Assembly: GCA_030653545.1 (NCBI GenBank)
Contig: JAURZE010000022.1
Span: forward strand, 248,001 to 312,000
Direction: 5' to 3'
Source of the DNA: Nitrospira sp.
GTDB lineage: Bacteria > Nitrospirota > Nitrospiria > Nitrospirales > Nitrospiraceae
DNA length: 64,000 nucleotides
A model generated the notes under the pieces. That model searched no databases, was not told the DNA's origin, and was given only the letters and a program-made list of their open reading frames with translations. Position numbers and translations under genes: made by a program. Positions within the stretch are counted from its first letter, which is position 1; each line of letters starts with the position of its first letter. Below are positions 1 through 64,000 of this stretch, in pieces.

Positions 1-1511
<1,511 letters not shown>

Positions 1512-1562
1512 GATTGCACCGTAGCATCGCCGGTTGAGGAGGGTCAACGTCGCGGGAAAGAA

Positions 1563-1597
1563 AAAAGGCCTACGACCATGAAGATCGTAGGCCTTTT
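1563..1597 (-). terminator. Rho-independent terminator of the small repeat protein gene
   Basis: A 13-bp inverted repeat (AAAAGGCCTACGA and its complement at 1585-1597) with a 9-nt loop is followed on the minus strand by a run of six T, C, TTT. It lies 50 bp past the stop codon of the 1650-1859 gene and before the DUF255 gene, so it probably separates the two transcripts. Confidence 0.8.
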
Positions 1598-1649
1598 GAC
1601 ATATTCAGTCGGAGGCACACATGGACGACACCTCAATGGTGTCTGTCGA

Positions 1650-1859
1650 TCAGTGACCGCCCTTCTTCTCTTCCTTCTTCTTCTCTTCGCCGAACACCAC
1701 GTGGCCGCCCTTCTTCTCTTCTTTCTTCTTCTCTTCGCCGAACACGACGACGTGGCCGCCCTTCTTCTCTTCCTTCTTCTTCTCTTCGCCGGCGAAGGAA
1801 GGCGCGCTGAACGTCACTGCGATTGCGACTGCCATGACTGCCATCAACATGCTCTTCAT
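1650..1859 (-). CDS. Small exported protein made of three charged tandem repeats
   Basis: A 69-aa protein of unknown function. Residues 1-23 form a clear Sec signal peptide ending SAPSFA, so the mature protein should be exported. The mature 46 residues are two copies of GEEKKKEEKKGGHVV(V)F and a third ending at GGH. The repeats are also near-identical at DNA level, which suggests recent duplication. The mature chain has no Cys, is rich in Lys and Glu, and carries one His per repeat, so it is probably disordered or helical and could bind metal or a charged surface (inference). A strong ribosome-binding site (GGGGG) precedes the ATG and a good terminator follows, so this looks like an independently expressed gene. 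Confidence 0.8.
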   Translation of the reverse strand: MKSMLMAVMAVAIAVTFSAPSFAGEEKKKEEKKGGHVVVFGEEKKKEEKKGGHVVFGEEKKKEEKKGGH

Positions 1860-2080
1860 AACTGTTCACCCCCTGAAAGGTTAGTAGGTTTGGAATAAAT
1901 GCCTGTCACGAGCAGGCAAATTTCGTGCACGGTATTCCAAAGATATGGAGAAAGTCAACTCCTTCGGTCAAAAAATGAGCGCGTCACCCCCGGTCCACTG
2001 CCGGCCGAATGAGCCTTGCTCTCCGAGGTCCAACAATAGATATGATAGGCTATCCAATGAGATTTCACGGAGGTGCCTCG

Positions 2081-3523
2081 ATGGCTGAAATCGGCCCCTA
2101 TTCCAACTATCGGCTCACCGTCAGACTGGAACTGGCCAATACACCCGGTATTTTCGCCCGCGTGGCCGCCTTGCTGGCCGATGAAGGGGCCAATCTCGGC
2201 GCCGTCGATATCGTCTCGGCGACCAAAACCCAGATGGTCCGAGATGTCACCTTCGATGTCCACAATGAAGCCCATGGCGAAAAGGTGTTGGCCCGGCTGA
2301 GCGCCCTGCCTGATGTGACCGTGCTGTCGGCCTCCGACCGGATATTTCTCCTCCACCTCGGCGGCAAGATTCGCGTCGAAGGGAAAATCCCGATCAACAC
2401 CAGAAACGTCCTCTCGATGGTCTACACCCCGGGGGTCGGGCGAGTCTCCCAGGCCATTGCACGGGATAAATCCAAGGTCTATGCGTTCACGAGCAAAAGT
2501 AATAGCGTCGCGGTCGTGACGGATGGGTCTGCCGTGTTGGGACTCGGGAACCTCGGCCCCGAAGCGGCCTTGCCTGTGATGGAAGGCAAAGTGATGCTGT
2601 TCAAGGAACTGGCCGGGATCGACGCCTGGCCGCTGTGCCTGAATACGCAGGATCCGGACGAGATCGTCCGCATTGTCCAAGGCATTGCGCCGGGATTCGG
2701 CGCGATCAATCTGGAAGACATCGGTGCGCCCCGCTGCTTTGACATCGAGCGCCGTTTGAAGGCAGCGCTCGATATTCCGGTGATGCACGACGATCAGCAT
2801 GGCACGGCGGTCGTGATTCTCGCCGCCCTGACCAACGCGCTGCTCGTCACAGGAAAACGGATCGAAGAGATCCGCGTCGTCGTCAACGGCCTGGGCGCCG
2901 CCGGCACGGCCTGCTGCCGGATGTTATTGGCGGCCGGCGTCTCGCATCTGCTGGGGTGCGACAAAGAAGGCATTATCCTGTCCGGCAACCCGGAAGAACT
3001 CCGTGCCTGTCGGACCGACCTGGCGACCTGCCTGACCCGTGAAGCACCGACGGGAACGCTGCGCGATGCGCTGAAAGGCGCCGACGTCTTTATCGGGCTC
3101 TCGGTCGGCAATATTCTGACCGCCGAAGACCTTGAGCTGATGGCTGCTGATCGTATCGTCTTTGCCATGGCGAACCCGGATCCGGAAGTATCGCCGGAAC
3201 TCGCCGCCTCCCATTGCCGGATCTTTGCCACGGGGCGATCCGATTTCCCCAATCAGATCAATAACGCGCTGGCCTTCCCCGGCCTCTTCCGCGGGGCACT
3301 CGACGTTCAAGCCAGCCAGATCAATGAGGCCATGAAACTGGCCGCCGCCAAGGCGATTGCCGACGTGATTCCAAAAAGCGCGCTCAGCGAGGACTACATC
3401 ATTCCCAGCCTCTTCGATAAAACCGTCGTCCCCCAGGTCGCCCGGGCTGTGGCAGCCGCCGCACGCGACAGCGGCGTGGCGCGCAGACGAGCCCAGGGAA
3501 CGACTGACTCCTTCACCAAATAG
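2081..3523 (+). CDS. NAD(P)-dependent malic enzyme with N-terminal ACT domain
   Basis: Oxidative decarboxylation of malate to pyruvate, or the reverse as a pyruvate-carboxylating anaplerotic step. The 480-aa protein has an ACT-like regulatory domain (about residues 10-80) and then the malic enzyme fold. The catalytic Tyr115 lies in MVYTPGVG and Lys170 in VMEGK. Metal ligands are Glu212-Asp213 in NLEDIG and Asp238 in DDQHGTA. The dinucleotide-binding GLGAAG is at 270-275. I chose the ATG at 2081 because it has a GGAGG-type site 7 nt upstream; a longer frame from 2009 would add 24 residues with no family match. The ACT domain suggests allosteric control by an amino acid or similar ligand. NAD or NADP preference cannot be read from the sequence. 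Confidence 0.93.
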   Translation: MAEIGPYSNYRLTVRLELANTPGIFARVAALLADEGANLGAVDIVSATKTQMVRDVTFDVHNEAHGEKVLARLSALPDVTVLSASDRIFLLHLGGKIRVEGKIPINTRNVLSMVYTPGVGRVSQAIARDKSKVYAFTSKSNSVAVVTDGSAVLGLGNLGPEAALPVMEGKVMLFKELAGIDAWPLCLNTQDPDEIVRIVQGIAPGFGAINLEDIGAPRCFDIERRLKAALDIPVMHDDQHGTAVVILAALTNALLVTGKRIEEIRVVVNGLGAAGTACCRMLLAAGVSHLLGCDKEGIILSGNPEELRACRTDLATCLTREAPTGTLRDALKGADVFIGLSVGNILTAEDLELMAADRIVFAMANPDPEVSPELAASHCRIFATGRSDFPNQINNALAFPGLFRGALDVQASQINEAMKLAAAKAIADVIPKSALSEDYIIPSLFDKTVVPQVARAVAAAARDSGVARRRAQGTTDSFTK

Positions 3524-3640
3524 GCCGTACTCTCGCTTCTCCTCTTCAGCGCACAGAGACACGGTCGCGAACCGGAAGGACCCTCTACTGGCCGGGAATC
3601 ACACTGTGCTACAATGCCGCGGCCGGTAGACCGGCGGACC

Positions 3641-4270
3641 ATGCCCTTTACACAAAGCAAATTCATCAAGTTTCAGCAGGGGATGCGCCAGCGGATCGAT
3701 TCGCTGCGTCTCAAGACCGAAACCAGCCTCGAACTCGCCGTCGATACGATGATGGAATCGCGCGTCGATAGTTTCTTCCGGGTCGAACAAGGGCTGGAAG
3801 AAGTCATCAGATCGTTGATTGAAATCGACGATGAGCTCGGCGTCGTCCGCGATCTCTCCGGCGCCATGCGCCTTGAATCTCGTCTCGAATTTGTCGAAGA
3901 CCGCTGGGATGAGTTCGACAGTGAGATTCGAGAACGGCCGCGGCGGCGGCGCAAGAAGGTCAGCCTCGCCGACATGCTGAAAGCGGCCAGCGGGAGCGGG
4001 GATCTTTCCCAAGGCGGCACCGGCGTCAACAACGCAATGGACGCCTATGCAATCATGGGCGTCGAGTTCGGCAGTTCCCTCGCGGATGTCACCGCCGCAT
4101 TCAGACAGAAAGCGAAGCAGCTCCATCCCGATTCGAACCACGGCGATCGAAGTTCCGAGCCGGCATTACGCCGAATGCTGGAGGCCTATCAGTTCCTGAA
4201 GGAATATCTGAGCTTGAGCAACGTCGAACCGATGCCCCAAGCCGATCACCCCTATCGTCCGACCGAGTAG
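3641..4270 (+). CDS. J-domain protein with C-terminal J domain
   Basis: A probable DnaK/Hsp70 co-chaperone of unknown client. The 209-aa protein is helical and charged in its N-terminal two thirds (a basic RPRRRRKK stretch near residue 102). It ends in a J domain of about 55 residues, starting at DAYAIMGVEFGSS, with the essential HPD motif in KQLHPDSNHGD. J domains are more often N-terminal, so this architecture is unusual. The start at 3641 is preferred over 3614 because a -10-like TACAAT (3610-3615, with an upstream TG) would place transcription initiation between the two. It is 14 bp upstream of rnd and probably cotranscribed with it. Confidence 0.8.
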   Translation: MPFTQSKFIKFQQGMRQRIDSLRLKTETSLELAVDTMMESRVDSFFRVEQGLEEVIRSLIEIDDELGVVRDLSGAMRLESRLEFVEDRWDEFDSEIRERPRRRRKKVSLADMLKAASGSGDLSQGGTGVNNAMDAYAIMGVEFGSSLADVTAAFRQKAKQLHPDSNHGDRSSEPALRRMLEAYQFLKEYLSLSNVEPMPQADHPYRPTE

Positions 4271-4284
4271 GAGAGAACATCTAC

Positions 4285-5463
4285 GTGGACTCACAACAAT
4301 ATATTACGACCGCAGACGGGCTTGAACGTTTGTGCGATCACCTGGCCACCGCCTCGCGCCTGGCCCTCGACACGGAATTTGTGGGAGAGGAAAGTTTTGT
4401 CCCGCGCCTTGAACTGATTCAGGTGGCCACCGAAAGCCAATCCGCCATCATCGACTTTCCGGCGATCCAGCAATCTTCGGCACTTCAACCGTTCTGGGAC
4501 ATCGTTCGCAATCCGGACGTGGAGAAAATCGTCCATGCCGGCCGGCAGGACCTCGATCTCTTTGCCACCCACGCAGGCACGATTCCCAAGCCGTTTTTCG
4601 ACACTCAAATCGCCGCCGCCATGGTGGGGTACGGCGCGCAAGTCGCCTATGCCAACCTGGTCTTGCGCGTCCACGGGAGAAAGCTCGCGAAGGCCCACAC
4701 CTTCACCAATTGGAGTGCGCGGCCGCTGTCGCCCGATCAACTGGCCTATGCCCTGGAGGATGTGGAATTCCTGCTGGCCATTCACGACCATCTGCGCACG
4801 CGCCTCGACAAACTCGGGCGAAGCGAATGGGCGAACGAAGAATTTTCCAGACTGGAAACGGTCGTCGGCGATACACGCCGCGAGCCGCAAGAGCGTTACC
4901 AGCGTATCCGCGGTTGGGATAGCTTGAAACCGAAGTCTGCCGCCGTCTTGCGAGAACTGGCCGCCTGGCGCGAGAGCGAAGCCAAACGCCGCAATGTGCC
5001 CCGCGGCCGCGTCATGCGAGACGAAGTCCTCCTGCAGCTCGCCCGTCATCCGCCACGATCGGTCGATGAATTGCGTGCCGTACGCGGGCTCCATGGGTCG
5101 GAAGCAGACCGGCACGGCGAGACGATCCTGAAAACGATTCACGCTGCCAACGCGCTTCCCGCTTCCGCCTGGCCGGAGGTCCCCAAGGACCGCAAGCCTG
5201 AACCGGAATCGACCGGATTGGTGGAGTTACTTCAAGCCGTGATGAAGGCCCAATCCGCCGATCAGGAAATCGCCCCCACCTTGCTCGCGACGACTGCCGA
5301 TATCCAGACGCTGGTCGACGCGCGGGCTCAGGGCACCACGCCTGATCTTCCTCTGTTGCGAGGCTGGCGGAGAACCCTGCTGGGAAATCTGTTGCTCCAA
5401 GTGTTGAACGGGGAGGTCGCCGTAAAAATCGACTCGACCTCGGGAAGGCTCACCTGGTCTTAG
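4285..5463 (+). CDS. rnd: Ribonuclease D
   Basis: A 3'-to-5' exoribonuclease that trims tRNA and other stable RNA precursors. The DEDD exonuclease residues are visible: Asp29 and Glu31 in LDTEF, Asp89 in GRQDLDLF, and Tyr155 with Asp159 in YALEDVEF. An HRDC RNA/DNA-binding domain follows around residues 205-285. The length of 392 aa is normal. Translation starts at a GTG 14 bp after the J-domain gene, behind GGAGAG in the intergenic gap. The two genes probably form one transcript. Confidence 0.93.
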   Translation: MDSQQYITTADGLERLCDHLATASRLALDTEFVGEESFVPRLELIQVATESQSAIIDFPAIQQSSALQPFWDIVRNPDVEKIVHAGRQDLDLFATHAGTIPKPFFDTQIAAAMVGYGAQVAYANLVLRVHGRKLAKAHTFTNWSARPLSPDQLAYALEDVEFLLAIHDHLRTRLDKLGRSEWANEEFSRLETVVGDTRREPQERYQRIRGWDSLKPKSAAVLRELAAWRESEAKRRNVPRGRVMRDEVLLQLARHPPRSVDELRAVRGLHGSEADRHGETILKTIHAANALPASAWPEVPKDRKPEPESTGLVELLQAVMKAQSADQEIAPTLLATTADIQTLVDARAQGTTPDLPLLRGWRRTLLGNLLLQVLNGEVAVKIDSTSGRLTWS

Positions 5464-5675
5464 GCTGAACGCCTCAGACCTGCCGCGGCGTCCAATTCAG
5501 AACAGCCTGATGGCTGTCCCCAGCTGAGAAAGAGGATGACGGCGTCCCGCCAATTCTTGTACTCCTAAAACCTCAGAAGTACGGACGTTTTTCAGGGTAC
5601 CTCACCCATACATCGGCCTCCGCTGGTACGATTCTCGCTCACTCCTGTTCGGGTTCATGCTGTGAGAACACCCGA

Positions 5676-6992
5676 ATGGCCACCTCAACGTTCAAACGGT
5701 CCTGGCAATGGCTCGCTCCCGGAGGACTCGTTCTGCTCTTAGCCATCGGCTTTCTTCGGCCGCACGGCCTCCCGGCATGGGCCCAGGGACCGATCTCTGC
5801 ATTTCCCGTCATCGTGCTGGGATTCGGCATCGTCTTCGGCTGGTATCTCTCCAGCAGCCGCCTGATCCTGTCCCTCTTGGTCCTCGTCTGCCTCGACCGT
5901 GGAATCTTCTGGTTTCCGCCAACCGATGCGAGCCCCGGAGCGCCGGGCCCGGTCCTATTTGCCGTCGCCACATTCCTGACACCGGTGAACTTGCTCGCGC
6001 TCTCGCTGGTTAAAGAAGGCAGTGTCTCGAGCTGGAGAGGACTCGTGAGCCTGCGCCTCATTTTGTGTCAGCCCCTGCTTGTCTTGTGGCTCTGTCTGTC
6101 CGGGGAAACGAATCTAACCGGCCTGCTGACCACTCCGTTCCAACTTCCGCTCCTACCTCTCTCGACCTCCGAATGGACACCGCTGTCACAACCGGCGATG
6201 CTGGCATTCGCCAGTGCCCTGTTGTTATTGACCGTCAAGTTCCTGCTCTATCACGACCCGCTCGACGGCGGAGCGGGCTGGGCGATCTTGACGACATTGC
6301 TCGCCGCTCACGGCATCCAGTATGGGTGGAACCCTACAAATTTCTTCGCTGCCGCCGGCCTGACGCTCTTCCTCTCCCTCGTGCATGCGTCCCACCAACG
6401 GACCTATCGCGATGACCTGACCGGCGCCCTTGGCCGCCTGGCCTACGACGAAGCTGCAGCGAGACTGGGAGGGAAATACGTGGTGGCCATCGTCGGGGTG
6501 GATCAACTCACACAGTATCGGAACCAGTACGGGAAAACCGTCTCGGAACAAGTGCTGCGCCTGGTGGCCCCGAAGATCATGGCAGCGGCAGGGAGTGGAA
6601 AAGTTTTTCGGCTTACCGGCGACGAATTTACCGTGGTGTTCTATTCCAGGACGGCGATGGACACCCTCGCCGCGCTTGAACAGATTCGCAAAGCCGTTGC
6701 ACAGACGACGCTGCGGCTTCACAAACAGACGCGCGTCTGGGAAGGCAGCCGCTCGTCCAGATCCGGATCGGCGGACATCGAGCTTCCCGTCACGCTCAGT
6801 ATTGGCGTCGCAGAACCGACAGCCCCGCACCTCTCACACACCGTGGTGACAAAAGCCGCCTATCGCGCGCTCTACGAGGCGAAAGGGGAGGGGGGCAACA
6901 TGCTCAGACGCGGGACCATTCAGATGACTTCGGCTCACACCGCTCCAAGCCAGACCGGCCGCATCGTCGCCTATAGTGAATTCGAGCCTTGA
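5676..6992 (+). CDS. Membrane-anchored GGDEF-domain protein (putative diguanylate cyclase)
   Basis: The 438-aa protein has several hydrophobic helices in residues 10-240, forming a membrane sensor region, and then a GGDEF domain from about residue 245 (YRDDLTGALGR). The signature reads TGDEF at 314-318, with Thr in place of the first Gly, so cyclic-di-GMP synthesis is plausible but not assured. No EAL or receiver domain is present. An insertion rich in Ser and Arg (SRSSRSGSADIE) lies between the signature and the end of the domain. It ends 3 bp before the convergent ArsC-like gene. The ligand sensed is unknown. Confidence 0.85.
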   Translation: MATSTFKRSWQWLAPGGLVLLLAIGFLRPHGLPAWAQGPISAFPVIVLGFGIVFGWYLSSSRLILSLLVLVCLDRGIFWFPPTDASPGAPGPVLFAVATFLTPVNLLALSLVKEGSVSSWRGLVSLRLILCQPLLVLWLCLSGETNLTGLLTTPFQLPLLPLSTSEWTPLSQPAMLAFASALLLLTVKFLLYHDPLDGGAGWAILTTLLAAHGIQYGWNPTNFFAAAGLTLFLSLVHASHQRTYRDDLTGALGRLAYDEAAARLGGKYVVAIVGVDQLTQYRNQYGKTVSEQVLRLVAPKIMAAAGSGKVFRLTGDEFTVVFYSRTAMDTLAALEQIRKAVAQTTLRLHKQTRVWEGSRSSRSGSADIELPVTLSIGVAEPTAPHLSHTVVTKAAYRALYEAKGEGGNMLRRGTIQMTSAHTAPSQTGRIVAYSEFEP

Positions 6993-6995
6993 CCC

Positions 6996-7346
6996 TCACA
7001 GGAGGGTTTTCACCGTCTCCGCCGGTCTGGCCAGAACCGCCCGGTCATCTTTGACCACAAGAGGACGCTGGATCAGGTCCGGATGCTTGACCATCAAATC
7101 CAGCAACGTGTCATCAGACAACTGCTTCTTAGCCAGGCCCAGTTCCTTGTAGATATCCTCTTTCGTCCTGAGCACGTCTTTCGGAGAAAGCCCGGCCTGT
7201 TTCAAAATCTTCTTCAACTGAGCTTTCGTAAACGTCTGCTCATAGTAATTCACCGCCGTGAACGGCGTCCCGCTGTCCTTCAACAGCTGGACTGCTTGTC
7301 GGCACGTGGTACATGTCGGCTTATGATAAATCGTGATGTCGGCCAT
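6996..7346 (-). CDS. ArsC/Spx-family thioredoxin-fold protein
   Basis: The 116-aa protein belongs to the ArsC/Spx/YffB family. Residues 1-16 give the strand plus the CxxC motif CTTC (TCTTCRQ), and RPLVV near residue 94 is the conserved Arg-Pro segment of the family. Classical arsenate reductases use a single N-terminal Cys and a trio of Arg residues; the CxxC form is closer to Spx or YffB. Because no ars genes are nearby, a general thiol-redox role is as likely as arsenate reduction. The stop codons of this gene and the upstream GGDEF gene are 3 bp apart, with a small inverted repeat (ACCCTC/GAGGGT at 6992-7007) across the junction that may help terminate both. Confidence 0.82.
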   Translation of the reverse strand: MADITIYHKPTCTTCRQAVQLLKDSGTPFTAVNYYEQTFTKAQLKKILKQAGLSPKDVLRTKEDIYKELGLAKKQLSDDTLLDLMVKHPDLIQRPLVVKDDRAVLARPAETVKTLL

Positions 7347-7441
7347 TTTCGCTCCTCATGAAGAAACCTGCCTTGACGCCATTTTTTCTGCTATGGTAGA
7401 CCATTCCGAGTTGTTACACGTTCACTGCACCACACCATACT

Positions 7442-7810
7442 ATGCCACTCGTCGGAACAAGTTCTTCTGGTCAATTCTCCTGCACCGCGAGCACTGTGCA
7501 CACACTTCGTGAGCTCCGCACCAAGCGCAAGGGTCAGCCGGTTTTCGTCTTAGGCCACCTGCTGGACAGAAAAGGCCAGGAAGCCACCTTCGAGGTCTTC
7601 AATGACCGGATCGCTCTGGTCAAATTCCCGGATGGCGCCGTCATCGGCTACGATCCGCTGGAACTTCTCCTGCCGACGGAAATCGATGACAAGGGTGTGG
7701 CCTACTTTGAAATTCGCCCCTGTGTCCAATGCGGCATTCTCTTTCCGCTGACGATTACCGAGCGAGACGCTGAAACCGAACCCACCGAGTGCCTGGGCTG
7801 CCGGACCTAA
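7442..7810 (+). CDS. Hypothetical protein with C-terminal zinc-ribbon-like cysteines
   Basis: The 122-aa protein is not recognised. Residues 25-90 look like a small beta-rich domain (repeated hydrophobic strands such as QPVFVLGHLL and DRIALVKFPDG). The C-terminus carries CVQC and, about 20 residues later, CLGC, a spacing that fits a zinc ribbon. No signal peptide or membrane segment is visible, so it is probably cytoplasmic. It stands alone between the ArsC-like gene and a dispersed repeat. The start is tentative because no clear ribosome-binding site precedes the ATG. Confidence 0.65.
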   Translation: MPLVGTSSSGQFSCTASTVHTLRELRTKRKGQPVFVLGHLLDRKGQEATFEVFNDRIALVKFPDGAVIGYDPLELLLPTEIDDKGVAYFEIRPCVQCGILFPLTITERDAETEPTECLGCRT

Positions 7811-7832
7811 ACCAGACTAACAGTTGCCCCCG

Positions 7833-8070
7833 CAGGCTGTTCAGAAAGGCCGCTCTTCTCACCCACCCAACCCCAGCGCGCCAAGACGCGCTATTCCGCA
7901 AGCAAGGCCGCAGCAAGCGATAAGGCGAGGAGGTACATACCAAGCTTCGCTTGACCCGCTCGCTTCGATCACATGCGAGCGGATAGGCCCTTCGCCTCAA
8001 GTCGACTCTTGTATACGTTGAGCCTTTGAGTGAAGCGAGAACGCCGCTGGTGGACTTTATCAACAACCTG
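7833..8070. repeat. Dispersed inverted-end repeat, copy A
   Basis: Its ends are short inverted repeats (CAGGCTGTTC and GAACAACCTG-like, CAACAACCTG at the right end). The interior shares two blocks with copy B at 53963-54080: GCAAGGCCGCAGC at the left, and a block of about 45 bp starting near ACGTTGAGCCT and running through AGTGAAGCGAGAACGCCGCTGG at the right. Extra sequence makes this copy about twice as long. The right end abuts the stop codon of the minus-strand gene at 8071. It occupies almost the whole gap between two convergent genes and could serve as a transcript end. Confidence 0.75.
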
Positions 8071-8460
8071 CTAATCGACCAATGGCGCGATCTCTAACGC
8101 CTTTTTGAGCAAACAGTCGCCGGCAAACCCCTGCAGGACCATCGGCAACATACTCCCGTCGACCACCCGAACCGAGGTCACTCGAAAGCCTTCGCCGGAC
8201 CGCTGACCTTCAAGTCGCATCGCATGACAGATTTCAAGCTTCTTCCAAATCAGATTGCCGACGATGGCTTCTGAGGCCAGCAGTTTGGTGTCGGTGACGG
8301 TCCCATCGATCGCAATCTTTGCCGAGATTCTCGACTTGTCTCTGGGCGCTTCGCTCACCACCGCATAGGCCAGCTGATCCTCCTGAGCCTGCACGCTCCC
8401 GACGCCCGTCACGATCACTCCCATGAGCACCACCGCCGCGATGACCACAGTCTGTGTCAT
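8071..8460 (-). CDS. Exported hypothetical protein
   Basis: The 129-aa protein is not recognised. Residues 1-25 form a signal peptide ending SVQAQ. The mature part is a small domain with two Cys residues (CHAMRLE and GDCLLKK) that could form a disulphide in the periplasm. It lies 10 bp downstream of the small membrane protein 8471-8719 on the same strand, so the two are likely one operon encoding envelope proteins. Its stop codon touches the right end of repeat copy A. Confidence 0.7.
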   Translation of the reverse strand: MTQTVVIAAVVLMGVIVTGVGSVQAQEDQLAYAVVSEAPRDKSRISAKIAIDGTVTDTKLLASEAIVGNLIWKKLEICHAMRLEGQRSGEGFRVTSVRVVDGSMLPMVLQGFAGDCLLKKALEIAPLVD

Positions 8461-8470
8461 GCAAGGCCTC

Positions 8471-8719
8471 CTATTCCGACCGGTTGGGCGATAGATCCGC
8501 CCCTTTCCCCGGACGGGGATCGATAGGATGCAGAATGCTGGCGCCGATCACCTCATTTTCTTGACGGGGATCGCCATGATTCAGAGTACTGGTGCCGATC
8601 ACCTTCTGCGGAACCAACGGCGATGGGGGAGCCACAACCGCACGATCCCGCATGCGCCAAAACACAATCGCCGCAGGCACCAGGACCAACAAACCTAAAA
8701 TCAACATCACGCGAAACAC
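8471..8719 (-). CDS. Small single-pass membrane protein with an internal duplication
   Basis: The 82-aa protein is of unknown function. A transmembrane helix spans roughly residues 4-22, followed by a Pro-rich linker. Its C-terminal half holds two copies of a 13-15 residue unit: VIGTSTLNHGDPR and VIGASILHPIDPR, separated by QENE. The unit is also repeated in the DNA, at about 8510-8600. The tail should face the periplasm. It precedes and is probably cotranscribed with the exported protein 8071-8460. Confidence 0.65.
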   Translation of the reverse strand: MFRVMLILGLLVLVPAAIVFWRMRDRAVVAPPSPLVPQKVIGTSTLNHGDPRQENEVIGASILHPIDPRPGKGADLSPNRSE

Positions 8720-8867
8720 AAACGCACCTCATTCCTCCTGCGCAACACACAGCTCAACGACAGTATGCCAATCGGCATTTCCCAATTCAAGAATGGCCAC
8801 CCTCGGATAGTCCGGTCATGATACGATAATTTGAGGTGAGGGATCGGATTCAACAGGGAGATCGACT

Positions 8868-10001
8868 ATGCCGCACGATTTCATGCCCGGCCTGGACGGC
8901 GTACCGGCTGCGACCTCTTCCGTCAGCGACGTAGACGGCCACCGCGGAATACTCGAATACCGCGGCATCAGAGTCGAAACACTCTGTTCCCAGTCATCTT
9001 TCCTCGAAACTTCGTATCTGCTTCTCTTCGGCCGCCTGCCGACGCAAACAGAACTCGCTCGCTGGACCAGCGACATCACCCATCACCGCCGCATCAAGTT
9101 TCGTATCAACGACCTCTTGAAGTGCCTGCCTGAAACCGGACATCCGATGGATGCGCTGCAAGCCGCGGTCGCCGCGCTCGGCATGTTCTATCCGGGCCGG
9201 CAGGTCAAAGACGCGGAAAACAACTATTGGTCGGCAGTACGGCTCATCGCCAAACTTCCGACGATCGTTGCAGCCTGGGCCAGACTCCGGCACGGCAACG
9301 ACCCGATCCCCCCACAAGACGAACTCGAGTTCTCTGAGAACTTTCTGTACATGCTGACGGACCGCGCGCCGCATCCGCTCTGGAAAGACATCTTTGATGA
9401 CTGTCTCATCCTCCACGCCGAACATACGATGAACGCGTCGACCTTTACAGGGCTCGTCACGGCTTCGACGCTCGCCGATCCTTATACCGTCGTTGCCTCC
9501 TCGATCGGCGCCTTGAAGGGCCCGCTCCATGGCGGAGCGAACGAAGAAGTGATCCACATGCTCCGCGAGATCGGCAGCCCCGAAGGCGCGCAGGTCTACG
9601 TGAAGCAGAAGCTGGCCGGCAAGCAAAAGCTCATGGGATTCGGCCATCGTGTCTACAAAGTAAAAGATCCTCGCGCCACGATTCTTCAAGGACTCTGCGA
9701 ACGGCTCTTTAGAGAAGGCGGGCCGTCGCCCCTCTATGCCGTGGCACAGGAGGTCGAACGAACGGCGGGAGAGGTCCTGCAGGGGAAAGGCATTTACCCC
9801 AATGTCGATTTCTATTCCGGCATCCTCTACGACCAGATGAGCATCGACACGGATCTGTTCACGCCGCTCTTTGCCATGGCCCGCGTGTCAGGGTGGCTGG
9901 CCCACTGGCTGGAACAGCTGCGGGAGAACAAGCTCTTCCGCCCGGACCAGATTTACTCGGGGGAACACAATCGCCCCTATACCCCCTTGACCCAACGCTA
10001 A
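8868..10001 (+). CDS. gltA: Citrate synthase
   Basis: It condenses oxaloacetate and acetyl-CoA to citrate. The 377-aa protein is the short bacterial/archaeal type II form. Catalytic residues align as His221 in GPLHGGA, His260 in GFGHRVYK and Asp314 in NVDFYSG; the HAEHTMNAS segment is at 183-191. A GGGAG site lies 9 nt before the ATG. Together with fumarase and malic enzyme in the same window it serves the oxidative or reductive TCA cycle. A 2-methylcitrate synthase activity cannot be excluded, but no prp genes are present nearby. Confidence 0.95.
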   Translation: MPHDFMPGLDGVPAATSSVSDVDGHRGILEYRGIRVETLCSQSSFLETSYLLLFGRLPTQTELARWTSDITHHRRIKFRINDLLKCLPETGHPMDALQAAVAALGMFYPGRQVKDAENNYWSAVRLIAKLPTIVAAWARLRHGNDPIPPQDELEFSENFLYMLTDRAPHPLWKDIFDDCLILHAEHTMNASTFTGLVTASTLADPYTVVASSIGALKGPLHGGANEEVIHMLREIGSPEGAQVYVKQKLAGKQKLMGFGHRVYKVKDPRATILQGLCERLFREGGPSPLYAVAQEVERTAGEVLQGKGIYPNVDFYSGILYDQMSIDTDLFTPLFAMARVSGWLAHWLEQLRENKLFRPDQIYSGEHNRPYTPLTQR

Positions 10002-10131
10002 TCGAGCCTCTTCGCGCGTCCCCCCTTGACTCCCTGCGCATCGCGATTATCTGTGTAGTTGTAAGCAGAACAGACGCGGCGCCGGCGTCAGGCACGACGA
10101 ACACAACACATAATCCGTATGGAGGTATGCC

Positions 10132-10581
10132 ATGACCGCACTGATGCGTTGGGATCCGTTTCGCGAACTCGAAGAGATGTCAGATCGACTGAATCGGATG
10201 GTGGCCCGTCCTGCAACCAAAGCCAACGGAAAGGAAGCGTTGACCGTGGCGGACTGGATGCCGACCGTCGATATCAGCGAAACTGCCGGGGAATACGTGA
10301 TCCAGGCAGAGTTGCCTGAGGTGAAGAAAGACGACGTGAAAGTCACGCTGGAAGAAGGTGTCCTGACTATTCAAGGGCAACGCCGTCAGGAAAAGGATGA
10401 GAAGACCACGAAGTATCACCGGATCGAACGGTCCTATGGAACATTCGTCCGGAGCTTCTCACTGCCGGACCAAGTGAACGAGAGCGGGGTGAAAGCCGAA
10501 TTCAAAGACGGGGTGTTGAATCTGCATATCCCGAAATCGGAAAAGGCTAAGCCGCGGGCCATCGAAGTGAAAGTCGCATAA
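10132..10581 (+). CDS. Hsp20 family small heat-shock protein
   Basis: An ATP-independent chaperone that holds unfolded proteins. The 149-aa protein begins with the typical RWDPFRELEEM segment. The alpha-crystallin domain covers about residues 43-135 (VDISETAGEYVIQAELPEV to FKDGVLNLHIPKSE). The A-x-x-x-x-G-V-L hallmark reads AEFKDGVLNL. The gene has its own strong terminator downstream. I see no CIRCE element and no convincing sigma-32 promoter upstream. Confidence 0.95.
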   Translation: MTALMRWDPFRELEEMSDRLNRMVARPATKANGKEALTVADWMPTVDISETAGEYVIQAELPEVKKDDVKVTLEEGVLTIQGQRRQEKDEKTTKYHRIERSYGTFVRSFSLPDQVNESGVKAEFKDGVLNLHIPKSEKAKPRAIEVKVA

Positions 10582-10606
10582 CCCTTCCTGGTATCCGTAC
10601 CGAGAT

Positions 10607-10637
10607 GAAAGGCCCGCTCAGGCGGGCCTTTCTTTTT
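10607..10637 (+). terminator. Rho-independent terminator of hsp20
   Basis: A perfect 11-bp stem (GAAAGGCCCGC / GCGGGCCTTTC) with a TCAG loop is followed by TTTTT. It begins 26 bp after the hsp20 stop codon. Confidence 0.92.
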
Positions 10638-10672
10638 CCACCAGCCGGCATCATTCTCTTTCCCTCATACTC

Positions 10673-10702
10673 TTGAGCTTCTTAGCCGCAACCGTTTAAG
10701 AT
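10673..10702 (+). promoter_or_regulatory. Sigma-70-type promoter of fumC
   Basis: TTGAGC, an 18-bp spacer and TAAGAT, about 45 bp upstream of the fumC ATG and directly after the hsp20 terminator, where a new promoter is expected. Confidence 0.5.
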
Positions 10703-10747
10703 GCGCGCTCCCTTACCCACACGATTGCCTAGCGAGGAGATACGCGC

Positions 10748-12184
10748 ATGAAGAAGTCATCAGGAACACAGCCCGCAAACACCCGCATTGAACGCGACAC
10801 GATGGGCGAATTGGCCGTCCCCTCGGATGCCTACTACGGCGTGCAAACCGCGCGCGCCATCGAGAATTTCCCGATCAGCTCCCTCCGCATGCCGCGGTCG
10901 GTGATCCGGGCCATGGGGCTGATCAAGCGCGCCGCTGCCAGTGTCAATCAATCGCTGGGTCTCCTGGACAAGAAACCCGCGGACGCGATCAAGGCGGCGG
11001 CCACCGAAGTGGTCGAGGGGAAACTCGACGCCGAATTTCCGGTCGACATTTTCCAAACCGGATCCGGCACCTCCACCAACATGAATACCAACGAAGTGAT
11101 TTCGAACCGGGCCACCGAGCTTCTCGGCGGCGCACGCGGGAGCAAATTGGTCCACCCGAACGATCACGTCAATTTGGGGCAATCGAGCAACGACGTGATT
11201 CCCACGGCGATTCACATCGCCGCAGGGGAGTTGATGCAGCAACAGCTCATTCCAGCCCTGACCCGTTTGCAGAAAGCCCTCGACCGGAAAGCCAAAGAGT
11301 TCGACAAGATCGTCAAGATCGGCCGCACCCATTTGCAAGATGCCACACCGGTGCGACTGGGGCAGGAGTTCGGCGGCTATGCGCGCCAGATTGAGCTTGG
11401 CATTCAGCGCGTAAAGCGCGCACAAGATGCCCTCAGCGAAGTCGCTCTCGGCGGCACTGCGGTGGGTACCGGGCTGAACTGTCATCCGAAATTTTCCTCG
11501 AAAGTCATGGCCATCATTTCCAAAGAAACCGGCTGCGCCTTCACAGAAGCCAAGAATCATTTCGAAGCCCAGTCGGCTCAGGATTCGTTGGTTGAAGCCA
11601 GCGGGGAGTTGCGGACAGTGGCCGTGAGCCTGATGAAGATCGCCAATGATGTGCGCTGGCTCGGCTCAGGCCCGCGCTGCGGGTTGGGAGAAATCAATCT
11701 GCCGGAGACGCAACCGGGCTCGTCGATTATGCCGGGAAAAGTGAATCCCGTGATTGCCGAATCCGTGACGATGGTCTGCGCCCAGGTCATCGGCAACGAT
11801 GTCACCGTCACGATCGGCGGACAGGCGGCCAACTTCGAATTGATCGTCATGCTGCCGGTCATGGCCTACAATCTCCTGCAATCGATCGAGCTGCTCGCCT
11901 CCGTCTCCAATAACTTTGCCGTTAAATGTATCGACGGCATCAAAGCCAATGAAGAGCGCTGCAAGAGTCTGATCGAGGAAAGCCTGGCGATGTGTACGGC
12001 GCTCGCGCCGGAAATCGGTTACGAGGCGGCCGCCAAGCTGGCCAAAGATGCCTATAAGTCCGGCAAGACCGTACGTGAAGTCGCGAAGGAGCAGAAAGTG
12101 CTCTCCGACAAACGCCTCACCGAATTGCTCGATCCCTGGCGCATGACCATGCCTGGCGGCCCGGTAGGGAGTGCGGGGGGATAA
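10748..12184 (+). CDS. fumC: Class II fumarate hydratase
   Basis: Reversible hydration of fumarate to malate, with no Fe-S cluster. The 478-aa protein shows the superfamily signature GSSIMPGKVNPV (about residues 325-336), TGSGTSTNMNTNEV near 108-121 and GRTHLQDATPV near 197. The segment NFELIVMLPVMAYNLLQS is more like fumarase than aspartase, but the two families are close and aspartase cannot be fully excluded. It has a GAGGAG site before the ATG and its own promoter. It fits with citrate synthase upstream as part of the TCA cycle. Confidence 0.92.
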   Translation: MKKSSGTQPANTRIERDTMGELAVPSDAYYGVQTARAIENFPISSLRMPRSVIRAMGLIKRAAASVNQSLGLLDKKPADAIKAAATEVVEGKLDAEFPVDIFQTGSGTSTNMNTNEVISNRATELLGGARGSKLVHPNDHVNLGQSSNDVIPTAIHIAAGELMQQQLIPALTRLQKALDRKAKEFDKIVKIGRTHLQDATPVRLGQEFGGYARQIELGIQRVKRAQDALSEVALGGTAVGTGLNCHPKFSSKVMAIISKETGCAFTEAKNHFEAQSAQDSLVEASGELRTVAVSLMKIANDVRWLGSGPRCGLGEINLPETQPGSSIMPGKVNPVIAESVTMVCAQVIGNDVTVTIGGQAANFELIVMLPVMAYNLLQSIELLASVSNNFAVKCIDGIKANEERCKSLIEESLAMCTALAPEIGYEAAAKLAKDAYKSGKTVREVAKEQKVLSDKRLTELLDPWRMTMPGGPVGSAGG

Positions 12185-12281
12185 GGGCGGACGGTCAACC
12201 ATCCTGTCGGTGCTGTGGCATCACGCGAGAATCGCCAGCTGAGAATCGGGGAACGATTGTGACGACGCAACGGAGCATGAC

Positions 12282-14537
12282 TTGGCCATAGTCTGGTCGG
12301 CGACGATCTTCCTGAGCGCCTTCTTACTGTTTCTCGTCCAGCCCATGATGGCAAAGATGATCCTCCCGATGTTGGGGGGGACCCCGGCGGTCTGGAATGC
12401 CTGCATGTTGTTCTTTCAAACCTCGCTCTTGGCGGGGTACGGGTATGTCCATCTCCTGAATTCATGGGTCGCGCCTCGTCGCCAGGTATTCGTCCATCTG
12501 CTCTTGCTGGCTGTTCCGCTGTTCCTCCTGCCCATCGGCATCCCAGCCTCATGGACGTTTCCCGACCAGACCAACCCTGTGCTCTGGGTGCTCCTTCTCT
12601 TGACCGTGTCGATCGGCCTACCCTTCTTCATGCTCTCCACGACGGCCCCGCTCTTACAGAAGTGGTTTTCTTGGACCCCTCATCCGTCTGCTCGAGATCC
12701 CTATTTCTTGTATGCCGCAAGTAATGCGGGCAGCATGGTGGCATTACTGGGCTATCCGTTCGCGATCGAACCCTGGGTTCCCCTCAGAGGCACACAAGGA
12801 TTGTCGCAGACGATGCTCTGGAGCATCGGGTATGGAGTCCTTGTCGCCCTTCTTGGAACATGCGCGTGGCTCCTCAGGCGCGAACACGCGCACGGAGCGG
12901 CGACAACGCCCCCCAGGTCGACGGCTCAGACAACTGCGCCGCTCTCGCCGCTTCCCATGCTCATTCGCCTACGCTGGATCCTCCTGGCCTTCATTCCCTC
13001 GAGCCTGTTGCTGGGGGCCACGACCCACCTCACGCTCAATGTCGCAGCCATTCCATTGCTGTGGGTCATCCCCCTCGCGCTGTATCTGCTGAGTTTTATT
13101 CTCGTGTTCGCGAAATGGTCTCCGGCCAATCACCGAGCCATGGTCATCACCTTACCGGTTGTACTGCTGCTCCTGATATTCAACGCCATCCCCTTTGCCC
13201 CATCGCTTCCATATCCCGTTCAATTCCTGCTCCCTCTCGTGGGGTTGGGTCTGGTGGCGATGGTCTGTCATGGCGAACTAGCCAGAACGAGGCCCGCGAC
13301 AGACCGGCTGACGATCTTCTATTTACTCATGTCCATTGGCGGGGCGCTCGGAGGCCTCTTCAATGCCCTGATTGCGCCGGTTGTGTTCAGCGACATTTAT
13401 GAATACGACATCATCCTCGTGCTCGCCGCCTGTGTGCTGCCACGTCTAGAAGGCGCCGATCCGCTGTGGCTGTCGCACTGGATCTCTTCCCGGTGGGACG
13501 CACGCGTGCGGAACGCGGGAGATCTGCCGTGGATGGCAGGAGTGGGACTGATCACCGCGCTCTGTGCGGCCCTCAGCTATTCGTTGGATGAACCGCCGCT
13601 CATCCTGGACGCCGCCCTCGCCGGTATTCCGTTGCTGCTGTGTTATGCCTGTATCCGGAAACCGCTTCACTTGGGATTGGCGCTCGGCGCGGTGCTCGTT
13701 ACCGCCAACGTCATCAGTAACGCGTTCGACGATCCAGTCCTGTACCGGACACGCTCATTCTTCGGCGTGCTCACGGTCAAAGCGGATGGAGATGTGCATC
13801 GGCTGAAGCACGGCACTATCAACCACGGCATGCAGCGGATGCAGCCGGAGATGCGACGAGAATCGGTGAGCTACTTTCATCCCGCCGGACCCTACGGACA
13901 AGTGTTTGCCGCGTTCAGCGGGACCGAATCCAAGAAGCGTATTGCCGTCACGGGCCTCGGCATCGCGGCATTGGCCAACTATGCCGAGCAGGGGCAATCG
14001 CTGACATTTTACGAAATCGATCCGGCAGTGGTAGAGATTGCGCAAACTCCCAGGTTGTTTACGTATTACGACGACGCCGTCCGCCGCGGGGTCGATCTGC
14101 GGGTCGTTGTAGGTGACGCCCGGCTGAAAATGCTGGAAGCTCCGGACGGCGCCTACGACATGGTCATCCTGGACGCATTTACCTCGGATGCGATCCCGGT
14201 TCATCTCCTCACCCGCGAAGCGATGGAGATGTATCTGCGGAAATTGGCTCCCAACGGTTTATTGGTCATTCACATCTCCAATCGGTATCTGGCGCTCGAG
14301 CCGGTATTGGGGAATCTCGGACACGTCCTTCATTTATTTGGATTGAAACAGTTCGGCACGTCGGATGACACGGTCCTGCAATATGCGGCGGACATCGTGG
14401 TCATGGCAAAAGAGAAAGAAGCCTTCGGCGCCCTGGGCAAGGATCCACGGTGGACACCTCTGCAACAATCCTCATCGGTCGGCCTCTGGTCCGATGATTT
14501 CTCGAACGTCGTACGCGCCATTCGATGGAGCAAATAG
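12282..14537 (+). CDS. Multi-pass membrane protein fused to a spermidine-synthase-like domain
   Basis: The 751-aa protein starts at a TTG; no ATG or GTG is in frame because a stop lies 24 nt upstream. Residues 1-480 contain about 12 hydrophobic helices, resembling the membrane half of fused MFS/spermidine synthase proteins. From about residue 490 there is a Rossmann methyltransferase-like domain of the SpeE type: ITVTGLGIAAL-like glycine loop (AVTGLGIAAL), YEIDPAVVEIA, VVGDARLKML and DMVILDAFTSDAIP. The Asp of LDAF corresponds to the catalytic region of SpeE, but the polyamine-binding set is incomplete, so polyamine synthesis is not assured. The substrate and role of this fused family are unknown; it stands alone here. 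Confidence 0.82.
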   Translation: MAIVWSATIFLSAFLLFLVQPMMAKMILPMLGGTPAVWNACMLFFQTSLLAGYGYVHLLNSWVAPRRQVFVHLLLLAVPLFLLPIGIPASWTFPDQTNPVLWVLLLLTVSIGLPFFMLSTTAPLLQKWFSWTPHPSARDPYFLYAASNAGSMVALLGYPFAIEPWVPLRGTQGLSQTMLWSIGYGVLVALLGTCAWLLRREHAHGAATTPPRSTAQTTAPLSPLPMLIRLRWILLAFIPSSLLLGATTHLTLNVAAIPLLWVIPLALYLLSFILVFAKWSPANHRAMVITLPVVLLLLIFNAIPFAPSLPYPVQFLLPLVGLGLVAMVCHGELARTRPATDRLTIFYLLMSIGGALGGLFNALIAPVVFSDIYEYDIILVLAACVLPRLEGADPLWLSHWISSRWDARVRNAGDLPWMAGVGLITALCAALSYSLDEPPLILDAALAGIPLLLCYACIRKPLHLGLALGAVLVTANVISNAFDDPVLYRTRSFFGVLTVKADGDVHRLKHGTINHGMQRMQPEMRRESVSYFHPAGPYGQVFAAFSGTESKKRIAVTGLGIAALANYAEQGQSLTFYEIDPAVVEIAQTPRLFTYYDDAVRRGVDLRVVVGDARLKMLEAPDGAYDMVILDAFTSDAIPVHLLTREAMEMYLRKLAPNGLLVIHISNRYLALEPVLGNLGHVLHLFGLKQFGTSDDTVLQYAADIVVMAKEKEAFGALGKDPRWTPLQQSSSVGLWSDDFSNVVRAIRWSK

Positions 14538-14598
14538 CGCATATCTCCTGGAGTGGCTATCCCGCGAGACGGCCCGGAAGATGAAATGCTCCAAAACT

Positions 14599-14628
14599 TT
14601 GACACCCCAAAAGTCTCTATGCTAATGT
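14599..14628 (+). promoter_or_regulatory. Sigma-70-type promoter of the flavoprotein gene
   Basis: TTGACA, an 18-bp spacer and TAATGT, 57 bp upstream of the ATG at 14685. The -35 box matches the consensus exactly. Confidence 0.6.
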
Positions 14629-14684
14629 CCGCGAAACTGTTGGGGTTCTAGTCACTTTCTATTCACTTCTTTAGGGAATACCGC

Positions 14685-16043
14685 ATGAGCGCACAGGGGA
14701 AGCATGTGATCATTGTGGCCGGAGCCGGACCAGCCGGAATGGCCGCTTCAAATATGTTGGCGAAGGCCGGCCATGACGTCATCATACTGAACCGCGACAT
14801 CAAGTTCGGCGGGCTGGCAGAATACGGAATATTTCCGGCCAAGCTGAAATTGCGCGGCGGCCTGAAAAAGCAATATTGGGAAATGCTGGAGCAGCCGAAC
14901 GTGCACTACTTCGGCAACGTGTCCATCGGGAAGGGGAAAGACCTGACCGTGGAGGACGTTCGCGCTCTCGGCGCCAGCGCAGTTGTCTTTGCGATCGGCG
15001 CACAAGGCACCAAGGCCATCGGCGTAGAGGGGGATTCGGCAGAGGGGGTATTCCATGCCAAGGATGTGGTCTACCACTTCAACCGCTTGCCGGGATTCGG
15101 CGATCGGCCGTTTGAAGTCGGAAAGCATGTGGCTGTGATCGGAGCCGGCGACGTCATGGTCGATATCGCCCATTGGCTGATTCGCTATAAGAAGGTGGAA
15201 CGCGTCACGGCCATCGTGCGACGCGGCCCCCTGGAACGAAAATACAACCCGAAAGAAATCCGGTCAGTCTGCGCGAATATGGATGTCGAGGGGATCACCG
15301 CAGAAGTGGCGCGCATCAAGGACCGTCTCGCCGCAGTCGGCCAGAATGCCGACGAAGTCCTGAAAGGTCTGACGGACGAATTCACTAAGTGCGAACCGGC
15401 CGTCAGCCCCACGAAAATGGGGTTTAAGTTCTTGGCATCGCCGAAGCGCATTCTGGTCGATGGCAACAATCGGGTGCGCGGCTTGGAGATGGAAGACAAT
15501 AAGCTGGAGCCTAAAGGCACCGACACGGCCGCCGTCGGACTCAAGCAGTATTACGAGTTCCCCTGCGACGCCGTCGTCTTTGCGGTCGGCGACAAGGTGG
15601 ACGAGACCGTGGGGCTGCCCTACAAGAACGGACTGTTTGTCACCAATCCCAACAAGACCAACAACGATCCAGACGATGCGCTTTTCCAGGCCTATGACGA
15701 GGCGACCGGGAAGGCCGTGGATGGGGTATTCCTCACAGGATGGGCGCGTAAGGCCAGCGAAGGGCTCGTTGGTGTCGCCAAGCGGGACGGGGAGTGGTGC
15801 GCGGAAGTGGTGACTCGCTATCTGGACACAAAGAATCCAGGCCAGCCGGTCTCAGCCAAAGCCGTCACAGACAAACTCACCGGCTTGTTGAAGGAACGAA
15901 AAAGCCGACCGGTGAGCCTTGCCGGACTCAAAGCGCTCGATGCCGCGGAGAAAACCCATAGCGGCGCGACGGACTGTATCGGGGAATTCAAATACGCCAC
16001 CAACCAAGAAATGCTCAACTTGATCGAGCGGCACTCGCGCTAG
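14685..16043 (+). CDS. FAD/NAD(P)-dependent oxidoreductase, ferredoxin(adrenodoxin)-NADP reductase-like
   Basis: The 452-aa flavoprotein has an FAD-binding GAGPAGMAA motif at residues 13-21 and an NAD(P)-binding GAGDVMVD near 149. FGGLAEYGIFP and RRGPLERKYNPKEI resemble segments of adrenodoxin reductase and FprA, where the first contacts FAD and the second lies after the NADP site. The likely role is electron transfer between a ferredoxin and NAD(P)H; glutamate-synthase small-subunit-like proteins are the main alternative. The N-terminal Fe-S segment typical of GltD is absent. An organism fixing carbon by the reductive TCA cycle needs such ferredoxin chemistry, but that link is inference. It converges with nadK. 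Confidence 0.78.
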   Translation: MSAQGKHVIIVAGAGPAGMAASNMLAKAGHDVIILNRDIKFGGLAEYGIFPAKLKLRGGLKKQYWEMLEQPNVHYFGNVSIGKGKDLTVEDVRALGASAVVFAIGAQGTKAIGVEGDSAEGVFHAKDVVYHFNRLPGFGDRPFEVGKHVAVIGAGDVMVDIAHWLIRYKKVERVTAIVRRGPLERKYNPKEIRSVCANMDVEGITAEVARIKDRLAAVGQNADEVLKGLTDEFTKCEPAVSPTKMGFKFLASPKRILVDGNNRVRGLEMEDNKLEPKGTDTAAVGLKQYYEFPCDAVVFAVGDKVDETVGLPYKNGLFVTNPNKTNNDPDDALFQAYDEATGKAVDGVFLTGWARKASEGLVGVAKRDGEWCAEVVTRYLDTKNPGQPVSAKAVTDKLTGLLKERKSRPVSLAGLKALDAAEKTHSGATDCIGEFKYATNQEMLNLIERHSR

Positions 16044-16062
16044 CCGAACCAGGGGGGACGGC

Positions 16063-16923
16063 TCAGCCGTCTCCCCACTTCAGCTTCTCCCGCAACACTT
16101 CATAATATCGCGTCTCTGGAAACCGGATCAGCCTCGTGCGATGTTCCGAGACTTTGATCTCAATCGTATCGCCTTGCGAAATAGCCACACCCACCTGGCC
16201 ATCCATGGTGGCCATCGCTCCGTCATCCTTACTGGTCAGCGTCACTTCGATTTCCGCTCCAGCCGGGACGATCAACGGACGATGGGTGAGCGTGTGGGGA
16301 CAGATCGGAGTCAACACCAACGACTGCACTGCCGGAGCCAGGATCGGACCGCCGGCCGAAAGAGAGTAGGCCGTCGATCCCGTCGGGGTGCTGACGATCA
16401 ATCCGTCGCCGCGCAAATTCGTCACGAACTCGCCCTGAATGGCGATTTTCAGCTCAATCATTCTCGCCAAGGTGCCCTTGCTGATCACGACATCATTGAG
16501 GACAGCCCCTTGCGTCACCGTTTCCCCATGCCGGTGCACATGGGTCTTGAGCATCAGACGCTCATCCAACACAAAGTCGTTGGCAAAGACTCGATCAAGC
16601 GAAGGATAGAGATGCTCCAGACGGACTTCGGTAAGAAACCCCAGCCCGCCCATGTTGACCCCGAGAATGGGAATGCCCCGCTCGCCGGCGAGACGCGCCG
16701 CATTCAACATCGTCCCGTCACCACCTAATACCAACAACACATCGGCCTGATTGGCCAGCTGCGTTTTCTGAATTCCCCCGGTCTCGCCAAGCAATGAAGC
16801 AGATGTCGTATCTAATAGCGCAACGATGTTCTTCGCCCGCAACCAGGAGACAACACTCTGCAGCGTTTCCTTGACCTCTGGAAATTTCGGCTTCGTGAGA
16901 ATGCCAATGCTCTTACGTTGCAT
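16063..16923 (-). CDS. nadK: NAD kinase
   Basis: It phosphorylates NAD to NADP. The 286-aa protein has the GGDGT motif (LVLGGDGTMLNAAR, about residues 66-80), the NMGGLGFLTE loop near 94-103, and the glycine-rich TPTGSTAYSLSAGGP around 179-193. It is transcribed away from clpC from a recognisable promoter. Its 3' end faces the flavoprotein gene with a gap of 19 bp. Confidence 0.95.
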   Translation of the reverse strand: MQRKSIGILTKPKFPEVKETLQSVVSWLRAKNIVALLDTTSASLLGETGGIQKTQLANQADVLLVLGGDGTMLNAARLAGERGIPILGVNMGGLGFLTEVRLEHLYPSLDRVFANDFVLDERLMLKTHVHRHGETVTQGAVLNDVVISKGTLARMIELKIAIQGEFVTNLRGDGLIVSTPTGSTAYSLSAGGPILAPAVQSLVLTPICPHTLTHRPLIVPAGAEIEVTLTSKDDGAMATMDGQVGVAISQGDTIEIKVSEHRTRLIRFPETRYYEVLREKLKWGDG

Positions 16924-16969
16924 ATCGATACCGACGTGCCTTCAATTGTGGAGTGGCGAAAGGTGCGGG

Positions 16970-16999
16970 ATTGTATCGGGACGGTTCTCAGGGTGTCAA
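16970..16999 (-). promoter_or_regulatory. Sigma-70-type promoter of nadK
   Basis: On the minus strand: TTGACA (16999-16994), an 18-bp spacer and TACAAT (16975-16970), about 47 bp upstream of the nadK ATG. Confidence 0.65.
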
Positions 17000-17098
17000 C
17001 GAAACGATGCCACGCACATGATGAGCCAGAGTCGAGCACCTGACACATAACCATTTATGTATGATTGACTTTCATCGTTGTGGGATTTGCGTGCAACC

Positions 17099-17127
17099 TT
17101 GACACTCGAAAAGCCGGTAGTTAGAAT
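17099..17127 (+). promoter_or_regulatory. Sigma-70-type promoter of clpC
   Basis: TTGACA, a 17-bp spacer and TAGAAT, with start of transcription expected near 17134 and the clpC ATG at 17200. It is one of the best matches in the window. No CtsR-type heptad repeat was seen around it. Confidence 0.7.
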
Positions 17128-17199
17128 TAGGCCAAGATTTTCCATAGGTTCGCGCGACCGGAACCACTACGAGTCTATACCAGACCAGAAGGAGGCAGG

Positions 17200-19626
17200 A
17201 TGTTCGAACGATTCACGGACAAGGGTCGGAAGATCATCATCCTGGCACGGGAAGAGGCCGAGCGGCACCAGAACGATTATCTCGGGACGGAGCACTTGGT
17301 TCTCGCGATTCTCCGTGAATCCGACGGTATCGCCCTGATGATCCTGAAAAAAATGGGCCTCTCGACCGAACAGATCCGGCTCGAAATTGAGCGGAACTTG
17401 CCCGGCGGTGGGACCACGATGACGTTTGGGGAAATTCCCTTTAGCCCGCGCGTCAAGAAAGTCATTGAATACGGTGTGGAAGAGGCCAGACTGCTGGGCC
17501 ATAACCATATCGGCAGTGAGCATCTCCTGCTCGGCCTATTGCGGGAGGAAGAAGGGATCGGCGGAAAGATTCTCCGTAGCCTCGGAGCCAATCTCCTGAC
17601 GGCCAGACAGTTGACCGTCACCTTCCTGAGAAAGTCCGCTCCGCGGGAGCGAGACCGGAAGAGCAACACGCCGGCGCTCGATGAATTCGGACGGGATCTG
17701 ACCCAGATGGCCCAAGAAGGTCTGTTAGATCCGGTCATCGGTCGCGCCGATGAAATCGAACGCGTCCTTCAGATTCTCAGCCGTCGGACCAAAAATAATC
17801 CGGTCCTCATCGGAGAGTCGGGTGTCGGCAAGACCGCCATCGTCGAAGGCTTGGCCCAACGAATCATACAGTCAGAAGTTCCGGATAATCTCTTGTCGCG
17901 CCGGGTCATCGCACTCGACCTTGGTTCGCTGGTTGCCGGAACAAAATACCGCGGCCAGTTTGAAGAGCGGCTCAAGGTCGTGATGAAGGAAATTGTGCAG
18001 GCCGGCAATATCATCATCTTCATCGATGAATTGCACACGCTCGTCGGAGCCGGAGCGGCCGAGGGATCGATCGATGCCTCTAACATGCTGAAGCCCGCGC
18101 TGTCCCGTGGCGAGATCCAATGCATCGGCGCCACCACGCTGGACGAATACCGCAAGCACATCGAAAAAGACGGCGCCCTCAAGCGACGGTTCCAGCCGAT
18201 TCATGTGCAGCCCCCGAGCATGGATGAGGCCGTGCTGATCATCCAGGGTCTCAGAGACCGATACGAAGAGCACCATGGCGTCGAGATCTCTGAGGATGCC
18301 ATCATCGAGGCGGTGAAACTGTCCGACCGGTACATCACCGATCGATTCCTCCCGGACAAAGCGATCGATTTGATCGACGAAACCGGCTCGCGCGCCAAAC
18401 TCCAGACCTATGCCTTGCCGTCTGAGCTGAAGGCGATGGAGCAGGAACTCAAGAAAGTCTCGCGGGATAAAGAACTCGCGATCTCCATGCAGAACTTCGA
18501 AGAAGCCGTGCGCCACCGTGAAGAAGAAGAGCGGTTGCGCAAACTGCTGGATGAATCGAAGCGCGAATGGAAAAAGAGCCAGGAAAAGAACAAGCCGACC
18601 ATCGGAAAAGAAGATGTGGCCTACGTCGTCTCGAAGATGACGGGCATCCCGCTCTTTAAACTGGAAGAAGAAGAGTCGAACAAGTTGCTGCACATGGAGG
18701 ATTTCCTCCACAAACGCGTCATCGGCCAGAACGAAGCGATTTCGGCCGTATCGCGCGCCATCCGCCGCTCACGGGCGGGTTTGAAAGATGCGAAGAAGCC
18801 GATCGGCTCGTTTATTTTCATGGGTCCCACCGGCGTCGGCAAAACCGAGTTGGCCAGGACCGTCGCAGAATTCTTATTCAACAGCGAAGATGCCTTGATT
18901 CGCGTCGACATGTCCGAATACCAAGAGAAGTTCACCAGCTCGCGACTCTTTGGAGCGCCTCCGGGCTATGTCGGCTACGAAGAGGGCGGACAGCTGACCG
19001 AGAAGGTCCGTCGCCGTCCGTATTCTGTCGTGCTCTTCGATGAAATCGAGAAGGCCCATCCGGACGTCTTCAATGTGCTGCTTCAAGTCTTAGACGACGG
19101 TGTGCTGACCGACAGCCTGGGTCGTAAGATAGATTTCAAGAACACCGTGATCATCATGACGTCGAATATCGGCACCAAGATGATCCAGAAAGGTGTGTCG
19201 CTCGGCTTCCAGAGTACGGAAGGGGAGCAGGCGAGGAGAAAGAAGGAAGAAGTCATGGGCGAATTGCGCCGCTCCTTCAGCCCTGAGTTCCTGAACCGGA
19301 TCGACGAAGTCGTAATCTTCCATCAACTGGAGAAGGAACAGCTCTACACCATCCTTGATATCCTGGTTCGTGAGCTGAACACACGGCTTGTGGAAAAGGG
19401 TGTCGAAATCGAGCTGGATGACGAAGTCAAACAATGGCTGATCAAAGAAGGATATGAGCCGTTGTATGGGGCTCGCCCGATGCGCCGGACCATTCAACGC
19501 GCCATCGGCGATCCGCTCTCCGATGACCTCATCAGAGGACGGTTCAAGGACAGCCGCAAGATCAAGGTCGTGCTTCGCGACGGAGCGCCAACCTTCATCG
19601 AGCAGGAGACGATGGCCAGCGTCTAA
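17200..19626 (+). CDS. clpC: ATP-dependent Clp protease ATP-binding subunit ClpC
   Basis: An AAA+ unfoldase that feeds substrates to ClpP. The 808-aa protein has the N-terminal double Clp_N domain (residues 1-145), a first AAA module with GESGVGKTA (about 206-214), a UVR-type coiled region near 420-455 ([17 protein letters not shown]), and a second AAA module with GPTGVGKTE (about 543-551). The ClpP-docking tripeptide LGF occurs in GVSLGFQST near residue 668, supporting a protease partner. The UVR segment distinguishes it from ClpB and ClpA. A GGAGG site lies 6 nt before the ATG. No mcsA, mcsB or ctsR gene is adjacent. Confidence 0.96.
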
Positions 19627-19673
19627 CCCGTCCAGCGGGATAGGCTCGTACGACAGAGTGAGATTCATTCAGC

Positions 19674-19713
19674 TGCACCCCCTGCGGTCAATGACCGCAG
19701 GGGGTGCATGCTT
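19674..19713 (+). terminator. Terminator after clpC
   Basis: A 17-bp perfect inverted repeat (TGCACCCCCTGCGGTCA and its complement, single central base) is followed by TGCTTTT. It begins 48 bp after the clpC stop and separates it from tsaD. Confidence 0.8.
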
Positions 19714-19746
19714 TTCAGCGACAGAGTGTGATAACTCTACAGAGTC

Positions 19747-20835
19747 ATGACGACGAGTCCATCCGCTGCAACTGAACACGCCACTTCCTGGACCCCATGC
19801 CCGATACTGGGGATTGAATCCTCCTGCGATGAAACATCGGCTGCAATCCTGAATCACGATGGAACGGTCCTCTCGAACATCGTGTCCTCACAAGACTCAG
19901 TTCATCGCCAATTCGGCGGCGTGGTTCCTGAACTGGCCGCACGCGCCCATCTGAGTACCATTGACCGGGTTGTCCAGTCCGCGCTGGTTGAAGCACGTCT
20001 TTCCAGGCATGACCTTGGGGCCATCGCCGTCACACAAGGACCCGGTCTGGCCGGTGCACTCCTGGTTGGACTCAATTACGCCAAAGGGCTGGCCTATGGG
20101 CTCTCGCTCCCTCTGATCGGCGTCAATCATCTTGAAGGTCATATCTCCTCCGCCTGGTTGGCAGATCCCACATTCCCGTTCCCCTGCATTGTCCTTGTCG
20201 TATCCGGTGGGCATACCCATTTATTCAGGAGGGAAGCCGATGGTCGAACCATACTATTGGGCTGCACAAGGGACGATGCCGCCGGTGAAGCGTTTGATAA
20301 GGGCGCGCAGATGCTCGGCCTGGATTATCCTGGTGGGCCGGCAATCGATCGCCTGGCGCGCCAAGGAAGCCCCAAAGCCATTCGCTTCCCCTTGTCTCGC
20401 TTACAAAAGAGCAGCTTGGAGTTCAGCTTCAGCGGGCTGAAGACATCGTTACTCTATCGGCTTCGAGGAATGGACGCAGCGGCACGTACCGCCCAGGCCG
20501 CCGATCTGGCAGCGGGCTACCAAGAGGCGATCGTGCGCGTCCTTGTCGATCGGGCGTTTGTGGCGGTACGGTCGTCCGGCGTGGATGCGCTGGCCGTGGT
20601 CGGGGGGGTTTCCGCCAACTCACGGCTTCGTACACTGCTCACCGCGAGAGCCCAGGAAGAGGGAGTCAGGCTCGCGTTGCCGCCGATGGCCTACTGCACC
20701 GACAACGCCGCCATGATTGCATCTGCCGGGAGACAATTGCTCCTACGCGGGCACCGGCCCGTCGCTGACCTCGAGATTCTGCCATCACTGCGACCGGGCA
20801 CTTACGCCGGCCGTACAACCGTCCACGCCCGCTGA
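19747..20835 (+). CDS. tsaD: tRNA N6-adenosine threonylcarbamoyltransferase TsaD
   Basis: It transfers threonylcarbamoyl to A37 of ANN-decoding tRNAs. The 362-aa protein has an N-terminal GIESSCDETSAAIL, the metal-binding HLEGH motif (about residues 127-131) and the ASKHA nucleotide motifs VVSGGHTH and YCTDNAAMIA. The partner gene tsaC, which makes the threonylcarbamoyl-AMP substrate, lies at 54532-55179; tsaB and tsaE are not in the window. No strong ribosome-binding site precedes the ATG. It is followed 14 bp later by hflX, probably in one transcript. Confidence 0.95.
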   Translation: MTTSPSAATEHATSWTPCPILGIESSCDETSAAILNHDGTVLSNIVSSQDSVHRQFGGVVPELAARAHLSTIDRVVQSALVEARLSRHDLGAIAVTQGPGLAGALLVGLNYAKGLAYGLSLPLIGVNHLEGHISSAWLADPTFPFPCIVLVVSGGHTHLFRREADGRTILLGCTRDDAAGEAFDKGAQMLGLDYPGGPAIDRLARQGSPKAIRFPLSRLQKSSLEFSFSGLKTSLLYRLRGMDAAARTAQAADLAAGYQEAIVRVLVDRAFVAVRSSGVDALAVVGGVSANSRLRTLLTARAQEEGVRLALPPMAYCTDNAAMIASAGRQLLLRGHRPVADLEILPSLRPGTYAGRTTVHAR

Positions 20836-20849
20836 CCAAGAGGCCGCCT

Positions 20850-22541
20850 ATTCCTGAGATACAAGGCAAAACTCTCGGACTTCGTGCCAGCCAACTCGCC
20901 GCGATCGAGCATCTCTATCGACGACGGAATGCGGTCGATGAAGTCCTCTCCCTTGAGCTGGCGACAGAGCTCTCGACGCTCTCGGCTGAGTACCGGCGTC
21001 CAATCTCGCTGCTTCTCACCAGACGCGGTGTCGTGCAGGAAATCATCGTGGGAACCGACATGGTGTTGTCACCCACCACACTGTCTAAATTTCGCGCAGG
21101 CCCCCGTTCACTGCGAGGGCTCCGCCTGATTCGAACGCAACTCCAAGACAGGCCCTTAAGCCAGGAAGATCTGACCGACCTCGGCTACCTGCGCCTCGAC
21201 CTGATCGGCATTCTCTCAGTATCACCAAACGGCACGCCTGGGACGCTCTATCTCGCGCATCTCCTGCCGCCGAATGAAACCGGGCGACTCTGCGAAGTCC
21301 TCAAACCGACGCCGCTACAGGAATGCCCCCTCGTCTTCGACCGATTCATCAAAGACCTCGAAGTAGACCTGCAGGAAGCTCTCAAGCATCACGCCGTGAC
21401 CAGCGGGAGCGAGTCCGCCATCCTGGTCAGCGCATCGTCGCATGGTCGCGCCGAGCAGGAAGAACGGCTCGCCGAGCTCGCCGACCTTGCGGCCTCTGTC
21501 GGCGTCACCGTGTTTGATTCGATTGCGCAACGCATTGGAGACGGCCACCAGCGATACCTGCTGGGAAGCGGAAAACTGAAAGAAGTGCTGATACAAACCC
21601 TGCATAAGGGCGCGGATATGGTCATCTTTGATCAAACGCTTACGCCGGCCCAGGCGCGGGCGATTGCCGAGATGACAGACATCAAAATCATCGACCGGAC
21701 GCAGTTGATTCTCGATATTTTTGCGCGCCGGGCCCATAGCCGTGAAGGCAAGGTCCAGGTGGAACTGGCGCAATTACGCTATCTGCTCCCGCGCCTCTCC
21801 GGACAAGGCACACAGCTGTCACGCCTCGGCGGAGGCATCGGAACCAGAGGCCCGGGAGAAACGAAATTGGAAACCGATCGCCGGAAGATTCGCGACCGGA
21901 TTACCCACTTGGAGCGCGAAATCGAACAATTCTCCAAACACCAGAATCAACGCCGCGCACGCCGGGAACGGCAGCAACTGCCGGTCCTCTCCTTCGTCGG
22001 CTACACCAACGCCGGCAAGTCGACCTTGCTGAACCTCCTCACGGAAAGTCATGTCTCGGCGGAAAATCGCCTTTTTGAGACATTGGACACCACCAGCCGC
22101 CGCCTGCGCTTCCCGCAGGATCGGGAAGTCATCGTCACCGATACCGTCGGATTTATCCGCGATCTCCCCAAAGAACTGATCGGGGCGTTCCGGACAACGC
22201 TGGAGGAATTGCGCGAAGCCGATTTACTCCTCCATGTCGTCGATGCGAGCGCGCCCGACATCGACGTTCAGATGAAAGCCGTCCTGGATATTCTCGAAGA
22301 ATTGGAGCTCGATAAAATTCCGCAAGTCCTGATCTTCAATAAGTGCGATCGACTGCCCGCCGCTCAAGCCGAAGCCTTATGCCGACGCTATGACGCCATC
22401 GGCATCTGCGCCCTGGACGCATCGACATTGCGGCCGTTGATTGATCACCTCGCAACACGCGTTCACACCATGACCAGCACCGAGGAACCGGACCTTCCTC
22501 CGCCGCCGGCCCCGGATCCTGCACTTGCATCTCACCATTAA
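20850..22541 (+). CDS. hflX: GTPase HflX, apparently starting at an AUU codon
   Basis: A ribosome-associated GTPase that splits stalled ribosomes under stress. The G motifs are GYTNAGKST, DTVGFI and NKCD, with the HflX hallmark GGIGTRGPGETKLE upstream of them. The first ATG/GTG/TTG in frame is the GTG at 21033, but coding clearly begins earlier: about 60 codons upstream translate to a typical HflX N-terminus (GKTLGLRASQLAAIEHLYRRR, then RRGVVQEIIVG). The frame back to the stop at 20766 offers no standard start. The best candidate is ATT at 20850: it has AGAGG 6 nt upstream and would give M-PEIQGKT, matching the usual start of this family. A CTG at 20832 that overlaps the tsaD stop is the alternative. 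From 20850 the protein is 563 aa. Confidence 0.88.
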   Translation: MPEIQGKTLGLRASQLAAIEHLYRRRNAVDEVLSLELATELSTLSAEYRRPISLLLTRRGVVQEIIVGTDMVLSPTTLSKFRAGPRSLRGLRLIRTQLQDRPLSQEDLTDLGYLRLDLIGILSVSPNGTPGTLYLAHLLPPNETGRLCEVLKPTPLQECPLVFDRFIKDLEVDLQEALKHHAVTSGSESAILVSASSHGRAEQEERLAELADLAASVGVTVFDSIAQRIGDGHQRYLLGSGKLKEVLIQTLHKGADMVIFDQTLTPAQARAIAEMTDIKIIDRTQLILDIFARRAHSREGKVQVELAQLRYLLPRLSGQGTQLSRLGGGIGTRGPGETKLETDRRKIRDRITHLEREIEQFSKHQNQRRARRERQQLPVLSFVGYTNAGKSTLLNLLTESHVSAENRLFETLDTTSRRLRFPQDREVIVTDTVGFIRDLPKELIGAFRTTLEELREADLLLHVVDASAPDIDVQMKAVLDILEELELDKIPQVLIFNKCDRLPAAQAEALCRRYDAIGICALDASTLRPLIDHLATRVHTMTSTEEPDLPPPPAPDPALASHH

Positions 22542-22566
22542 CCGCGGCAGAATTGCGTCACTTTCA

Positions 22567-23229
22567 ATGAACGCTCATTCGCGCCGCCATTCATCCGTGA
22601 CAACCAAGCCAGCTACGCTTGCGCGCCTGCTGTTGAAGCATCAGCCGAAAGCCGAGATGGAGCTGACCCACCAGTCTCCGTGGGAATTGCTCGTCGCCAC
22701 CATCCTGTCCGCCCAGTGCACCGACCGGCGGGTCAACCAAGTCACCCCGGCGCTGTTCAAGCGTTTTCGTCGACCGCAAGACTACGCCACGGCCCCTCCG
22801 CTCGAACTTGAGGCCCTGATCAAATCGACCGGGTTCTACAAAAATAAAGCCAAGCACTTGATCGGATGCGGCAAAGCCGTGACGGAACGATTCGGCGGAT
22901 CCGTTCCGCAACGCATGGAAGAATTGACGACCATCCCAGGGGTCGGCCGCAAGACCGCGAACGTGATCCTGGGGACCGCCTACGGGCAACCGTCGATCGT
23001 CGTCGACACGCATGTCAAACGAGTCGCCAATCGACTAGGCCTGACCACCTCGGACAATCCCGAGCGAATCGAACAGGATTTGCAGCAACAATTTCCCAAC
23101 GCTCAATGGACCGCCATTTCCCAGCGCCTGCTCCTGCATGGACGCTATATCTGCCTGGCGCGCAAACCCCTCTGCAATGCATGCCCGCTCTATACAGAGT
23201 GCCACTGGAAAGGAAAGCTCCCGCAATGA
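22567..23229 (+). CDS. nth: Endonuclease III
   Basis: A DNA glycosylase/AP lyase that removes oxidised pyrimidines. The 220-aa protein has the helix-hairpin-helix with catalytic Lys (PGVGRKTANV), the catalytic Asp in VVDTHVKR, and a C-terminal 4Fe-4S loop with the exact spacing C-x6-C-x2-C-x5-C (starting CLARKPLC). I chose the ATG at 22567; an in-frame TTG at 22525 overlaps hflX and adds 14 unconserved residues. Its stop overlaps the yicC start (ATGA). Confidence 0.95.
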   Translation: MNAHSRRHSSVTTKPATLARLLLKHQPKAEMELTHQSPWELLVATILSAQCTDRRVNQVTPALFKRFRRPQDYATAPPLELEALIKSTGFYKNKAKHLIGCGKAVTERFGGSVPQRMEELTTIPGVGRKTANVILGTAYGQPSIVVDTHVKRVANRLGLTTSDNPERIEQDLQQQFPNAQWTAISQRLLLHGRYICLARKPLCNACPLYTECHWKGKLPQ

Positions 23230-24104
23230 TCACCAGCATGACCGGTTTCGGACGACGACAAGGGGCCTGGCAGGACGGACAGGTGACGGCAGAAATTCGC
23301 TCCGTCAATCACCGGTTTTTGGAAACCGGCCTGCGACTGCCGAAGACCATGAGCGCGCGTGAAGAACACATCAAAAAAGCCATTCAGGAACATTGCCGCC
23401 GCGGACGCGTCGATCTCACGGTCCTCGTGCAGGGCGGGCGGGGAGGGGCACGCTCGCTGCAACTTGACGCTGATCTGGCGAAGCAGTACCATCAGGCCCT
23501 CCGGAATCTCCAGAAAACGCTCAAGCTCAAAGGAACGATCGATGTCGGGCTCCTCGCAGGATTCCGTGATGTCATTACGATTTCCGACCAGCCGTCCGAC
23601 GACCCCAAGCTTGCCGCGCTCATAGAAAAACTGGTAGGCCAGGCGATTCAAGACCTGGTGAAGATGAGAAAGAAGGAGGGGGCCCTCCTCGCGACGGATA
23701 TTCGCGCGCGCCTTGAGACCTTGCGCGGACTGAAGGCACAAGTGGCGGTTAAAGCCCCGTCAGTGGCCCAAGAGGCTTTTGACCGCATGAAAATCAGACT
23801 TGAAAAGCTGCTGTCGTCTGAGATCCAGGATGTCCCGAAATTGCATCAAGAGCTGGCCCTCTTTGCGGATCGCAGCGACATCACAGAAGAATTGGTCAGA
23901 CTCGATGCACATATGATACAGTTCGACCATACGCTTCAGAGTTCAGAGTCCGTGGGCAAAACGTTGGACTTTCTCCTGCAAGAGATGGGGCGAGAGGTCA
24001 ATACCATCGGCTCCAAGGCCAACGATGCGACGATCACGGCATCGGTCGTACAAATGAAGGCAGAGATAGAGCGAATCAGAGAACAGATTCAGAACGTGGA
24101 ATGA
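23226..24104 (+). CDS. yicC: YicC/YloC family endoribonuclease
   Basis: The 292-aa protein starts with the conserved MITSMTGFGR and includes EIRSVNHRFLE, and its C-terminal domain carries EINTIGSK-like EVNTIGSKAND near residue 258. YicC proteins have recently been described as endoribonucleases; the physiological substrate here is unknown. The ATG overlaps the nth stop by 4 bp and the gene ends with a 4-bp overlap with gmk. The yicC-gmk-rpoZ-coaBC order is widely conserved in bacteria. Confidence 0.93.
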   Translation: MITSMTGFGRRQGAWQDGQVTAEIRSVNHRFLETGLRLPKTMSAREEHIKKAIQEHCRRGRVDLTVLVQGGRGGARSLQLDADLAKQYHQALRNLQKTLKLKGTIDVGLLAGFRDVITISDQPSDDPKLAALIEKLVGQAIQDLVKMRKKEGALLATDIRARLETLRGLKAQVAVKAPSVAQEAFDRMKIRLEKLLSSEIQDVPKLHQELALFADRSDITEELVRLDAHMIQFDHTLQSSESVGKTLDFLLQEMGREVNTIGSKANDATITASVVQMKAEIERIREQIQNVE

Positions 24105-24841
24105 CCAGCATCATGAGCACCAGTCCTGCGCCAACCGCATCAGATCCGCGTCCCTATGTCCCCGAACGACGGGGAATTTTGTTCATTATTTCGGCGCCGT
24201 CCGGAACGGGCAAGACGACACTCTGCAAACAAATTACCGCCTCGGTACCGGGAATTTGGCATTCGGTCTCCTATACCACCAGGCAGCCGCGCCCCGGTGA
24301 AGAACACGGACGGGAATACTTCTTCATCGAAGAGAAAATCTTTCAGGACATGGTGGCCAAAAACGAGTTCATGGAATATGCCCATGTGTACGGCAACTGG
24401 TACGGCACTCCGCGCAAGGCCCTGATGGACAAGATGGAGCAGGGGATCGACGTTCTGCTGGAAATCGACGTTCAGGGCGCCTTGCAGATCAAGAAGAAGG
24501 TGCAGGACGCCGTCTATATTTTCATTCTGCCACCCTCGATGGAAACCCTGCGCACCAGGCTCCAGAGCCGGGCCTCCGACACTCCGGAGGAGATTCAGCG
24601 CCGATTACAGAAGGTGAAGGAGGAGGTGTGGAGTTACCGCGAGTACTACTACATCGTGCGTAACGACAACCTGGAACAGTCTCTTAAAGAACTCCAGAGC
24701 GTGTTCCTGGCGGAACGCCTCAAGACGAAGCGACTTGATATGCATTGGCTTGAACAGAACTTCATTCTCGAGAAAGAATCCAAACCGGGAGATCGTGACC
24801 AATCTTCCATTGCTAAAGGGAGTACCGCGCACCATGATTGA
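24101..24841 (+). CDS. gmk: Guanylate kinase
   Basis: It phosphorylates GMP to GDP. The 246-aa protein carries the P-loop APSGTGKTT (about residues 31-39), the GMP-binding SYTTRQPRPGEEHGREYFF segment and LLEIDVQGA. An N-terminal 25-residue extension and a charged C-terminal tail make it longer than the usual 205-210 aa. It overlaps yicC by 4 bp and rpoZ by 8 bp, so translation is probably coupled. Confidence 0.95.
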   Translation: MTSIMSTSPAPTASDPRPYVPERRGILFIISAPSGTGKTTLCKQITASVPGIWHSVSYTTRQPRPGEEHGREYFFIEEKIFQDMVAKNEFMEYAHVYGNWYGTPRKALMDKMEQGIDVLLEIDVQGALQIKKKVQDAVYIFILPPSMETLRTRLQSRASDTPEEIQRRLQKVKEEVWSYREYYYIVRNDNLEQSLKELQSVFLAERLKTKRLDMHWLEQNFILEKESKPGDRDQSSIAKGSTAHHD

Positions 24842-25187
24842 CATGCTCAACCTCTTGCCCCAGTACAAACTCGGCCAATTCGATTCACGCCATCGGCTCG
24901 TTATCGTCGCGGCTCAACGAGCCAAGCACCTGATCCAGGGAGCCAAGCGCTCCGGCCTCGTCCGCTTCACCAAGGAAACCACCTGCGCGCTCGACGAAGT
25001 GCTGCGCGGAGAGGTCAAGTATCTCGTCGGCGAGGAAGCCCGTGATGCCATGAAAGAAGCCAAGCGCGGAAAAGAAGGCGAGACCGAGCGGTTGGCCATG
25101 ATGACCGGTGAGGACGCCAAGGAAATTAAGAAAGAACTCAGCGTCTATGTCGATGACGCCGCTAAGCCCGCCCCAGCGGAGGAGTAA
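24834..25187 (+). CDS. rpoZ: RNA polymerase omega subunit
   Basis: A small subunit that helps assemble RNA polymerase and, in many bacteria, contributes to the ppGpp site. The 117-aa protein has the omega core: DSRHRLVIVAAQRAKHLIQGAK, then KETTCALDEVLRGEVKY. The C-terminus is a charged extension with Pro and Ala. The ATG overlaps the end of gmk, the classical gmk-rpoZ arrangement. Confidence 0.92.
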   Translation: MIDMLNLLPQYKLGQFDSRHRLVIVAAQRAKHLIQGAKRSGLVRFTKETTCALDEVLRGEVKYLVGEEARDAMKEAKRGKEGETERLAMMTGEDAKEIKKELSVYVDDAAKPAPAEE

Positions 25188-25189
25188 CG

Positions 25190-26440
25190 TTGGATTCAGA
25201 GACGACGCCAGGGACGTTGACCGGTAAACGGGTGGCGCTCGGCGTCACAGGAAGTATCGCGGCCTATAAGGCCGTGAGCCTTTTGCGTGCCCTCACACGG
25301 CAAGGGGCCAGCGTCTCCGTCGTGATGACCAAGGCCGCGACGAAGTTCGTCACGCCGATGACCTTTGAAGTGTTGTCCGGCCAGGCCGTGACGACCGACC
25401 TCTTCGAAGCTCATCAAGAGATGAAGCATCTGTCCATCCCGGAAGGGGCCGATGCCATCGTGATCGCGCCGGCAACAGCCAACTTCCTGGCCAAGGCCGC
25501 TGTCGGACTGGCGGATGATGTCCTGTCGACCATGCTACTCACGAGCCGCTGTCCCTTGATTGTGGCACCGGCCATGGACGGCGACATGTGGACACATCCC
25601 ACCGTCCAAGACCATGTCAAGACGCTCCGCTCTCGAGGCACAACAGTCCTGGACCCCGAAGAAGGTCCGCTCGCTTCAGGCCAAGTGGCCCAAGGGCGAC
25701 TTGCCGCCGAGACTCGAATCCTCGAAGCCATTGAACACGTCCTCATCCCGCTCGCCGATTTGAAAGGGCAGAGGATCCTCGTCTCAGCCGGCCCCACCCA
25801 GGAAGCCATCGATCCGGTTCGCTACATTTCCAACCGCTCGTCGGGAAAGATGGGCTATGCCATCGCGGAAGCGGCCAGAAACCGAGGTGCCGAGGTCATC
25901 CTCGTCACCGGCCCCACCGCCCTCACACCCCCGGCCGGCATCCGTGTCGTGCCAATCACCACCGCCAAAGAAATGGCGGAAGCCATGTCGGCTCAGTTCG
26001 GCTGGTCCTCCATCGTCATTATGGCCGCGGCCGTGGCGGACTTTCGTCCTAAGACTCCAGCAGCCCAGAAGCTGAAAAAGGGAACCGCCGCCGTGCCTCC
26101 GCTGGAGTTGGAACGGGCTCCCGATATTCTGGCCATGCTCTCGGCCAAACGCACCTCCCAAATCCTGGTTGGCTTCGCCGCCGAAACGCAACACCTCGTC
26201 CAACATGCGACCGACAAACTTACGGCGAAGGGCCTCGACCTGATCGTCGCCAACGATGTCACCCAAGCAGGGGGGGGATTCGGCAGCGAACACAATGCGG
26301 CCATCATCCTCTCCCGCACCGGAATTCAGCATACCTTCGACCTCCGTCCAAAATCACAATTGGCTCACGATATCCTCTCAACCATTGTAGAATTTGCCCA
26401 GAACGAACCTCGCAAACAGACACCGGCTTCCGTGCGATAG
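25190..26440 (+). CDS. coaBC: Bifunctional phosphopantothenoylcysteine decarboxylase/phosphopantothenate-cysteine ligase
   Basis: Two steps of coenzyme A synthesis. The 416-aa protein has an FMN-dependent CoaC half (residues 1-185; VTGSIAAYKAV at the N-terminus) and a CoaB half (about 190-405; SAGPTQEAIDPVRYISNRSSGKMG). The CoaC motif normally read PAMNxxMW is PAMDGDMW here, and the clamp Cys of ACG is Ser (LASGQ). I recall the same combination in other bacterial lineages, so it is probably a functional variant. It starts at TTG behind GCGGAGGAG, inside the end of rpoZ. With coaD at 51.7 kb, two CoA genes lie in the window. Confidence 0.93.
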   Translation: MDSETTPGTLTGKRVALGVTGSIAAYKAVSLLRALTRQGASVSVVMTKAATKFVTPMTFEVLSGQAVTTDLFEAHQEMKHLSIPEGADAIVIAPATANFLAKAAVGLADDVLSTMLLTSRCPLIVAPAMDGDMWTHPTVQDHVKTLRSRGTTVLDPEEGPLASGQVAQGRLAAETRILEAIEHVLIPLADLKGQRILVSAGPTQEAIDPVRYISNRSSGKMGYAIAEAARNRGAEVILVTGPTALTPPAGIRVVPITTAKEMAEAMSAQFGWSSIVIMAAAVADFRPKTPAAQKLKKGTAAVPPLELERAPDILAMLSAKRTSQILVGFAAETQHLVQHATDKLTAKGLDLIVANDVTQAGGGFGSEHNAAIILSRTGIQHTFDLRPKSQLAHDILSTIVEFAQNEPRKQTPASVR

Positions 26441-26448
26441 GAGCCTCA

Positions 26449-27285
26449 ATGGCATCAGGATCCCGGGCCAACGCCGCTGAAATCGACCGTCATGCGACCA
26501 CCCTGGCGAAAGACCCTGCCTCCAAGGCCTTTATTCCCTTGGCTGAAGAGTATGGCAAAGCCGGCATGTGGTCCGAAGCGGCCGGCGTCCTCGAAGACGG
26601 GCTGAAGTACTACCCCGGATTTATCACGGCGATGGTCGCGCTTGGCCGCGCCTATGACCAGCTGAGCCAACCGACCAAAGCCAAAGCCATTCTGGAAGAA
26701 GCCATCAAGATCAGTCCGGAAAACCTCCGGGCACATCGAACCTTGGCGAAGATCTACACTGCCGAAGGCTCCGCCGCCCAGGCGCTCCGCTCATGCGACG
26801 TGATCCTCGCTCTCAATCCGTTAGATCAAGAATCGCTCTCGCTGCGCGCTTCCCTCGGCGCCGCCATCCCGGACACATCCGAAACACCTAAGGCACCATC
26901 GACAAGAGCAACCGTCGCATCGTCCGAAGCGGCTGCTGTCGCACCTGATCCACACCTGCCGGCCGCTGCGGAGCTATCAGCCCTAGCCGAAAATACAGAC
27001 ACCGCTGCAGTAGCAGTAGTGGTGGAATCCGCCATGCCGGATCTCGTAGCTGATGCCACCGCCAGCATGGCCTCAGTCCTAGAAACGGATCAGCCCCGGG
27101 CACAAGAGCCGGCACCCGTTGAGGCTGCCATGACGACTGCACTCGCCGCCGAACAGACTCCCGTGTCTGCTCCATCACGAAACCAGACCGCCACCAATCG
27201 ACTGGAGCATATGCTGCAGTCCATCCACGCTCGCCGCCGAGATCGGCCCTCTCCCGAAGCGACTGCTGCGCCAGCTCAACCCTGA
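26449..27285 (+). CDS. TPR-repeat protein
   Basis: The 278-aa protein has two to three tetratricopeptide repeats in residues 25-125 (for example PGFITAMVALGRAYDQLSQ and PENLRAHRTLAKIYTAEGS). A long Ala, Pro, Thr and Glu-rich, probably disordered region follows (about 135-265). No signal peptide is visible. It begins 8 bp after coaBC and is likely the last gene of that operon. A scaffold or protein-interaction role is inferred from the TPR fold only. Confidence 0.75.
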   Translation: MASGSRANAAEIDRHATTLAKDPASKAFIPLAEEYGKAGMWSEAAGVLEDGLKYYPGFITAMVALGRAYDQLSQPTKAKAILEEAIKISPENLRAHRTLAKIYTAEGSAAQALRSCDVILALNPLDQESLSLRASLGAAIPDTSETPKAPSTRATVASSEAAAVAPDPHLPAAAELSALAENTDTAAVAVVVESAMPDLVADATASMASVLETDQPRAQEPAPVEAAMTTALAAEQTPVSAPSRNQTATNRLEHMLQSIHARRRDRPSPEATAAPAQP

Positions 27286-27293
27286 CCAAAGGT

Positions 27294-27322
27294 TTGACCC
27301 TCTCCGACGGGGCTGCTAGAAT
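27294..27322 (+). promoter_or_regulatory. Sigma-70-type promoter of aroQ-efp-accBC
   Basis: TTGACC, a 17-bp spacer and TAGAAT, just after the TPR gene and about 68 bp before the aroQ ATG. Confidence 0.65.
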
Positions 27323-27389
27323 GCCGCCGCTAAGCACCTTGTCGTGTACTCCATCTTCTTCGTGACTTCGGAGGCAGTGCGTACCTGAG

Positions 27390-27890
27390 ATGGTTCGGAT
27401 TCTTGTGCTACATGGGCCCAATCTCAACCTGCTCGGCACCCGGGAGCAATCCATTTACGGCACGACCACGCTCGACGAAATTGATGCCGCCATTGCCCAA
27501 ACAGCCGAGGGCTTGAACATTGAAGTCGATACCCGGCAATCGAACATGGAAGGGGAGCTGGTCACCTGGATCCAGGAAGCGCGGACGGGTTACCACGGCA
27601 TCATTATCAATCCGGCAGCCTACACCCATACCAGCGTGGCCATTCGGGATGCCCTGGCCGCCGTCGCCCTGCCGACGGTGGAAGTACATCTCTCGAATAT
27701 TTACCAGCGGGAAGCATTCCGGCATCATTCATACATCGCAGGAGTGGCGATGGCGCAACTCTCCGGCTTCGGACCAGCCGGCTATCTCCTCGCCCTCCAA
27801 GGGCTCCTTGAACATCTCCTGGAGCAAGGCACCAAAACAGGCGGGGCCGCATCAAAACCCGTCCGCCGAACCCGCCGACGAAAAGCATGA
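27390..27890 (+). CDS. aroQ: Type II 3-dehydroquinate dehydratase
   Basis: Third step of the shikimate pathway. The 166-aa protein shows [12 protein letters not shown] (residues 8-19), the lid Arg region with [10 protein letters not shown], the [17 protein letters not shown] segment, and [17 protein letters not shown] carrying the catalytic His. The catalytic Tyr of the lid corresponds to IYG near residue 26. It has a basic C-terminal tail. It heads a likely aroQ-efp-accB-accC operon, a common arrangement although aminopeptidase pepQ is absent here. Confidence 0.95.
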
Positions 27891-27934
27891 GCACCACGCA
27901 TTGAATCACCGTGTGAGGATGAAGGGAGTCTGCA

Positions 27935-28495
27935 GTGATTTCGACAGTTGATTTTCGCAATGGCGTTCGCTTGATGGTCGAAGGCGACCCCTTTTACATC
28001 GTCGAGTTTCAGCATGTGAAACCAGGCAAAGGCGGCGCCTTCGTCAGGACCAAGTTGAAGAGCTATCTCACCGGCAACTTACTCGACCGCACATTCCGAT
28101 CCGGCGAACGTTTTGAAGAGCCGAAACTCGATGAGCGGGAAATGCAATTTCTCTACGCCACCGACGACGACTACACCTTCATGGATAACGAAAGCTACGA
28201 ACAGCTGACGTTTGCCAAGAAGACGTTGGGGGAGAATGCGGACCTGATCAAGGAAAACATGATCGTGAAGATTCTCGTCTACGAGCATCGACCGATCGAC
28301 GTCGAACTCCCAAATTTCATCGAGCTCAAAGTCGTGGACGCCGATCCGGGCGTGCGCGGGGACACCGCCTCAGGCGGCACCAAACCCGCCACGGTCGAAA
28401 CCGGCGCGATCATCAAAGTTCCCCTCTATCTGGAGGTAGGCACCGTGATTAAGATCGACACCCGCACCAGATCCTACGTGGAGCGCGTCAGGTGA
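27935..28495 (+). CDS. efp: Elongation factor P
   Basis: It relieves ribosome stalling at polyproline stretches. The 186-aa protein has three beta-barrel domains and the loop KPGKGGAF with Lys32 at the tip, the residue modified by EpmA in some species. I see no epmA or earP gene nearby, so the modification state is unknown. Translation begins at GTG. The end overlaps accB by 4 bp (GTGA). Confidence 0.95.
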   Translation: MISTVDFRNGVRLMVEGDPFYIVEFQHVKPGKGGAFVRTKLKSYLTGNLLDRTFRSGERFEEPKLDEREMQFLYATDDDYTFMDNESYEQLTFAKKTLGENADLIKENMIVKILVYEHRPIDVELPNFIELKVVDADPGVRGDTASGGTKPATVETGAIIKVPLYLEVGTVIKIDTRTRSYVERVR

Positions 28496-29064
28496 GTAAG
28501 CGGAAACCGGCGCGTCCGAAGACCAAACAACCCCGCCCGATCGTCCTGCCTCAGTCCTTTCCGGGAGCGCAGGGGCAGGCCGACACTATCTTGACCGGTA
28601 CGCAGACCAAGCAGATCCAGGACCTGATCGATCTGCTCCGCCGAAATAACCTGACCGAACTGGAACTCGAACGGCAGGGCGTCCGTATTCGCGTACGGCA
28701 TGAAGTCGGTATGAAGACCGTCACCACGTCGGTGCAAGACGCGGCGCCGGCATCGCCACAGTCCGGCAGCCAACCGGCACCGTCCTCTGGCCCCTCGGCT
28801 GAAGAAACGGCCGGCATGTTCACCATCACCTCGCCGATCGTCGGCACCTTCTACCGCTCACCGTCTCCCGACGCCGATCCCTATGTGGAAGACGGGGACT
28901 ATGTGAAAAAAGGCCAGGTGCTGTGCATCGTCGAAGCGATGAAGCTCATGAACGAAATCGAATCCGAAACCGACGGGCGTATCGTGAAGATCCTGGCGGA
29001 GAGCACGAAGTCCGTCGAATACGGACAGGCGCTGTTCCTGATCGACCCCAAAGCGACGCAATAG
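28492..29064 (+). CDS. accB: Biotin carboxyl carrier protein of acetyl-CoA carboxylase
   Basis: It carries CO2 on biotin between carboxylase and transferase. The 190-aa protein has an N-terminal helical segment, an Ala/Pro/Ser-rich linker (about 83-107), and a C-terminal biotinyl domain with the biotin attachment site EAMKLMN (Lys151). GTG start overlapping the efp stop. accC follows 33 bp later. The carboxyltransferase genes accA and accD are not in this window. Confidence 0.95.
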   Translation: MSKRKPARPKTKQPRPIVLPQSFPGAQGQADTILTGTQTKQIQDLIDLLRRNNLTELELERQGVRIRVRHEVGMKTVTTSVQDAAPASPQSGSQPAPSSGPSAEETAGMFTITSPIVGTFYRSPSPDADPYVEDGDYVKKGQVLCIVEAMKLMNEIESETDGRIVKILAESTKSVEYGQALFLIDPKATQ

Positions 29065-29097
29065 TCCGCCGCAATCGATACACCTCGGAGTGACTGC

Positions 29098-30438
29098 GTG
29101 TTCAAGAAAGTTCTGATCGCCAATCGCGGAGAGATCGCCCTGCGGGTCATCCGCGCCTGTAAAGAGCTCGGCATCAAGACCGTCGCCATCCATTCGGAGG
29201 CCGACGCCGCCAGCCTGCACGTCCGCGCCGCCGATGAAAAGGTCTGTGTGGGCCCGGCCGAAGCGGCTCTGAGCTATCGCAATATTCCCAACGTCCTGAG
29301 CGCGGCGGAAATCTCCGGCGCCGATGCCATTCATCCCGGCTACGGCTTCCTGTCAGAGAACGCTCACTTCGCCGAAGTCTGCGAATCCATCGGCATCAAA
29401 TTCATCGGCCCGTCCTCCGAGAACATCGCCATGCTGGGCGACAAAGCCAAGGCTCGCGAAATTGTGATGAAGCGCGGCCTTCCCGTCACGCCCGGCAGCC
29501 CCGGTGAACTCCGGAGCGAGGAAGAGGCTCTGCAGGCCGCGCAGAAGATCGGCTTTCCCGTCATCATCAAGGCCACAGCCGGCGGCGGCGGACGTGGCAT
29601 GCGCGTCGTGAACAAAGCCGAAGACCTGGCCCGCGCGTTCCAAGCCGCGCAAGCGGAAGCCAAATCGACGTTCGGCAACGAAAGCGTCTATCTCGAACGA
29701 TACTTCCTCGAACCGCGCCATATCGAAGTGCAGGTCATGGCCGACCACCGTGGCCACGTCATCCACTTGGGCGAACGGGATTGTTCGATCCAGCGGCGGC
29801 ACCAGAAGCTGTTGGAAGAAACTCCGTCACCGGCGATCGATGACAAACTGCGAAAAGAAATCGGGCGCGTCGCGGTCGAAGCCGTGAAAGCCGCGCATTA
29901 CCGGAATGTCGGCACCGTGGAGTTCCTCCTCGACAAAGACCGAAATTTTTTCTTCATGGAAGTGAACACCCGTATTCAGGTCGAACATCCGATCACCGAA
30001 ATGGTGACCGGTGTCGATTTGATCAAAGAACAGATCCGCCTGGCCGCCGGGCTTCCGTTAACGCTCCGGCAACAAGACGTCGTCATGAACGGCCACAGCA
30101 TGGAATGCCGCATTAACGCAGAAGACCCGGAGAAGTTCACCCCATCGCCCGGCACCATCACCAAGTACAGCCCGCCCGGCGGGTTCGGCGTGCGTGTCGA
30201 TTCGGTGATGGAATCAGGCGCGGTCGTCTCACCGCACTACGACTCGATGATTGCGAAACTGATTACCCACGGCCGCGACCGGCAGGAGTGCATGGCCCGC
30301 ATGCGCCGCGCCCTCGACGAATTCGTCATTGAAGGCATCAAGACCACCATCCCGCTCCACCGCCGCATCCTCGACGACCCCGACTTCCAAAAAGGCCACG
30401 TCTCCACGACGTTCCTGGAACGGTTCCTCGCCAGCTAA
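29098..30438 (+). CDS. accC: Biotin carboxylase subunit of acetyl-CoA carboxylase
   Basis: ATP-dependent carboxylation of the biotin on AccB. The 446-aa protein shows the N-terminal [20 protein letters not shown], the ATP-grasp glycine loop [11 protein letters not shown], the HIEVQ and [11 protein letters not shown] segments, and the catalytic [18 protein letters not shown]. It starts at GTG, with CGGAG upstream. Pyruvate carboxylase subunits look similar, but the accB neighbour points to fatty acid synthesis. Confidence 0.95.
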
Positions 30439-30452
30439 CACCATCCTGGCGT

Positions 30453-30779
30453 GTGTTGTTCTTCATTGACGCATCTACCATAAACACTGTCACGACACAG
30501 CACATCGACATCTCTCCTGACATTGCCGGTGGCAAGCCACGAATAGCCGGACATCGAATTACCGTACAGAACATTGTCCTCTGGTATGAGCGCTTGCGTC
30601 TGACCGCCGATGAGATCGCCACTAATCATGGAGTCTCCTTGGCCGATTTCTACGCAGCGCTGGCCTATTGCTACGATCATCGCCAGGAAATAGACGAAGC
30701 GATTCTGGCCGACGAAACCTATATCGCCGAGTTGCAGAGCCGGACTACGTCAAAGTTGAGTGGAAAGATCGGTGGCTGA
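30453..30779 (+). CDS. DUF433 antitoxin-like protein
   Basis: The 108-aa protein carries a DUF433 helix-turn-helix-like domain (GGKPRIAGHRITVQNIVLWYERLRLTADEIATNHGVSLADFYAALAYCYDH), commonly the antitoxin of VapBC-like pairs with DUF5615 PIN-type toxins. It starts at TTG with no better alternative. The cognate toxin gene overlaps its 3' end but is truncated. It sits 14 bp after accC, at the left edge of an accessory patch. Confidence 0.78.
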   Translation: MLFFIDASTINTVTTQHIDISPDIAGGKPRIAGHRITVQNIVLWYERLRLTADEIATNHGVSLADFYAALAYCYDHRQEIDEAILADETYIAELQSRTTSKLSGKIGG

Positions 30780-30900
30780 CCAGGTCAAGTTCTATCTGGA
30801 CGAGCATGTCCCGAAAGCGGTGGCCGAGGGGTTGCGCCGGCGCGGCGTAGAGGTCATCACGGTTCAAGAACTCGGCTTGCAGCATGTCACACTTCTCTGA
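30772..30900 (+). pseudogene. Truncated DUF5615 PIN-like toxin
   Basis: A GTG start overlapping the antitoxin stop by 8 bp opens a 42-codon frame with the DUF5615 N-terminus: VKFYLDEHVPKAVAEGLRRRGVEVITVQE. The frame then ends at a TGA, whereas complete members are about 115 aa and keep further conserved Asp residues. The sequence after the stop (to about 31086) has no recognisable continuation, so the 3' part appears to have been replaced or lost. The remaining product lacks most of the putative nuclease active site and is presumably inactive. Confidence 0.75.
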
Positions 30901-31086
30901 CCGCTATTCCTAACAATCGGCGCGCCCCTGAAACAATACAATTCGACCGATTTACCTCCCCATTGGCAATGTATTGGAGAGGCACAAAGGCCAATAATGG
31001 CCTCGTCTATTTCATCTGTTTCGCAAACGGCAGTGACTCCATTTTACTTCAGGCTGAGAAATGCAAAAAAGGCATTTCGATGGGCA

Positions 31087-32346
31087 TCATTCCCTTCTGC
31101 GAGAGAGCGGAACTGAAGATGGGAAGAACTGAAGAGTCGGTTGAGGACCGGTCTCGCGAGTCAAATACTTACCCATGTGTTCAGCAATGACTTGATGGCC
31201 CTTCGGATTGAGATGCGGATCCATCTTTGAATTCATATACACTCGCTTGTCTTCTTCCGCGAACCACGAGAGCATATCAGTCACAGGGAGAGGAGCCACT
31301 GCCTCGGCAACGTCCATCAGTAGGGCGTCGTTGAACGGAGTAGCCAACAGGCGAACATAGAACACAACCAGTGGAATGTGGCGTTCCTTGCACAGTCGTG
31401 CCATTTGGCCCAATGAGCTCATCGAGTCTCTCCAGCCGTCTTCTAATCTAAATTCATCTGTATCCAAGTCGGCGGCGCTGCGGATGCCGTACCGGCCGTA
31501 CCGGCCTGCGTAGACAGCCAACCGATATAACCAACTTTGTTCGAGCAGGAGTTCCAGAACTTGGGGCGGAGACTTCTCCTGGGCGGATACGCCTTGCGCT
31601 GAGCTTGGGGCAGGCGGAGTGGCTTCGATGTCATTCGGGTGGTACAGGAGAAGGACTAGGTCCGGCTCAAGAGCGAGTCCGTCATTTCGAAGAAACGTGT
31701 ACTCTTGGACCGTGTTATATCCAGCTACCCCGGCATTGATGACCCGAATGGGGCGTCCCACTTCAGTTGTGAGGAGTTGCTGAAGTTTGACCGAGAATAT
31801 TTCATTTTGAACCACACCCCATCCGAATACTACGGAATCTCCCAGCATAAGAATTCGATATTCAGATCGTTTCTTGGAGCGAATGGGATCATCGCGAAGA
31901 CCGAGTTCGTTGAAGCGGACGTCCACGCCTTGATACATTGCCCCCCAGGATCGGCGGTGCCGAACAACCAGGTCCGGGTCTGCGACTCGATCCAGATTGT
32001 ACCGACGGGTTTCTTCAAAATAGGAAATCCCGAGCGGGTCGGCCATGCGACAAAACACTTCCGCCGTAATCAAAGCGACACAGACCGAGACACCCAGGAG
32101 AAGAATTGCCCGCCGATGCTGATAAATACGCTGTTTGAGCAAGATGGATACGCCGACATTCAGACAGAAGAGCACCGTCAAGAGAACGAAGTAGCTCAAG
32201 GAATATCGATGCAGCACCGATGGGGATTCGGAACGGTGGGTGCCGAGCCAGACTAAGAAGAACCAGCTGGTAGATATGAATGCCAACCAGAAGAGTCGGA
32301 ACCATATTGAAGGTGCAGACATCCTGTACTTCTCCCTCACTAGCAC
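31087..32346 (-). CDS. Membrane-anchored SGNH/GDSL hydrolase-like protein
   Basis: The 419-aa protein has an N-terminal membrane region with three hydrophobic helices (about residues 15-35, 50-67 and 82-98), and then an SGNH hydrolase fold. Block I is LGDSVVFGWGV, block II NAGVAGYN, block III LYHPND and block V DPHLNPKGHQ, giving the catalytic Ser, Gly, Asn, and Asp-x-x-His. Related proteins act as O-acyl esterases or acetyltransferase-like enzymes on cell-surface polysaccharides; the substrate here is unknown. Its lower GC content than the flanking genes and the nearby TA and IS remnants suggest horizontal acquisition. Confidence 0.8.
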   Translation of the reverse strand: MLVREKYRMSAPSIWFRLFWLAFISTSWFFLVWLGTHRSESPSVLHRYSLSYFVLLTVLFCLNVGVSILLKQRIYQHRRAILLLGVSVCVALITAEVFCRMADPLGISYFEETRRYNLDRVADPDLVVRHRRSWGAMYQGVDVRFNELGLRDDPIRSKKRSEYRILMLGDSVVFGWGVVQNEIFSVKLQQLLTTEVGRPIRVINAGVAGYNTVQEYTFLRNDGLALEPDLVLLLYHPNDIEATPPAPSSAQGVSAQEKSPPQVLELLLEQSWLYRLAVYAGRYGRYGIRSAADLDTDEFRLEDGWRDSMSSLGQMARLCKERHIPLVVFYVRLLATPFNDALLMDVAEAVAPLPVTDMLSWFAEEDKRVYMNSKMDPHLNPKGHQVIAEHMGKYLTRETGPQPTLQFFPSSVPLSRRRE

Positions 32347-32733
32347 TAGTCAGAATTTCTACTCCGCAGTGAGCTTCTTAAGCCGGATTGTGTGCAAATG
32401 GGTGAGGCTTCCAGTAAAGTCTATCGCTAGGTCGGCGGGGCACCAAGAAAAGTCAAGAATTCGACGGACGATTCGAAATGCAGGCGAAATGATTCGGCAA
32501 GGCTCTCCCAAACTCACTCGGTCATGAGAATAAAGTGTCACAGAGAATCGTCAACGATTCGCTTGAGAATTACCCATGAATCAGACATTAAGAGGAGGCC
32601 TTGGGCGGTTGGACCGCATGTGTTCTTTTTTAAGTGCGCCTCGCGGTGTTCTGCCTAGGCGGCGGAACGACCTGTCAGCAGGTAGTCAAGAACCACTCCA
32701 TTCTGCATACGACAGTCAAGCGCTCGGTGCGAC
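32347..32733. other. Intergenic stretch without recognisable gene
   Basis: About 390 bp between the SGNH gene start and the decayed transposase. I see short open frames on both strands but no protein family, no RNA gene and no strong promoter. It includes a small inverted repeat (GAATCGTCAACGATTC at about 32546-32561). It may be residue of an older insertion. Confidence 0.5.
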
Positions 32734-32909
32734 TCAATCTGATGGCAGAAGCTCCGATGTCTGTTTGGTCCCGCCAAATACCTTCGTGGTCTGGGTGGGA
32801 TGGGCGCGCAATTCCTCGGCCAATTCGACCAGCGCCTCGTCGCCTTTGCCCGCGGTTACGGCGCCGGCTCCCTGAAGCCTGCCCCATGATTGCGTTTCGC
32901 TCTCTTCAT
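32734..32909 (-). pseudogene. Decayed IS3-family orfA (transposase helix-turn-helix subunit)
   Basis: On the minus strand an ATG at 32909 reads MKRAKRNHGAGFR, the usual start of IS3-group OrfA. The frame then breaks, and another frame continues as AVTAGKGDEALVELAEELRAHPTQ, the conserved helix-turn-helix region. It then jumps to VFGGTKQTSE and a stop, so the middle (normally ITQWK...LLEGAAG) is deleted. Frameshift plus deletion make it a pseudogene. No orfB was found beside it. It differs from the IS3 element at the right end of the window. Confidence 0.65.
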
Positions 32910-33071
32910 CGCCTCGTGCCCTGTTTCACCAGCGCCCAGTGGCTTCGGTGAAGCAAGACTACCACGTAGCGCACGATCCGGTTGTCCGGATCCCCCTCTA
33001 CCTTCCTACGCATTCCATATGCGAGTCCCAGGTAGAGACTAGTTACCCCATCAGAGTACAATCGGTCCATC

Positions 33072-33719
33072 ATGGCTCAACGTTGCTATATTGGCTGCGC
33101 CGGCATTTACCTCCTCCTCGATCCATCAGTCTCACCAGACAGGCCGCTAGGTGAAGCTCTGACTCAATCTGCTTGTGCCGGGGTAAAGATCGTTCAGTAC
33201 CGCAACAAGACTGCCTCGATGAAGGAGGCTTATGCGGAAGCGTTGCCGCTGAGAAAGCTTGCGGCGGAGTTGGGCGTCTTGTTCATTGTGAATGACCGCT
33301 GCGATCTGGCACTGGCGGTAGATGCGGACGGAGTCCATCTTGGGCAGGGGGATCTCCCGCTGGAGCTCGCACGGAAAGTAATGGGCCCGGACAAGCTGAT
33401 TGGCATCTCGACGCACAATCCAGATCAAGTATTGGCGGCGAGCGCGGGTAAGCCGGACTATCTCGGCTTTGGGCCGATCTTTAAGCCTGGTTCAAAACAA
33501 GATCACGATCCGGTGGTGGGAATAGAAGGGCTGCGGGCGATCCGCTCGCTGACCTCTCTGCCGATTTTTGCCATCGGCGGAATTACTATAGAGAACGTCG
33601 GTGAAGTGATGAAGGCTGGGGCGAACGGGGTTGCGGTAATCTCAGCCATTCTGAAAGCACCGGATATCAAGCAGGCGGTCAGCGACTTCCTCGCGCAGAT
33701 GCCAGCACCAGCTTCGTAA
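33072..33719 (+). CDS. thiE: Thiamine-phosphate synthase
   Basis: It joins the pyrimidine and thiazole moieties of thiamine. The 215-aa TIM-barrel protein shows GVKIVQYRNK (pyrimidine-pyrophosphate binding), FIVNDRCDLALAVDADGVHLGQGDL, the DYLGFGPIFKPGSK loop and FAIGGITIENVGEVMKAGANGVAVIS (phosphate binding). A paralogue of the TenI type is the alternative, but the QYRNK and VNDR motifs favour ThiE. Its last 41 bp overlap the end of bioD on the other strand. Confidence 0.92.
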   Translation: MAQRCYIGCAGIYLLLDPSVSPDRPLGEALTQSACAGVKIVQYRNKTASMKEAYAEALPLRKLAAELGVLFIVNDRCDLALAVDADGVHLGQGDLPLELARKVMGPDKLIGISTHNPDQVLAASAGKPDYLGFGPIFKPGSKQDHDPVVGIEGLRAIRSLTSLPIFAIGGITIENVGEVMKAGANGVAVISAILKAPDIKQAVSDFLAQMPAPAS

Positions 33720-34410
33720 GGATTTTCATCTCGCTGCGCACCGCGAGTTTTTCTACGGCCGGTTCAAACCGCGCATCAACGCCAGCCATGTAGGGGAGCG
33801 GCCCGATCACTGGCACTCTCGAACACTCCCGCAGCAGTTCCACTGTTGAACGCTCCTGTCGTCGTGTTACCGCCGTCTTTGCTGGCATCGTCCGATTCAG
33901 TACCACGGCAATGACCGGGATCTTTCGTGCCCGTAGGGCATTGAGCGTCAGCAGGGCGTGATTCACTCCGCCGAGCCCAACTCGTCCGACAACCAGCACA
34001 GGAGCTTTCAGCTTCTCGATCAGATCCAGCGCATCCATCGTTGGAGTGATCGGTACATGCACACCACCCGCGCCTTCAACCAGCAATACCTCATGCTGAG
34101 ATTGCAGCTGACGGTAGGCTCGCATGATTATTGGGATCGTAATGGATCGTCGTTCAGCCCTCGCTGCGTCTAACGGTGCAATCGGAAGTCGAAAGGCATA
34201 GGGCCTGACGAGTTCGAGGGAATCACACACCTGCGCTGCAACCCTGAGTCGATCGGCATCGGATGGTCGGCCCTTCACTACGCCGGTTTCGACCGGCTTC
34301 ATCACGCCGACATCGAGGCTCAGTGTTTTCAAGCTCCACGCAAGCGCCGCCGTCACCAGCGTCTTACCGACAGCGGTATCCGTCCCCGTGATGAATATCC
34401 CGTGTGTCAC
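33679..34410 (-). CDS. bioD: Dethiobiotin synthetase
   Basis: ATP-dependent ureido-ring closure in biotin synthesis. The 243-aa protein starts at GTG with GIFITGTDTAVGKT (P-loop), followed by GVMKPVETGV (substrate Lys) and LLVEGAGGVHVPI. The GTG at 34410 is chosen because the family motif begins three residues later; the frame could extend into the neighbouring SDR gene but without conservation. It is 16 bp downstream of the SDR gene and probably cotranscribed. It overlaps thiE tail to tail by 41 bp. Confidence 0.92.
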   Translation of the reverse strand: MTHGIFITGTDTAVGKTLVTAALAWSLKTLSLDVGVMKPVETGVVKGRPSDADRLRVAAQVCDSLELVRPYAFRLPIAPLDAARAERRSITIPIIMRAYRQLQSQHEVLLVEGAGGVHVPITPTMDALDLIEKLKAPVLVVGRVGLGGVNHALLTLNALRARKIPVIAVVLNRTMPAKTAVTRRQERSTVELLRECSRVPVIGPLPYMAGVDARFEPAVEKLAVRSEMKILTKLVLASARGSR

Positions 34411-34426
34411 GCTCGCTGCTCGCTTC

Positions 34427-35200
34427 TCAGAGGTCCCGACTATCGCAGTTCCAGGCCTGGCCCGACATATCGTTGAGCTGCGCCATGTGCACGATCGTCC
34501 TCGCCACTTCCTCAATCGCCGGTGGACGACGGAGCGCATGATCCGCCCAGTCATGACCTTCGGGCATCGCCCCTTCTGAGAGGCCGGTCATGTGCCAGCC
34601 CGGTAGCACCAGATTCACCCGCACGTTCTGCGGCCCCCATTCCTGCGTAGCGGTCTTCACCAGTCCAACCAGGCCGGCTTTCGACGCAGCGTAGGCGACT
34701 TGTCCGATCGATCCATGATATCCCGCATGGGAACCAACCACGACGATCGAGCCGCCGCCCTGAGACAGCAGGGGAGGAGCCATCGACTGCAGACAGTGAA
34801 AGGTGCCGGTCAGATTCGTTTGAATGACACTCATCCACTCCTCTTCCCGCTGCCGCAGGACCAGACTACTTGCCGCGATTCCGGCATTGCAGATAAATGT
34901 CGTCGGCTTCGGTGCCTTCTTGAGAAACGCATCGATCATTCGTCGAACTGAGTCACCCTCACGCACATCGGCCTGATAGAGACCGCCAGTTCCACCGGTC
35001 ACGCGGACCGCGCGCAGAGTCTTCGCAGCCTCGGCCTTCCGTCGAAGGTAGTGCACGCCGACATACCAGCCCATTGCCGCAAAGGCACGGCAGATGGCTC
35101 GCCCGATCCCGCCGGAGGCTCCGGTCACCAAGACTGAGCACCGTCCAGGTGTGCGCGCCACTGACCGCTTCGCTGATCCGGTTCGTTTTGGTGAAGCCAT
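34427..35200 (-). CDS. Short-chain dehydrogenase/reductase (FabG-like) next to bioD
   Basis: The 257-aa protein is an SDR: the NAD(P)-binding TGASGGIG is at about residues 25-32, CNAG at the structural Asn-Ala-Gly, the catalytic Ser in VGSHAGYHGS, and YAASK as the Tyr-x-x-x-Lys pair. The closest general type is 3-oxoacyl-ACP reductase. The ATG at 35200 is preferred over an upstream in-frame ATG. Its position directly upstream of bioD suggests a role in biotin precursor (pimeloyl) synthesis, but that is inference; an unrelated reductase is possible. Confidence 0.85.
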   Translation of the reverse strand: MASPKRTGSAKRSVARTPGRCSVLVTGASGGIGRAICRAFAAMGWYVGVHYLRRKAEAAKTLRAVRVTGGTGGLYQADVREGDSVRRMIDAFLKKAPKPTTFICNAGIAASSLVLRQREEEWMSVIQTNLTGTFHCLQSMAPPLLSQGGGSIVVVGSHAGYHGSIGQVAYAASKAGLVGLVKTATQEWGPQNVRVNLVLPGWHMTGLSEGAMPEGHDWADHALRRPPAIEEVARTIVHMAQLNDMSGQAWNCDSRDL

Positions 35201-35319
35201 GGCGAAGGGATTATGTCGGCAGCCATTCGACAACGCAAGCCCGGGGAACCGGCATCGGCCCATGCCTTGCTGCCTCCGCAACGCCTATGGTACGGTCATT
35301 CCAACAGAGGAGGATCCTG

Positions 35320-36111
35320 ATGTCGCACAGTCCCCAAGCCTTGTCCCACGTCTTCGCGCCACTCGCAGTGGCCGCAGCGATGCTCACCGTTGGATCATTC
35401 GCAACCACGCCGCTGGCGGCAGAAGAACCCTCCCAAATCGCCCAGTCCGAAGACTACTTTCCCGACCGGATCGGCACCCGCTGGCAATACCGTGGCCAGA
35501 TCTCCGAAGGACCGGTGCAGGTGATCGACAATAAGTTTTTCGCCAACACGTCGTCAGTCACCGGAACCAAAAAGCTCAACGGCGTGACCGTCACGGTGTT
35601 CCATGATACGAACCCCGGCAACCACGGTGAATCCGACAGTTACTATCGACGCGATAGCGTCGGCATGGTGTATTACGGATCCGATCCCGGCACGCCGCTG
35701 GAAAAACAAATCGTGCCCTATCAAATCGTCCGCTTTCCCATCACCATTCCGTCGTCGTTTCAGCAATTCAACCGGAGCGGCCTCGATTTCGGCAACGATA
35801 TGGATCGAGACGGCGTGAATGAGAAAGTCGATATGGTCGGCACCACCAGTGTGGTGAGCCGCGAAACGATCACCGTCCCGGCCGGGACCTATTCGAATGC
35901 CGTGAAGGTGGAAGCCCGCATGACCATGCAGATCCATCTCTCCGGCGGCGATAAGCCGGCCCGTGGCATCGATGTCATGACCGCCTGGTTTGCCAAAGGG
36001 GTCGGGCTGGTCAAATATGTGGAGCGACAGGAATTGTCCGCTTCGAAGGAAGATCGCGGCATGGTGACCGAGATTACCGAAGAGTTGGAAGAATTTACGC
36101 CGGCCCGCTAG
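35320..36111 (+). CDS. Exported hypothetical protein
   Basis: The 263-aa protein is not recognised. It has a signal peptide in residues 1-34 ending TPLAAEE. The mature part is beta-rich, starting DYFPDRIGTRWQYRGQ, a pattern seen in uncharacterised periplasmic or lipoprotein-like domains of many environmental bacteria. VPAGTYSNAVKVEARMT and TAWFAKGVGLVKYVE are typical of that group. A strong AGAGGAGG site precedes the ATG. It is divergent from the SDR-bioD pair, so both promoters lie in 35201-35319. Confidence 0.72.
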   Translation: MSHSPQALSHVFAPLAVAAAMLTVGSFATTPLAAEEPSQIAQSEDYFPDRIGTRWQYRGQISEGPVQVIDNKFFANTSSVTGTKKLNGVTVTVFHDTNPGNHGESDSYYRRDSVGMVYYGSDPGTPLEKQIVPYQIVRFPITIPSSFQQFNRSGLDFGNDMDRDGVNEKVDMVGTTSVVSRETITVPAGTYSNAVKVEARMTMQIHLSGGDKPARGIDVMTAWFAKGVGLVKYVERQELSASKEDRGMVTEITEELEEFTPAR

Positions 36112-36160
36112 CCGGCTGTTGAGAATGAATGTCGTGGCCCCAGTGGGAATAGTGCGAGCC

Positions 36161-36306
36161 TCTCTTGCCTGCCCCTCCTTCGTAAGGAGGGGCTAGGGGA
36201 GGTCGAGTTCGCCGGCAGCCATTACCGGTGCGGTAATTCGTGAGTCATACGGCCGCCCTGAGGCTCTACCCCTCCTCACCTCCCCTTACAAGGGGGAGGA
36301 AGAGAA
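36161..36306. repeat. MITE-like inverted-repeat element
   Basis: About 146 bp with imperfect terminal inverted repeats of about 45 bp: both ends begin TCTCTT and continue through CCCCT-rich sequence to GAG. Each end also contains its own palindrome (CCCCTCCTTCGTAAGGAGGGG at 36172-36192). It carries no open reading frame and lies between the convergent 3' ends of the exported protein gene and putA. It could be a non-autonomous mobile element or a bidirectional terminator. Confidence 0.6.
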
Positions 36307-36336
36307 AAGACGACGACCAGTAACCTTTGCCACGAA

Positions 36337-39288
36337 TCAGTCCGTCGCCTCAAATCCCCGACGAAGCGTATTTTCGCTGATGACGCGCGACGTCATAAAC
36401 TGCTGCAGATAGTCGTCGCCTCCGGCCTTTGCCCCGACGCCGGAGAGCCGGTGACCGCCGAACGGTTGACGGCCGACCAGCGCCCCCGTGATCGAGCGAT
36501 TCACGTACAAGTTCCCGACATCGAATTGCTCGCGAACCAGTGCCAGGTTCGCCGGGCTGCGCGAGTAGATGCCGCCGGTCAGGGCATACGTCGTCGAGTT
36601 GGCCATCTCCAGCGCGTCCGTCATGCTGGCCGCTTTCATCACCGCCAGCACCGGGCCGAATATTTCCTCCTGCGCCAGCCGATGGCGCGACACCACATCG
36701 GCAAACACGGTCGGTCCGACGAAATGCCCTGGCCCTTCGGTCGATCGACGAATGAGCAGGCGGCCTTCTTGCCGACCCATCGCGATCAACTCCTCGATTC
36801 GTCGCTTTGCTCGGGCGTCGATCACCGGCCCCACTTGCGTCCCAGGGTCGAGCGGATCACCGATGGCAAGGCTCATCACCGCGTCATGCAATCGCGAGAG
36901 AAATTGGTCATACACACTCTCCAGCACGATCGCTCTCGAACACGCCGAACATTTCTGCCCGGCATATCCTGTAAAGGACGCGACGACGCCCGCGATCGCT
37001 TCATCGAGATCCGCCGTGTCATCGACAATGATCGCGTTCTTGCCACCCATCTCGGCGATCACACGCTTCACCGTAGACTGACCAGGCTGCATGGCCGCTG
37101 CGCCGGCGATCAACTGCAGACCGACGTCCTTTGAGCCGGTGAAGGCAATGGTCGATATCTCCGGATGCGCGGCCAGCGCCTGACCGATGTCCGGCCCCCC
37201 GGGCACGCAGGTCAACGCACCGGACGGGACGCCGGCTTCACGCAGAATGTCGGTCAGCAATCGACCCAGCAGGGGCGACCGTTCGGATGGCTTGAATAAC
37301 ACCGTGTTGCCGGCAACCAACGCCGCGCTCACCATGCCGGCCGGAATCGCGAGGGGAAAATTCCACGGCGCAATCACCGCCGCCACGCCGCGCGGCCCAT
37401 AGATCCGATGATTCCGTTCCCCAGGGGAATGGCCCAACTGAAGCGGGGAGTCCAACCGGTCCATTTGCCCGGCGTAGAATTCGAGGAAGTCGATAGCCTC
37501 TGCCACATCCGCATCCGCCTCCCGCCAGGGCTTGCCGACCTCAATAATTTCCCACGCCGCCAGCTCAGACCGCCGCTCGCGCATGAGCGCCGCCGCGCGC
37601 CGCATGATGGCACTGCGCTCCGCGGCAGGCCGTCGCCGCCATTCCGCCGCAGAAGACACAGCCAACGCGACCGCCTTTGCCACGTCGGCATGAGCCGCGC
37701 TCTGCACGAGCGCGACGACTTCGTCCGGATGAGCAGGGTTGCGCGACTCCATCAGCGTTCCGGTCAATCGCAATTCCCGATGCGGCGGCTCCCACTTGTC
37801 TCCCGTCCGCGCACACACCTTTTTGATCGCCTCTTGCATTGCCGCCCGACTGGCGGCCTTCGAAAAATCCCGATGCGGCTCATTCACAAAATCCTTAGAG
37901 CCAGGAGAAGACGCCGCCAAGGGGGAAGGCGAGAGTGCCGGAGGGGCCAAGAGCGTGTTCAATGATTGCGACTCGACATATTCTTTGCGCAGGAAGGATT
38001 CGTTCGACGTGTTCTCCAGCAAACGCCTGACGAGATAGGCCATGCCCGGCAGCAGACGCCCGACCGGCGTGTAGAGCCGCACGCGCCGTCCATGGGCTAC
38101 CATCGCATGCTGGAAGGGTTCGGCCATGCCATAGATCATCTGATACTCAAATGCCTCAGGCGGAACAGCCAGCGATTCCGCCACGGCCTCAATCACGGCC
38201 AAGGTCCGAAGATTGTGGGTACCGAAGGCCGGACGAATCAGATCACGGTGCTGGAGTATCAGAGGAATCAGCGCTTCGTAGTTCGCATCCGTCTCGGCTT
38301 TCTGCTCAAACAACGGCACCGGCCATCCGGCCTGATGATGGCGAACAGTGTCAGAATCCCAATAAGCTCCCTTCACCAAACGGATGGTGATCGGCGTGCC
38401 ACGCCGTGCTGTCCAGGTGATCAAGTCGTGGATATCGCGTTCGGTTTCCCGATGGTAGGCCTGCATCGCGACCCCGGCATGGAGAAAGGAGCGGTAGTTC
38501 TCTTCTGTAAACAGCCGTCGAAAGATGTCCAAGAGCAGGTCTTTGCTGTCGGCCTGCTCCATATCGAAGATCAATCCGCACGATGTCGCTGCCGCCAGAT
38601 CCACGATCGGCCGTAAGCGCGCCGCCACCGCGCGATAGGTTCCGTCGGGATCGATGGGATCGAGGCGCGCAGTGAGCGCAGAGATCTTGAGCGAGAGCTG
38701 GATCCGGGGCAGAGCGCCCAGATGATCCCGCTCCAAACGCGGAGCAGCGGGCCAGCGCTCCGCCTCCGAGCGCAATTCAGACAACGCCGCCAGACAGCGA
38801 TCGCGATACTGATCGGCTTCGAGGTTGCTGATCGTCGCCTCACCTAACAAGTCCACGGACCAGGCGCGCCCGTCCTTCCACAATCCCGCGAGAACGGGGA
38901 GGGCCTCGGTCACCGAGCCTCCGGCAATAAACGTCCGGGCCATCTGCTCGACTTGATGGCGGATCGATTTTCCGGTGATCGCGGCTCCCAGAGTCGTCGC
39001 AGCGAGGGCCTTCATTCCCCACTGCAGCCCGAAGACAGGCCCATGCCTCGCGCCAAAATATTCTTCTGCCAGCGTGACGACCGCCTGGTCAGAGGCGAGC
39101 GCGGGGAGCACATCGATGAACCGGAATAACTGCACCTTGAAAGCCGGATCTTTCATCGCCAGATTGATCACGCCTTGCGACCACCAACGGCCCTCAAAGA
39201 TCGTCGGTGCCCGGCCCGCAGATAATGTCGAGAGGTGAGTTCCGATGCGGAGAACGGCGGATGCAAGTGACGATGTACTCGACGTCAT
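36337..39288 (-). CDS. putA: Bifunctional proline dehydrogenase / L-glutamate gamma-semialdehyde dehydrogenase
   Basis: It oxidises proline to glutamate in two steps. The 983-aa protein has an FAD-dependent PRODH barrel in roughly residues 80-450 (HAGVAMQAYHRETERDI and RLVKGAYWDSD are visible) and an aldehyde dehydrogenase domain from about 520 to the end. The dehydrogenase domain has the substrate Glu in EMGGKNAII and the nucleophilic Cys in YAGQKCSACSR. The N-terminal DNA-binding domain of E. coli-type PutA is absent, so it is the short enzyme-only form. It gives the organism a route to use proline as carbon, nitrogen or electron source. Confidence 0.93.
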   Translation of the reverse strand: MTSSTSSLASAVLRIGTHLSTLSAGRAPTIFEGRWWSQGVINLAMKDPAFKVQLFRFIDVLPALASDQAVVTLAEEYFGARHGPVFGLQWGMKALAATTLGAAITGKSIRHQVEQMARTFIAGGSVTEALPVLAGLWKDGRAWSVDLLGEATISNLEADQYRDRCLAALSELRSEAERWPAAPRLERDHLGALPRIQLSLKISALTARLDPIDPDGTYRAVAARLRPIVDLAAATSCGLIFDMEQADSKDLLLDIFRRLFTEENYRSFLHAGVAMQAYHRETERDIHDLITWTARRGTPITIRLVKGAYWDSDTVRHHQAGWPVPLFEQKAETDANYEALIPLILQHRDLIRPAFGTHNLRTLAVIEAVAESLAVPPEAFEYQMIYGMAEPFQHAMVAHGRRVRLYTPVGRLLPGMAYLVRRLLENTSNESFLRKEYVESQSLNTLLAPPALSPSPLAASSPGSKDFVNEPHRDFSKAASRAAMQEAIKKVCARTGDKWEPPHRELRLTGTLMESRNPAHPDEVVALVQSAAHADVAKAVALAVSSAAEWRRRPAAERSAIMRRAAALMRERRSELAAWEIIEVGKPWREADADVAEAIDFLEFYAGQMDRLDSPLQLGHSPGERNHRIYGPRGVAAVIAPWNFPLAIPAGMVSAALVAGNTVLFKPSERSPLLGRLLTDILREAGVPSGALTCVPGGPDIGQALAAHPEISTIAFTGSKDVGLQLIAGAAAMQPGQSTVKRVIAEMGGKNAIIVDDTADLDEAIAGVVASFTGYAGQKCSACSRAIVLESVYDQFLSRLHDAVMSLAIGDPLDPGTQVGPVIDARAKRRIEELIAMGRQEGRLLIRRSTEGPGHFVGPTVFADVVSRHRLAQEEIFGPVLAVMKAASMTDALEMANSTTYALTGGIYSRSPANLALVREQFDVGNLYVNRSITGALVGRQPFGGHRLSGVGAKAGGDDYLQQFMTSRVISENTLRRGFEATD

Positions 39289-39504
39289 GCGGCCTCCTGA
39301 ACGATGACCATTCTTGACTCAATCAGTATACGCCGATCGCTCACCGGCTGCCCCTTCCGGGATGCATGACCGCTTCCCAGACTGTCGCGGCCGGAATGAA
39401 GAAGCTGTTGTAAAGCATGCGTCATTTGGCTAACATAAATAAATAAGTAATGTTCACCGTAGTCGTGATGGTGGACTGTATGATCCCCAGCTTCAGGAGG
39501 ATGA

Positions 39505-40368
39505 ATGACTGCACCCGATCAAGCCGTCTCCACTGATTACACTGGTTTTTCGTATATCAATTTTTTATTGTTTTGCGCCGTCGTCGCCGCCACCGTCATT
39601 GGGATTCCGCTGTACGGGTACTTTGTCGGATTCACCACCTTCGATTGGATCCTTTCCTTTGTCATGTATGTCGTGACCGGCATGGGGATCACCGTCGGGT
39701 ATCATCGCCTTGTCTCCCATCAAAGCTTCGAATGTCCTGACTGGGTCAAACGTTGCGCACTGGTTGCCGGGGGATGGGCGCTCCAAAACTCGGCGCTCAT
39801 CTGGTGTGCCGACCACATTCGCCATCATGCCCGCACGGATACAGACGAAGACCCCTACAATGCCAGCAGGGGCTTCTGGCACAGCCACTGCGGCTGGCTC
39901 TTTTACGAAACCCCGCATCGCACCGACAAGTACGAAATCCGGCTTCGCCGAGACCCCGTGATCCTCTGGCAACACCGCTACTATTGGGTGATCGTGGCAT
40001 CCGGGTTGGCCATCCCCTTTGCCCTCGGCGTGTGGTGGCATCAAGGCTGGATGGGCGGCATCAGCGCCCTGCTGCTCGGCGGGCTCTTCCGCATGTTCAT
40101 GGTGCTCAACTCCACGTTCACGATCAATTCCCTTTGCCACATGATCGGCAGTCAGCCGCACGGGACACAGGACAGCAGCCGCGACAGCTGGCTGATCTCC
40201 TTCGTGAGCTTCGGGGAGGGGTATCACAACTATCATCACACCTATGCGCGCGACTACCGCAACGGACCCAAGTGGTATAACTTTGACCCCTCGAAGTGGA
40301 TCATCTACACATTGTCGCTGTTCGGATTGGCGACCAATCTGCGCCGGCTCGATCCCTCGGTATTCTAG
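39505..40368 (+). CDS. Acyl-CoA/acyl-lipid delta-9-type fatty acid desaturase
   Basis: It introduces a double bond in membrane fatty acids. The 287-aa integral membrane protein has four hydrophobic helices and the three histidine boxes that bind the di-iron centre: HRLVSH (67-72), HIRHH (104-108) and HNYHH (about 237-241). The order and spacing match delta-9 desaturases. The upstream 60 bp are unusually AT-rich (near 39430-39455), likely the promoter. It has its own terminator. Confidence 0.92.
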   Translation: MTAPDQAVSTDYTGFSYINFLLFCAVVAATVIGIPLYGYFVGFTTFDWILSFVMYVVTGMGITVGYHRLVSHQSFECPDWVKRCALVAGGWALQNSALIWCADHIRHHARTDTDEDPYNASRGFWHSHCGWLFYETPHRTDKYEIRLRRDPVILWQHRYYWVIVASGLAIPFALGVWWHQGWMGGISALLLGGLFRMFMVLNSTFTINSLCHMIGSQPHGTQDSSRDSWLISFVSFGEGYHNYHHTYARDYRNGPKWYNFDPSKWIIYTLSLFGLATNLRRLDPSVF

Positions 40369-40385
40369 CCTCGTCTTCAGCTTCC

Positions 40386-40419
40386 CCAGTCGGGCCATAG
40401 CCGCCTATGGTCCGACTGG
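40386..40419 (+). terminator. Terminator after the desaturase gene
   Basis: A 15-bp stem (CCAGTCGGGCCATAG / CTATGGTCCGACTGG, one mismatch pair) with a CCGC loop begins 18 bp after the stop codon. It is followed by CCCATTTCCTTTCC rather than a clean T run. Confidence 0.65.
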
Positions 40420-40536
40420 CCCATTTCCTTTCCCCCAGCCCATCGCTTATGATGGCCGTAGTATTGAGCGTCCATGTCTTTCGGCCACGACCGTAGCCTT
40501 GTGAGCCGAACCATCGATATAGCGGAGGACCGATCC

Positions 40537-41412
40537 ATGGCAGATGAACATTCCCACGAAGCGCAGCAAGCCCCGGCGAAAGAGAATTTTATTCCCGGCG
40601 TGAAGCATGTCATTGCCGTCAGCAGCGGCAAAGGCGGCGTCGGCAAATCGACGGTCGCCTCAAACCTGGCCTGTGCCCTGGCCCTGACCGGGGCAAAGGT
40701 CGGTCTCATGGATGCAGACCTCTACGGCCCCAACATTCCCATGATGATGGGCAGCTCAAAAGGCCCAGAGCAAAAAGACGGCAAGATCGTCCCGGTGGAA
40801 AACTACGGGGTAAAACTGATCTCGATGGCCTACCTGGTGCCGGAAGAAGCGCCGCTCGTGTGGCGAGGCCCGATGGTCCATCAATATCTGCAGGCGTTTT
40901 TCCGCGACGTATTGTGGGGCAACCTGGACTACCTCCTGCTCGACCTGCCTCCCGGCACCGGAGATGTCCAACTCTCCATCTCGCAAATGGTGCCCCTGGC
41001 CGGCGCCATTACCGTGACCACGCCGCAGGAAGTGGCACTCTACGATGTCCGGAAGGGCATGGCGATGTTCCAGAAAGTGAACGTCCCGCTGCTCGGCATC
41101 GTCGAAAACATGAGCTCGTTCGTCTGCGGCCATTGCGGCGAACGCACCGACATCTTCTCGCATGGCGGCGGGGAGCGGGCCGCGGAGAAACTGGGCATTC
41201 CCTTCCTCGGGCGCATCCCCATCGATCCGGCGATTCGCGACGGCGGCGATTCCGGCCATCCGATCGTGGTAGGCAATCCCGCCTCTCCCCAGGCGGCCGC
41301 CTTTCGGGACATAGCTCAAAAGATCATTCACGCGTTAGGCGCGACGGAACAGAGCGGCTCGTCGATCGACAGCCTGCTGAAGAAGATCAAGCAGCCATTT
41401 ACCAATAGCTAA
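40537..41412 (+). CDS. mrp: Mrp/NBP35-family Fe-S cluster carrier ATPase
   Basis: A P-loop ATPase that carries and transfers Fe-S clusters. The 291-aa protein has the deviant Walker A GKGGVGKST (31-39) and the cluster-binding CxxC at Cys197 and Cys200 (FVCGHCGE). The ATG at 40537 follows AGCGGAGGA; an upstream in-frame ATG is less likely. It heads a cluster with a Rieske protein, two unknown genes and lipA, all on the same strand with gaps of at most 28 bp, which supports a link to Fe-S enzymes such as LipA. Confidence 0.93.
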   Translation: MADEHSHEAQQAPAKENFIPGVKHVIAVSSGKGGVGKSTVASNLACALALTGAKVGLMDADLYGPNIPMMMGSSKGPEQKDGKIVPVENYGVKLISMAYLVPEEAPLVWRGPMVHQYLQAFFRDVLWGNLDYLLLDLPPGTGDVQLSISQMVPLAGAITVTTPQEVALYDVRKGMAMFQKVNVPLLGIVENMSSFVCGHCGERTDIFSHGGGERAAEKLGIPFLGRIPIDPAIRDGGDSGHPIVVGNPASPQAAAFRDIAQKIIHALGATEQSGSSIDSLLKKIKQPFTNS

Positions 41413-41440
41413 CAGGGCGTCTCACAGCGGAGGAACGGCA

Positions 41441-41746
41441 ATGGGAGATTTCGTACGGGTCGCGGGCAGGGCAGATGTGAAACCCGGGCATGCCATCATC
41501 GCGGAAGTCAACGGCAAGACCCTGGCGGTCTTCAATGTCGATGGCACCTTTCACGCGATCGACAATACCTGCGTGCATCGTGGGGGGCCGTTGGGTGAAG
41601 GGGACGTCGAAGGCAGCGTCGTGACCTGCCCCTGGCACGGCTGGCAGTTCAATGTTACGACGGGAGAATGCGTCAAGAACCCTGCGGCCAAAGTCGAAGT
41701 ATATCAAGTCAAAGTCGAGGGCGACGACATCAAGGTCCTCGCATAA
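41441..41746 (+). CDS. Rieske-type [2Fe-2S] ferredoxin
   Basis: The 101-aa soluble protein binds a Rieske cluster through CVH (Cys44, His46) and CPWH (Cys63, His66), with the expected spacing. The size matches NirD-like or dioxygenase-type Rieske ferredoxins rather than the membrane-bound bc1 form: no signal or transmembrane segment is present. It could donate electrons to a partner in its operon. It follows mrp by 28 bp with AGCGGAGG upstream. Confidence 0.92.
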   Translation: MGDFVRVAGRADVKPGHAIIAEVNGKTLAVFNVDGTFHAIDNTCVHRGGPLGEGDVEGSVVTCPWHGWQFNVTTGECVKNPAAKVEVYQVKVEGDDIKVLA

Positions 41747-41771
41747 TTCGCTTACACAGAAAGAGAGCACG

Positions 41772-42137
41772 ATGGCGACCACCACAAAAGATCAGACCGA
41801 GATCACCGCGGCCCTGGTGCGGCTTTATGTCTTCCTCGCCCAATATCTCGATCGCTGCTTCGATGAAGCCGCCCGCAAGAGTTACCCGGACTCGGAGCTG
41901 CAGGCCCACCTGACAGAGACACGCACACAGCTCATGGAGATTCTCTCTGTGAATCCCGTCGTGAAGAAGAAACTCGAAGAAGACTGCAACCGGATTCTGG
42001 CTCTGGGCGCGACGTGCTTGACCTCCGGCGCAGCAGATCCCAAGACCCGTGAATCGATTCAGGCAGAACGGGCAATCCTCAAGAGCAAAACCCTCGCGCT
42101 GAGCGACCTCGTCGCCGTGTTTCGCGCGTTGGAATAA
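41772..42137 (+). CDS. Hypothetical helical protein in the mrp-lipA cluster
   Basis: The 121-aa protein is not recognised. It appears all-helical and soluble, with two Cys residues (DRCFDEAARK, ATCLTSG and EDCNRI supply three in total). Such conserved Cys residues in an Fe-S context may be meaningful. The start follows AAGAGAG. It lies 25 bp after the Rieske gene and 13 bp before the next unknown gene, so it is almost certainly cotranscribed with mrp and lipA. Confidence 0.7.
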   Translation: MATTTKDQTEITAALVRLYVFLAQYLDRCFDEAARKSYPDSELQAHLTETRTQLMEILSVNPVVKKKLEEDCNRILALGATCLTSGAADPKTRESIQAERAILKSKTLALSDLVAVFRALE

Positions 42138-42150
42138 GGCCCCGCACGCT

Positions 42151-42522
42151 ATGGGAGAGAGCGGCCTCGATAAACATCAGCTCGCCGGGCTGGATTATCG
42201 GGAGAGGGGATTCAACCGCCCCGTTGAATTCGTACGAGCCGGGGAACAGTTTTGCGCCATCTTGCGATATGAAACCATTCGCATCAGTACTGATCCTCAC
42301 CCAGGGCAAGATGCGGCGCTCATGGCACTCATTCGGGATCTGCACCTGCAGGGATATCGGCAACTCAGAACCCAGGTCAGCTTTCGCAACGGCATCTACC
42401 TCGGCTCGCAAGAACTGTGGGTCGAATATCCGGACCCCGCGCCGCCTCCAAAGCCGGCAGGCTTGCTGAGCAAGATCCTGGGATTGTTTCGAGCGCGTAG
42501 ACAGGACAACACCCTCTCATGA
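42151..42522 (+). CDS. Hypothetical protein immediately upstream of lipA
   Basis: The 123-aa protein is not recognised. It is a compact alpha/beta chain (VRAGEQFCAILRYETIRIST, LIRDLHLQGYRQLRTQVSF) with a Pro-rich stretch and an amphipathic basic tail (LLSKILGLFRARRQ) that could touch a membrane. Its stop overlaps the lipA start (ATGA), implying coupled translation. A role in lipoylation or in delivering clusters to LipA is possible, but rests on position only. Confidence 0.7.
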   Translation: MGESGLDKHQLAGLDYRERGFNRPVEFVRAGEQFCAILRYETIRISTDPHPGQDAALMALIRDLHLQGYRQLRTQVSFRNGIYLGSQELWVEYPDPAPPPKPAGLLSKILGLFRARRQDNTLS

Positions 42523-43415
42523 GCCTCATCTCGATCGAAGCACTCCGCTCTCCCGAACGTCCACGTTTGCCCGCCTGGTTCAAAATCAATGCACAGACCG
42601 GTCCGGACTATCTCGACATCAAGCAGACGATGGACCGCCTCAAGCTCCACACCATCTGCGAAGAAGCCCGCTGCCCCAATCGGTGGGAATGTTGGAACGC
42701 GCGCACCGCCACCTTCCTGATTCTGGGTGACATCTGCACAAGGCGCTGCCACTACTGCTCGGTTGAGACGGGGAGACCCCTCGCAGTCGATCACGGCGAA
42801 CCTCAGCGGGTCGCTGAAGCCGTTCAGGCGCTCGGCCTCCGCCATGCCGTCATCACCTCGGTAAATCGCGACGAGTTGCCTGACGGTGGCGCAACCATCT
42901 TTGCGGAAACGATCCGCCAGACGAGGGCCCTCAGCCCAGGCTGTACGATTGAAGTCTTGATTCCTGACTTTGAGGGAAATGAGGCCGCGCTCACCACCGT
43001 CTGCGCAGAACAACCGGAGATCCTGAATCACAACATCGAGACCGTCCGCCGCCTCTTTCCATCGCTCAGGCCGCAAGGCAAGTATCAGCGGTCGATTGAA
43101 TTACTCGGCCAGGCCAAGCGGCAAGGAATGACGACCAAATCCGGCTTGATCCTGGGTATGGGAGAGACGCTCGACGAAGCCCGCGACGTGATGCGCGACT
43201 TGCGCGCCGTCAATTGCGACATCATGACGATCGGACAATACCTCCAACCGACAAGAGACCATCTGCCGGTCGCTCGCTATTACGACCCCTCCGACTTCGC
43301 ACTCTTAAAAGAGGAGGGGATTGCCATGGGCTTCACTCACATCGAATCAGGACCGCTGGTGAGAAGTTCCTATCATGCGGAACAACAAACCGTTCAGACG
43401 ATGGAATCATCGTGA
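42519..43415 (+). CDS. lipA: Lipoyl synthase
   Basis: A radical-SAM enzyme that inserts two sulphurs into octanoyl groups on lipoyl domains. The 298-aa protein has the auxiliary cluster motif C-x4-C-x5-C (Cys47, Cys52, Cys58 in CEEARCPNRWEC), the SAM cluster motif C-x3-C-x2-C (Cys73, Cys77, Cys80 in CTRRCHYC) and the C-terminal RSSYHA whose Ser binds the auxiliary cluster. It consumes its own cluster, so a carrier such as the upstream Mrp is a sensible partner. lipB is not in the window. Confidence 0.96.
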   Translation: MSLISIEALRSPERPRLPAWFKINAQTGPDYLDIKQTMDRLKLHTICEEARCPNRWECWNARTATFLILGDICTRRCHYCSVETGRPLAVDHGEPQRVAEAVQALGLRHAVITSVNRDELPDGGATIFAETIRQTRALSPGCTIEVLIPDFEGNEAALTTVCAEQPEILNHNIETVRRLFPSLRPQGKYQRSIELLGQAKRQGMTTKSGLILGMGETLDEARDVMRDLRAVNCDIMTIGQYLQPTRDHLPVARYYDPSDFALLKEEGIAMGFTHIESGPLVRSSYHAEQQTVQTMESS

Positions 43416-43446
43416 AACTAACGGAGGGCAATGGCCCGCGCAATAC

Positions 43447-43662
43447 TCACCCCCGCACGAAATACGAAATGGCCATGAGCGCCACCCCGATTACGACCAG
43501 CGCATAGACATTCGCGACGAAGTAGGGGAAGACACAAAGGGCAACTCCCACGCAGAGCGGGACCACGGCCTTTTGCTCTCTACCATAGATACAAAAGCCG
43601 ACACCGATCGATCCAAAAAGCATCCCCCACATCAACGCAGCCGTACTGCCCAGTTCAAACAT
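43447..43662 (-). CDS. Small membrane protein
   Basis: The 71-aa protein is not recognised and is nearly all hydrophobic: three helices are likely (residues about 7-27, 33-50 and 52-69), with Cys residues in the first two. It begins 12 bp after the pgm stop on the same strand and is probably cotranscribed with pgm. The small size and lack of motifs allow no function. Confidence 0.6.
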   Translation of the reverse strand: MFELGSTAALMWGMLFGSIGVGFCIYGREQKAVVPLCVGVALCVFPYFVANVYALVVIGVALMAISYFVRG

Positions 43663-43673
43663 GGCTCAGGATC

Positions 43674-45323
43674 TCACTTGGCTGAAGCGAAAGCCTTGGC
43701 GATCAGCTCCTGAGCCGCACCCTGTATCTGTTTCAAATGTTCCTTACCTCGAAAGCTCTCCGCATAGAGCTTGTAGACATCTTCCGTTCCGGAGGGGCGG
43801 GCGGCAAACCAGCCTTGCTCGGTCACCACTTTCAATCCGCCGATGGCTGCGCCGTTGCCGGGGGCTGTTGTCATCATGGCGACGATCTTATCACCGACGA
43901 GTTCAGTGGCTTGAACCTGAGCAGGGGAGAGCTTGGAGAGAATCGCCTTCTGTTCGGGCGTTGCCGCGGCATCGATTCGTTCATACACCGGTTCGCCCAG
44001 CTCCTTAGTCAGATCCTGATAGAGTTGCGCGGGATCTTTGCCGGTCTTGGCCATCATCTCAGCCGCCAGCAAATCCATGATGATGCCGTCTTTATCGGTG
44101 GACCAGACGCTTCCATCACGCCGTAAGAAAGACGCCCCGGCGCTCTCTTCACCGCCGAAGCCGAGCGAACCATCCAGCAATCCATTCACAAACCACTTGA
44201 AGCCGACCGGCACTTCAACAAGTTTCCGCTTGAGCTTGCCGGCGACTCGATCGATGAGACTGCTGCTGACCAACGTCTTGCCGATACCGGCATCAGACTT
44301 CCAGCCAGGACGATTGGCAAACAAGTAGGCGATCGATACGGCGAGGTAATGATTCGGATTCATCAAACCGGCCGTGCGTGTCACGATCCCATGGCGGTCG
44401 TTATCGGCATCGTTGCCGAACGCCACGTCGAAGCGATCTTTCAGCGCGATCAGATTCGCCATGGCATAGGGCGAGGAACAATCCATCCTGATTTTTCCGT
44501 CCCAGTCCAGAGGCATGAAGCGAAAGGTCGGATCGACGGTGGGGTTCACATTTTCAATGTCCAATCCGTAGCGCTCAGCGATCGGCTGCCAATAGGCCAC
44601 ACCGGAGCCGCCCAGCGGATCGATGCCAAGTGTCAGCTTGGCCGACTTGATCACGTCTAGGTCGATGACATTATCCAGATCCTTCACGTAGGCGTTGAGG
44701 TAATCATGTCGATGAGTTGTAGGAGCTTTTCGAGCTTGTTCATAAGACAGACGCTTCACCCCTTGAAGTGTGCCTGCAAGAAGGGCATTGGCTCGATCTT
44801 CGATCCATTTGGTGACCTGCGTATCGGCCGGTCCGCCATGCGGCGGATTGTACTTGATACCACCATCTTCAGGCGGATTATGCGAAGGGGTAATGACAAT
44901 GCCGTCGGCCAGACCGGATGTGCGGCCGCGGTTATAGGTCAGGATCGCATGAGAAATGACCGGGGTCGGTGTAAAGCCGCCATCCTGATCGATCATCACC
45001 GTGACACCATTGGCCGCAAGCACTTCAAGCGCCGAGATAAAGGCAGGCTCTGACAACGCGTGGGTATCTTTGCCGAGATACAGCGGTCCGGTCGTCTGCT
45101 GCGCGGCACGGTATTCGCTGACTGCCTGGGTGACGGCGAGAATATGCTGCTCGTTGAAGCTTCGCTTGAGGGATGACCCACGGTGGCCGGATGTCCCAAA
45201 TGTCACACGCTGGTCACGAACCGTAACGTCGGGCGTATCTGACATATAGGCAGAGAGCAGCCGATGGACATCGACAAGAATGGACTGTGGAGCCGGCTGA
45301 CCGGCCAAGGGATGAATCGGCAT
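43674..45323 (-). CDS. pgm: Phosphoglucomutase (alpha-D-glucose-specific)
   Basis: Interconverts glucose-1-phosphate and glucose-6-phosphate, linking glycogen and surface polysaccharide synthesis to central metabolism. The 549-aa protein has the phosphoserine loop [11 protein letters not shown] (Ser147), the metal-binding [10 protein letters not shown]-type loop ([10 protein letters not shown]) and [12 protein letters not shown] for sugar recognition; [10 protein letters not shown] near the C-terminus binds phosphate. Its length and motifs match the bacterial Pgm class rather than phosphomannomutase. Confidence 0.95.
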
Positions 45324-45493
45324 AGAAAGCCTCGCGCGAAGTCATTGGCTGAGTTGCTACAGACTGTTGCATGTACGCTTTGAGCGAGAGACTGTCAATC
45401 CGTGAGAGAATATCGGATGGCCAATGGGGTAAGGCTCTCTTGATCAACGGCTGAAGAGAAGAGTAAAGATATGGGCAGTAAATCCCATTCGAC

Positions 45494-45508
45494 TATGTAG
45501 TTTACATA
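45494..45508. promoter_or_regulatory. Palindromic operator candidate between pgm and the RCK_C gene
   Basis: A perfect inverted repeat TATGTA-GTT-TACATA in an AT-rich stretch, 36 bp before the ATG of the 45544 gene and about 170 bp before the divergent pgm start. The position fits a repressor site, but no regulator gene is next to it. Confidence 0.35.
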
Positions 45509-45543
45509 ATACCTCTTATCAGACGCTACTATTCAGAAGACTT

Positions 45544-46191
45544 ATGCGCTTAGATTTCCTCAATCGCCTTCAGAAAGAACTTTCCGTTACGAGCACCGCT
45601 CTCCACGAAGCGGTTGTCTCAATTGCAGAGCGTGTCAATCGCAAGGTTCAGATCCTCCGCCTCCATTGGCAGGCATCAAGCGTACTTGAGGGAATCGATG
45701 CCATCAGCCAGGATCTTGGACATCAGATCGTTGACCAGATCTCCCGCCGCCCCTCCGAGCGCCGCCCTCTCGATCCTGACCTCTCGGAGGTCGACAACAC
45801 CATCCATCGTGCCACCACACGCATCCAGACGCTCAAACAATCACTGGTTGAACTCGATGTTCAAATCAGGCAGCTGAAGCTGGAAACCATCCACGAAGAC
45901 CTCCTCCGCCTCCAGCAGGATCTCAGCCAACGTTCGGCCGGCATTGAACGAGTCATGATCCCGCACAGTTCTGCCGCTGTCGGACAACGCATTGGCGACG
46001 TTCCGCGTTCATCATCCGTTCACATCGCCACGGTCATGCGCGGACCATTCCTTTTGGCGCCTGCTGAAGACCTGACCTTCCGTACAGGCGACATTGTCGT
46101 CCTCATGGGTGGCCAGACGGAGCTGGATCATCTCTCCACCTGGTTTACCCGCCGCCGTCACTCCACCTCCTCCGCAACGCAGCCCGCCTAG
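45544..46191 (+). CDS. Coiled-coil protein with a TrkA-C (RCK_C) domain
   Basis: The 215-aa protein has a long helical, probably coiled-coil N-terminal region (residues about 20-135) and a C-terminal RCK_C/TrkA-C domain (about 140-205: RVMIPHSSAAVGQRIGDV to DIVVLMGGQTELDHLSTWF). RCK_C domains bind small ligands and usually gate K+ channels or transporters. No channel or RCK_N domain is fused or adjacent, so it may regulate an unlinked transporter. The protein appears cytoplasmic. It precedes the DegP-like gene by 41 bp. Confidence 0.75.
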   Translation: MRLDFLNRLQKELSVTSTALHEAVVSIAERVNRKVQILRLHWQASSVLEGIDAISQDLGHQIVDQISRRPSERRPLDPDLSEVDNTIHRATTRIQTLKQSLVELDVQIRQLKLETIHEDLLRLQQDLSQRSAGIERVMIPHSSAAVGQRIGDVPRSSSVHIATVMRGPFLLAPAEDLTFRTGDIVVLMGGQTELDHLSTWFTRRRHSTSSATQPA

Positions 46192-46232
46192 CCCCATAGG
46201 CAGGAGCCTAGGCCTTCCGGTAGAATGAATCT

Positions 46233-47612
46233 ATGATGATGCGTGGGACTCGAGCTTTCAGAGCCACTCTGATCTTCACAGTGCTCCTATTGCCTTGGGC
46301 AAATCCTCTCGCGACGGCAGCGATCACGGATTCTCCGGGAATACGGATGCTCGAAGAAATTCAGACTGTCATTACCGATCTGGCGGAAGAAGCCAAGCCG
46401 TCCGTCGTGAACATCTTTCCAATTCCCGGAGCAGGAAGATCGCGTGAGTCTGGCGCAGACCGCACGCCCGGTGCATCGGGGTCCGGATCCGGCCTCATTG
46501 TGGACAACGAGGGACACATCGTCACGAACAACCATGTCATCGGCGATGCCCTTGAAGTCGAGGTCCGTTTATTCGACAAGACGAAATTGATCGCACATGT
46601 CGTCGGGAAAGATCCGGACACCGATCTGGCACTCCTAAAAGTCACCGTCGATCGCGCGTTGCCTTTTGCCCGATTTGGCGATTCCAGCGCGGTGCGCGTC
46701 GGTCAGTGGGTGCTTGCTGTGGGGAACCCGTTTGGACTTGATCGCACCGTCACGCTGGGTGTGGTGAGCGGAATCGGACGGGAAAACGTCAATCTCTCCC
46801 GTTACGAAAACTTCATTCAGACCGACGCCTCGATTAACCCCGGCAATTCCGGCGGACCGCTCTTCAATCTGCGCGGGGAAGTCATCGGCATCAATACCGC
46901 CATCATCAACTTCGCCCAAGGGATCGGATTTGCCATTCCCTCGAATATGACCAAACAGGTCATTCAGCAACTGATCGCACGCGGCAAAGTGGTGCGCGGA
47001 TGGCTGGGGGTCGGCATCCAGCCGCTCACGCCGGAGCTGGCGAAAAAGTTCGGTGTGACTGAAGGCGAAGGGATCCTCGTCAATGAGGTCTTCGAAAAAG
47101 ATCCGGCCGCCGAAGCCGGCATCAAGCCCGGCGACATTATTCTGACGATCGACGGCAGCGTGGTGGACTCTCCGAACAAGCTGTCCCGCTTGATCGGCGC
47201 GCTCCCGCCCGGCGCTGCCCCGAAGATCGAAGTCATCAGAGATTTCACGCGACACATCCTCACCGTTCCCTTGAGTGAACGACGGGACACCGCGGTCATG
47301 GCCTCTCTCCCGCAGTCCCGAACCGAGGTGAAACTGGGGCTCGATCTTCAGGACCTCTCAGCCGGACTGGCAGAAAAATTCAAACTCCGCGAAACGCGCG
47401 GCGTGCTGATTACCAAAGTTGATCCAGGCAGCCTGGCTCACGCAGAAGGGCTTCGTGAAGGCGACCTGATCAAGGAAGTCAACCGCGCCGACGTCGCCAC
47501 CGTCGGAGAATTCACGTCGGCGATCACAAAAGTCCGGCGCGGCGACACGGTCCTACTCCGCGTCCTTCGAGAAAATCGCGCGTTCTACGTCGTCCTCAAA
47601 TCCACCGACTAA
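46233..47612 (+). CDS. DegP/HtrA-type periplasmic serine protease
   Basis: Quality-control protease and chaperone of the cell envelope. The 459-aa protein has a signal peptide (residues 1-30, ending ATAA), a trypsin-like domain with His101 (TNNHVI), Asp131 (DTDLALLK) and Ser206 (GNSGGPL), and two PDZ domains (about 255-345 and 360-455). The two PDZ domains make it DegP/DegQ-like rather than DegS-like. It ends 6 bp before the convergent EF-G paralogue. Confidence 0.95.
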   Translation: MMMRGTRAFRATLIFTVLLLPWANPLATAAITDSPGIRMLEEIQTVITDLAEEAKPSVVNIFPIPGAGRSRESGADRTPGASGSGSGLIVDNEGHIVTNNHVIGDALEVEVRLFDKTKLIAHVVGKDPDTDLALLKVTVDRALPFARFGDSSAVRVGQWVLAVGNPFGLDRTVTLGVVSGIGRENVNLSRYENFIQTDASINPGNSGGPLFNLRGEVIGINTAIINFAQGIGFAIPSNMTKQVIQQLIARGKVVRGWLGVGIQPLTPELAKKFGVTEGEGILVNEVFEKDPAAEAGIKPGDIILTIDGSVVDSPNKLSRLIGALPPGAAPKIEVIRDFTRHILTVPLSERRDTAVMASLPQSRTEVKLGLDLQDLSAGLAEKFKLRETRGVLITKVDPGSLAHAEGLREGDLIKEVNRADVATVGEFTSAITKVRRGDTVLLRVLRENRAFYVVLKSTD

Positions 47613-47618
47613 GCGGCC

Positions 47619-49721
47619 TTAGTGCGCCGCGACGGCATGCGGTTCAACCTTGTGTCCCTCAATGATCTTCCCCGCCAGCTCTCGCGGAACTTCCTCGTAG
47701 CGGGCAAACTCCATCCCGTAACTGCCCCGCCCGCCGGTCATTGCGTTCAGCGCCGGGGCATACTTCAGCGACTCCGCTAACGGCACGAGGGCTTTGATCT
47801 GTTCGGCATGGTCATCCGCCTGCACCGAAACAATTCGTCCCCGGCGCGCATTGATGTCCCCCATGACGGCGCCGACGGTGTCCGTTGGGGCCTCGATCTC
47901 CATCAGCATCAGCGGCTCAAGCAGAACGGGATGTCCCGCTTCCATCGCCTTTTTGAAGGCCATTGACCCGGCAATCTTGAATGCCATCTCGGAAGAATCG
48001 ACGACGTGGAAGGAACCGTCATAGACCGTCACGCGCACATCCACAACGGGGAAGCCGCTCAGCCCGCCCTCCTGCATGGCTTCCACCACGCCTTTCTCAA
48101 TTGCCGGAATAAAGTTGCGCGGGATCGCTCCCCCGACCACACGATTCTCAAAGACAAATCCTTCTCCCCTCGCCAGAGGGACGATTTCCAGCCAGCAATC
48201 GCCAAACTGACCGTGGCCACCCGTTTGCTTCTTATACTTCCCCTGCGCCTGCGAGACGGCTTTGATCGTCTCACGATAAGGGACTTTGGGCGTGTGAAGC
48301 GTGACGTCCGCTCCGAATTTCCGGTGGAGCTTCTCCAGCGCCAGATCGATATGGAGTTGCCCCATTCCACTGAGCACCATATCCTTGGTCTCGGGGTTAC
48401 GGACAAATTCCAGCGTCGGGTCTTCCTCGATCAACTTATGCAAACCAAGGCTCACTTTGTCGATTTCCGACTTGGACTTGGCCTCAATGGCGAACGATAA
48501 CACCGGACGAGGCAAGGCAAAGGACGGATAACAGATCGGCGCACTCTCGTGACAGAGCGTGTCGCCTGTCTGCGTATCCTTGAGTTTCCCGATCGCTACA
48601 ATGTCTCCCGACTTGGCCGCACTGATGAGCACATGCTTCTTGCCCAATAGCGTATAGAAATGGCCGAGCTTCTCACGGACGTGTCTCGTCCCGTTGAGGA
48701 CCGTCGAGTCCGCCTGGATCGTTCCTGACAAGACCCGGCAATAGGACAGCCTCCCGACGAAGGGGTCGATGATCGTCTTGAAGATCAGACCGGAAAACGG
48801 CTCTTGCAGGCCCCCCTTCCGTTCGCACGGCTGCCCAGTTTCTGGGTGCCGCCCTAGCGCAGGATGAATGACAGCCCGTTCTGCAGGCGACGGCAGTAGG
48901 GTGACAAGAGCATTGAGCAATGACCATACGCCGACATTGCGCAGCGCCGAGCCGGCATAGACCGGAAGGAACTGCCTGGTCTGGATATCGCTCCGAAGCC
49001 CTTCCACTAATTCATCCCGATTCAAATCGCCTTGTTCCAGATAGCGACTCAGCAGCCCCTCATCACGCTCAGCGACCGCTTCGATTAATTGTTTCCGCGC
49101 ATGCTTGACCGCCTGTTCCATCTCGGGAGGAGCTGCGGCTCGTTCGATCTTGGGAGAGGAGCACCCTGAGCGGATCAATGTTTCATCCAGCAGATCAATC
49201 ACGAAATCGAAACCGGAACCGGAGTGCGCAGGCAGCACCATAGGAATCGGCGTACACTCCAACTGCGTCCGGCAGAGATCCAAGGCAGCGTCGAACGAGG
49301 CGCCTTCCCTATCCAACCCGTTCACGAACACGAGACACGGCAAGTCCAGATCTCTCACTCTGTGCCAAAGGCGGGCCAGTTCAGTCCGGACTCCGGCGTC
49401 GGGATTGACTACGATGATGACGGCATCAACGGCCCGCAAGGCGGACAGCGATTCACCCGATAGGCTCAGTGCGCCGGGAGAATCGACGAGCGTGATCGCC
49501 GTCTGATTCCAGGTCAAGTGGAGAAGGCTCGTGCTGGCGGAACAGTGATGATGGAGTTCTTCCGGTTCGAAATCGGAAACGGTCGTGCCCTGGAGTACGG
49601 AGCCGAGAGTCGGGATGGCACCGCTTGTGTAAAGCAGGGCCTCAGTGAGGGATGTCTTGCCTGCGCCGACGTTGGACACCAACGCGATATTCCTGACGGA
49701 CTCTACGCGAATCTCGCCCAT
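47619..49721 (-). CDS. EF-G paralogue with a divergent GTPase domain
   Basis: The 700-aa protein keeps the five-domain EF-G layout; domain IV retains KYKKQTGGHGQFGD. The G domain is unusual: G1 is SNVGAGKTS (16-24), the DTPGH motif is DSPGA (80-84), losing the catalytic His, and the base-specificity motif NKxD is NGLD (134-137). It belongs to the EF-G-2-like family of unclear function. It may bind a nucleotide weakly or serve translation in a non-canonical way; ordinary translocation is unlikely. A GGAGGG site precedes the ATG. No ribosomal protein operon is nearby. Confidence 0.85.
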   Translation of the reverse strand: MGEIRVESVRNIALVSNVGAGKTSLTEALLYTSGAIPTLGSVLQGTTVSDFEPEELHHHCSASTSLLHLTWNQTAITLVDSPGALSLSGESLSALRAVDAVIIVVNPDAGVRTELARLWHRVRDLDLPCLVFVNGLDREGASFDAALDLCRTQLECTPIPMVLPAHSGSGFDFVIDLLDETLIRSGCSSPKIERAAAPPEMEQAVKHARKQLIEAVAERDEGLLSRYLEQGDLNRDELVEGLRSDIQTRQFLPVYAGSALRNVGVWSLLNALVTLLPSPAERAVIHPALGRHPETGQPCERKGGLQEPFSGLIFKTIIDPFVGRLSYCRVLSGTIQADSTVLNGTRHVREKLGHFYTLLGKKHVLISAAKSGDIVAIGKLKDTQTGDTLCHESAPICYPSFALPRPVLSFAIEAKSKSEIDKVSLGLHKLIEEDPTLEFVRNPETKDMVLSGMGQLHIDLALEKLHRKFGADVTLHTPKVPYRETIKAVSQAQGKYKKQTGGHGQFGDCWLEIVPLARGEGFVFENRVVGGAIPRNFIPAIEKGVVEAMQEGGLSGFPVVDVRVTVYDGSFHVVDSSEMAFKIAGSMAFKKAMEAGHPVLLEPLMLMEIEAPTDTVGAVMGDINARRGRIVSVQADDHAEQIKALVPLAESLKYAPALNAMTGGRGSYGMEFARYEEVPRELAGKIIEGHKVEPHAVAAH

Positions 49722-49825
49722 GGCAGACCCTCCTTATAGCTAGTCGCAAATATTGTTAGACCATCAGCCTCCTCATTGTCGTCCCTGCTTGTTTGTCGTC
49801 TCGCCCTGACTGATCGAGTACCTCG

Positions 49826-50524
49826 TTATACCTTAATCCATCCTTCATCGGCAAAGCTCACGTATCGACCGTCTCCGATGACCAGATGGTCCAACACACG
49901 AATCCCCAGCACTTCGCCGGCCGTCACCAGTCGGTCCGTCAATCGACGATCTTCGGTACTCGGTGTCGGATCACCGCTGGGGTGATTATGCAGGAAGATC
50001 ACACCCGCGGCAGACTCACGGACCGCAAGGGCAAACACTTCACGCGGATGGACGATGCTCAACGTGAGACTCCCCTCCGACACCGTGGCCTCTTTCATGA
50101 CCGTATTCTTCGCATCGAGCAAGATGACCTTGAAGATTTCGTGCTTGAGATCGCGTACCAGTGGGTGGAAGTGCCGAAACAAATCTGAGCTGGATGAAAT
50201 TTTTGTCCCCGTCGAGAGGGGAATCGCCATGGCTCGCTTTCCCAATTCAAGCGCCGCCTTCAGCTGGGCAACTTTTGCCGGACCTATTCCTGGAATCGTA
50301 CAGAGTTCTTCAATTCCGCTCCGGGCCAACGATGCCAGCCCGCCGACGCGGTGCAGCAGCTCCATCGCGACCTGCACTGCGGATGAATCTCGACGTCCAG
50401 TTCTCAACAAAATCGCCAACAATTGCGCATCCGACAGCATCTCAGGCCCTTTGGCCAGAAGACGTTCTCTCGGACGTTCAGTCGCAGGCCAGTGCCCGAT
50501 CCCTCTGTGAGTGTCAGTCGTCAT
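49826..50524 (-). CDS. radC: RadC-family JAB-domain protein
   Basis: The 232-aa protein has an N-terminal helix-hairpin-helix (CTIPGIGPAKVAQLKAALELG) and a C-terminal MPN/JAB domain whose metal site reads HNHPSGDPTPSTED. RadC was once linked to DNA repair; its real function is unsettled, and many copies are associated with natural transformation or mobile elements. It is divergent from the zinc-ribbon gene, with the 186 bp between them holding the promoter signals listed below. Confidence 0.92.
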   Translation of the reverse strand: MTTDTHRGIGHWPATERPRERLLAKGPEMLSDAQLLAILLRTGRRDSSAVQVAMELLHRVGGLASLARSGIEELCTIPGIGPAKVAQLKAALELGKRAMAIPLSTGTKISSSSDLFRHFHPLVRDLKHEIFKVILLDAKNTVMKEATVSEGSLTLSIVHPREVFALAVRESAAGVIFLHNHPSGDPTPSTEDRRLTDRLVTAGEVLGIRVLDHLVIGDGRYVSFADEGWIKV

Positions 50525-50579
50525 GATTCACCCTCTCTGAACAAAAATCTGACGCCACGCACCTTTTTGCACGACCCCC

Positions 50580-50598
50580 TGGGGTAGGTTTTACCCCA
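50580..50598. promoter_or_regulatory. Inverted repeat, possible upstream activator site
   Basis: TGGGGTA-N5-TACCCCA, a perfect 7-bp inverted repeat. Its centre lies about 88 bp upstream of the start expected for the sigma-54-like promoter at 50650-50666, the usual place for an enhancer-binding activator. It could also act on radC, which starts 56 bp away on the other side. Confidence 0.4.
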
Positions 50599-50649
50599 TG
50601 GAGACAACTACGTAACCGATAAACCATTGAAATATTGACACACGACAAT

Positions 50650-50666
50650 TTGGTGCAGCTTTTGCT
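50650..50666 (+). promoter_or_regulatory. Sigma-54-type (-24/-12) promoter of the zinc-ribbon gene
   Basis: TTGGTGCAGCTTTTGCT: GG (50652-50653), exactly ten bases, GC (50664-50665), with the surrounding T-rich context of sigma-54 promoters. Transcription should begin near 50677, 34 bp before the ATG at 50711. A nearby TTGACA at 50635 has no matching -10 box. Confidence 0.5.
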
Positions 50667-50710
50667 TAATTCGGCACACAGCTGTTCATGCAGACACCTG
50701 GGAGGATTCG

Positions 50711-50887
50711 ATGGAATGTCCGAAATGCAAAGGGCTGATGATGTTGGAGCGGTTCTCAGACTTCTTCCTCATTTTTTACGCCTGGAAATGCATCAACTGC
50801 GGCGCGATCATCGATCGCACGATTTCCAATAATCGAAGAAAGAGTCTGGCCGCTCGGGATACCCAACCGGTATCAGCCAGTAAATGA
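50711..50887 (+). CDS. 58-aa zinc-ribbon protein
   Basis: A short gene with a good GGGAGG site 5 nt before the ATG. The protein begins MECPKCKG and has a second CINCG pair about 22 residues later, giving CxxC-x20-CxxC, a classic zinc ribbon with an aromatic, hydrophobic linker (FFLIFYAWK). The tail is basic. The function is unknown; similar small proteins are typically nucleic-acid or protein binding. It is divergent from radC and appears to be driven by a sigma-54-type promoter. Confidence 0.75.
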   Translation: MECPKCKGLMMLERFSDFFLIFYAWKCINCGAIIDRTISNNRRKSLAARDTQPVSASK

Positions 50888-51101
50888 TTAAGCATTGATT
50901 CGCTGTCGTCCGATCCGACCCGGTTATCGAGTCGCCCTCAATCGGAGAGCTCGCGCATCCACGCAAGAGTGGGTGCGGCGAAAGTATAGCGGCTTCCTAA
51001 TGGATGGTCAAAATGATCCATCCCCCTGACTGTTTCCAGACCAAAGTCACATCATCGCCAGCCCCTAACTTCCCTCCAGTACGTCAGCCCCGCTTCGTCC
51101 C

Positions 51102-51131
51102 TTGACCCCTGCAAAAACGCTGTGTTAGAGT
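51102..51131 (+). promoter_or_regulatory. Sigma-70-type promoter of the rsmD operon
   Basis: TTGACC, an 18-bp spacer and TAGAGT, 34 bp before the rsmD ATG. The rest of the gap 50888-51101 holds an inverted repeat near 51001-51022 (GGATGG...CCATCC) and nothing else I can name. Confidence 0.55.
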
Positions 51132-51165
51132 CCTGCTCTCTTAACGATGTCCCGTATTTACTGAC

Positions 51166-51732
51166 ATGCGAGTTATAGCTGGATCCCACCGGGGTCGACG
51201 CCTTCAGGGACCGCACGGCACCGCACTTCGTCCTACCTCTGACCGAGTCAGGGAAGCATTGTTTTCTATCCTGGGTAACCGGCTTCCAGATAGTCGCGTG
51301 TTGGATCTCTTTGCGGGAACCGGAGCGATTGGCATTGAGGCACTCAGCCGTGGAGCAGCGCACGTGACAGCCGTTGAGTCACAAGCTGAATCATTGAAAC
51401 TCTTGCGGCACAATGTCGCGGAGTGTGGGATGAACACCCTCGTCACGGTTCACGCAAGAACGGTCAAACAATTTCTAACGCGTCCAGAGTTGTGGGTCGG
51501 CCCCTATGATATTGTATTTGCCGATCCTCCTTATGACCTGGCCTACAAACTCGAAGACATCTTCCAAACCGTCCATGCTACACTCACGCCACCCGATGCC
51601 TGGCTGGTTGTCGAACACGCGTCGAAATCCACCCTTCCCGACCGGCTGGGCTTGGCAACGTTTAGGAAGCACTATCAATACGGAGATACGGCACTGTCGA
51701 TCTATTCGTTTCCCGCAGAGGCCACAGCATGA
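51166..51732 (+). CDS. rsmD: 16S rRNA (guanine-966 N2)-methyltransferase
   Basis: It methylates G966 of 16S rRNA on the assembled 30S subunit. The 188-aa protein starts with MRVIAGSHRGRRL, has the SAM loop DLFAGTGAIGIEALSRGA (about 47-64) and the N2-methyltransferase motif DPPY (FADPPYD, about 124). Its stop overlaps the coaD start by 4 bp (ATGA); the rsmD-coaD pair is common in bacteria. Confidence 0.94.
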   Translation: MRVIAGSHRGRRLQGPHGTALRPTSDRVREALFSILGNRLPDSRVLDLFAGTGAIGIEALSRGAAHVTAVESQAESLKLLRHNVAECGMNTLVTVHARTVKQFLTRPELWVGPYDIVFADPPYDLAYKLEDIFQTVHATLTPPDAWLVVEHASKSTLPDRLGLATFRKHYQYGDTALSIYSFPAEATA

Positions 51733-52217
51733 AAATCGGTATATACCCCGGCACCTTTGACCCGATTACGCACGGTCATACCGATATCATTACACGCAGC
51801 CTTCGCGTCTTCGACAAGGTGGTCGTGGCGGTCGCACCTAATCCAGCCAAACATCCGCTCTTTAATCTGACCGAGCGGCTGGAGATGGTGAAGCTGGTCA
51901 TGAAGGATCTAACCCAGGTCGATGTGACCGTCTTCGAAGGCCTCCTGGTCGACTATGTCGCACGGTCGGGAGCCCATGCCATTATTCGAGGGCTGCGAGC
52001 CATTTCTGACTTCGAGCACGAATTTCAGATGGCCCTCATCAACCGGAAACTGGCCAAGAATGTGGAGACCGTATTTCTCATGCCCAGCGAAGAATTTTCG
52101 TACCTCTCTTCCACCATCATCAAAGACGTTGCCCAGCACGGCGGTCCGTTAACGGAGTTCCTGCATCCCGACGTGGCTCGACGTCTTGAAGAACGAATCC
52201 GGAGCCTCAAACAATGA
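51729..52217 (+). CDS. coaD: Phosphopantetheine adenylyltransferase
   Basis: Fourth step of CoA synthesis. The 162-aa nucleotidyltransferase has the YPGTFDPITHGH motif (residues 5-16) with the T/HxxH signature, RGLRAISDFEHEFQMA in the middle, and EEFSYLSSTIIKDVA near the C-terminus. It overlaps rsmD and the aminotransferase gene by 4 bp on each side. Confidence 0.95.
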   Translation: MKIGIYPGTFDPITHGHTDIITRSLRVFDKVVVAVAPNPAKHPLFNLTERLEMVKLVMKDLTQVDVTVFEGLLVDYVARSGAHAIIRGLRAISDFEHEFQMALINRKLAKNVETVFLMPSEEFSYLSSTIIKDVAQHGGPLTEFLHPDVARRLEERIRSLKQ

Positions 52218-53410
52218 AACTCGCCGCACGCGTCAGTCGAATCACTCCGTCTCCGACATTAGCCATGACCGCGACGGCCAAAGCCATGGCTGCGCAAGGG
52301 ATCGATGTCGTCGATTTCTCATCCGGGGAACCGGATTTCGATACGCCGGAACCCGTCAAGGCCGCGGCCGAAGCAGCCATTCGCGCCGGCTTTACGAAAT
52401 ATACCCCTTCGTCAGGCATCGACGAGCTTCGTCAAGCCATTGCCGATAAACTTCTCGCTGAGCAAGGTTTGCGCTATGAGAAGGCCCAAATCTTGGTTTC
52501 CTGCGGAGCCAAGCACTCGCTCTACAACGTCGCCGAAGCCCTCCTAGAGGCCGGCGATGAGATTATTATTCCAACACCCTACTGGGTGTCCTACGCCGAT
52601 CAGGCGCTCCTCAATGATGCCACCCCTGTGCTGCTCCCGACCAGGGAAGACCAGGACTATGCCATCAATCCTGAGGAACTGCAGAAGTTAGTCACGCCGC
52701 GCACCAAAGCCATCATCGTCAATAGCCCCTGTAATCCGACCGGAGCCACCTACGACAAGCGCACACTGGAGGCCATTGCAACCATCGCGGTGAAGCACAA
52801 CCTCCTGATCATCTCCGATGAAATTTACGAGAAGGTGCTGTACGACGGAGCGACGCATATCAGCATCGCCACCCTGGGACCTGAAGTGGCCGAGCGCACC
52901 GTCATCATCAATGGTGTCTCCAAGGCCTACGCCATGACGGGATGGCGCATCGGCTATGCAGCCGGACCGAAGCCCCTTCTGACCGCCATGGCCAACATCC
53001 AAAGCCAAAGCACGTCAAACCCCTGTTCGATCTCGCAGAAGGCCGCCGTCGCCGCGCTGAAACTTGGCGGACCGTTTACAGAAATGATGGTGGTGGAATT
53101 CGACCGGAGAAGAAAAGTCATGGTGGAGCGCCTCAATGCGATTCCTGGCGTGTCCTGCCGGATGCCTGGAGGAGCCTTCTATGCCTTTCCCAACATCGGC
53201 GGCGTACTGGGGCGAACAGGACCGAACGGACCGGTGGCTTCACCGCAGGCATTGGCGAACTATCTCTTGAAGGAGGCCCATGTGGCCGTGGTGCCCGGTG
53301 AGCCATTCGGCAGTCAGCACCACATTCGGTTGTCCTATGCGACCAGCATGGACACCATCACGAAGGGATTGGATCGCATTGCTGCCGCGTTTGGTAAGCT
53401 GACAGCATGA
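52214..53410 (+). CDS. Class I pyridoxal-phosphate aminotransferase (aspartate aminotransferase-type)
   Basis: The 398-aa protein transfers amino groups, most likely between aspartate and 2-oxoglutarate. It shows FSSGEPDFDTP, NSPCNPTGATY (PLP ring contact), ISDEIYEKVLYD (Asp and Tyr contacts), the Schiff-base Lys in NGVSKAYAMTGWRIGY, and the substrate Arg in HIRLSYATS. These are the features of the thermophile/Bacillus subgroup of AspC, which can also act on prephenate. It is cotranscribed with coaD. Confidence 0.92.
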   Translation: MKLAARVSRITPSPTLAMTATAKAMAAQGIDVVDFSSGEPDFDTPEPVKAAAEAAIRAGFTKYTPSSGIDELRQAIADKLLAEQGLRYEKAQILVSCGAKHSLYNVAEALLEAGDEIIIPTPYWVSYADQALLNDATPVLLPTREDQDYAINPEELQKLVTPRTKAIIVNSPCNPTGATYDKRTLEAIATIAVKHNLLIISDEIYEKVLYDGATHISIATLGPEVAERTVIINGVSKAYAMTGWRIGYAAGPKPLLTAMANIQSQSTSNPCSISQKAAVAALKLGGPFTEMMVVEFDRRRKVMVERLNAIPGVSCRMPGGAFYAFPNIGGVLGRTGPNGPVASPQALANYLLKEAHVAVVPGEPFGSQHHIRLSYATSMDTITKGLDRIAAAFGKLTA

Positions 53411-53479
53411 CCGCCACTTGACTCACGCGCAACAAGGGTTATTGGTAGATTATCGACTACGCATTCCGGAGGGTCACAC

Positions 53480-53866
53480 GTGCCTATTTACGAATATCTC
53501 TGCCACGATTGTTCATATACGTTTGAACTCAAACAGAGCATGAAAGACGAAGCCGTCGCCACCTGTGCGAAATGCGGCAAATCCGTCAGCCGAATCATTT
53601 CGGCACCCGCAATCATGTTCAAGGGATCCGGCTGGTACATTACGGACTATTCGGACAAGATGAAACCGCCGACCGGGGAGACCACCAAACCGACGCCCAC
53701 GGCCACAACGACGGCGCCGGCTGAGTCGTCGGCGACACCAGCGGCAGCTTCGTCATCGACGCCCTCCGCACCATCTGCGCCACCGGCTTCCGGAGGAACG
53801 ACCAGCTCGTCCACTCCATCCGCCAGCAGCGCACCTGCATCCAGCACCACCTCAGGCCAGAAGTAG
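53480..53866 (+). CDS. FmdB-family zinc-ribbon protein with a Ser/Pro/Thr-rich tail
   Basis: The 128-aa protein begins MPIYEYLCHDC, the FmdB signature, with a second CAKCG pair completing the zinc ribbon (residues 8-35). After IMFKGSGWYITDY it continues in about 70 residues almost wholly of Ser, Thr, Ala and Pro, a low-complexity tail longer than in most FmdB proteins. FmdB proteins are linked to regulation or metal handling without firm evidence. GTG start after GGAGGG; it follows the aminotransferase by 69 bp. Confidence 0.85.
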   Translation: MPIYEYLCHDCSYTFELKQSMKDEAVATCAKCGKSVSRIISAPAIMFKGSGWYITDYSDKMKPPTGETTKPTPTATTTAPAESSATPAAASSSTPSAPSAPPASGGTTSSSTPSASSAPASSTTSGQK

Positions 53867-53962
53867 GCTGACGTCTCCGAACTAGCACGCTGTTAAAAAC
53901 TCGGCACAAGAAAAACAAACGGCTAGCATGCTCAATAGAGCATAGAGACATCCATGCTATGA

Positions 53963-54080
53963 GGATGCTCAAACACGCCGGACAGCAAGGCCGCAGCGAG
54001 CGAAGAGGCGAGGCGTACGCGGCGGTACGTTGAGCCTCTGAGTGAAGCGAGAACGCCGCTGGCGGACTGTTTCAGCATCC
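53963..54080. repeat. Dispersed inverted-end repeat, copy B
   Basis: A 118-bp element with ends GGATGCTCAAACA and TGTTTCAGCATCC (inverted, one mismatch). The central palindromic core contains GCGTACGCGGCGGTACG. It ends 3 bp before the stop codon of the minus-strand lipoprotein gene, between convergent genes. It shares the end sequence with copy C and interior blocks with copy A. Confidence 0.8.
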
Positions 54081-54083
54081 GAG

Positions 54084-54485
54084 CTACCTTCGCTTGGCCG
54101 GAACGTTCTTCTTGACAGGAGCCTTCGCGGCAGGTTTGGCCGTTGGCTTGGCAACAGCCTTGGCAGGAGCCTTCGGGGCCATTGCCTTGACCGCCTTGAC
54201 CCGCAACGCCTCGACCTGATTCTGAAGGCTAGAGATCATTCCGGTCTTTTCACGATTCATCCGTCCCAGGTCATCGACTTGGGTCTGTAGATCTTGCTTC
54301 GCCTTAGACAGATCGTTGATCTGATTCTGAAGCTGGGCCTTCTCCATATTCACCGTTTGCACTTCCGAACGGAGCTGTTCCACCTGGGCCTGAAGCGCAG
54401 GCGGCCAATAGTCACAGCCCGACACCGCCACCCCCACCACCGCCACTATCCCAACAAGCATTCGCTGACGCAGCACATTCACCAT
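54084..54485 (-). CDS. Coiled-coil lipoprotein
   Basis: The 133-aa protein has a lipoprotein signal (VAVSGCDYW, lipid-modified Cys near residue 24). A long coiled coil follows (about 30-90, repeated leucine/glutamine heptads such as LRSEVQTVNMEKAQLQNQINDL). A C-terminal tail of repeated Ala-Lys-Pro (about 95-133) resembles cell-wall-associated anchoring tails. The overall layout recalls the Lpp-type small lipoproteins, though it is longer. A strong GGAGGG site precedes the ATG. It is the last gene of the purH-purD-tsaC run. Confidence 0.75.
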   Translation of the reverse strand: MVNVLRQRMLVGIVAVVGVAVSGCDYWPPALQAQVEQLRSEVQTVNMEKAQLQNQINDLSKAKQDLQTQVDDLGRMNREKTGMISSLQNQVEALRVKAVKAMAPKAPAKAVAKPTAKPAAKAPVKKNVPAKRR

Positions 54486-54531
54486 ACGACCCTCCTTTCT
54501 GACATCCATGCGCGGATGTATAGCATACTTC

Positions 54532-55179
54532 TCACGGCTTGAGGTGAAATCCTCGCGCCACAAGCGCCTGTTGAATCATCGTTCGATCGATCGGCCCTTC
54601 GCGAATCATCCGCACGCCGTCACACACGCTCAACACCGTCGACGGCAATCCGCCCCGCGTGGGTCCGCCATCAACGATGACATCGACCATGGTGCCGATC
54701 GTCCGTTCCACCTCGGCCGCAGTTTGAACCGGCGACTCCCCTGAGCGATTCGCACTCGTACCCGTTAATGGTCCCGTATGCCGAAGAAGCTCCGCGAGAG
54801 CGGCGTGAGAAGTATGACGAACCCCGACCGTGCCGGTCCCAGCCGTGATAGCCGTTGGAAGTCCTGGACCGGCGGAAAACACCAGCGTCAGCGGTCCCGG
54901 CCAAAAAGCCTCCATCAGCACCTGCGCGGCAGGAGACACCTCGGCGACAAGATCCTGAAGCTGTGCCTGATCACCAATCAGAATCAAAATAGGTTTGCCA
55001 TCCGGTCGACCCTTGATGGAGAGCAGGCGCGCCACCGCCGCCCCATCGAGCGGATTTGCCCCTAAGCCATAATAGGTTTCTGTAGGAATCCCGAGCACCC
55101 CGCCGGCCTGCACCAATCGGGCAATCCGGGGGAACAGCACATCTGAATCCGTTGCAGAGTACGACTCGATGACAGCCAT
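54532..55179 (-). CDS. tsaC: L-threonylcarbamoyladenylate synthase
   Basis: Makes threonylcarbamoyl-AMP from threonine, bicarbonate and ATP for tRNA t6A synthesis, together with TsaD (19747-20835). The 215-aa YrdC-fold protein has GIPTETYYGLGANP (about 30-43), KGRPDGKPILILI, PGPLTLVFSAGPGLP and TGTSANRSGE. It lacks the extra C-terminal Sua5 domain. It sits 25 bp after purD and 46 bp before the lipoprotein gene on the same strand. Confidence 0.93.
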   Translation of the reverse strand: MAVIESYSATDSDVLFPRIARLVQAGGVLGIPTETYYGLGANPLDGAAVARLLSIKGRPDGKPILILIGDQAQLQDLVAEVSPAAQVLMEAFWPGPLTLVFSAGPGLPTAITAGTGTVGVRHTSHAALAELLRHTGPLTGTSANRSGESPVQTAAEVERTIGTMVDVIVDGGPTRGGLPSTVLSVCDGVRMIREGPIDRTMIQQALVARGFHLKP

Positions 55180-55204
55180 GAAAGGTGCGGGATGCGTGGA
55201 ACTG

Positions 55205-56476
55205 CTAGCTGCTGCGCCGAAGAGCGCGATGGGCGATATCCGTCCGGTAATGCTGTCCGTCGAAAGAAATCCGCTGAACCTGCCGGTAGGCGGCCTGTTG
55301 CGCGTCCGCGATCGTGGCCCCTCGCCCGGTGACGCCTAAGACCCGGCCACCGGCGGTCACCACGTCAGAGCCCTTTCGGACAGTGCCGGCATGAAACACC
55401 GTCGCTGAGGGATCGCCGTCAGCAAGTCCGTGGATGGCCTTTCCCGTTTCATAACTACCGGGATAGCCCTCCGACGTCATCACCACACACACGGCACAGT
55501 CGTCATGCCACTCCACCGTCAACTGATCCAGCCGATGCTCGACAACGGCCTCGATCACATCGATGAGATCAGACTTCAGCAGCGGCAACACCACCTGTGT
55601 TTCAGGATCGCCCATACGCGCATTGAACTCGAGCACATAGGGCACGCCCTTCACGACCATGATTCCGGCGTATAACACCCCTTGAAACGGAGAACCCATT
55701 CGGGACATCGCCGACACAATCGGCTGCAACACGTCGCGAGTGACCTGCATACGCAAGGCCGGGGTGCCCAACGGAGCCGGGCAGTAGGCGCCCATCCCCC
55801 CCGTGTTGAGCCCCGTGTCGCCGTCGCCCACACGCTTGTGATCCTGTGCCGGCAACATGGGCACCACCGCCTTACCATCCGTAAACGCCATGATGGTGAG
55901 TTCTTCGCCGTCGAGGAATTGTTCGATGAGCACGCGCTGGCCGGCCTGCCCGAAGACGGCATGTTCCATCGAATCGACGATCGCCTGCTTCGCCTGCTCG
56001 CGAGTGGTCGCAATGACCACGCCCTTGCCCTGCGCCAGCCCATCGGCCTTAATGACGACCGGGAGTTCGTGCGCCTCGACATACGCGAGCGCCTCGTCCA
56101 TCTTTTCAAAACTCTTCGCCCGTGCCGTCGGAATCTTGGCCAAGGCCATCACATCCTTCGAAAAGATCTTGCTGGATTCCAGCCGGGCGGCATTTTTGGT
56201 CGGACCAAAGATTTTCAACTTGGCCTTACGAAACTCATCGACAATGCCGTTCGCCAGCGGCACTTCCGGGCCCACCACCGTCAGATCAACCTGTTCCTTG
56301 ATGACAAAATCTTTGAGGGCCGTAATATCGTCCACCTTGATCGGCAGACAAGCCGCCAGCGACTCGATCCCGGCATTCCCCGGCGCACAGAAAATTTGCG
56401 GTTTCCGCGGACTCTGCGAGAGCTTCCACACCATCGTATGTTCGCGCCCACCGCTCCCGACGACAAGAATTTTCAT
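55205..56476 (-). CDS. purD: Phosphoribosylamine-glycine ligase
   Basis: Second step of purine synthesis. The 423-aa ATP-grasp enzyme begins MKILVVGSGGREHT and shows KADGLAQGKGVV (about 143-154), the GARFGDPET-type metal-binding segment as ARMGDPETQVVLPLL, and LNTGGMGAYCPAP. It is downstream of purH with repeat copy C in the gap, and upstream of tsaC. Only these two pur genes are visible in the window. Confidence 0.95.
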   Translation of the reverse strand: MKILVVGSGGREHTMVWKLSQSPRKPQIFCAPGNAGIESLAACLPIKVDDITALKDFVIKEQVDLTVVGPEVPLANGIVDEFRKAKLKIFGPTKNAARLESSKIFSKDVMALAKIPTARAKSFEKMDEALAYVEAHELPVVIKADGLAQGKGVVIATTREQAKQAIVDSMEHAVFGQAGQRVLIEQFLDGEELTIMAFTDGKAVVPMLPAQDHKRVGDGDTGLNTGGMGAYCPAPLGTPALRMQVTRDVLQPIVSAMSRMGSPFQGVLYAGIMVVKGVPYVLEFNARMGDPETQVVLPLLKSDLIDVIEAVVEHRLDQLTVEWHDDCAVCVVMTSEGYPGSYETGKAIHGLADGDPSATVFHAGTVRKGSDVVTAGGRVLGVTGRGATIADAQQAAYRQVQRISFDGQHYRTDIAHRALRRSS

Positions 56477-56559
56477 GATGCTCTTAGGTGCATTAAATTA
56501 ATGAGGCTTCTCAAAATGAGCCTTCCGCAAGGCCACTTCAACCGAATCGCGCCTCAAGA

Positions 56560-56680
56560 GGATGCTCAAACAGGACATCCAACGAGGCCGCAGGCGAGAA
56601 AAAACCGGAGGCGTAGCTACTGAGCTACGTTGAGGATTTTTTCGAGCCGAGAACGAAGTTGGGGGCCTGTTTCAGCATCC
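56560..56680. repeat. Dispersed inverted-end repeat, copy C
   Basis: A 121-bp element with the same ends as copy B (GGATGCTCAAACA at the left, TGTTTCAGCATCC at the right). Its interior differs, with the palindrome CGTAGCTACTGAGCTACG in the centre. It lies between purH and purD and ends 2 bp before the purH stop codon. In this position it may attenuate or stabilise the polycistronic message. Confidence 0.8.
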
Positions 56681-56682
56681 GA

Positions 56683-58236
56683 TTAGTGGCGGAAGTGGCG
56701 CATGGCGGTCATAATCATCGCCAACCCCTGCTCGTCCGCCGCCTTGATGATCTCGGCATCGCGAATCGAGCCACCCGGTTGAATCACCGCCGTAATCCCG
56801 GCTTGCGCGGCCGCATCCAGACCGTCGCGGAACGGGAAGAACGCGTCCGAGGCCATCACGCAACCCTTCACCGGCATCTGCGCTTTCATCACCGCCAGCT
56901 TCACGCTATCGACGCGGCTCATTTGCCCGGCGCCGATCCCGACCGTCTGGCCAGGCGTTGCGTAAATGATGGCGTTCGACTTCACATGTTTGCAGACTTT
57001 CCACGCGAAAGCGCAGGCCGCATACTCCTCGTCCGTGGGCTTGCGCGCCGTCGGGACTTGCAGCGTACGAAGGTCCGTCAACACACCCAAATCGCGATCC
57101 TGCACGATCAACCCGCCGACGAGTTTCTTGAGGTCGAGTCCAACCTGCGGCACCTTCGTGAGCGGCCCGACGTCGAGCAACCGCAGATCCTTCTTGCGCT
57201 TGAGTTCGGCCAGCGCATCCTCGGCAAACCCGGGAGCAATCACCACTTCGACGAACGTTGAGGTGATTTCCTTGGCGGTGGCCAGATCGACCGGCCGGTT
57301 GAATGCCAGGACGCCACCGAACGCCGAGACCGGATCCGTCGCACGCGCCTTCACATAGGCTTCGACCGGCGTCGCGCCCAGCGCCACACCGCAGGGATTG
57401 TTGTGCTTGATGATGGCAACCGCACACTCGTCATATTCTTTCGCCAGCTCAAGGGCCGAATTCGCGTCGAGGAAGTTGTTGTACGACATCGCCTTCCCGT
57501 GCAGAATCTTCCCGCGCGACACCGACGGCTCATTGGAGTTGAATTCGCGATAGAACGCGCCCTGCTGGTGAGGATTCTCTCCGTACCGCAACGTCTCCGC
57601 CAACTCGAATTGCAGCGAGAGGATCTTGGGGAACTTCACATCTCCGCCCTGCACCTGCTTTTCGAGATAGCCCGCAATCAGGCTGTCATAGCGCGCCGTA
57701 TGCTGAAACACCTTCATGGCCAGCTCGCGACGCAACACAGGCGAGACCGTTCCTGCCTTTGCCGCATCCAGCACACGCGTATAGTCCGTCGGATCGACCA
57801 CGACCAGCACATCTTCATGATTCTTCGCCGCAGAGCGCAGCATCGACGGACCGCCGATATCGATATTCTCAATCGCTTCTTCGAAGGGGCAGTTCGGCTT
57901 CGCGATGGTGGCTTCAAAGGGATAGAGATTCACCACCACGACATCGATCGGGCCGATATTGTGCTGTTTCATCTGATCGACATGAGCCGGCACCGAGCGA
58001 CGACCGAGCAACCCGCCATGGATTTTCGGATGGAGCGTCTTCACACGACCATCAAGAATCTCCGGCGAGCCCGTATACGCCGCCACATCCGTGACCTTCA
58101 CGCCCGCGTCACGCAAGGCCTTGGCCGTCCCGCCCGTCGAGAGAATTTCTGCCCCAAGAGCTTCCAAGCCCTTGGCCATCTCGATGACTCCCGTTTTATC
58201 TGAAACACTAATCAGCGCCCGCTTGATGCTGGCCAT
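56683..58236 (-). CDS. purH: Bifunctional AICAR formyltransferase / IMP cyclohydrolase
   Basis: Last two steps of IMP synthesis. The 517-aa protein has the cyclohydrolase half (residues 1-190; [39 protein letters not shown]) and the formyltransferase half with [23 protein letters not shown] with the catalytic Lys-His pair, and [12 protein letters not shown]. The length is normal. It is followed by purD on the same strand. Confidence 0.96.
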
Positions 58237-58554
58237 GTCGATACTCCTTCAGAAATGCTCGATAAAGTAATGGTTTGTATCTTGGAAGGCGGGCGAAGGA
58301 TAGCAAATGGATCAGGGAAGTTCAAGAATGGGTCCAAGCAGACGCCGAGCAAGAAATTCACTTCAGAAATACTGCATTCTCTTTCTAATGTGCGGACTGA
58401 ACCTTGGCCTTAACCTCAGCCGCTCAGCCCCCCTCTACATCCGTAGGGTAGACTACGCCCCCGTCCAGCGACTATGATGCCCATGTCGAGAAGTATTAGT
58501 CATCAGAGCTCGTCACCACAGGCAGCGAGTTCCATTCATCATCGAGGCTCCACA

Positions 58555-60633
58555 ATGGGTACGCATATTTTTAGCCGACACACAATCTGGACCGTCTTCG
58601 TGTCACTCCTTGTCGCTCTAGGTATGGGAGCCTGTTCAGACGTGTCGAATGCCCCGGCGCCGGCGGCGGGACCAACGGTATTGACGATTACATCTCCCGC
58701 AACGCTTCCGGCTGGCAGCATCGGCATTCCCTACTCCACGACATTAACCGCTGCGGGTGGCACGCAGCCCTTTGGGTGGTCCATTCCGTCAGGCCAAACA
58801 CCAGCCCCAGGCCTCACGATGGACTCTAATGGTGTGATCAGCGGAATTCCGACAAACACAGGAAGTACGACACGGACCTACCGCGTGGTAGACTCTGCTC
58901 AACCAACTCAATCCTTTGAAACCCAGCTGACCATCGCCATCAATTCTGTCCCGCAACCCCAGATTTCCCTTCCGGCATCCTTACCCAGCGGAGTTGTTGG
59001 TACCACATATCCCGTAACCCTCACGGCAAGTGGCGGAACTCCCCCATACACCACATGGACGGTCACTCCGACGTTGCCTGCAGGACTTACTTTCACTCCG
59101 ACTGGTGATACGGCAACGATCACGGGTATCCCTCAGGCGCCAAGCTCCAACAACTACACATTTAGAGTCACTGACTCCTTTTCACCAACACCGCAAACAG
59201 GAGCAAGAGCCTACACACTGAACATTAGCGCCGCACCAGCCAAACTCACAATTTCATCGCCCGCTACGTTGCCTCCAGGAACAGTTAATCAGGGGTATAG
59301 CGAACAATTGACATCGACAGGTGGTACCGGGACAGTCAGCTGGAGCCTGTCCAGCAGTACACCAAACCCAATCCTTCCAGGACTTTCGTTGTCCTCAGGT
59401 GGACTTCTCAGTGGATCATCCCTGTCATCTCCAGCCGTAACCAACTATGCAATGCGATTTAGAGTGCAGGACTCGGCGTTCCCTGCGGACACCGATGAAA
59501 AAACATTGACTATTACAACGAGCTTACCCACAGCTCTGAATATCACAACGCCATCACTCCCGAATGGGGTACTGAATCAGCCCTATGATCAGCCCTTGGC
59601 AGCCAGCGGTGGATCTGGGACTCGTACGTGGAGCTTCCAAGGTGGCACAATTCCAAATCTCAGCATCAATTCCTCAACCGGTAGAATTACGGGAAACCCA
59701 ACACCAACGGGTCCCTCATTCACCTTCACAGTCCAGGTCACCGACGCCTTGTTCACTGCCACGAAGCAATTCACCATTGCCATCACGGCTCCACCAGCAC
59801 CGACGATAAACTCTCCTGCCTCGCTCCCAACAGGAACAGTGAACGTAGACTACCCTGCAACGACGCTTTCAGCCAGTGGAGGCGCACCGCCGCTGGCTTT
59901 TCAACCAGTGGGATTGCCGTTCGGCTTGTCGTTTAATGCAGCAACTGCCACGATTTCTGGAATGCCGACAAGTAGCGGGTCTCAGCCTGTCACCTTCACC
60001 GTCAATGATTCCACTGTTCCATTCAATCAGACTGGCACCAGGCAATATACTTTAACTGTTAATGCAGCGCTCACAATTGGCACGAGCTCACTTGATTCAG
60101 GCACTGTCGGTACATCCTATAGCACCTCGCCATTGACTGCTTCGGGAGGCACACCGCCTTACACATGGTCAATCACTGGCACTGGAGCACCTAACATAGC
60201 CGCGCCTGGCCTAACCTTGAGTTCAGGTGGTGTGATTAGCGGAATACCTACAACCGATGTTGGAAGCCCCTTCACGAGAACCTATCGAGTCCAGGATAAC
60301 AATGGAGTAGCGGCAACCAAGCAATTGTCGATCACAATCAACGCCGCACCGATACCGCCAAATATTACGACTACAAATGCAGACCTCCCCAATGGGCTTG
60401 TGAATGGAATCGTGCCATACAGCCGAACCCTGACAGCCACAGGTGGCACAGGAGCACTAACATGGAGCGTTCTTTCCGGCGCACTCCCAACGGGTCTGAC
60501 TCTCTCTACCGCCGGTGAAATTTCCGGCACGCCGTCCGTAGCGGGAACATTTGACTTTACGCCGCAGGCTACTGACACTTTGCTACAAACCGACTCAACG
60601 CCACCGCTCTTGTCGATCACGATTGACCCATGA
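58555..60633 (+). CDS. Lipoprotein with seven Ig-like (He_PIG-type) repeats
   Basis: The 692-aa protein has a lipoprotein signal with a lipobox at MGAC (about residue 27) and then seven repeats of about 85-95 residues. Each repeat has the pattern LPxGxVxxxY...LxASGGTPPYxWS...PGLxLxxxGxISGxP...xFxVxVxDS. This is the putative Ig-like He_PIG fold found in surface and adhesin proteins. The repeats are divergent in sequence, so duplication is not recent. I start at the ATG 58555 because it gives a clean signal peptide. The gene is more AT-rich than the core genes around it. It is followed by a terminator and a shorter paralogue. Confidence 0.85.
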   Translation: MGTHIFSRHTIWTVFVSLLVALGMGACSDVSNAPAPAAGPTVLTITSPATLPAGSIGIPYSTTLTAAGGTQPFGWSIPSGQTPAPGLTMDSNGVISGIPTNTGSTTRTYRVVDSAQPTQSFETQLTIAINSVPQPQISLPASLPSGVVGTTYPVTLTASGGTPPYTTWTVTPTLPAGLTFTPTGDTATITGIPQAPSSNNYTFRVTDSFSPTPQTGARAYTLNISAAPAKLTISSPATLPPGTVNQGYSEQLTSTGGTGTVSWSLSSSTPNPILPGLSLSSGGLLSGSSLSSPAVTNYAMRFRVQDSAFPADTDEKTLTITTSLPTALNITTPSLPNGVLNQPYDQPLAASGGSGTRTWSFQGGTIPNLSINSSTGRITGNPTPTGPSFTFTVQVTDALFTATKQFTIAITAPPAPTINSPASLPTGTVNVDYPATTLSASGGAPPLAFQPVGLPFGLSFNAATATISGMPTSSGSQPVTFTVNDSTVPFNQTGTRQYTLTVNAALTIGTSSLDSGTVGTSYSTSPLTASGGTPPYTWSITGTGAPNIAAPGLTLSSGGVISGIPTTDVGSPFTRTYRVQDNNGVAATKQLSITINAAPIPPNITTTNADLPNGLVNGIVPYSRTLTATGGTGALTWSVLSGALPTGLTLSTAGEISGTPSVAGTFDFTPQATDTLLQTDSTPPLLSITIDP

Positions 60634-60652
60634 CAATCCCATCAGTGACATG

Positions 60653-60702
60653 ATCGTGCGCCTTCAAGCCAAAAGGCTTGAGGGCGCACGATTGTTCGTT
60701 TT
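60653..60702 (+). terminator. Terminator between the two He_PIG lipoprotein genes
   Basis: An 18-bp stem (ATCGTGCGCCTTCAAGCC / GGCTTGAGGGCGCACGAT, one mismatch) with an AAAA loop at 60671-60674 is followed by TGTTCGTTTT. It begins about 20 bp after the stop codon. Confidence 0.8.
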
Positions 60703-60889
60703 CATCACGCCAGGCTCCTCGCGACAAAGCTCTGCTTCTCCCTCACACCTCCCCCTTCGTAGGGCAGACAACCTCAGAGCTTTTCCTGTATGATCCATAA
60801 ATATTTTCGACCGAGCGAAAACCGGCCATCAGCCGACACTTGCTCGGAATGCTGTCGGATTTTATTGCCAGAATTTCGAAGAGATCGTC

Positions 60890-61888
60890 GTGCGGATATT
60901 AACCCTGACGAAACCCAGCGTGATGAGCAACACAAAGAGCGCCCTTGCGAATCTGTGGACTCTTGGCCTGATGCTCCTCCTTGCGATCGGAGCCGTGTCC
61001 TGCGGCGACGTCTCTACGGCTCCCGTCCCTGCACCAGGACCAGGCGCGCTAACGATCACGACCGATTCTTTACCTGATGGAACGGTCAGTCAGCCCTACG
61101 CATGGACGTTGGGAGGATCCGGCGGAACGACACCCTATAACTGGTCCGTGACACCTGCGTTGCCTGCCAACCTCCAGCTCGATACTGCAACAGGAGCAAT
61201 TACCGGCACACCAGTCGCAGAGAGTTCGATCACATATACGTTTAGCTTGAGAGACTCTTCCGCACCGAACCAGACCATACAGAAGCCCTTGCTGTTAACG
61301 ATTAATTCGGCACCGGTCCCTCCGACGATCACCACCACGTCACTTCCGTCAGGAACAGTGAATCAGATCTATCCTCCCAACACGATCTTGCAAGCGAGCG
61401 GCGGCACGCCGCCCTACACCTGGTCCGTGAACCCTGCGCTCCCAAATGGATTGCAGCTGAATCTTGTGTCATCCGGCTCGATCAGCGGCACTCCTCAGGC
61501 GGGCACAAACGGTACTGCCACCTATACATTTACCGTCCTTGACTCGACCGTGCCCTTCAATCTGACGAACAACAAGCAGCTTAGCTTGACGATCAATCTT
61601 ACGGTGCCCACGTTAGCAATCACATTTCCCGCAGGCTCCACACTTCCAGACGCAAATGTAAACACGTTGTATCGCCAGACACTCCTAGCTTCAGGCGGTA
61701 CCCCTCCCTATACCTGGTCGGTCTCTCCCGCTCTGCCTACGTGGCTCCAGCTTGATGCCGCCACCGGAATACTTACCGGTACGCCGACAGCCACAGCCAC
61801 AATCACCCGAACATACACCGTTCGCGATTCTACATTGCCGACCAATCGCACCACTTCGCGATCGATCACGATTCGCGTAAGAAACTAG
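60890..61888 (+). CDS. Lipoprotein with three Ig-like (He_PIG-type) repeats
   Basis: The 332-aa paralogue of the upstream gene has a lipoprotein signal (lipobox LAIGAVSC) and three repeats with the same LPDGTV...SGGTxPYxWSV...LQLDxATGxIxGTP...xYTFxVxDS pattern. The second and third repeats match each other most closely. The GTG at 60890 is the first start; an in-frame ATG at 60923 would shorten the leader by 11 residues and also leaves a functional signal. Tandem duplicates of different repeat number suggest variable cell-surface length. Confidence 0.83.
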   Translation: MRILTLTKPSVMSNTKSALANLWTLGLMLLLAIGAVSCGDVSTAPVPAPGPGALTITTDSLPDGTVSQPYAWTLGGSGGTTPYNWSVTPALPANLQLDTATGAITGTPVAESSITYTFSLRDSSAPNQTIQKPLLLTINSAPVPPTITTTSLPSGTVNQIYPPNTILQASGGTPPYTWSVNPALPNGLQLNLVSSGSISGTPQAGTNGTATYTFTVLDSTVPFNLTNNKQLSLTINLTVPTLAITFPAGSTLPDANVNTLYRQTLLASGGTPPYTWSVSPALPTWLQLDAATGILTGTPTATATITRTYTVRDSTLPTNRTTSRSITIRVRN

Positions 61889-62229
61889 CCACCCCCGCGC
61901 CTCGTTTGACTTCACTTTCCCCGCCCTCCGAGAATCCGTCCAGAGTAGATGATTGACAGGCCTGAGTATTGACTTATGAGGACCACGGGAAAAGAGAACA
62001 CCCCTTGCATAGTGCGTGACGGGAGCCTGATTTATCTGGTCTGTTGAGTCAGTCTCATTTGGTTGGCTCGATGAACACGAGAGACTGACAGATCCGCAGA
62101 CTGGAGAAGCCACCATGGGGTCGTTGCTCGGAAAGCGTCACTTGCCTTTCCCAACATTCTACTTGCTTTAGACTCCCATCAATCACCGTACCTCCCCCCC
62201 TCGCAAACCTCGGCGCTTACCCCTTCGCG
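61889..62229. other. Intergenic stretch without recognisable gene
   Basis: About 340 bp between the second Ig-like lipoprotein and the promoter of the DUF4258 gene. I see no protein family, RNA gene or strong hairpin. Two TTGACA/TTGACT-like boxes occur near 61950-61970 without convincing -10 partners. Confidence 0.5.
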
Positions 62230-62258
62230 TTGTACTGAACAACGGCTTCCGCTATAGT
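62230..62258 (+). promoter_or_regulatory. Sigma-70-type promoter of the DUF4258/YgiT pair
   Basis: TTGTAC, a 17-bp spacer and TATAGT, 16 bp before the DUF4258 start codon, so the transcript leader is very short (about 10 nt) and lacks a strong ribosome-binding site. Confidence 0.6.
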
Positions 62259-62274
62259 CCCGCTACCCCATTCC

Positions 62275-62583
62275 ATGAAAACGCTGGATGACATTCGTCG
62301 ACAATTCGCTGCTGGTGAATTCGAGTTCAGCCGCCATGCGTTTAAGCGCGCCATCGAGCGAAATATCAGCGACGCCGAAATCCGACAGGCCGGGGCACAA
62401 GCCAGCATCATCGAGGATTATCCCGACGACAAATATGCGCCCAGCAGCCTGCTACTCGGATTCACGATCACAGGTCGTCCGTTGCATATTCAGGCCTCAC
62501 ACGTTGATTCAGATCTGTTGAAGATCATTACGATCTATGAGCCGGACCCCGCAGAGTGGTATGATTTCACCAGACGGAGGTAG
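62275..62583 (+). CDS. DUF4258 protein, toxin-like
   Basis: The 102-aa protein matches DUF4258: FSRHAFKRAIERNISDAEIRQA, YPDDKYAPSSLLLGFTITGRPLHIQAS, then IITIYEPDP. The small compact domain with conserved His, Arg and Tyr residues resembles RelE/BrnT-like RNases, and DUF4258 genes are regularly paired with YgiT/MqsA-like zinc-finger genes. It starts 10 bp after the predicted transcript start and its partner gene follows after 2 bp. Confidence 0.78.
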   Translation: MKTLDDIRRQFAAGEFEFSRHAFKRAIERNISDAEIRQAGAQASIIEDYPDDKYAPSSLLLGFTITGRPLHIQASHVDSDLLKIITIYEPDPAEWYDFTRRR

Positions 62584-62585
62584 CT

Positions 62586-62816
62586 ATGTTTCGCTGTCAT
62601 GTGTGCGGCAAGAGCGAAAGTCGTCAAGAACTGGTGAGCGAGGTCTTTGATATCGAGGGCAAGCCCGTGCGCGTTGAGGAAATTCCTGCGACGGTCTGCC
62701 TCCATTGCGGCGAAGCTGTTTTCAGCCGCGACGCCACCGAGCGAGTTCGGCGCATGGTGCATGGGGAAGCGAAACCCTTTAAGTCTATTCAGATGGACGT
62801 GTTCGCCTACCGCTAA
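62586..62816 (+). CDS. YgiT-type zinc-finger protein, antitoxin-like
   Basis: The 76-aa protein has a zinc finger formed by CHVCG (residues 4-8) and CLHCGE (about 38-43), separated by a beta-rich segment (EEIPATVCLHCGEAVFS). This is the N-terminal domain of MqsA-type antitoxins; the C-terminal helix-turn-helix of full MqsA is missing, as is usual for the short YgiT-type partners of DUF4258. The start is 2 bp after the DUF4258 stop. Together they form a probable type II toxin-antitoxin pair. Confidence 0.8.
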   Translation: MFRCHVCGKSESRQELVSEVFDIEGKPVRVEEIPATVCLHCGEAVFSRDATERVRRMVHGEAKPFKSIQMDVFAYR

Positions 62817-62889
62817 CCCTTAGGGTTACCCACGGCCAGGTTATGTTGCCGCGCCCTCTTCTACTCGTTTGACTCCCCCTTCCCCGCCC

Positions 62890-62965
62890 TTAGGACGCCC
62901 ACTTCAACTCAAGCTTCTTGTGATGGACAGCACAGTCCCGCAAATACAGGTTGATCAGGTTCTGA
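62890..62965 (-). pseudogene. 3' fragment of a gene cut off by the IS element
   Basis: On the minus strand an open frame of about 24 residues enters from the IS left end and ends at a TAA (62890): NLINLYLRDCAVHHKKLELKWA. The residue pattern looks coding, not random. The rest of the gene would lie beyond the right end of the IS, outside the window. I cannot name the family from this fragment. Confidence 0.4.
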
Positions 62966-63040
62966 TGACCTTCCCCCCGAAAACTAGACCATTGGCTTGG
63001 AAGTGCACCTGTGCTGAGATGGGGCCCACAGGAGGGGCCC

Positions 63041-63307
63041 ATGACTCGGAAACGGCACACGGAGGAACAGATCATCGCAGTGCTCAAGGATGCCCAGGCG
63101 GGCATCGGGGTTCAAGAGCTCTGCCGCAAGCACGGCATCTCGGATGCCACCTTTTATAAGTGGCGGACCAAGTATGCGGGGCTTGAAGTCAGCGACGTGA
63201 AGAAGCTGCGCCAGCTGGAAGATGAAAACCGTCGGCTGAAACAGCTGGTGGCGGAGCAAGCGCTCGACATCCAAGCGCTGAAGGCGATCACCGCAAAAAA
63301 CTGGTAG
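63041..63307 (+). CDS. IS3-family transposase OrfA
   Basis: The 88-aa protein has the HTH_Tnp_1 helix-turn-helix (TEEQIIAVLKDAQAGIGVQELCRKHGISDATFYKWRTKYAG) and a leucine-zipper tail (LRQLEDENRRLKQLVAEQALDIQAL). It starts at the ATG 63041. It binds the IS ends and regulates transposition. A -1 frameshift at the A-run near its 3' end would make the OrfAB fusion. Confidence 0.92.
   Translation: MTRKRHTEEQIIAVLKDAQAGIGVQELCRKHGISDATFYKWRTKYAGLEVSDVKKLRQLEDENRRLKQLVAEQALDIQALKAITAKNW
63295..63301 (+). promoter_or_regulatory. Programmed -1 frameshift site between orfA and orfB
   Basis: The heptamer A-AAA-AAC, in the zero frame GCA-AAA-AAC, lies 4 nt before the orfA stop. A -1 slip leads into the orfB frame (LVAPKAKRTAAQW...). 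This is the classical slippery type used by IS3-family elements. Confidence 0.7.
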
Positions 63308-64000
63308 CGCCCAAGGCGAAACGAACGGCGGCCCAGTGGATGGCCGAACGCTTTGGGCTCAGTCAGCGACGAGTGTGCCGGTTACTCACGCTCGATCGGA
63401 ACACGCTCCGGTATTGTCGTCGGCGTCAGGAGGATGCGGCCCTGCGGACGCGAATCCGGGAAATCGCCGAGAGCAAGCGGCGGTATGGGTGTCCCCGGAT
63501 CTATGTCCGGTTGCGACGGGAAGGCTGGCCGGTGAATCACAAGAAGGTGGAGCGGCTCTATTATCGTGACGAAGGGCTCTCGCTTCGGCGGCGGCGGTGC
63601 CCCGGGTCGCCTTGCCCAAGCCCACGCAACCAGGACGTTGTTATGCCATGGACTTTGTCCATGACCGGCTGGCCAATGGCCGGCGGTTCAAGTGTTTGAC
63701 GATGACCGATCTTTGCTCAAAAGAAGTGCCGGTGATTGAGGTGGACGTGTCGATTGGTGGGGCGCGGGTGTGCCGGATCCTGGATCGGCTGTTTCTGACA
63801 CGCCCGCTGCCAGAGACCTTGATTCTGGACAACGGGCCCGAATTCGCCGGAACGGCCTTGGATGCCTGGGCGGTGCAGCACGGCGTGCAGCTGCACTTTA
63901 TTCAGCCAGGAAAACCGGTGCAGAACGCGTTTATCGAGAGCTTCAACGGCAAGTTTCGGGATGAATGTCTCAACGAGCACTGGTTTCTGACGTTGCAGGA
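63298..64000 (+). pseudogene. IS3-family transposase OrfB, frameshifted and running off the window
   Basis: The first frame holds the HTH_21-type region (MAERFGLSQRRVCRLL, then RRYGCPRIYVRLRREGW) to about residue 95. Near 63590-63600, in a run of CGG triplets, the frame shifts by -1 (one base apparently lost), and the DDE catalytic domain continues as [19 protein letters not shown] and [17 protein letters not shown], giving the Asp, Asp and Glu. In the sequenced form no single frame spans both halves. It is open at the right edge. A sequencing error in the GC-rich repeat is an alternative explanation. Confidence 0.82.

Follow-up and report, generated by a model that had tools for sequence, protein, structure and literature searches.

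A non-canonical AUU-class start codon of hflX recurs across five bacterial phyla and may tie a ribosome-splitting GTPase to initiation factor IF3

In the window, a 64,000-nucleotide stretch of a Nitrospira sp. genome, hflX is almost certainly translated from an AUU codon (ATT at 20850..20852; this and all features below lie on the + strand). The AUU start proposed in the initial annotation was borne out by conservation of both the codon and its Shine-Dalgarno sequence, by selection upstream of the first canonical start (GTG 21033), and by the control genes infC, obg, and yicC. Sequence comparison establishes the start position, its codon class, the Shine-Dalgarno sequence, the translated N-terminus, and the recurrence of the pattern, which is not confined to one genome and spans five phyla. 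By analogy with infC, control by initiation factor IF3 would be the likeliest purpose of such a start; for the reading as a whole, in which hflX starts at AUU and HflX output depends on IF3, we estimate a probability of about 0.6.

The hflX start codon in Nitrospirota

The long form of hflX (20850..22541) encodes 563 amino acids, an N-terminal domain of ~187 residues followed by the HflX core. Its predicted N-terminus is (M)PEIQGK, with the Met probably cleaved off because Pro follows it. The open frame runs from 20769 to 22541, is bounded on the upstream side by an in-frame TGA (20766..20768), and, just as had been noted initially, contains no ATG, GTG, or TTG between this stop and the GTG at 21033..21035, which is codon 62; taking that first canonical start would lose codons 2 to 61 (20853..21032). 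The ATT lies 6 nt downstream of a Shine-Dalgarno sequence originally given as AGAGG and here read as AAGAGG (20838..20843). The gene upstream is tsaD (19747..20835), whose TGA stop (20833-20835) is 14 nt ahead of the hflX start and is overlapped, at the position first assigned, by an in-frame CTG (20832..20834). The encoded protein matched TIGR03156 at 443.3 bits, above the curated cut-off of 216.75, as well as the Pfam families PF13167, PF16360, and PF01926; its 318 bits against NF008280/PRK11058, the E. coli-type ribosome rescue HflX, fell under the cut-off of 441. A second HflX-like GTPase frame of 533 amino acids was observed at G000:C38:147565-148380 (43% identity over residues 260-532); many Nitrospira genomes among the matches listed gave similar hits. 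A search for RNA leader elements returned no Rfam match above the gathering score in 20500-21200. A frameshift fusion of hflX with tsaD was rejected, tsaD being in another frame and hflX having its own Shine-Dalgarno sequence.

Loci from 117 Nitrospirota genomes were compared: 57 from a search of relatives, in which 58 of 59 genomes gave a match (G028 weakly matched another GTPase only), and 60 chosen by hand, with family codes as a guide, from the listed matches of a phylum search in which 184 of 198 genomes matched. The start column was defined as the codon five codons ahead of the conserved Gly of the motif G-x-x-x-G-L-K/R. It was occupied by ATT in 67 loci, ATC in 26, and ATA in 9, for a sum of 102; nine loci carried other codons. 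The alignment of relatives advised in the initial annotation placed the canonical codons of six further homologs (ATG in 4, TTG in 1, GTG in 1) precisely at this same column, which is thereby marked as the hflX start. From the upstream in-frame stop to the motif, 72 of the 117 loci had no ATG, GTG, or TTG at all, while 34 had canonical codons solely at least 10 codons before the motif, 10 had one 3 to 7 codons ahead of it, and one (L116) had ATT in place plus a GTG three codons after it. In some genomes the frame is shut immediately before the ATT, reading stop-CTT-ATT (L017), stop-CCG-ATT (L158), or stop-AAA-ATT (L209). A base error or indel, for which a check had been recommended, is excluded by the agreement of many independent assemblies, including the complete chromosome of N. 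moscoviensis (L036), where GGAGA precedes the ATT of hflX and none of the 66 codons reaching back to the stop is canonical. The refuting pattern named at the outset, homologs with ATG combined with a base error in the window, was not borne out. Among 34 loci of the genus, the column held ATT 28 times, ATC 6 times, and ATA never, compared to 462, 583, and 71 at Ile codons internal to these genes (chi-square p 1e-5, uncorrected for kinship); this excess of ATT suggests that the codon is selected as a start and not as isoleucine.

Duplex energies with the 16S tail were compared in four phyla, with P-values uncorrected for kinship; the phylum of G242 (phyla are labeled by member genome, see below) was excluded because its likely start lies off the fixed column, 4 to 7 codons before the motif. 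Mean energies upstream of the ATN codon were -8.9 in 102 Nitrospirota loci and -9.0 in 50 loci of the G240 phylum, against -3.0 and -3.2, respectively, upstream of internal Ile codons. A match of at least 4 nt was present in 101 of the 102 Nitrospirota ATN loci (99%) versus 28% of 709 internal Ile codons, and at 100% versus 31% in the G240 phylum; the small sets from the phyla of G239 (n=5) and G244 (n=16) agreed. Spacing to the ATN in these four phyla was mostly 5 to 8 nt. Within the window, the energy was -5.8 at ATT 20850 and -5.6 at an ATA at 20859, the latter using the same AAGAGG site at 15 nt. AAGAGG is preserved in four relatives (L003, L004, L005, and L095), whereas the CTG at 20832, an in-frame codon that could serve as a weak start, is not kept there, being replaced by TTA in L003, L004, and L095 and by GTA in L005. 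This CTG also lacks a Shine-Dalgarno sequence (+0.9), and in 8 of the 57 relatives the frame is shut within five codons ahead of the start column, so that a start at the CTG overlapping the tsaD stop is barely credible.

Codons 2 to 61 are under purifying selection, judging from substitution rates: between the window and its four close relatives, dN/dS was 0.038-0.075 over these codons and 0.074-0.087 downstream. In distant pairs (L006, L009, L010, and L011), with synonymous sites saturated, it was 0.18-0.28 where computable, and the N-terminus is thus less conserved than the rest of HflX. AlphaFold2 predicted the N-terminus with confidence, both within whole HflX (mean pLDDT of 91-94 per ten residues across residues 11-60) and when the first 189 residues were folded alone (mean pLDDT 89.5). 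Codon 62 falls within a predicted strand (residues 61-67), and initiation there would therefore disrupt the N-terminal domain. We give next to no weight to the reading in which translation begins at GTG 21033, the earliest canonical start in frame, with the upstream similarity untranslated, or in which a sequencing error affects the locus, given the low upstream dN/dS in close relatives, the position of the GTG within a strand, its weak Shine-Dalgarno energy (-2.3), and the concurrence of independent assemblies.

The N-terminal domain comprises residues 1-187 (20850-21410). No Pfam match was found ahead of residue 204 and no PDB sequence relative ahead of residue 188, and a Foldseek search with the N-terminal domain gave nothing at E 0.001 or better (top E, 1.4e-3). 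In the VIA list for this domain, the top Z was 7.0 over 112 residues (rmsd 3.8), and the titles were mostly of JAMM/MPN proteins; at this middling Z, the predicted fold may resemble JAB1/MPN (JAMM) domains. No H-x-H, which we take to be part of the JAMM motif, was seen in the domain consensus. Start prediction limited to ATG, GTG, and TTG would truncate or misplace the HflX N-terminus in these groups, thereby concealing a portion of a conserved domain; no solved sequence relative of this domain was found.

Other phyla, control genes, and evolutionary history

Loci outside Nitrospirota comprised the best matches plus others picked by hand, and their phyla were named after record titles of member MAGs: an uncultured Geobacter MAG (G240), a "Deltaproteobacteria" MAG (G242), Nitrospinota J063 (G239, a phylum comprising five genomes), and an Acidobacteriia MAG (G244). 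Loci were fetched from 70 of 108, 50 of 104, 5 of 5, and 30 of 93 matching genomes, respectively; two of the 70 from the G240 phylum lacked the motif and were dropped, leaving 68. A start column set at five codons ahead of the motif suits Nitrospirota, the G240 phylum, and the G239 phylum, and in part the G244 phylum. No canonical codon was present between stop and motif in 39/68 loci of the G240 phylum, 18/50 of G242, 3/5 of G239, and 20/30 of G244, or 80/153 together, the G242 phylum being the weakest. A canonical codon lay 3 to 7 codons before the motif in 14, 16, 1, and 5 loci, respectively, and only farther upstream in 13, 14, 1, and 5. Across all five phyla, 152 of 270 loci were free of ATG, GTG, and TTG from stop to motif, and 139 of those 152 also of CTG. 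The 46 loci with a canonical codon 3 to 7 codons before the motif indicate that the weak start can be abandoned; the canonical codons of the 67 loci that have one farther upstream only were not taken as starts, although case-by-case exceptions may occur.

Three loci (L236, L284, and L292) read CCA-ACG-AAA where other loci carry ATN, and in L292 no ATN or CTG codon is available; from its position, ACG may be the hflX start in all three. Among 20 loci of short-form hflX in the G244 phylum, for which the anchor is uncertain, 12 had a canonical codon, 3 had none, and 5 lacked the motif. Two short-form genes of this phylum (L458 and L463) show an AGGAGG-like sequence followed by ATC-ATC and lack canonical codons ahead of the conserved core, and the odd start may thus extend beyond the long form. 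A search of IMG/VR for further long-form relatives, in the hope of cyanobacterial ones, found none.

The control genes were scored by a similar rule, using for infC and obg the 30 best-scoring loci per search. A canonical start was present in all 50 yicC loci that had the motif (missing in 11 of 61 tried) and, for obg, in 30/30 Nitrospirales and 27/30 of the G240 phylum (57/60 together). For infC, in contrast, a canonical start was absent in 16 of 30 Nitrospirales loci, present only farther upstream in 9, and near in 5; in the G240 phylum it was absent in 17 of 28, farther upstream in 9, and near in 2, with 2 more loci lacking the motif. Where it was absent, the likely infC start was AUC, AUA, or AUU; the window's own genome (L139) reads AAG AGG TGG GTT ATC GTC CCC AAA. 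In its frequent use of non-canonical starts, hflX therefore behaves as infC does and unlike the ordinary genes obg and yicC. The two genes are not tied, since in six genomes of one family (f3; L121, L129, L130, L132, L135, and L142) infC offers an in-frame ATG, 9 codons ahead of its motif, in place of the AUC seen in Nitrospira, and hflX still has ATT, a pattern compatible with IF3 acting on hflX and not with a requirement for both genes. The obg genes of L380, L386, and L390 (genomes G369, G340, and G266) read stop-CCG-ATC-AAA with GGGAG upstream and no canonical start; beside them, rplU has GTG and rpmA has ATG. From this arrangement, obg is a possible further candidate for an IF3-sensitive start.

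A FastTree phylogeny over ~125 residues included 202 of the 270 loci, omitting the 67 with canonical codons only far upstream and one open at a contig end. Start states were 156 non-canonical, including four loci with GTG or TTG at one of the two codons immediately ahead of the motif (L116, L277, L290, and L267), and 46 canonical. The states required 28 changes on the tree, versus a mean of 41.6 and a minimum of 35 in 200 shuffles. In a two-state model, the midpoint root was non-canonical with probability 0.995-1.0; a model barring return to the non-canonical state fit almost equally well (lnL -89.6 vs -88.0). With a short alignment and a midpoint root, these results offer a hint of an ancient non-canonical start that has occasionally been lost.

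Possible function of the AUU start

IF3 represses starts other than ATG, GTG, and TTG, an effect that infC uses for feedback (PMC5472188); it reduces the use of AUU and CAU in vitro (PMC10158994); and it is an anti-association factor, while HflX splits 70S ribosomes (PMC9067457). In the mechanism we propose, the AAGAGG sequence positions the ribosome on AUU 20850, and IF3 would destabilize the resulting 30S complex, as on other starts outside AUG, GUG, and UUG. Given this discrimination, translation of hflX would follow the level of free IF3, being held down when IF3 is plentiful and allowing HflX to rise when IF3 is scarce relative to 30S. HflX separates 70S ribosomes into subunits, and IF3 prevents the released 30S from reassociating. 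Production of the splitting GTPase would thus be coupled, through its AUU start, to the availability of IF3, in the way that infC itself is through a start of this class. In Nitrospira, ribosomes finishing tsaD a few bases away may in addition reinitiate and so aid the weak AUU.

A broader version, offered tentatively and at somewhat less than even odds, is that an ancient regulon responsive to IF3 unites genes for ribosome-subunit factors, namely hflX, infC, and, in certain lineages, obg; a shortage of IF3 would free translation of the splitting GTPase from AUU, AUC, or AUA. Such a regulon would have arisen before Nitrospirota diverged from the phyla titled after the Geobacter, Acidobacteriia, Nitrospinota, and Deltaproteobacteria MAGs.

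The main rival to IF3 control, which we consider unlikely but well ahead of the others, takes the AUU start as a fixed brake: HflX, a 70S splitter harmful in excess, would simply be kept scarce, and IF3 would vary too little to regulate it. It rests on the same codon evidence, has a precedent in E. coli pcnB, whose AUU is described as a translational limit (PMC1780047), and would account for the use of ATT, ATC, ATA, and perhaps ACG alike, as expected if weakness alone mattered. Retention of a strong Shine-Dalgarno sequence would, however, be odd for a plain brake, and infC, with a similar start that serves feedback in E. coli, shares this codon class with hflX in many groups, which is not decisive against a brake.

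Quite improbable, by comparison, is that termination-reinitiation by ribosomes leaving tsaD, and not IF3, sets HflX output. Coupling is suggested by gene order, with tsaD upstream in 48 of 61 loci; in 46 of these 48, the position of its stop ranges from 16 nt ahead of the hflX start to an overlap of 8 nt (14 nt ahead in the window), and reinitiation may contribute where the stop is this near. Ten of the 61 loci, however, had no tsaD motif upstream, including all five from other phyla (L082, L084, L086, L088, and L092), which belong to groups with the same start class; the strong Shine-Dalgarno sequences in the four phyla tested (G242 phylum left out) likewise argue against reinitiation alone. 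IF3-dependent control accommodates reinitiation as an aid, and a second ribosome-subunit gene with such a start over five phyla would, if the reading is right, suggest that the level of IF3 is a wider regulatory signal. Together, these observations suggest an old and overlooked way of restraining a ribosome-recycling enzyme.

Comparison with known systems

In the papers surveyed, conserved non-canonical starts are described for few bacterial genes, of which infC is the classic. No earlier report of a non-canonical hflX start was found in the part of the open-access literature that was surveyed, and hflX is therefore counted here as a new case among known non-canonical starts, unusual in its depth across phyla and in its tie to ribosome splitting.

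We take the start of E. coli hflX to be ATG. Its product (5ADY and others) shares the HflX core, with residues 188-503 aligning, but is a short form in which the N-terminal domain is absent. A non-canonical start has been proposed for lepA; in a proposed case from two genomes, which is inferred only, a ribosome GTPase needs an AUU start for its full length, as HflX does. Binns and Masters reportedly described the AUU start of E. coli pcnB in 2002; like hflX, pcnB is a chromosomal gene with AUU, but its start is described as a limit on expression. The E. coli gene has heat-shock promoters (PMC9067457). In Bacillales, hflX is preceded by a uORF motif (PMC8632094), a feature distinct from a non-canonical start. 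Start mapping in S. aureus found non-canonical starts in cvfC1 (AUU) and ccpN (AUA), which resemble that of hflX in being conserved and in having extended Shine-Dalgarno sequences; neither product is a ribosome-splitting factor, and conservation of cvfC1 is described among staphylococci (PMC13009471). The GTC start of Streptomyces sigR, repressed by IF3 (PMC5472188), offers a model of control of an IF3 target: like hflX, sigR extends conserved non-canonical starts beyond infC, yet its case is experimentally shown, is described in one genus, and concerns a product that is no ribosome factor. Closest is infC itself, which starts at AUU in E. coli, ATC in Streptomyces (PMC5472188), and AUA in S. 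aureus (PMC13009471). It differs in that its autoregulation is experimentally shown, whereas HflX is a GTPase with a start known from comparison alone; the two genes are alike in their non-canonical AUN starts, in products that act on the separation of ribosomal subunits, IF3 also keeping these apart, and in the occurrence of AUC, AUA, or AUU in many of the same groups.
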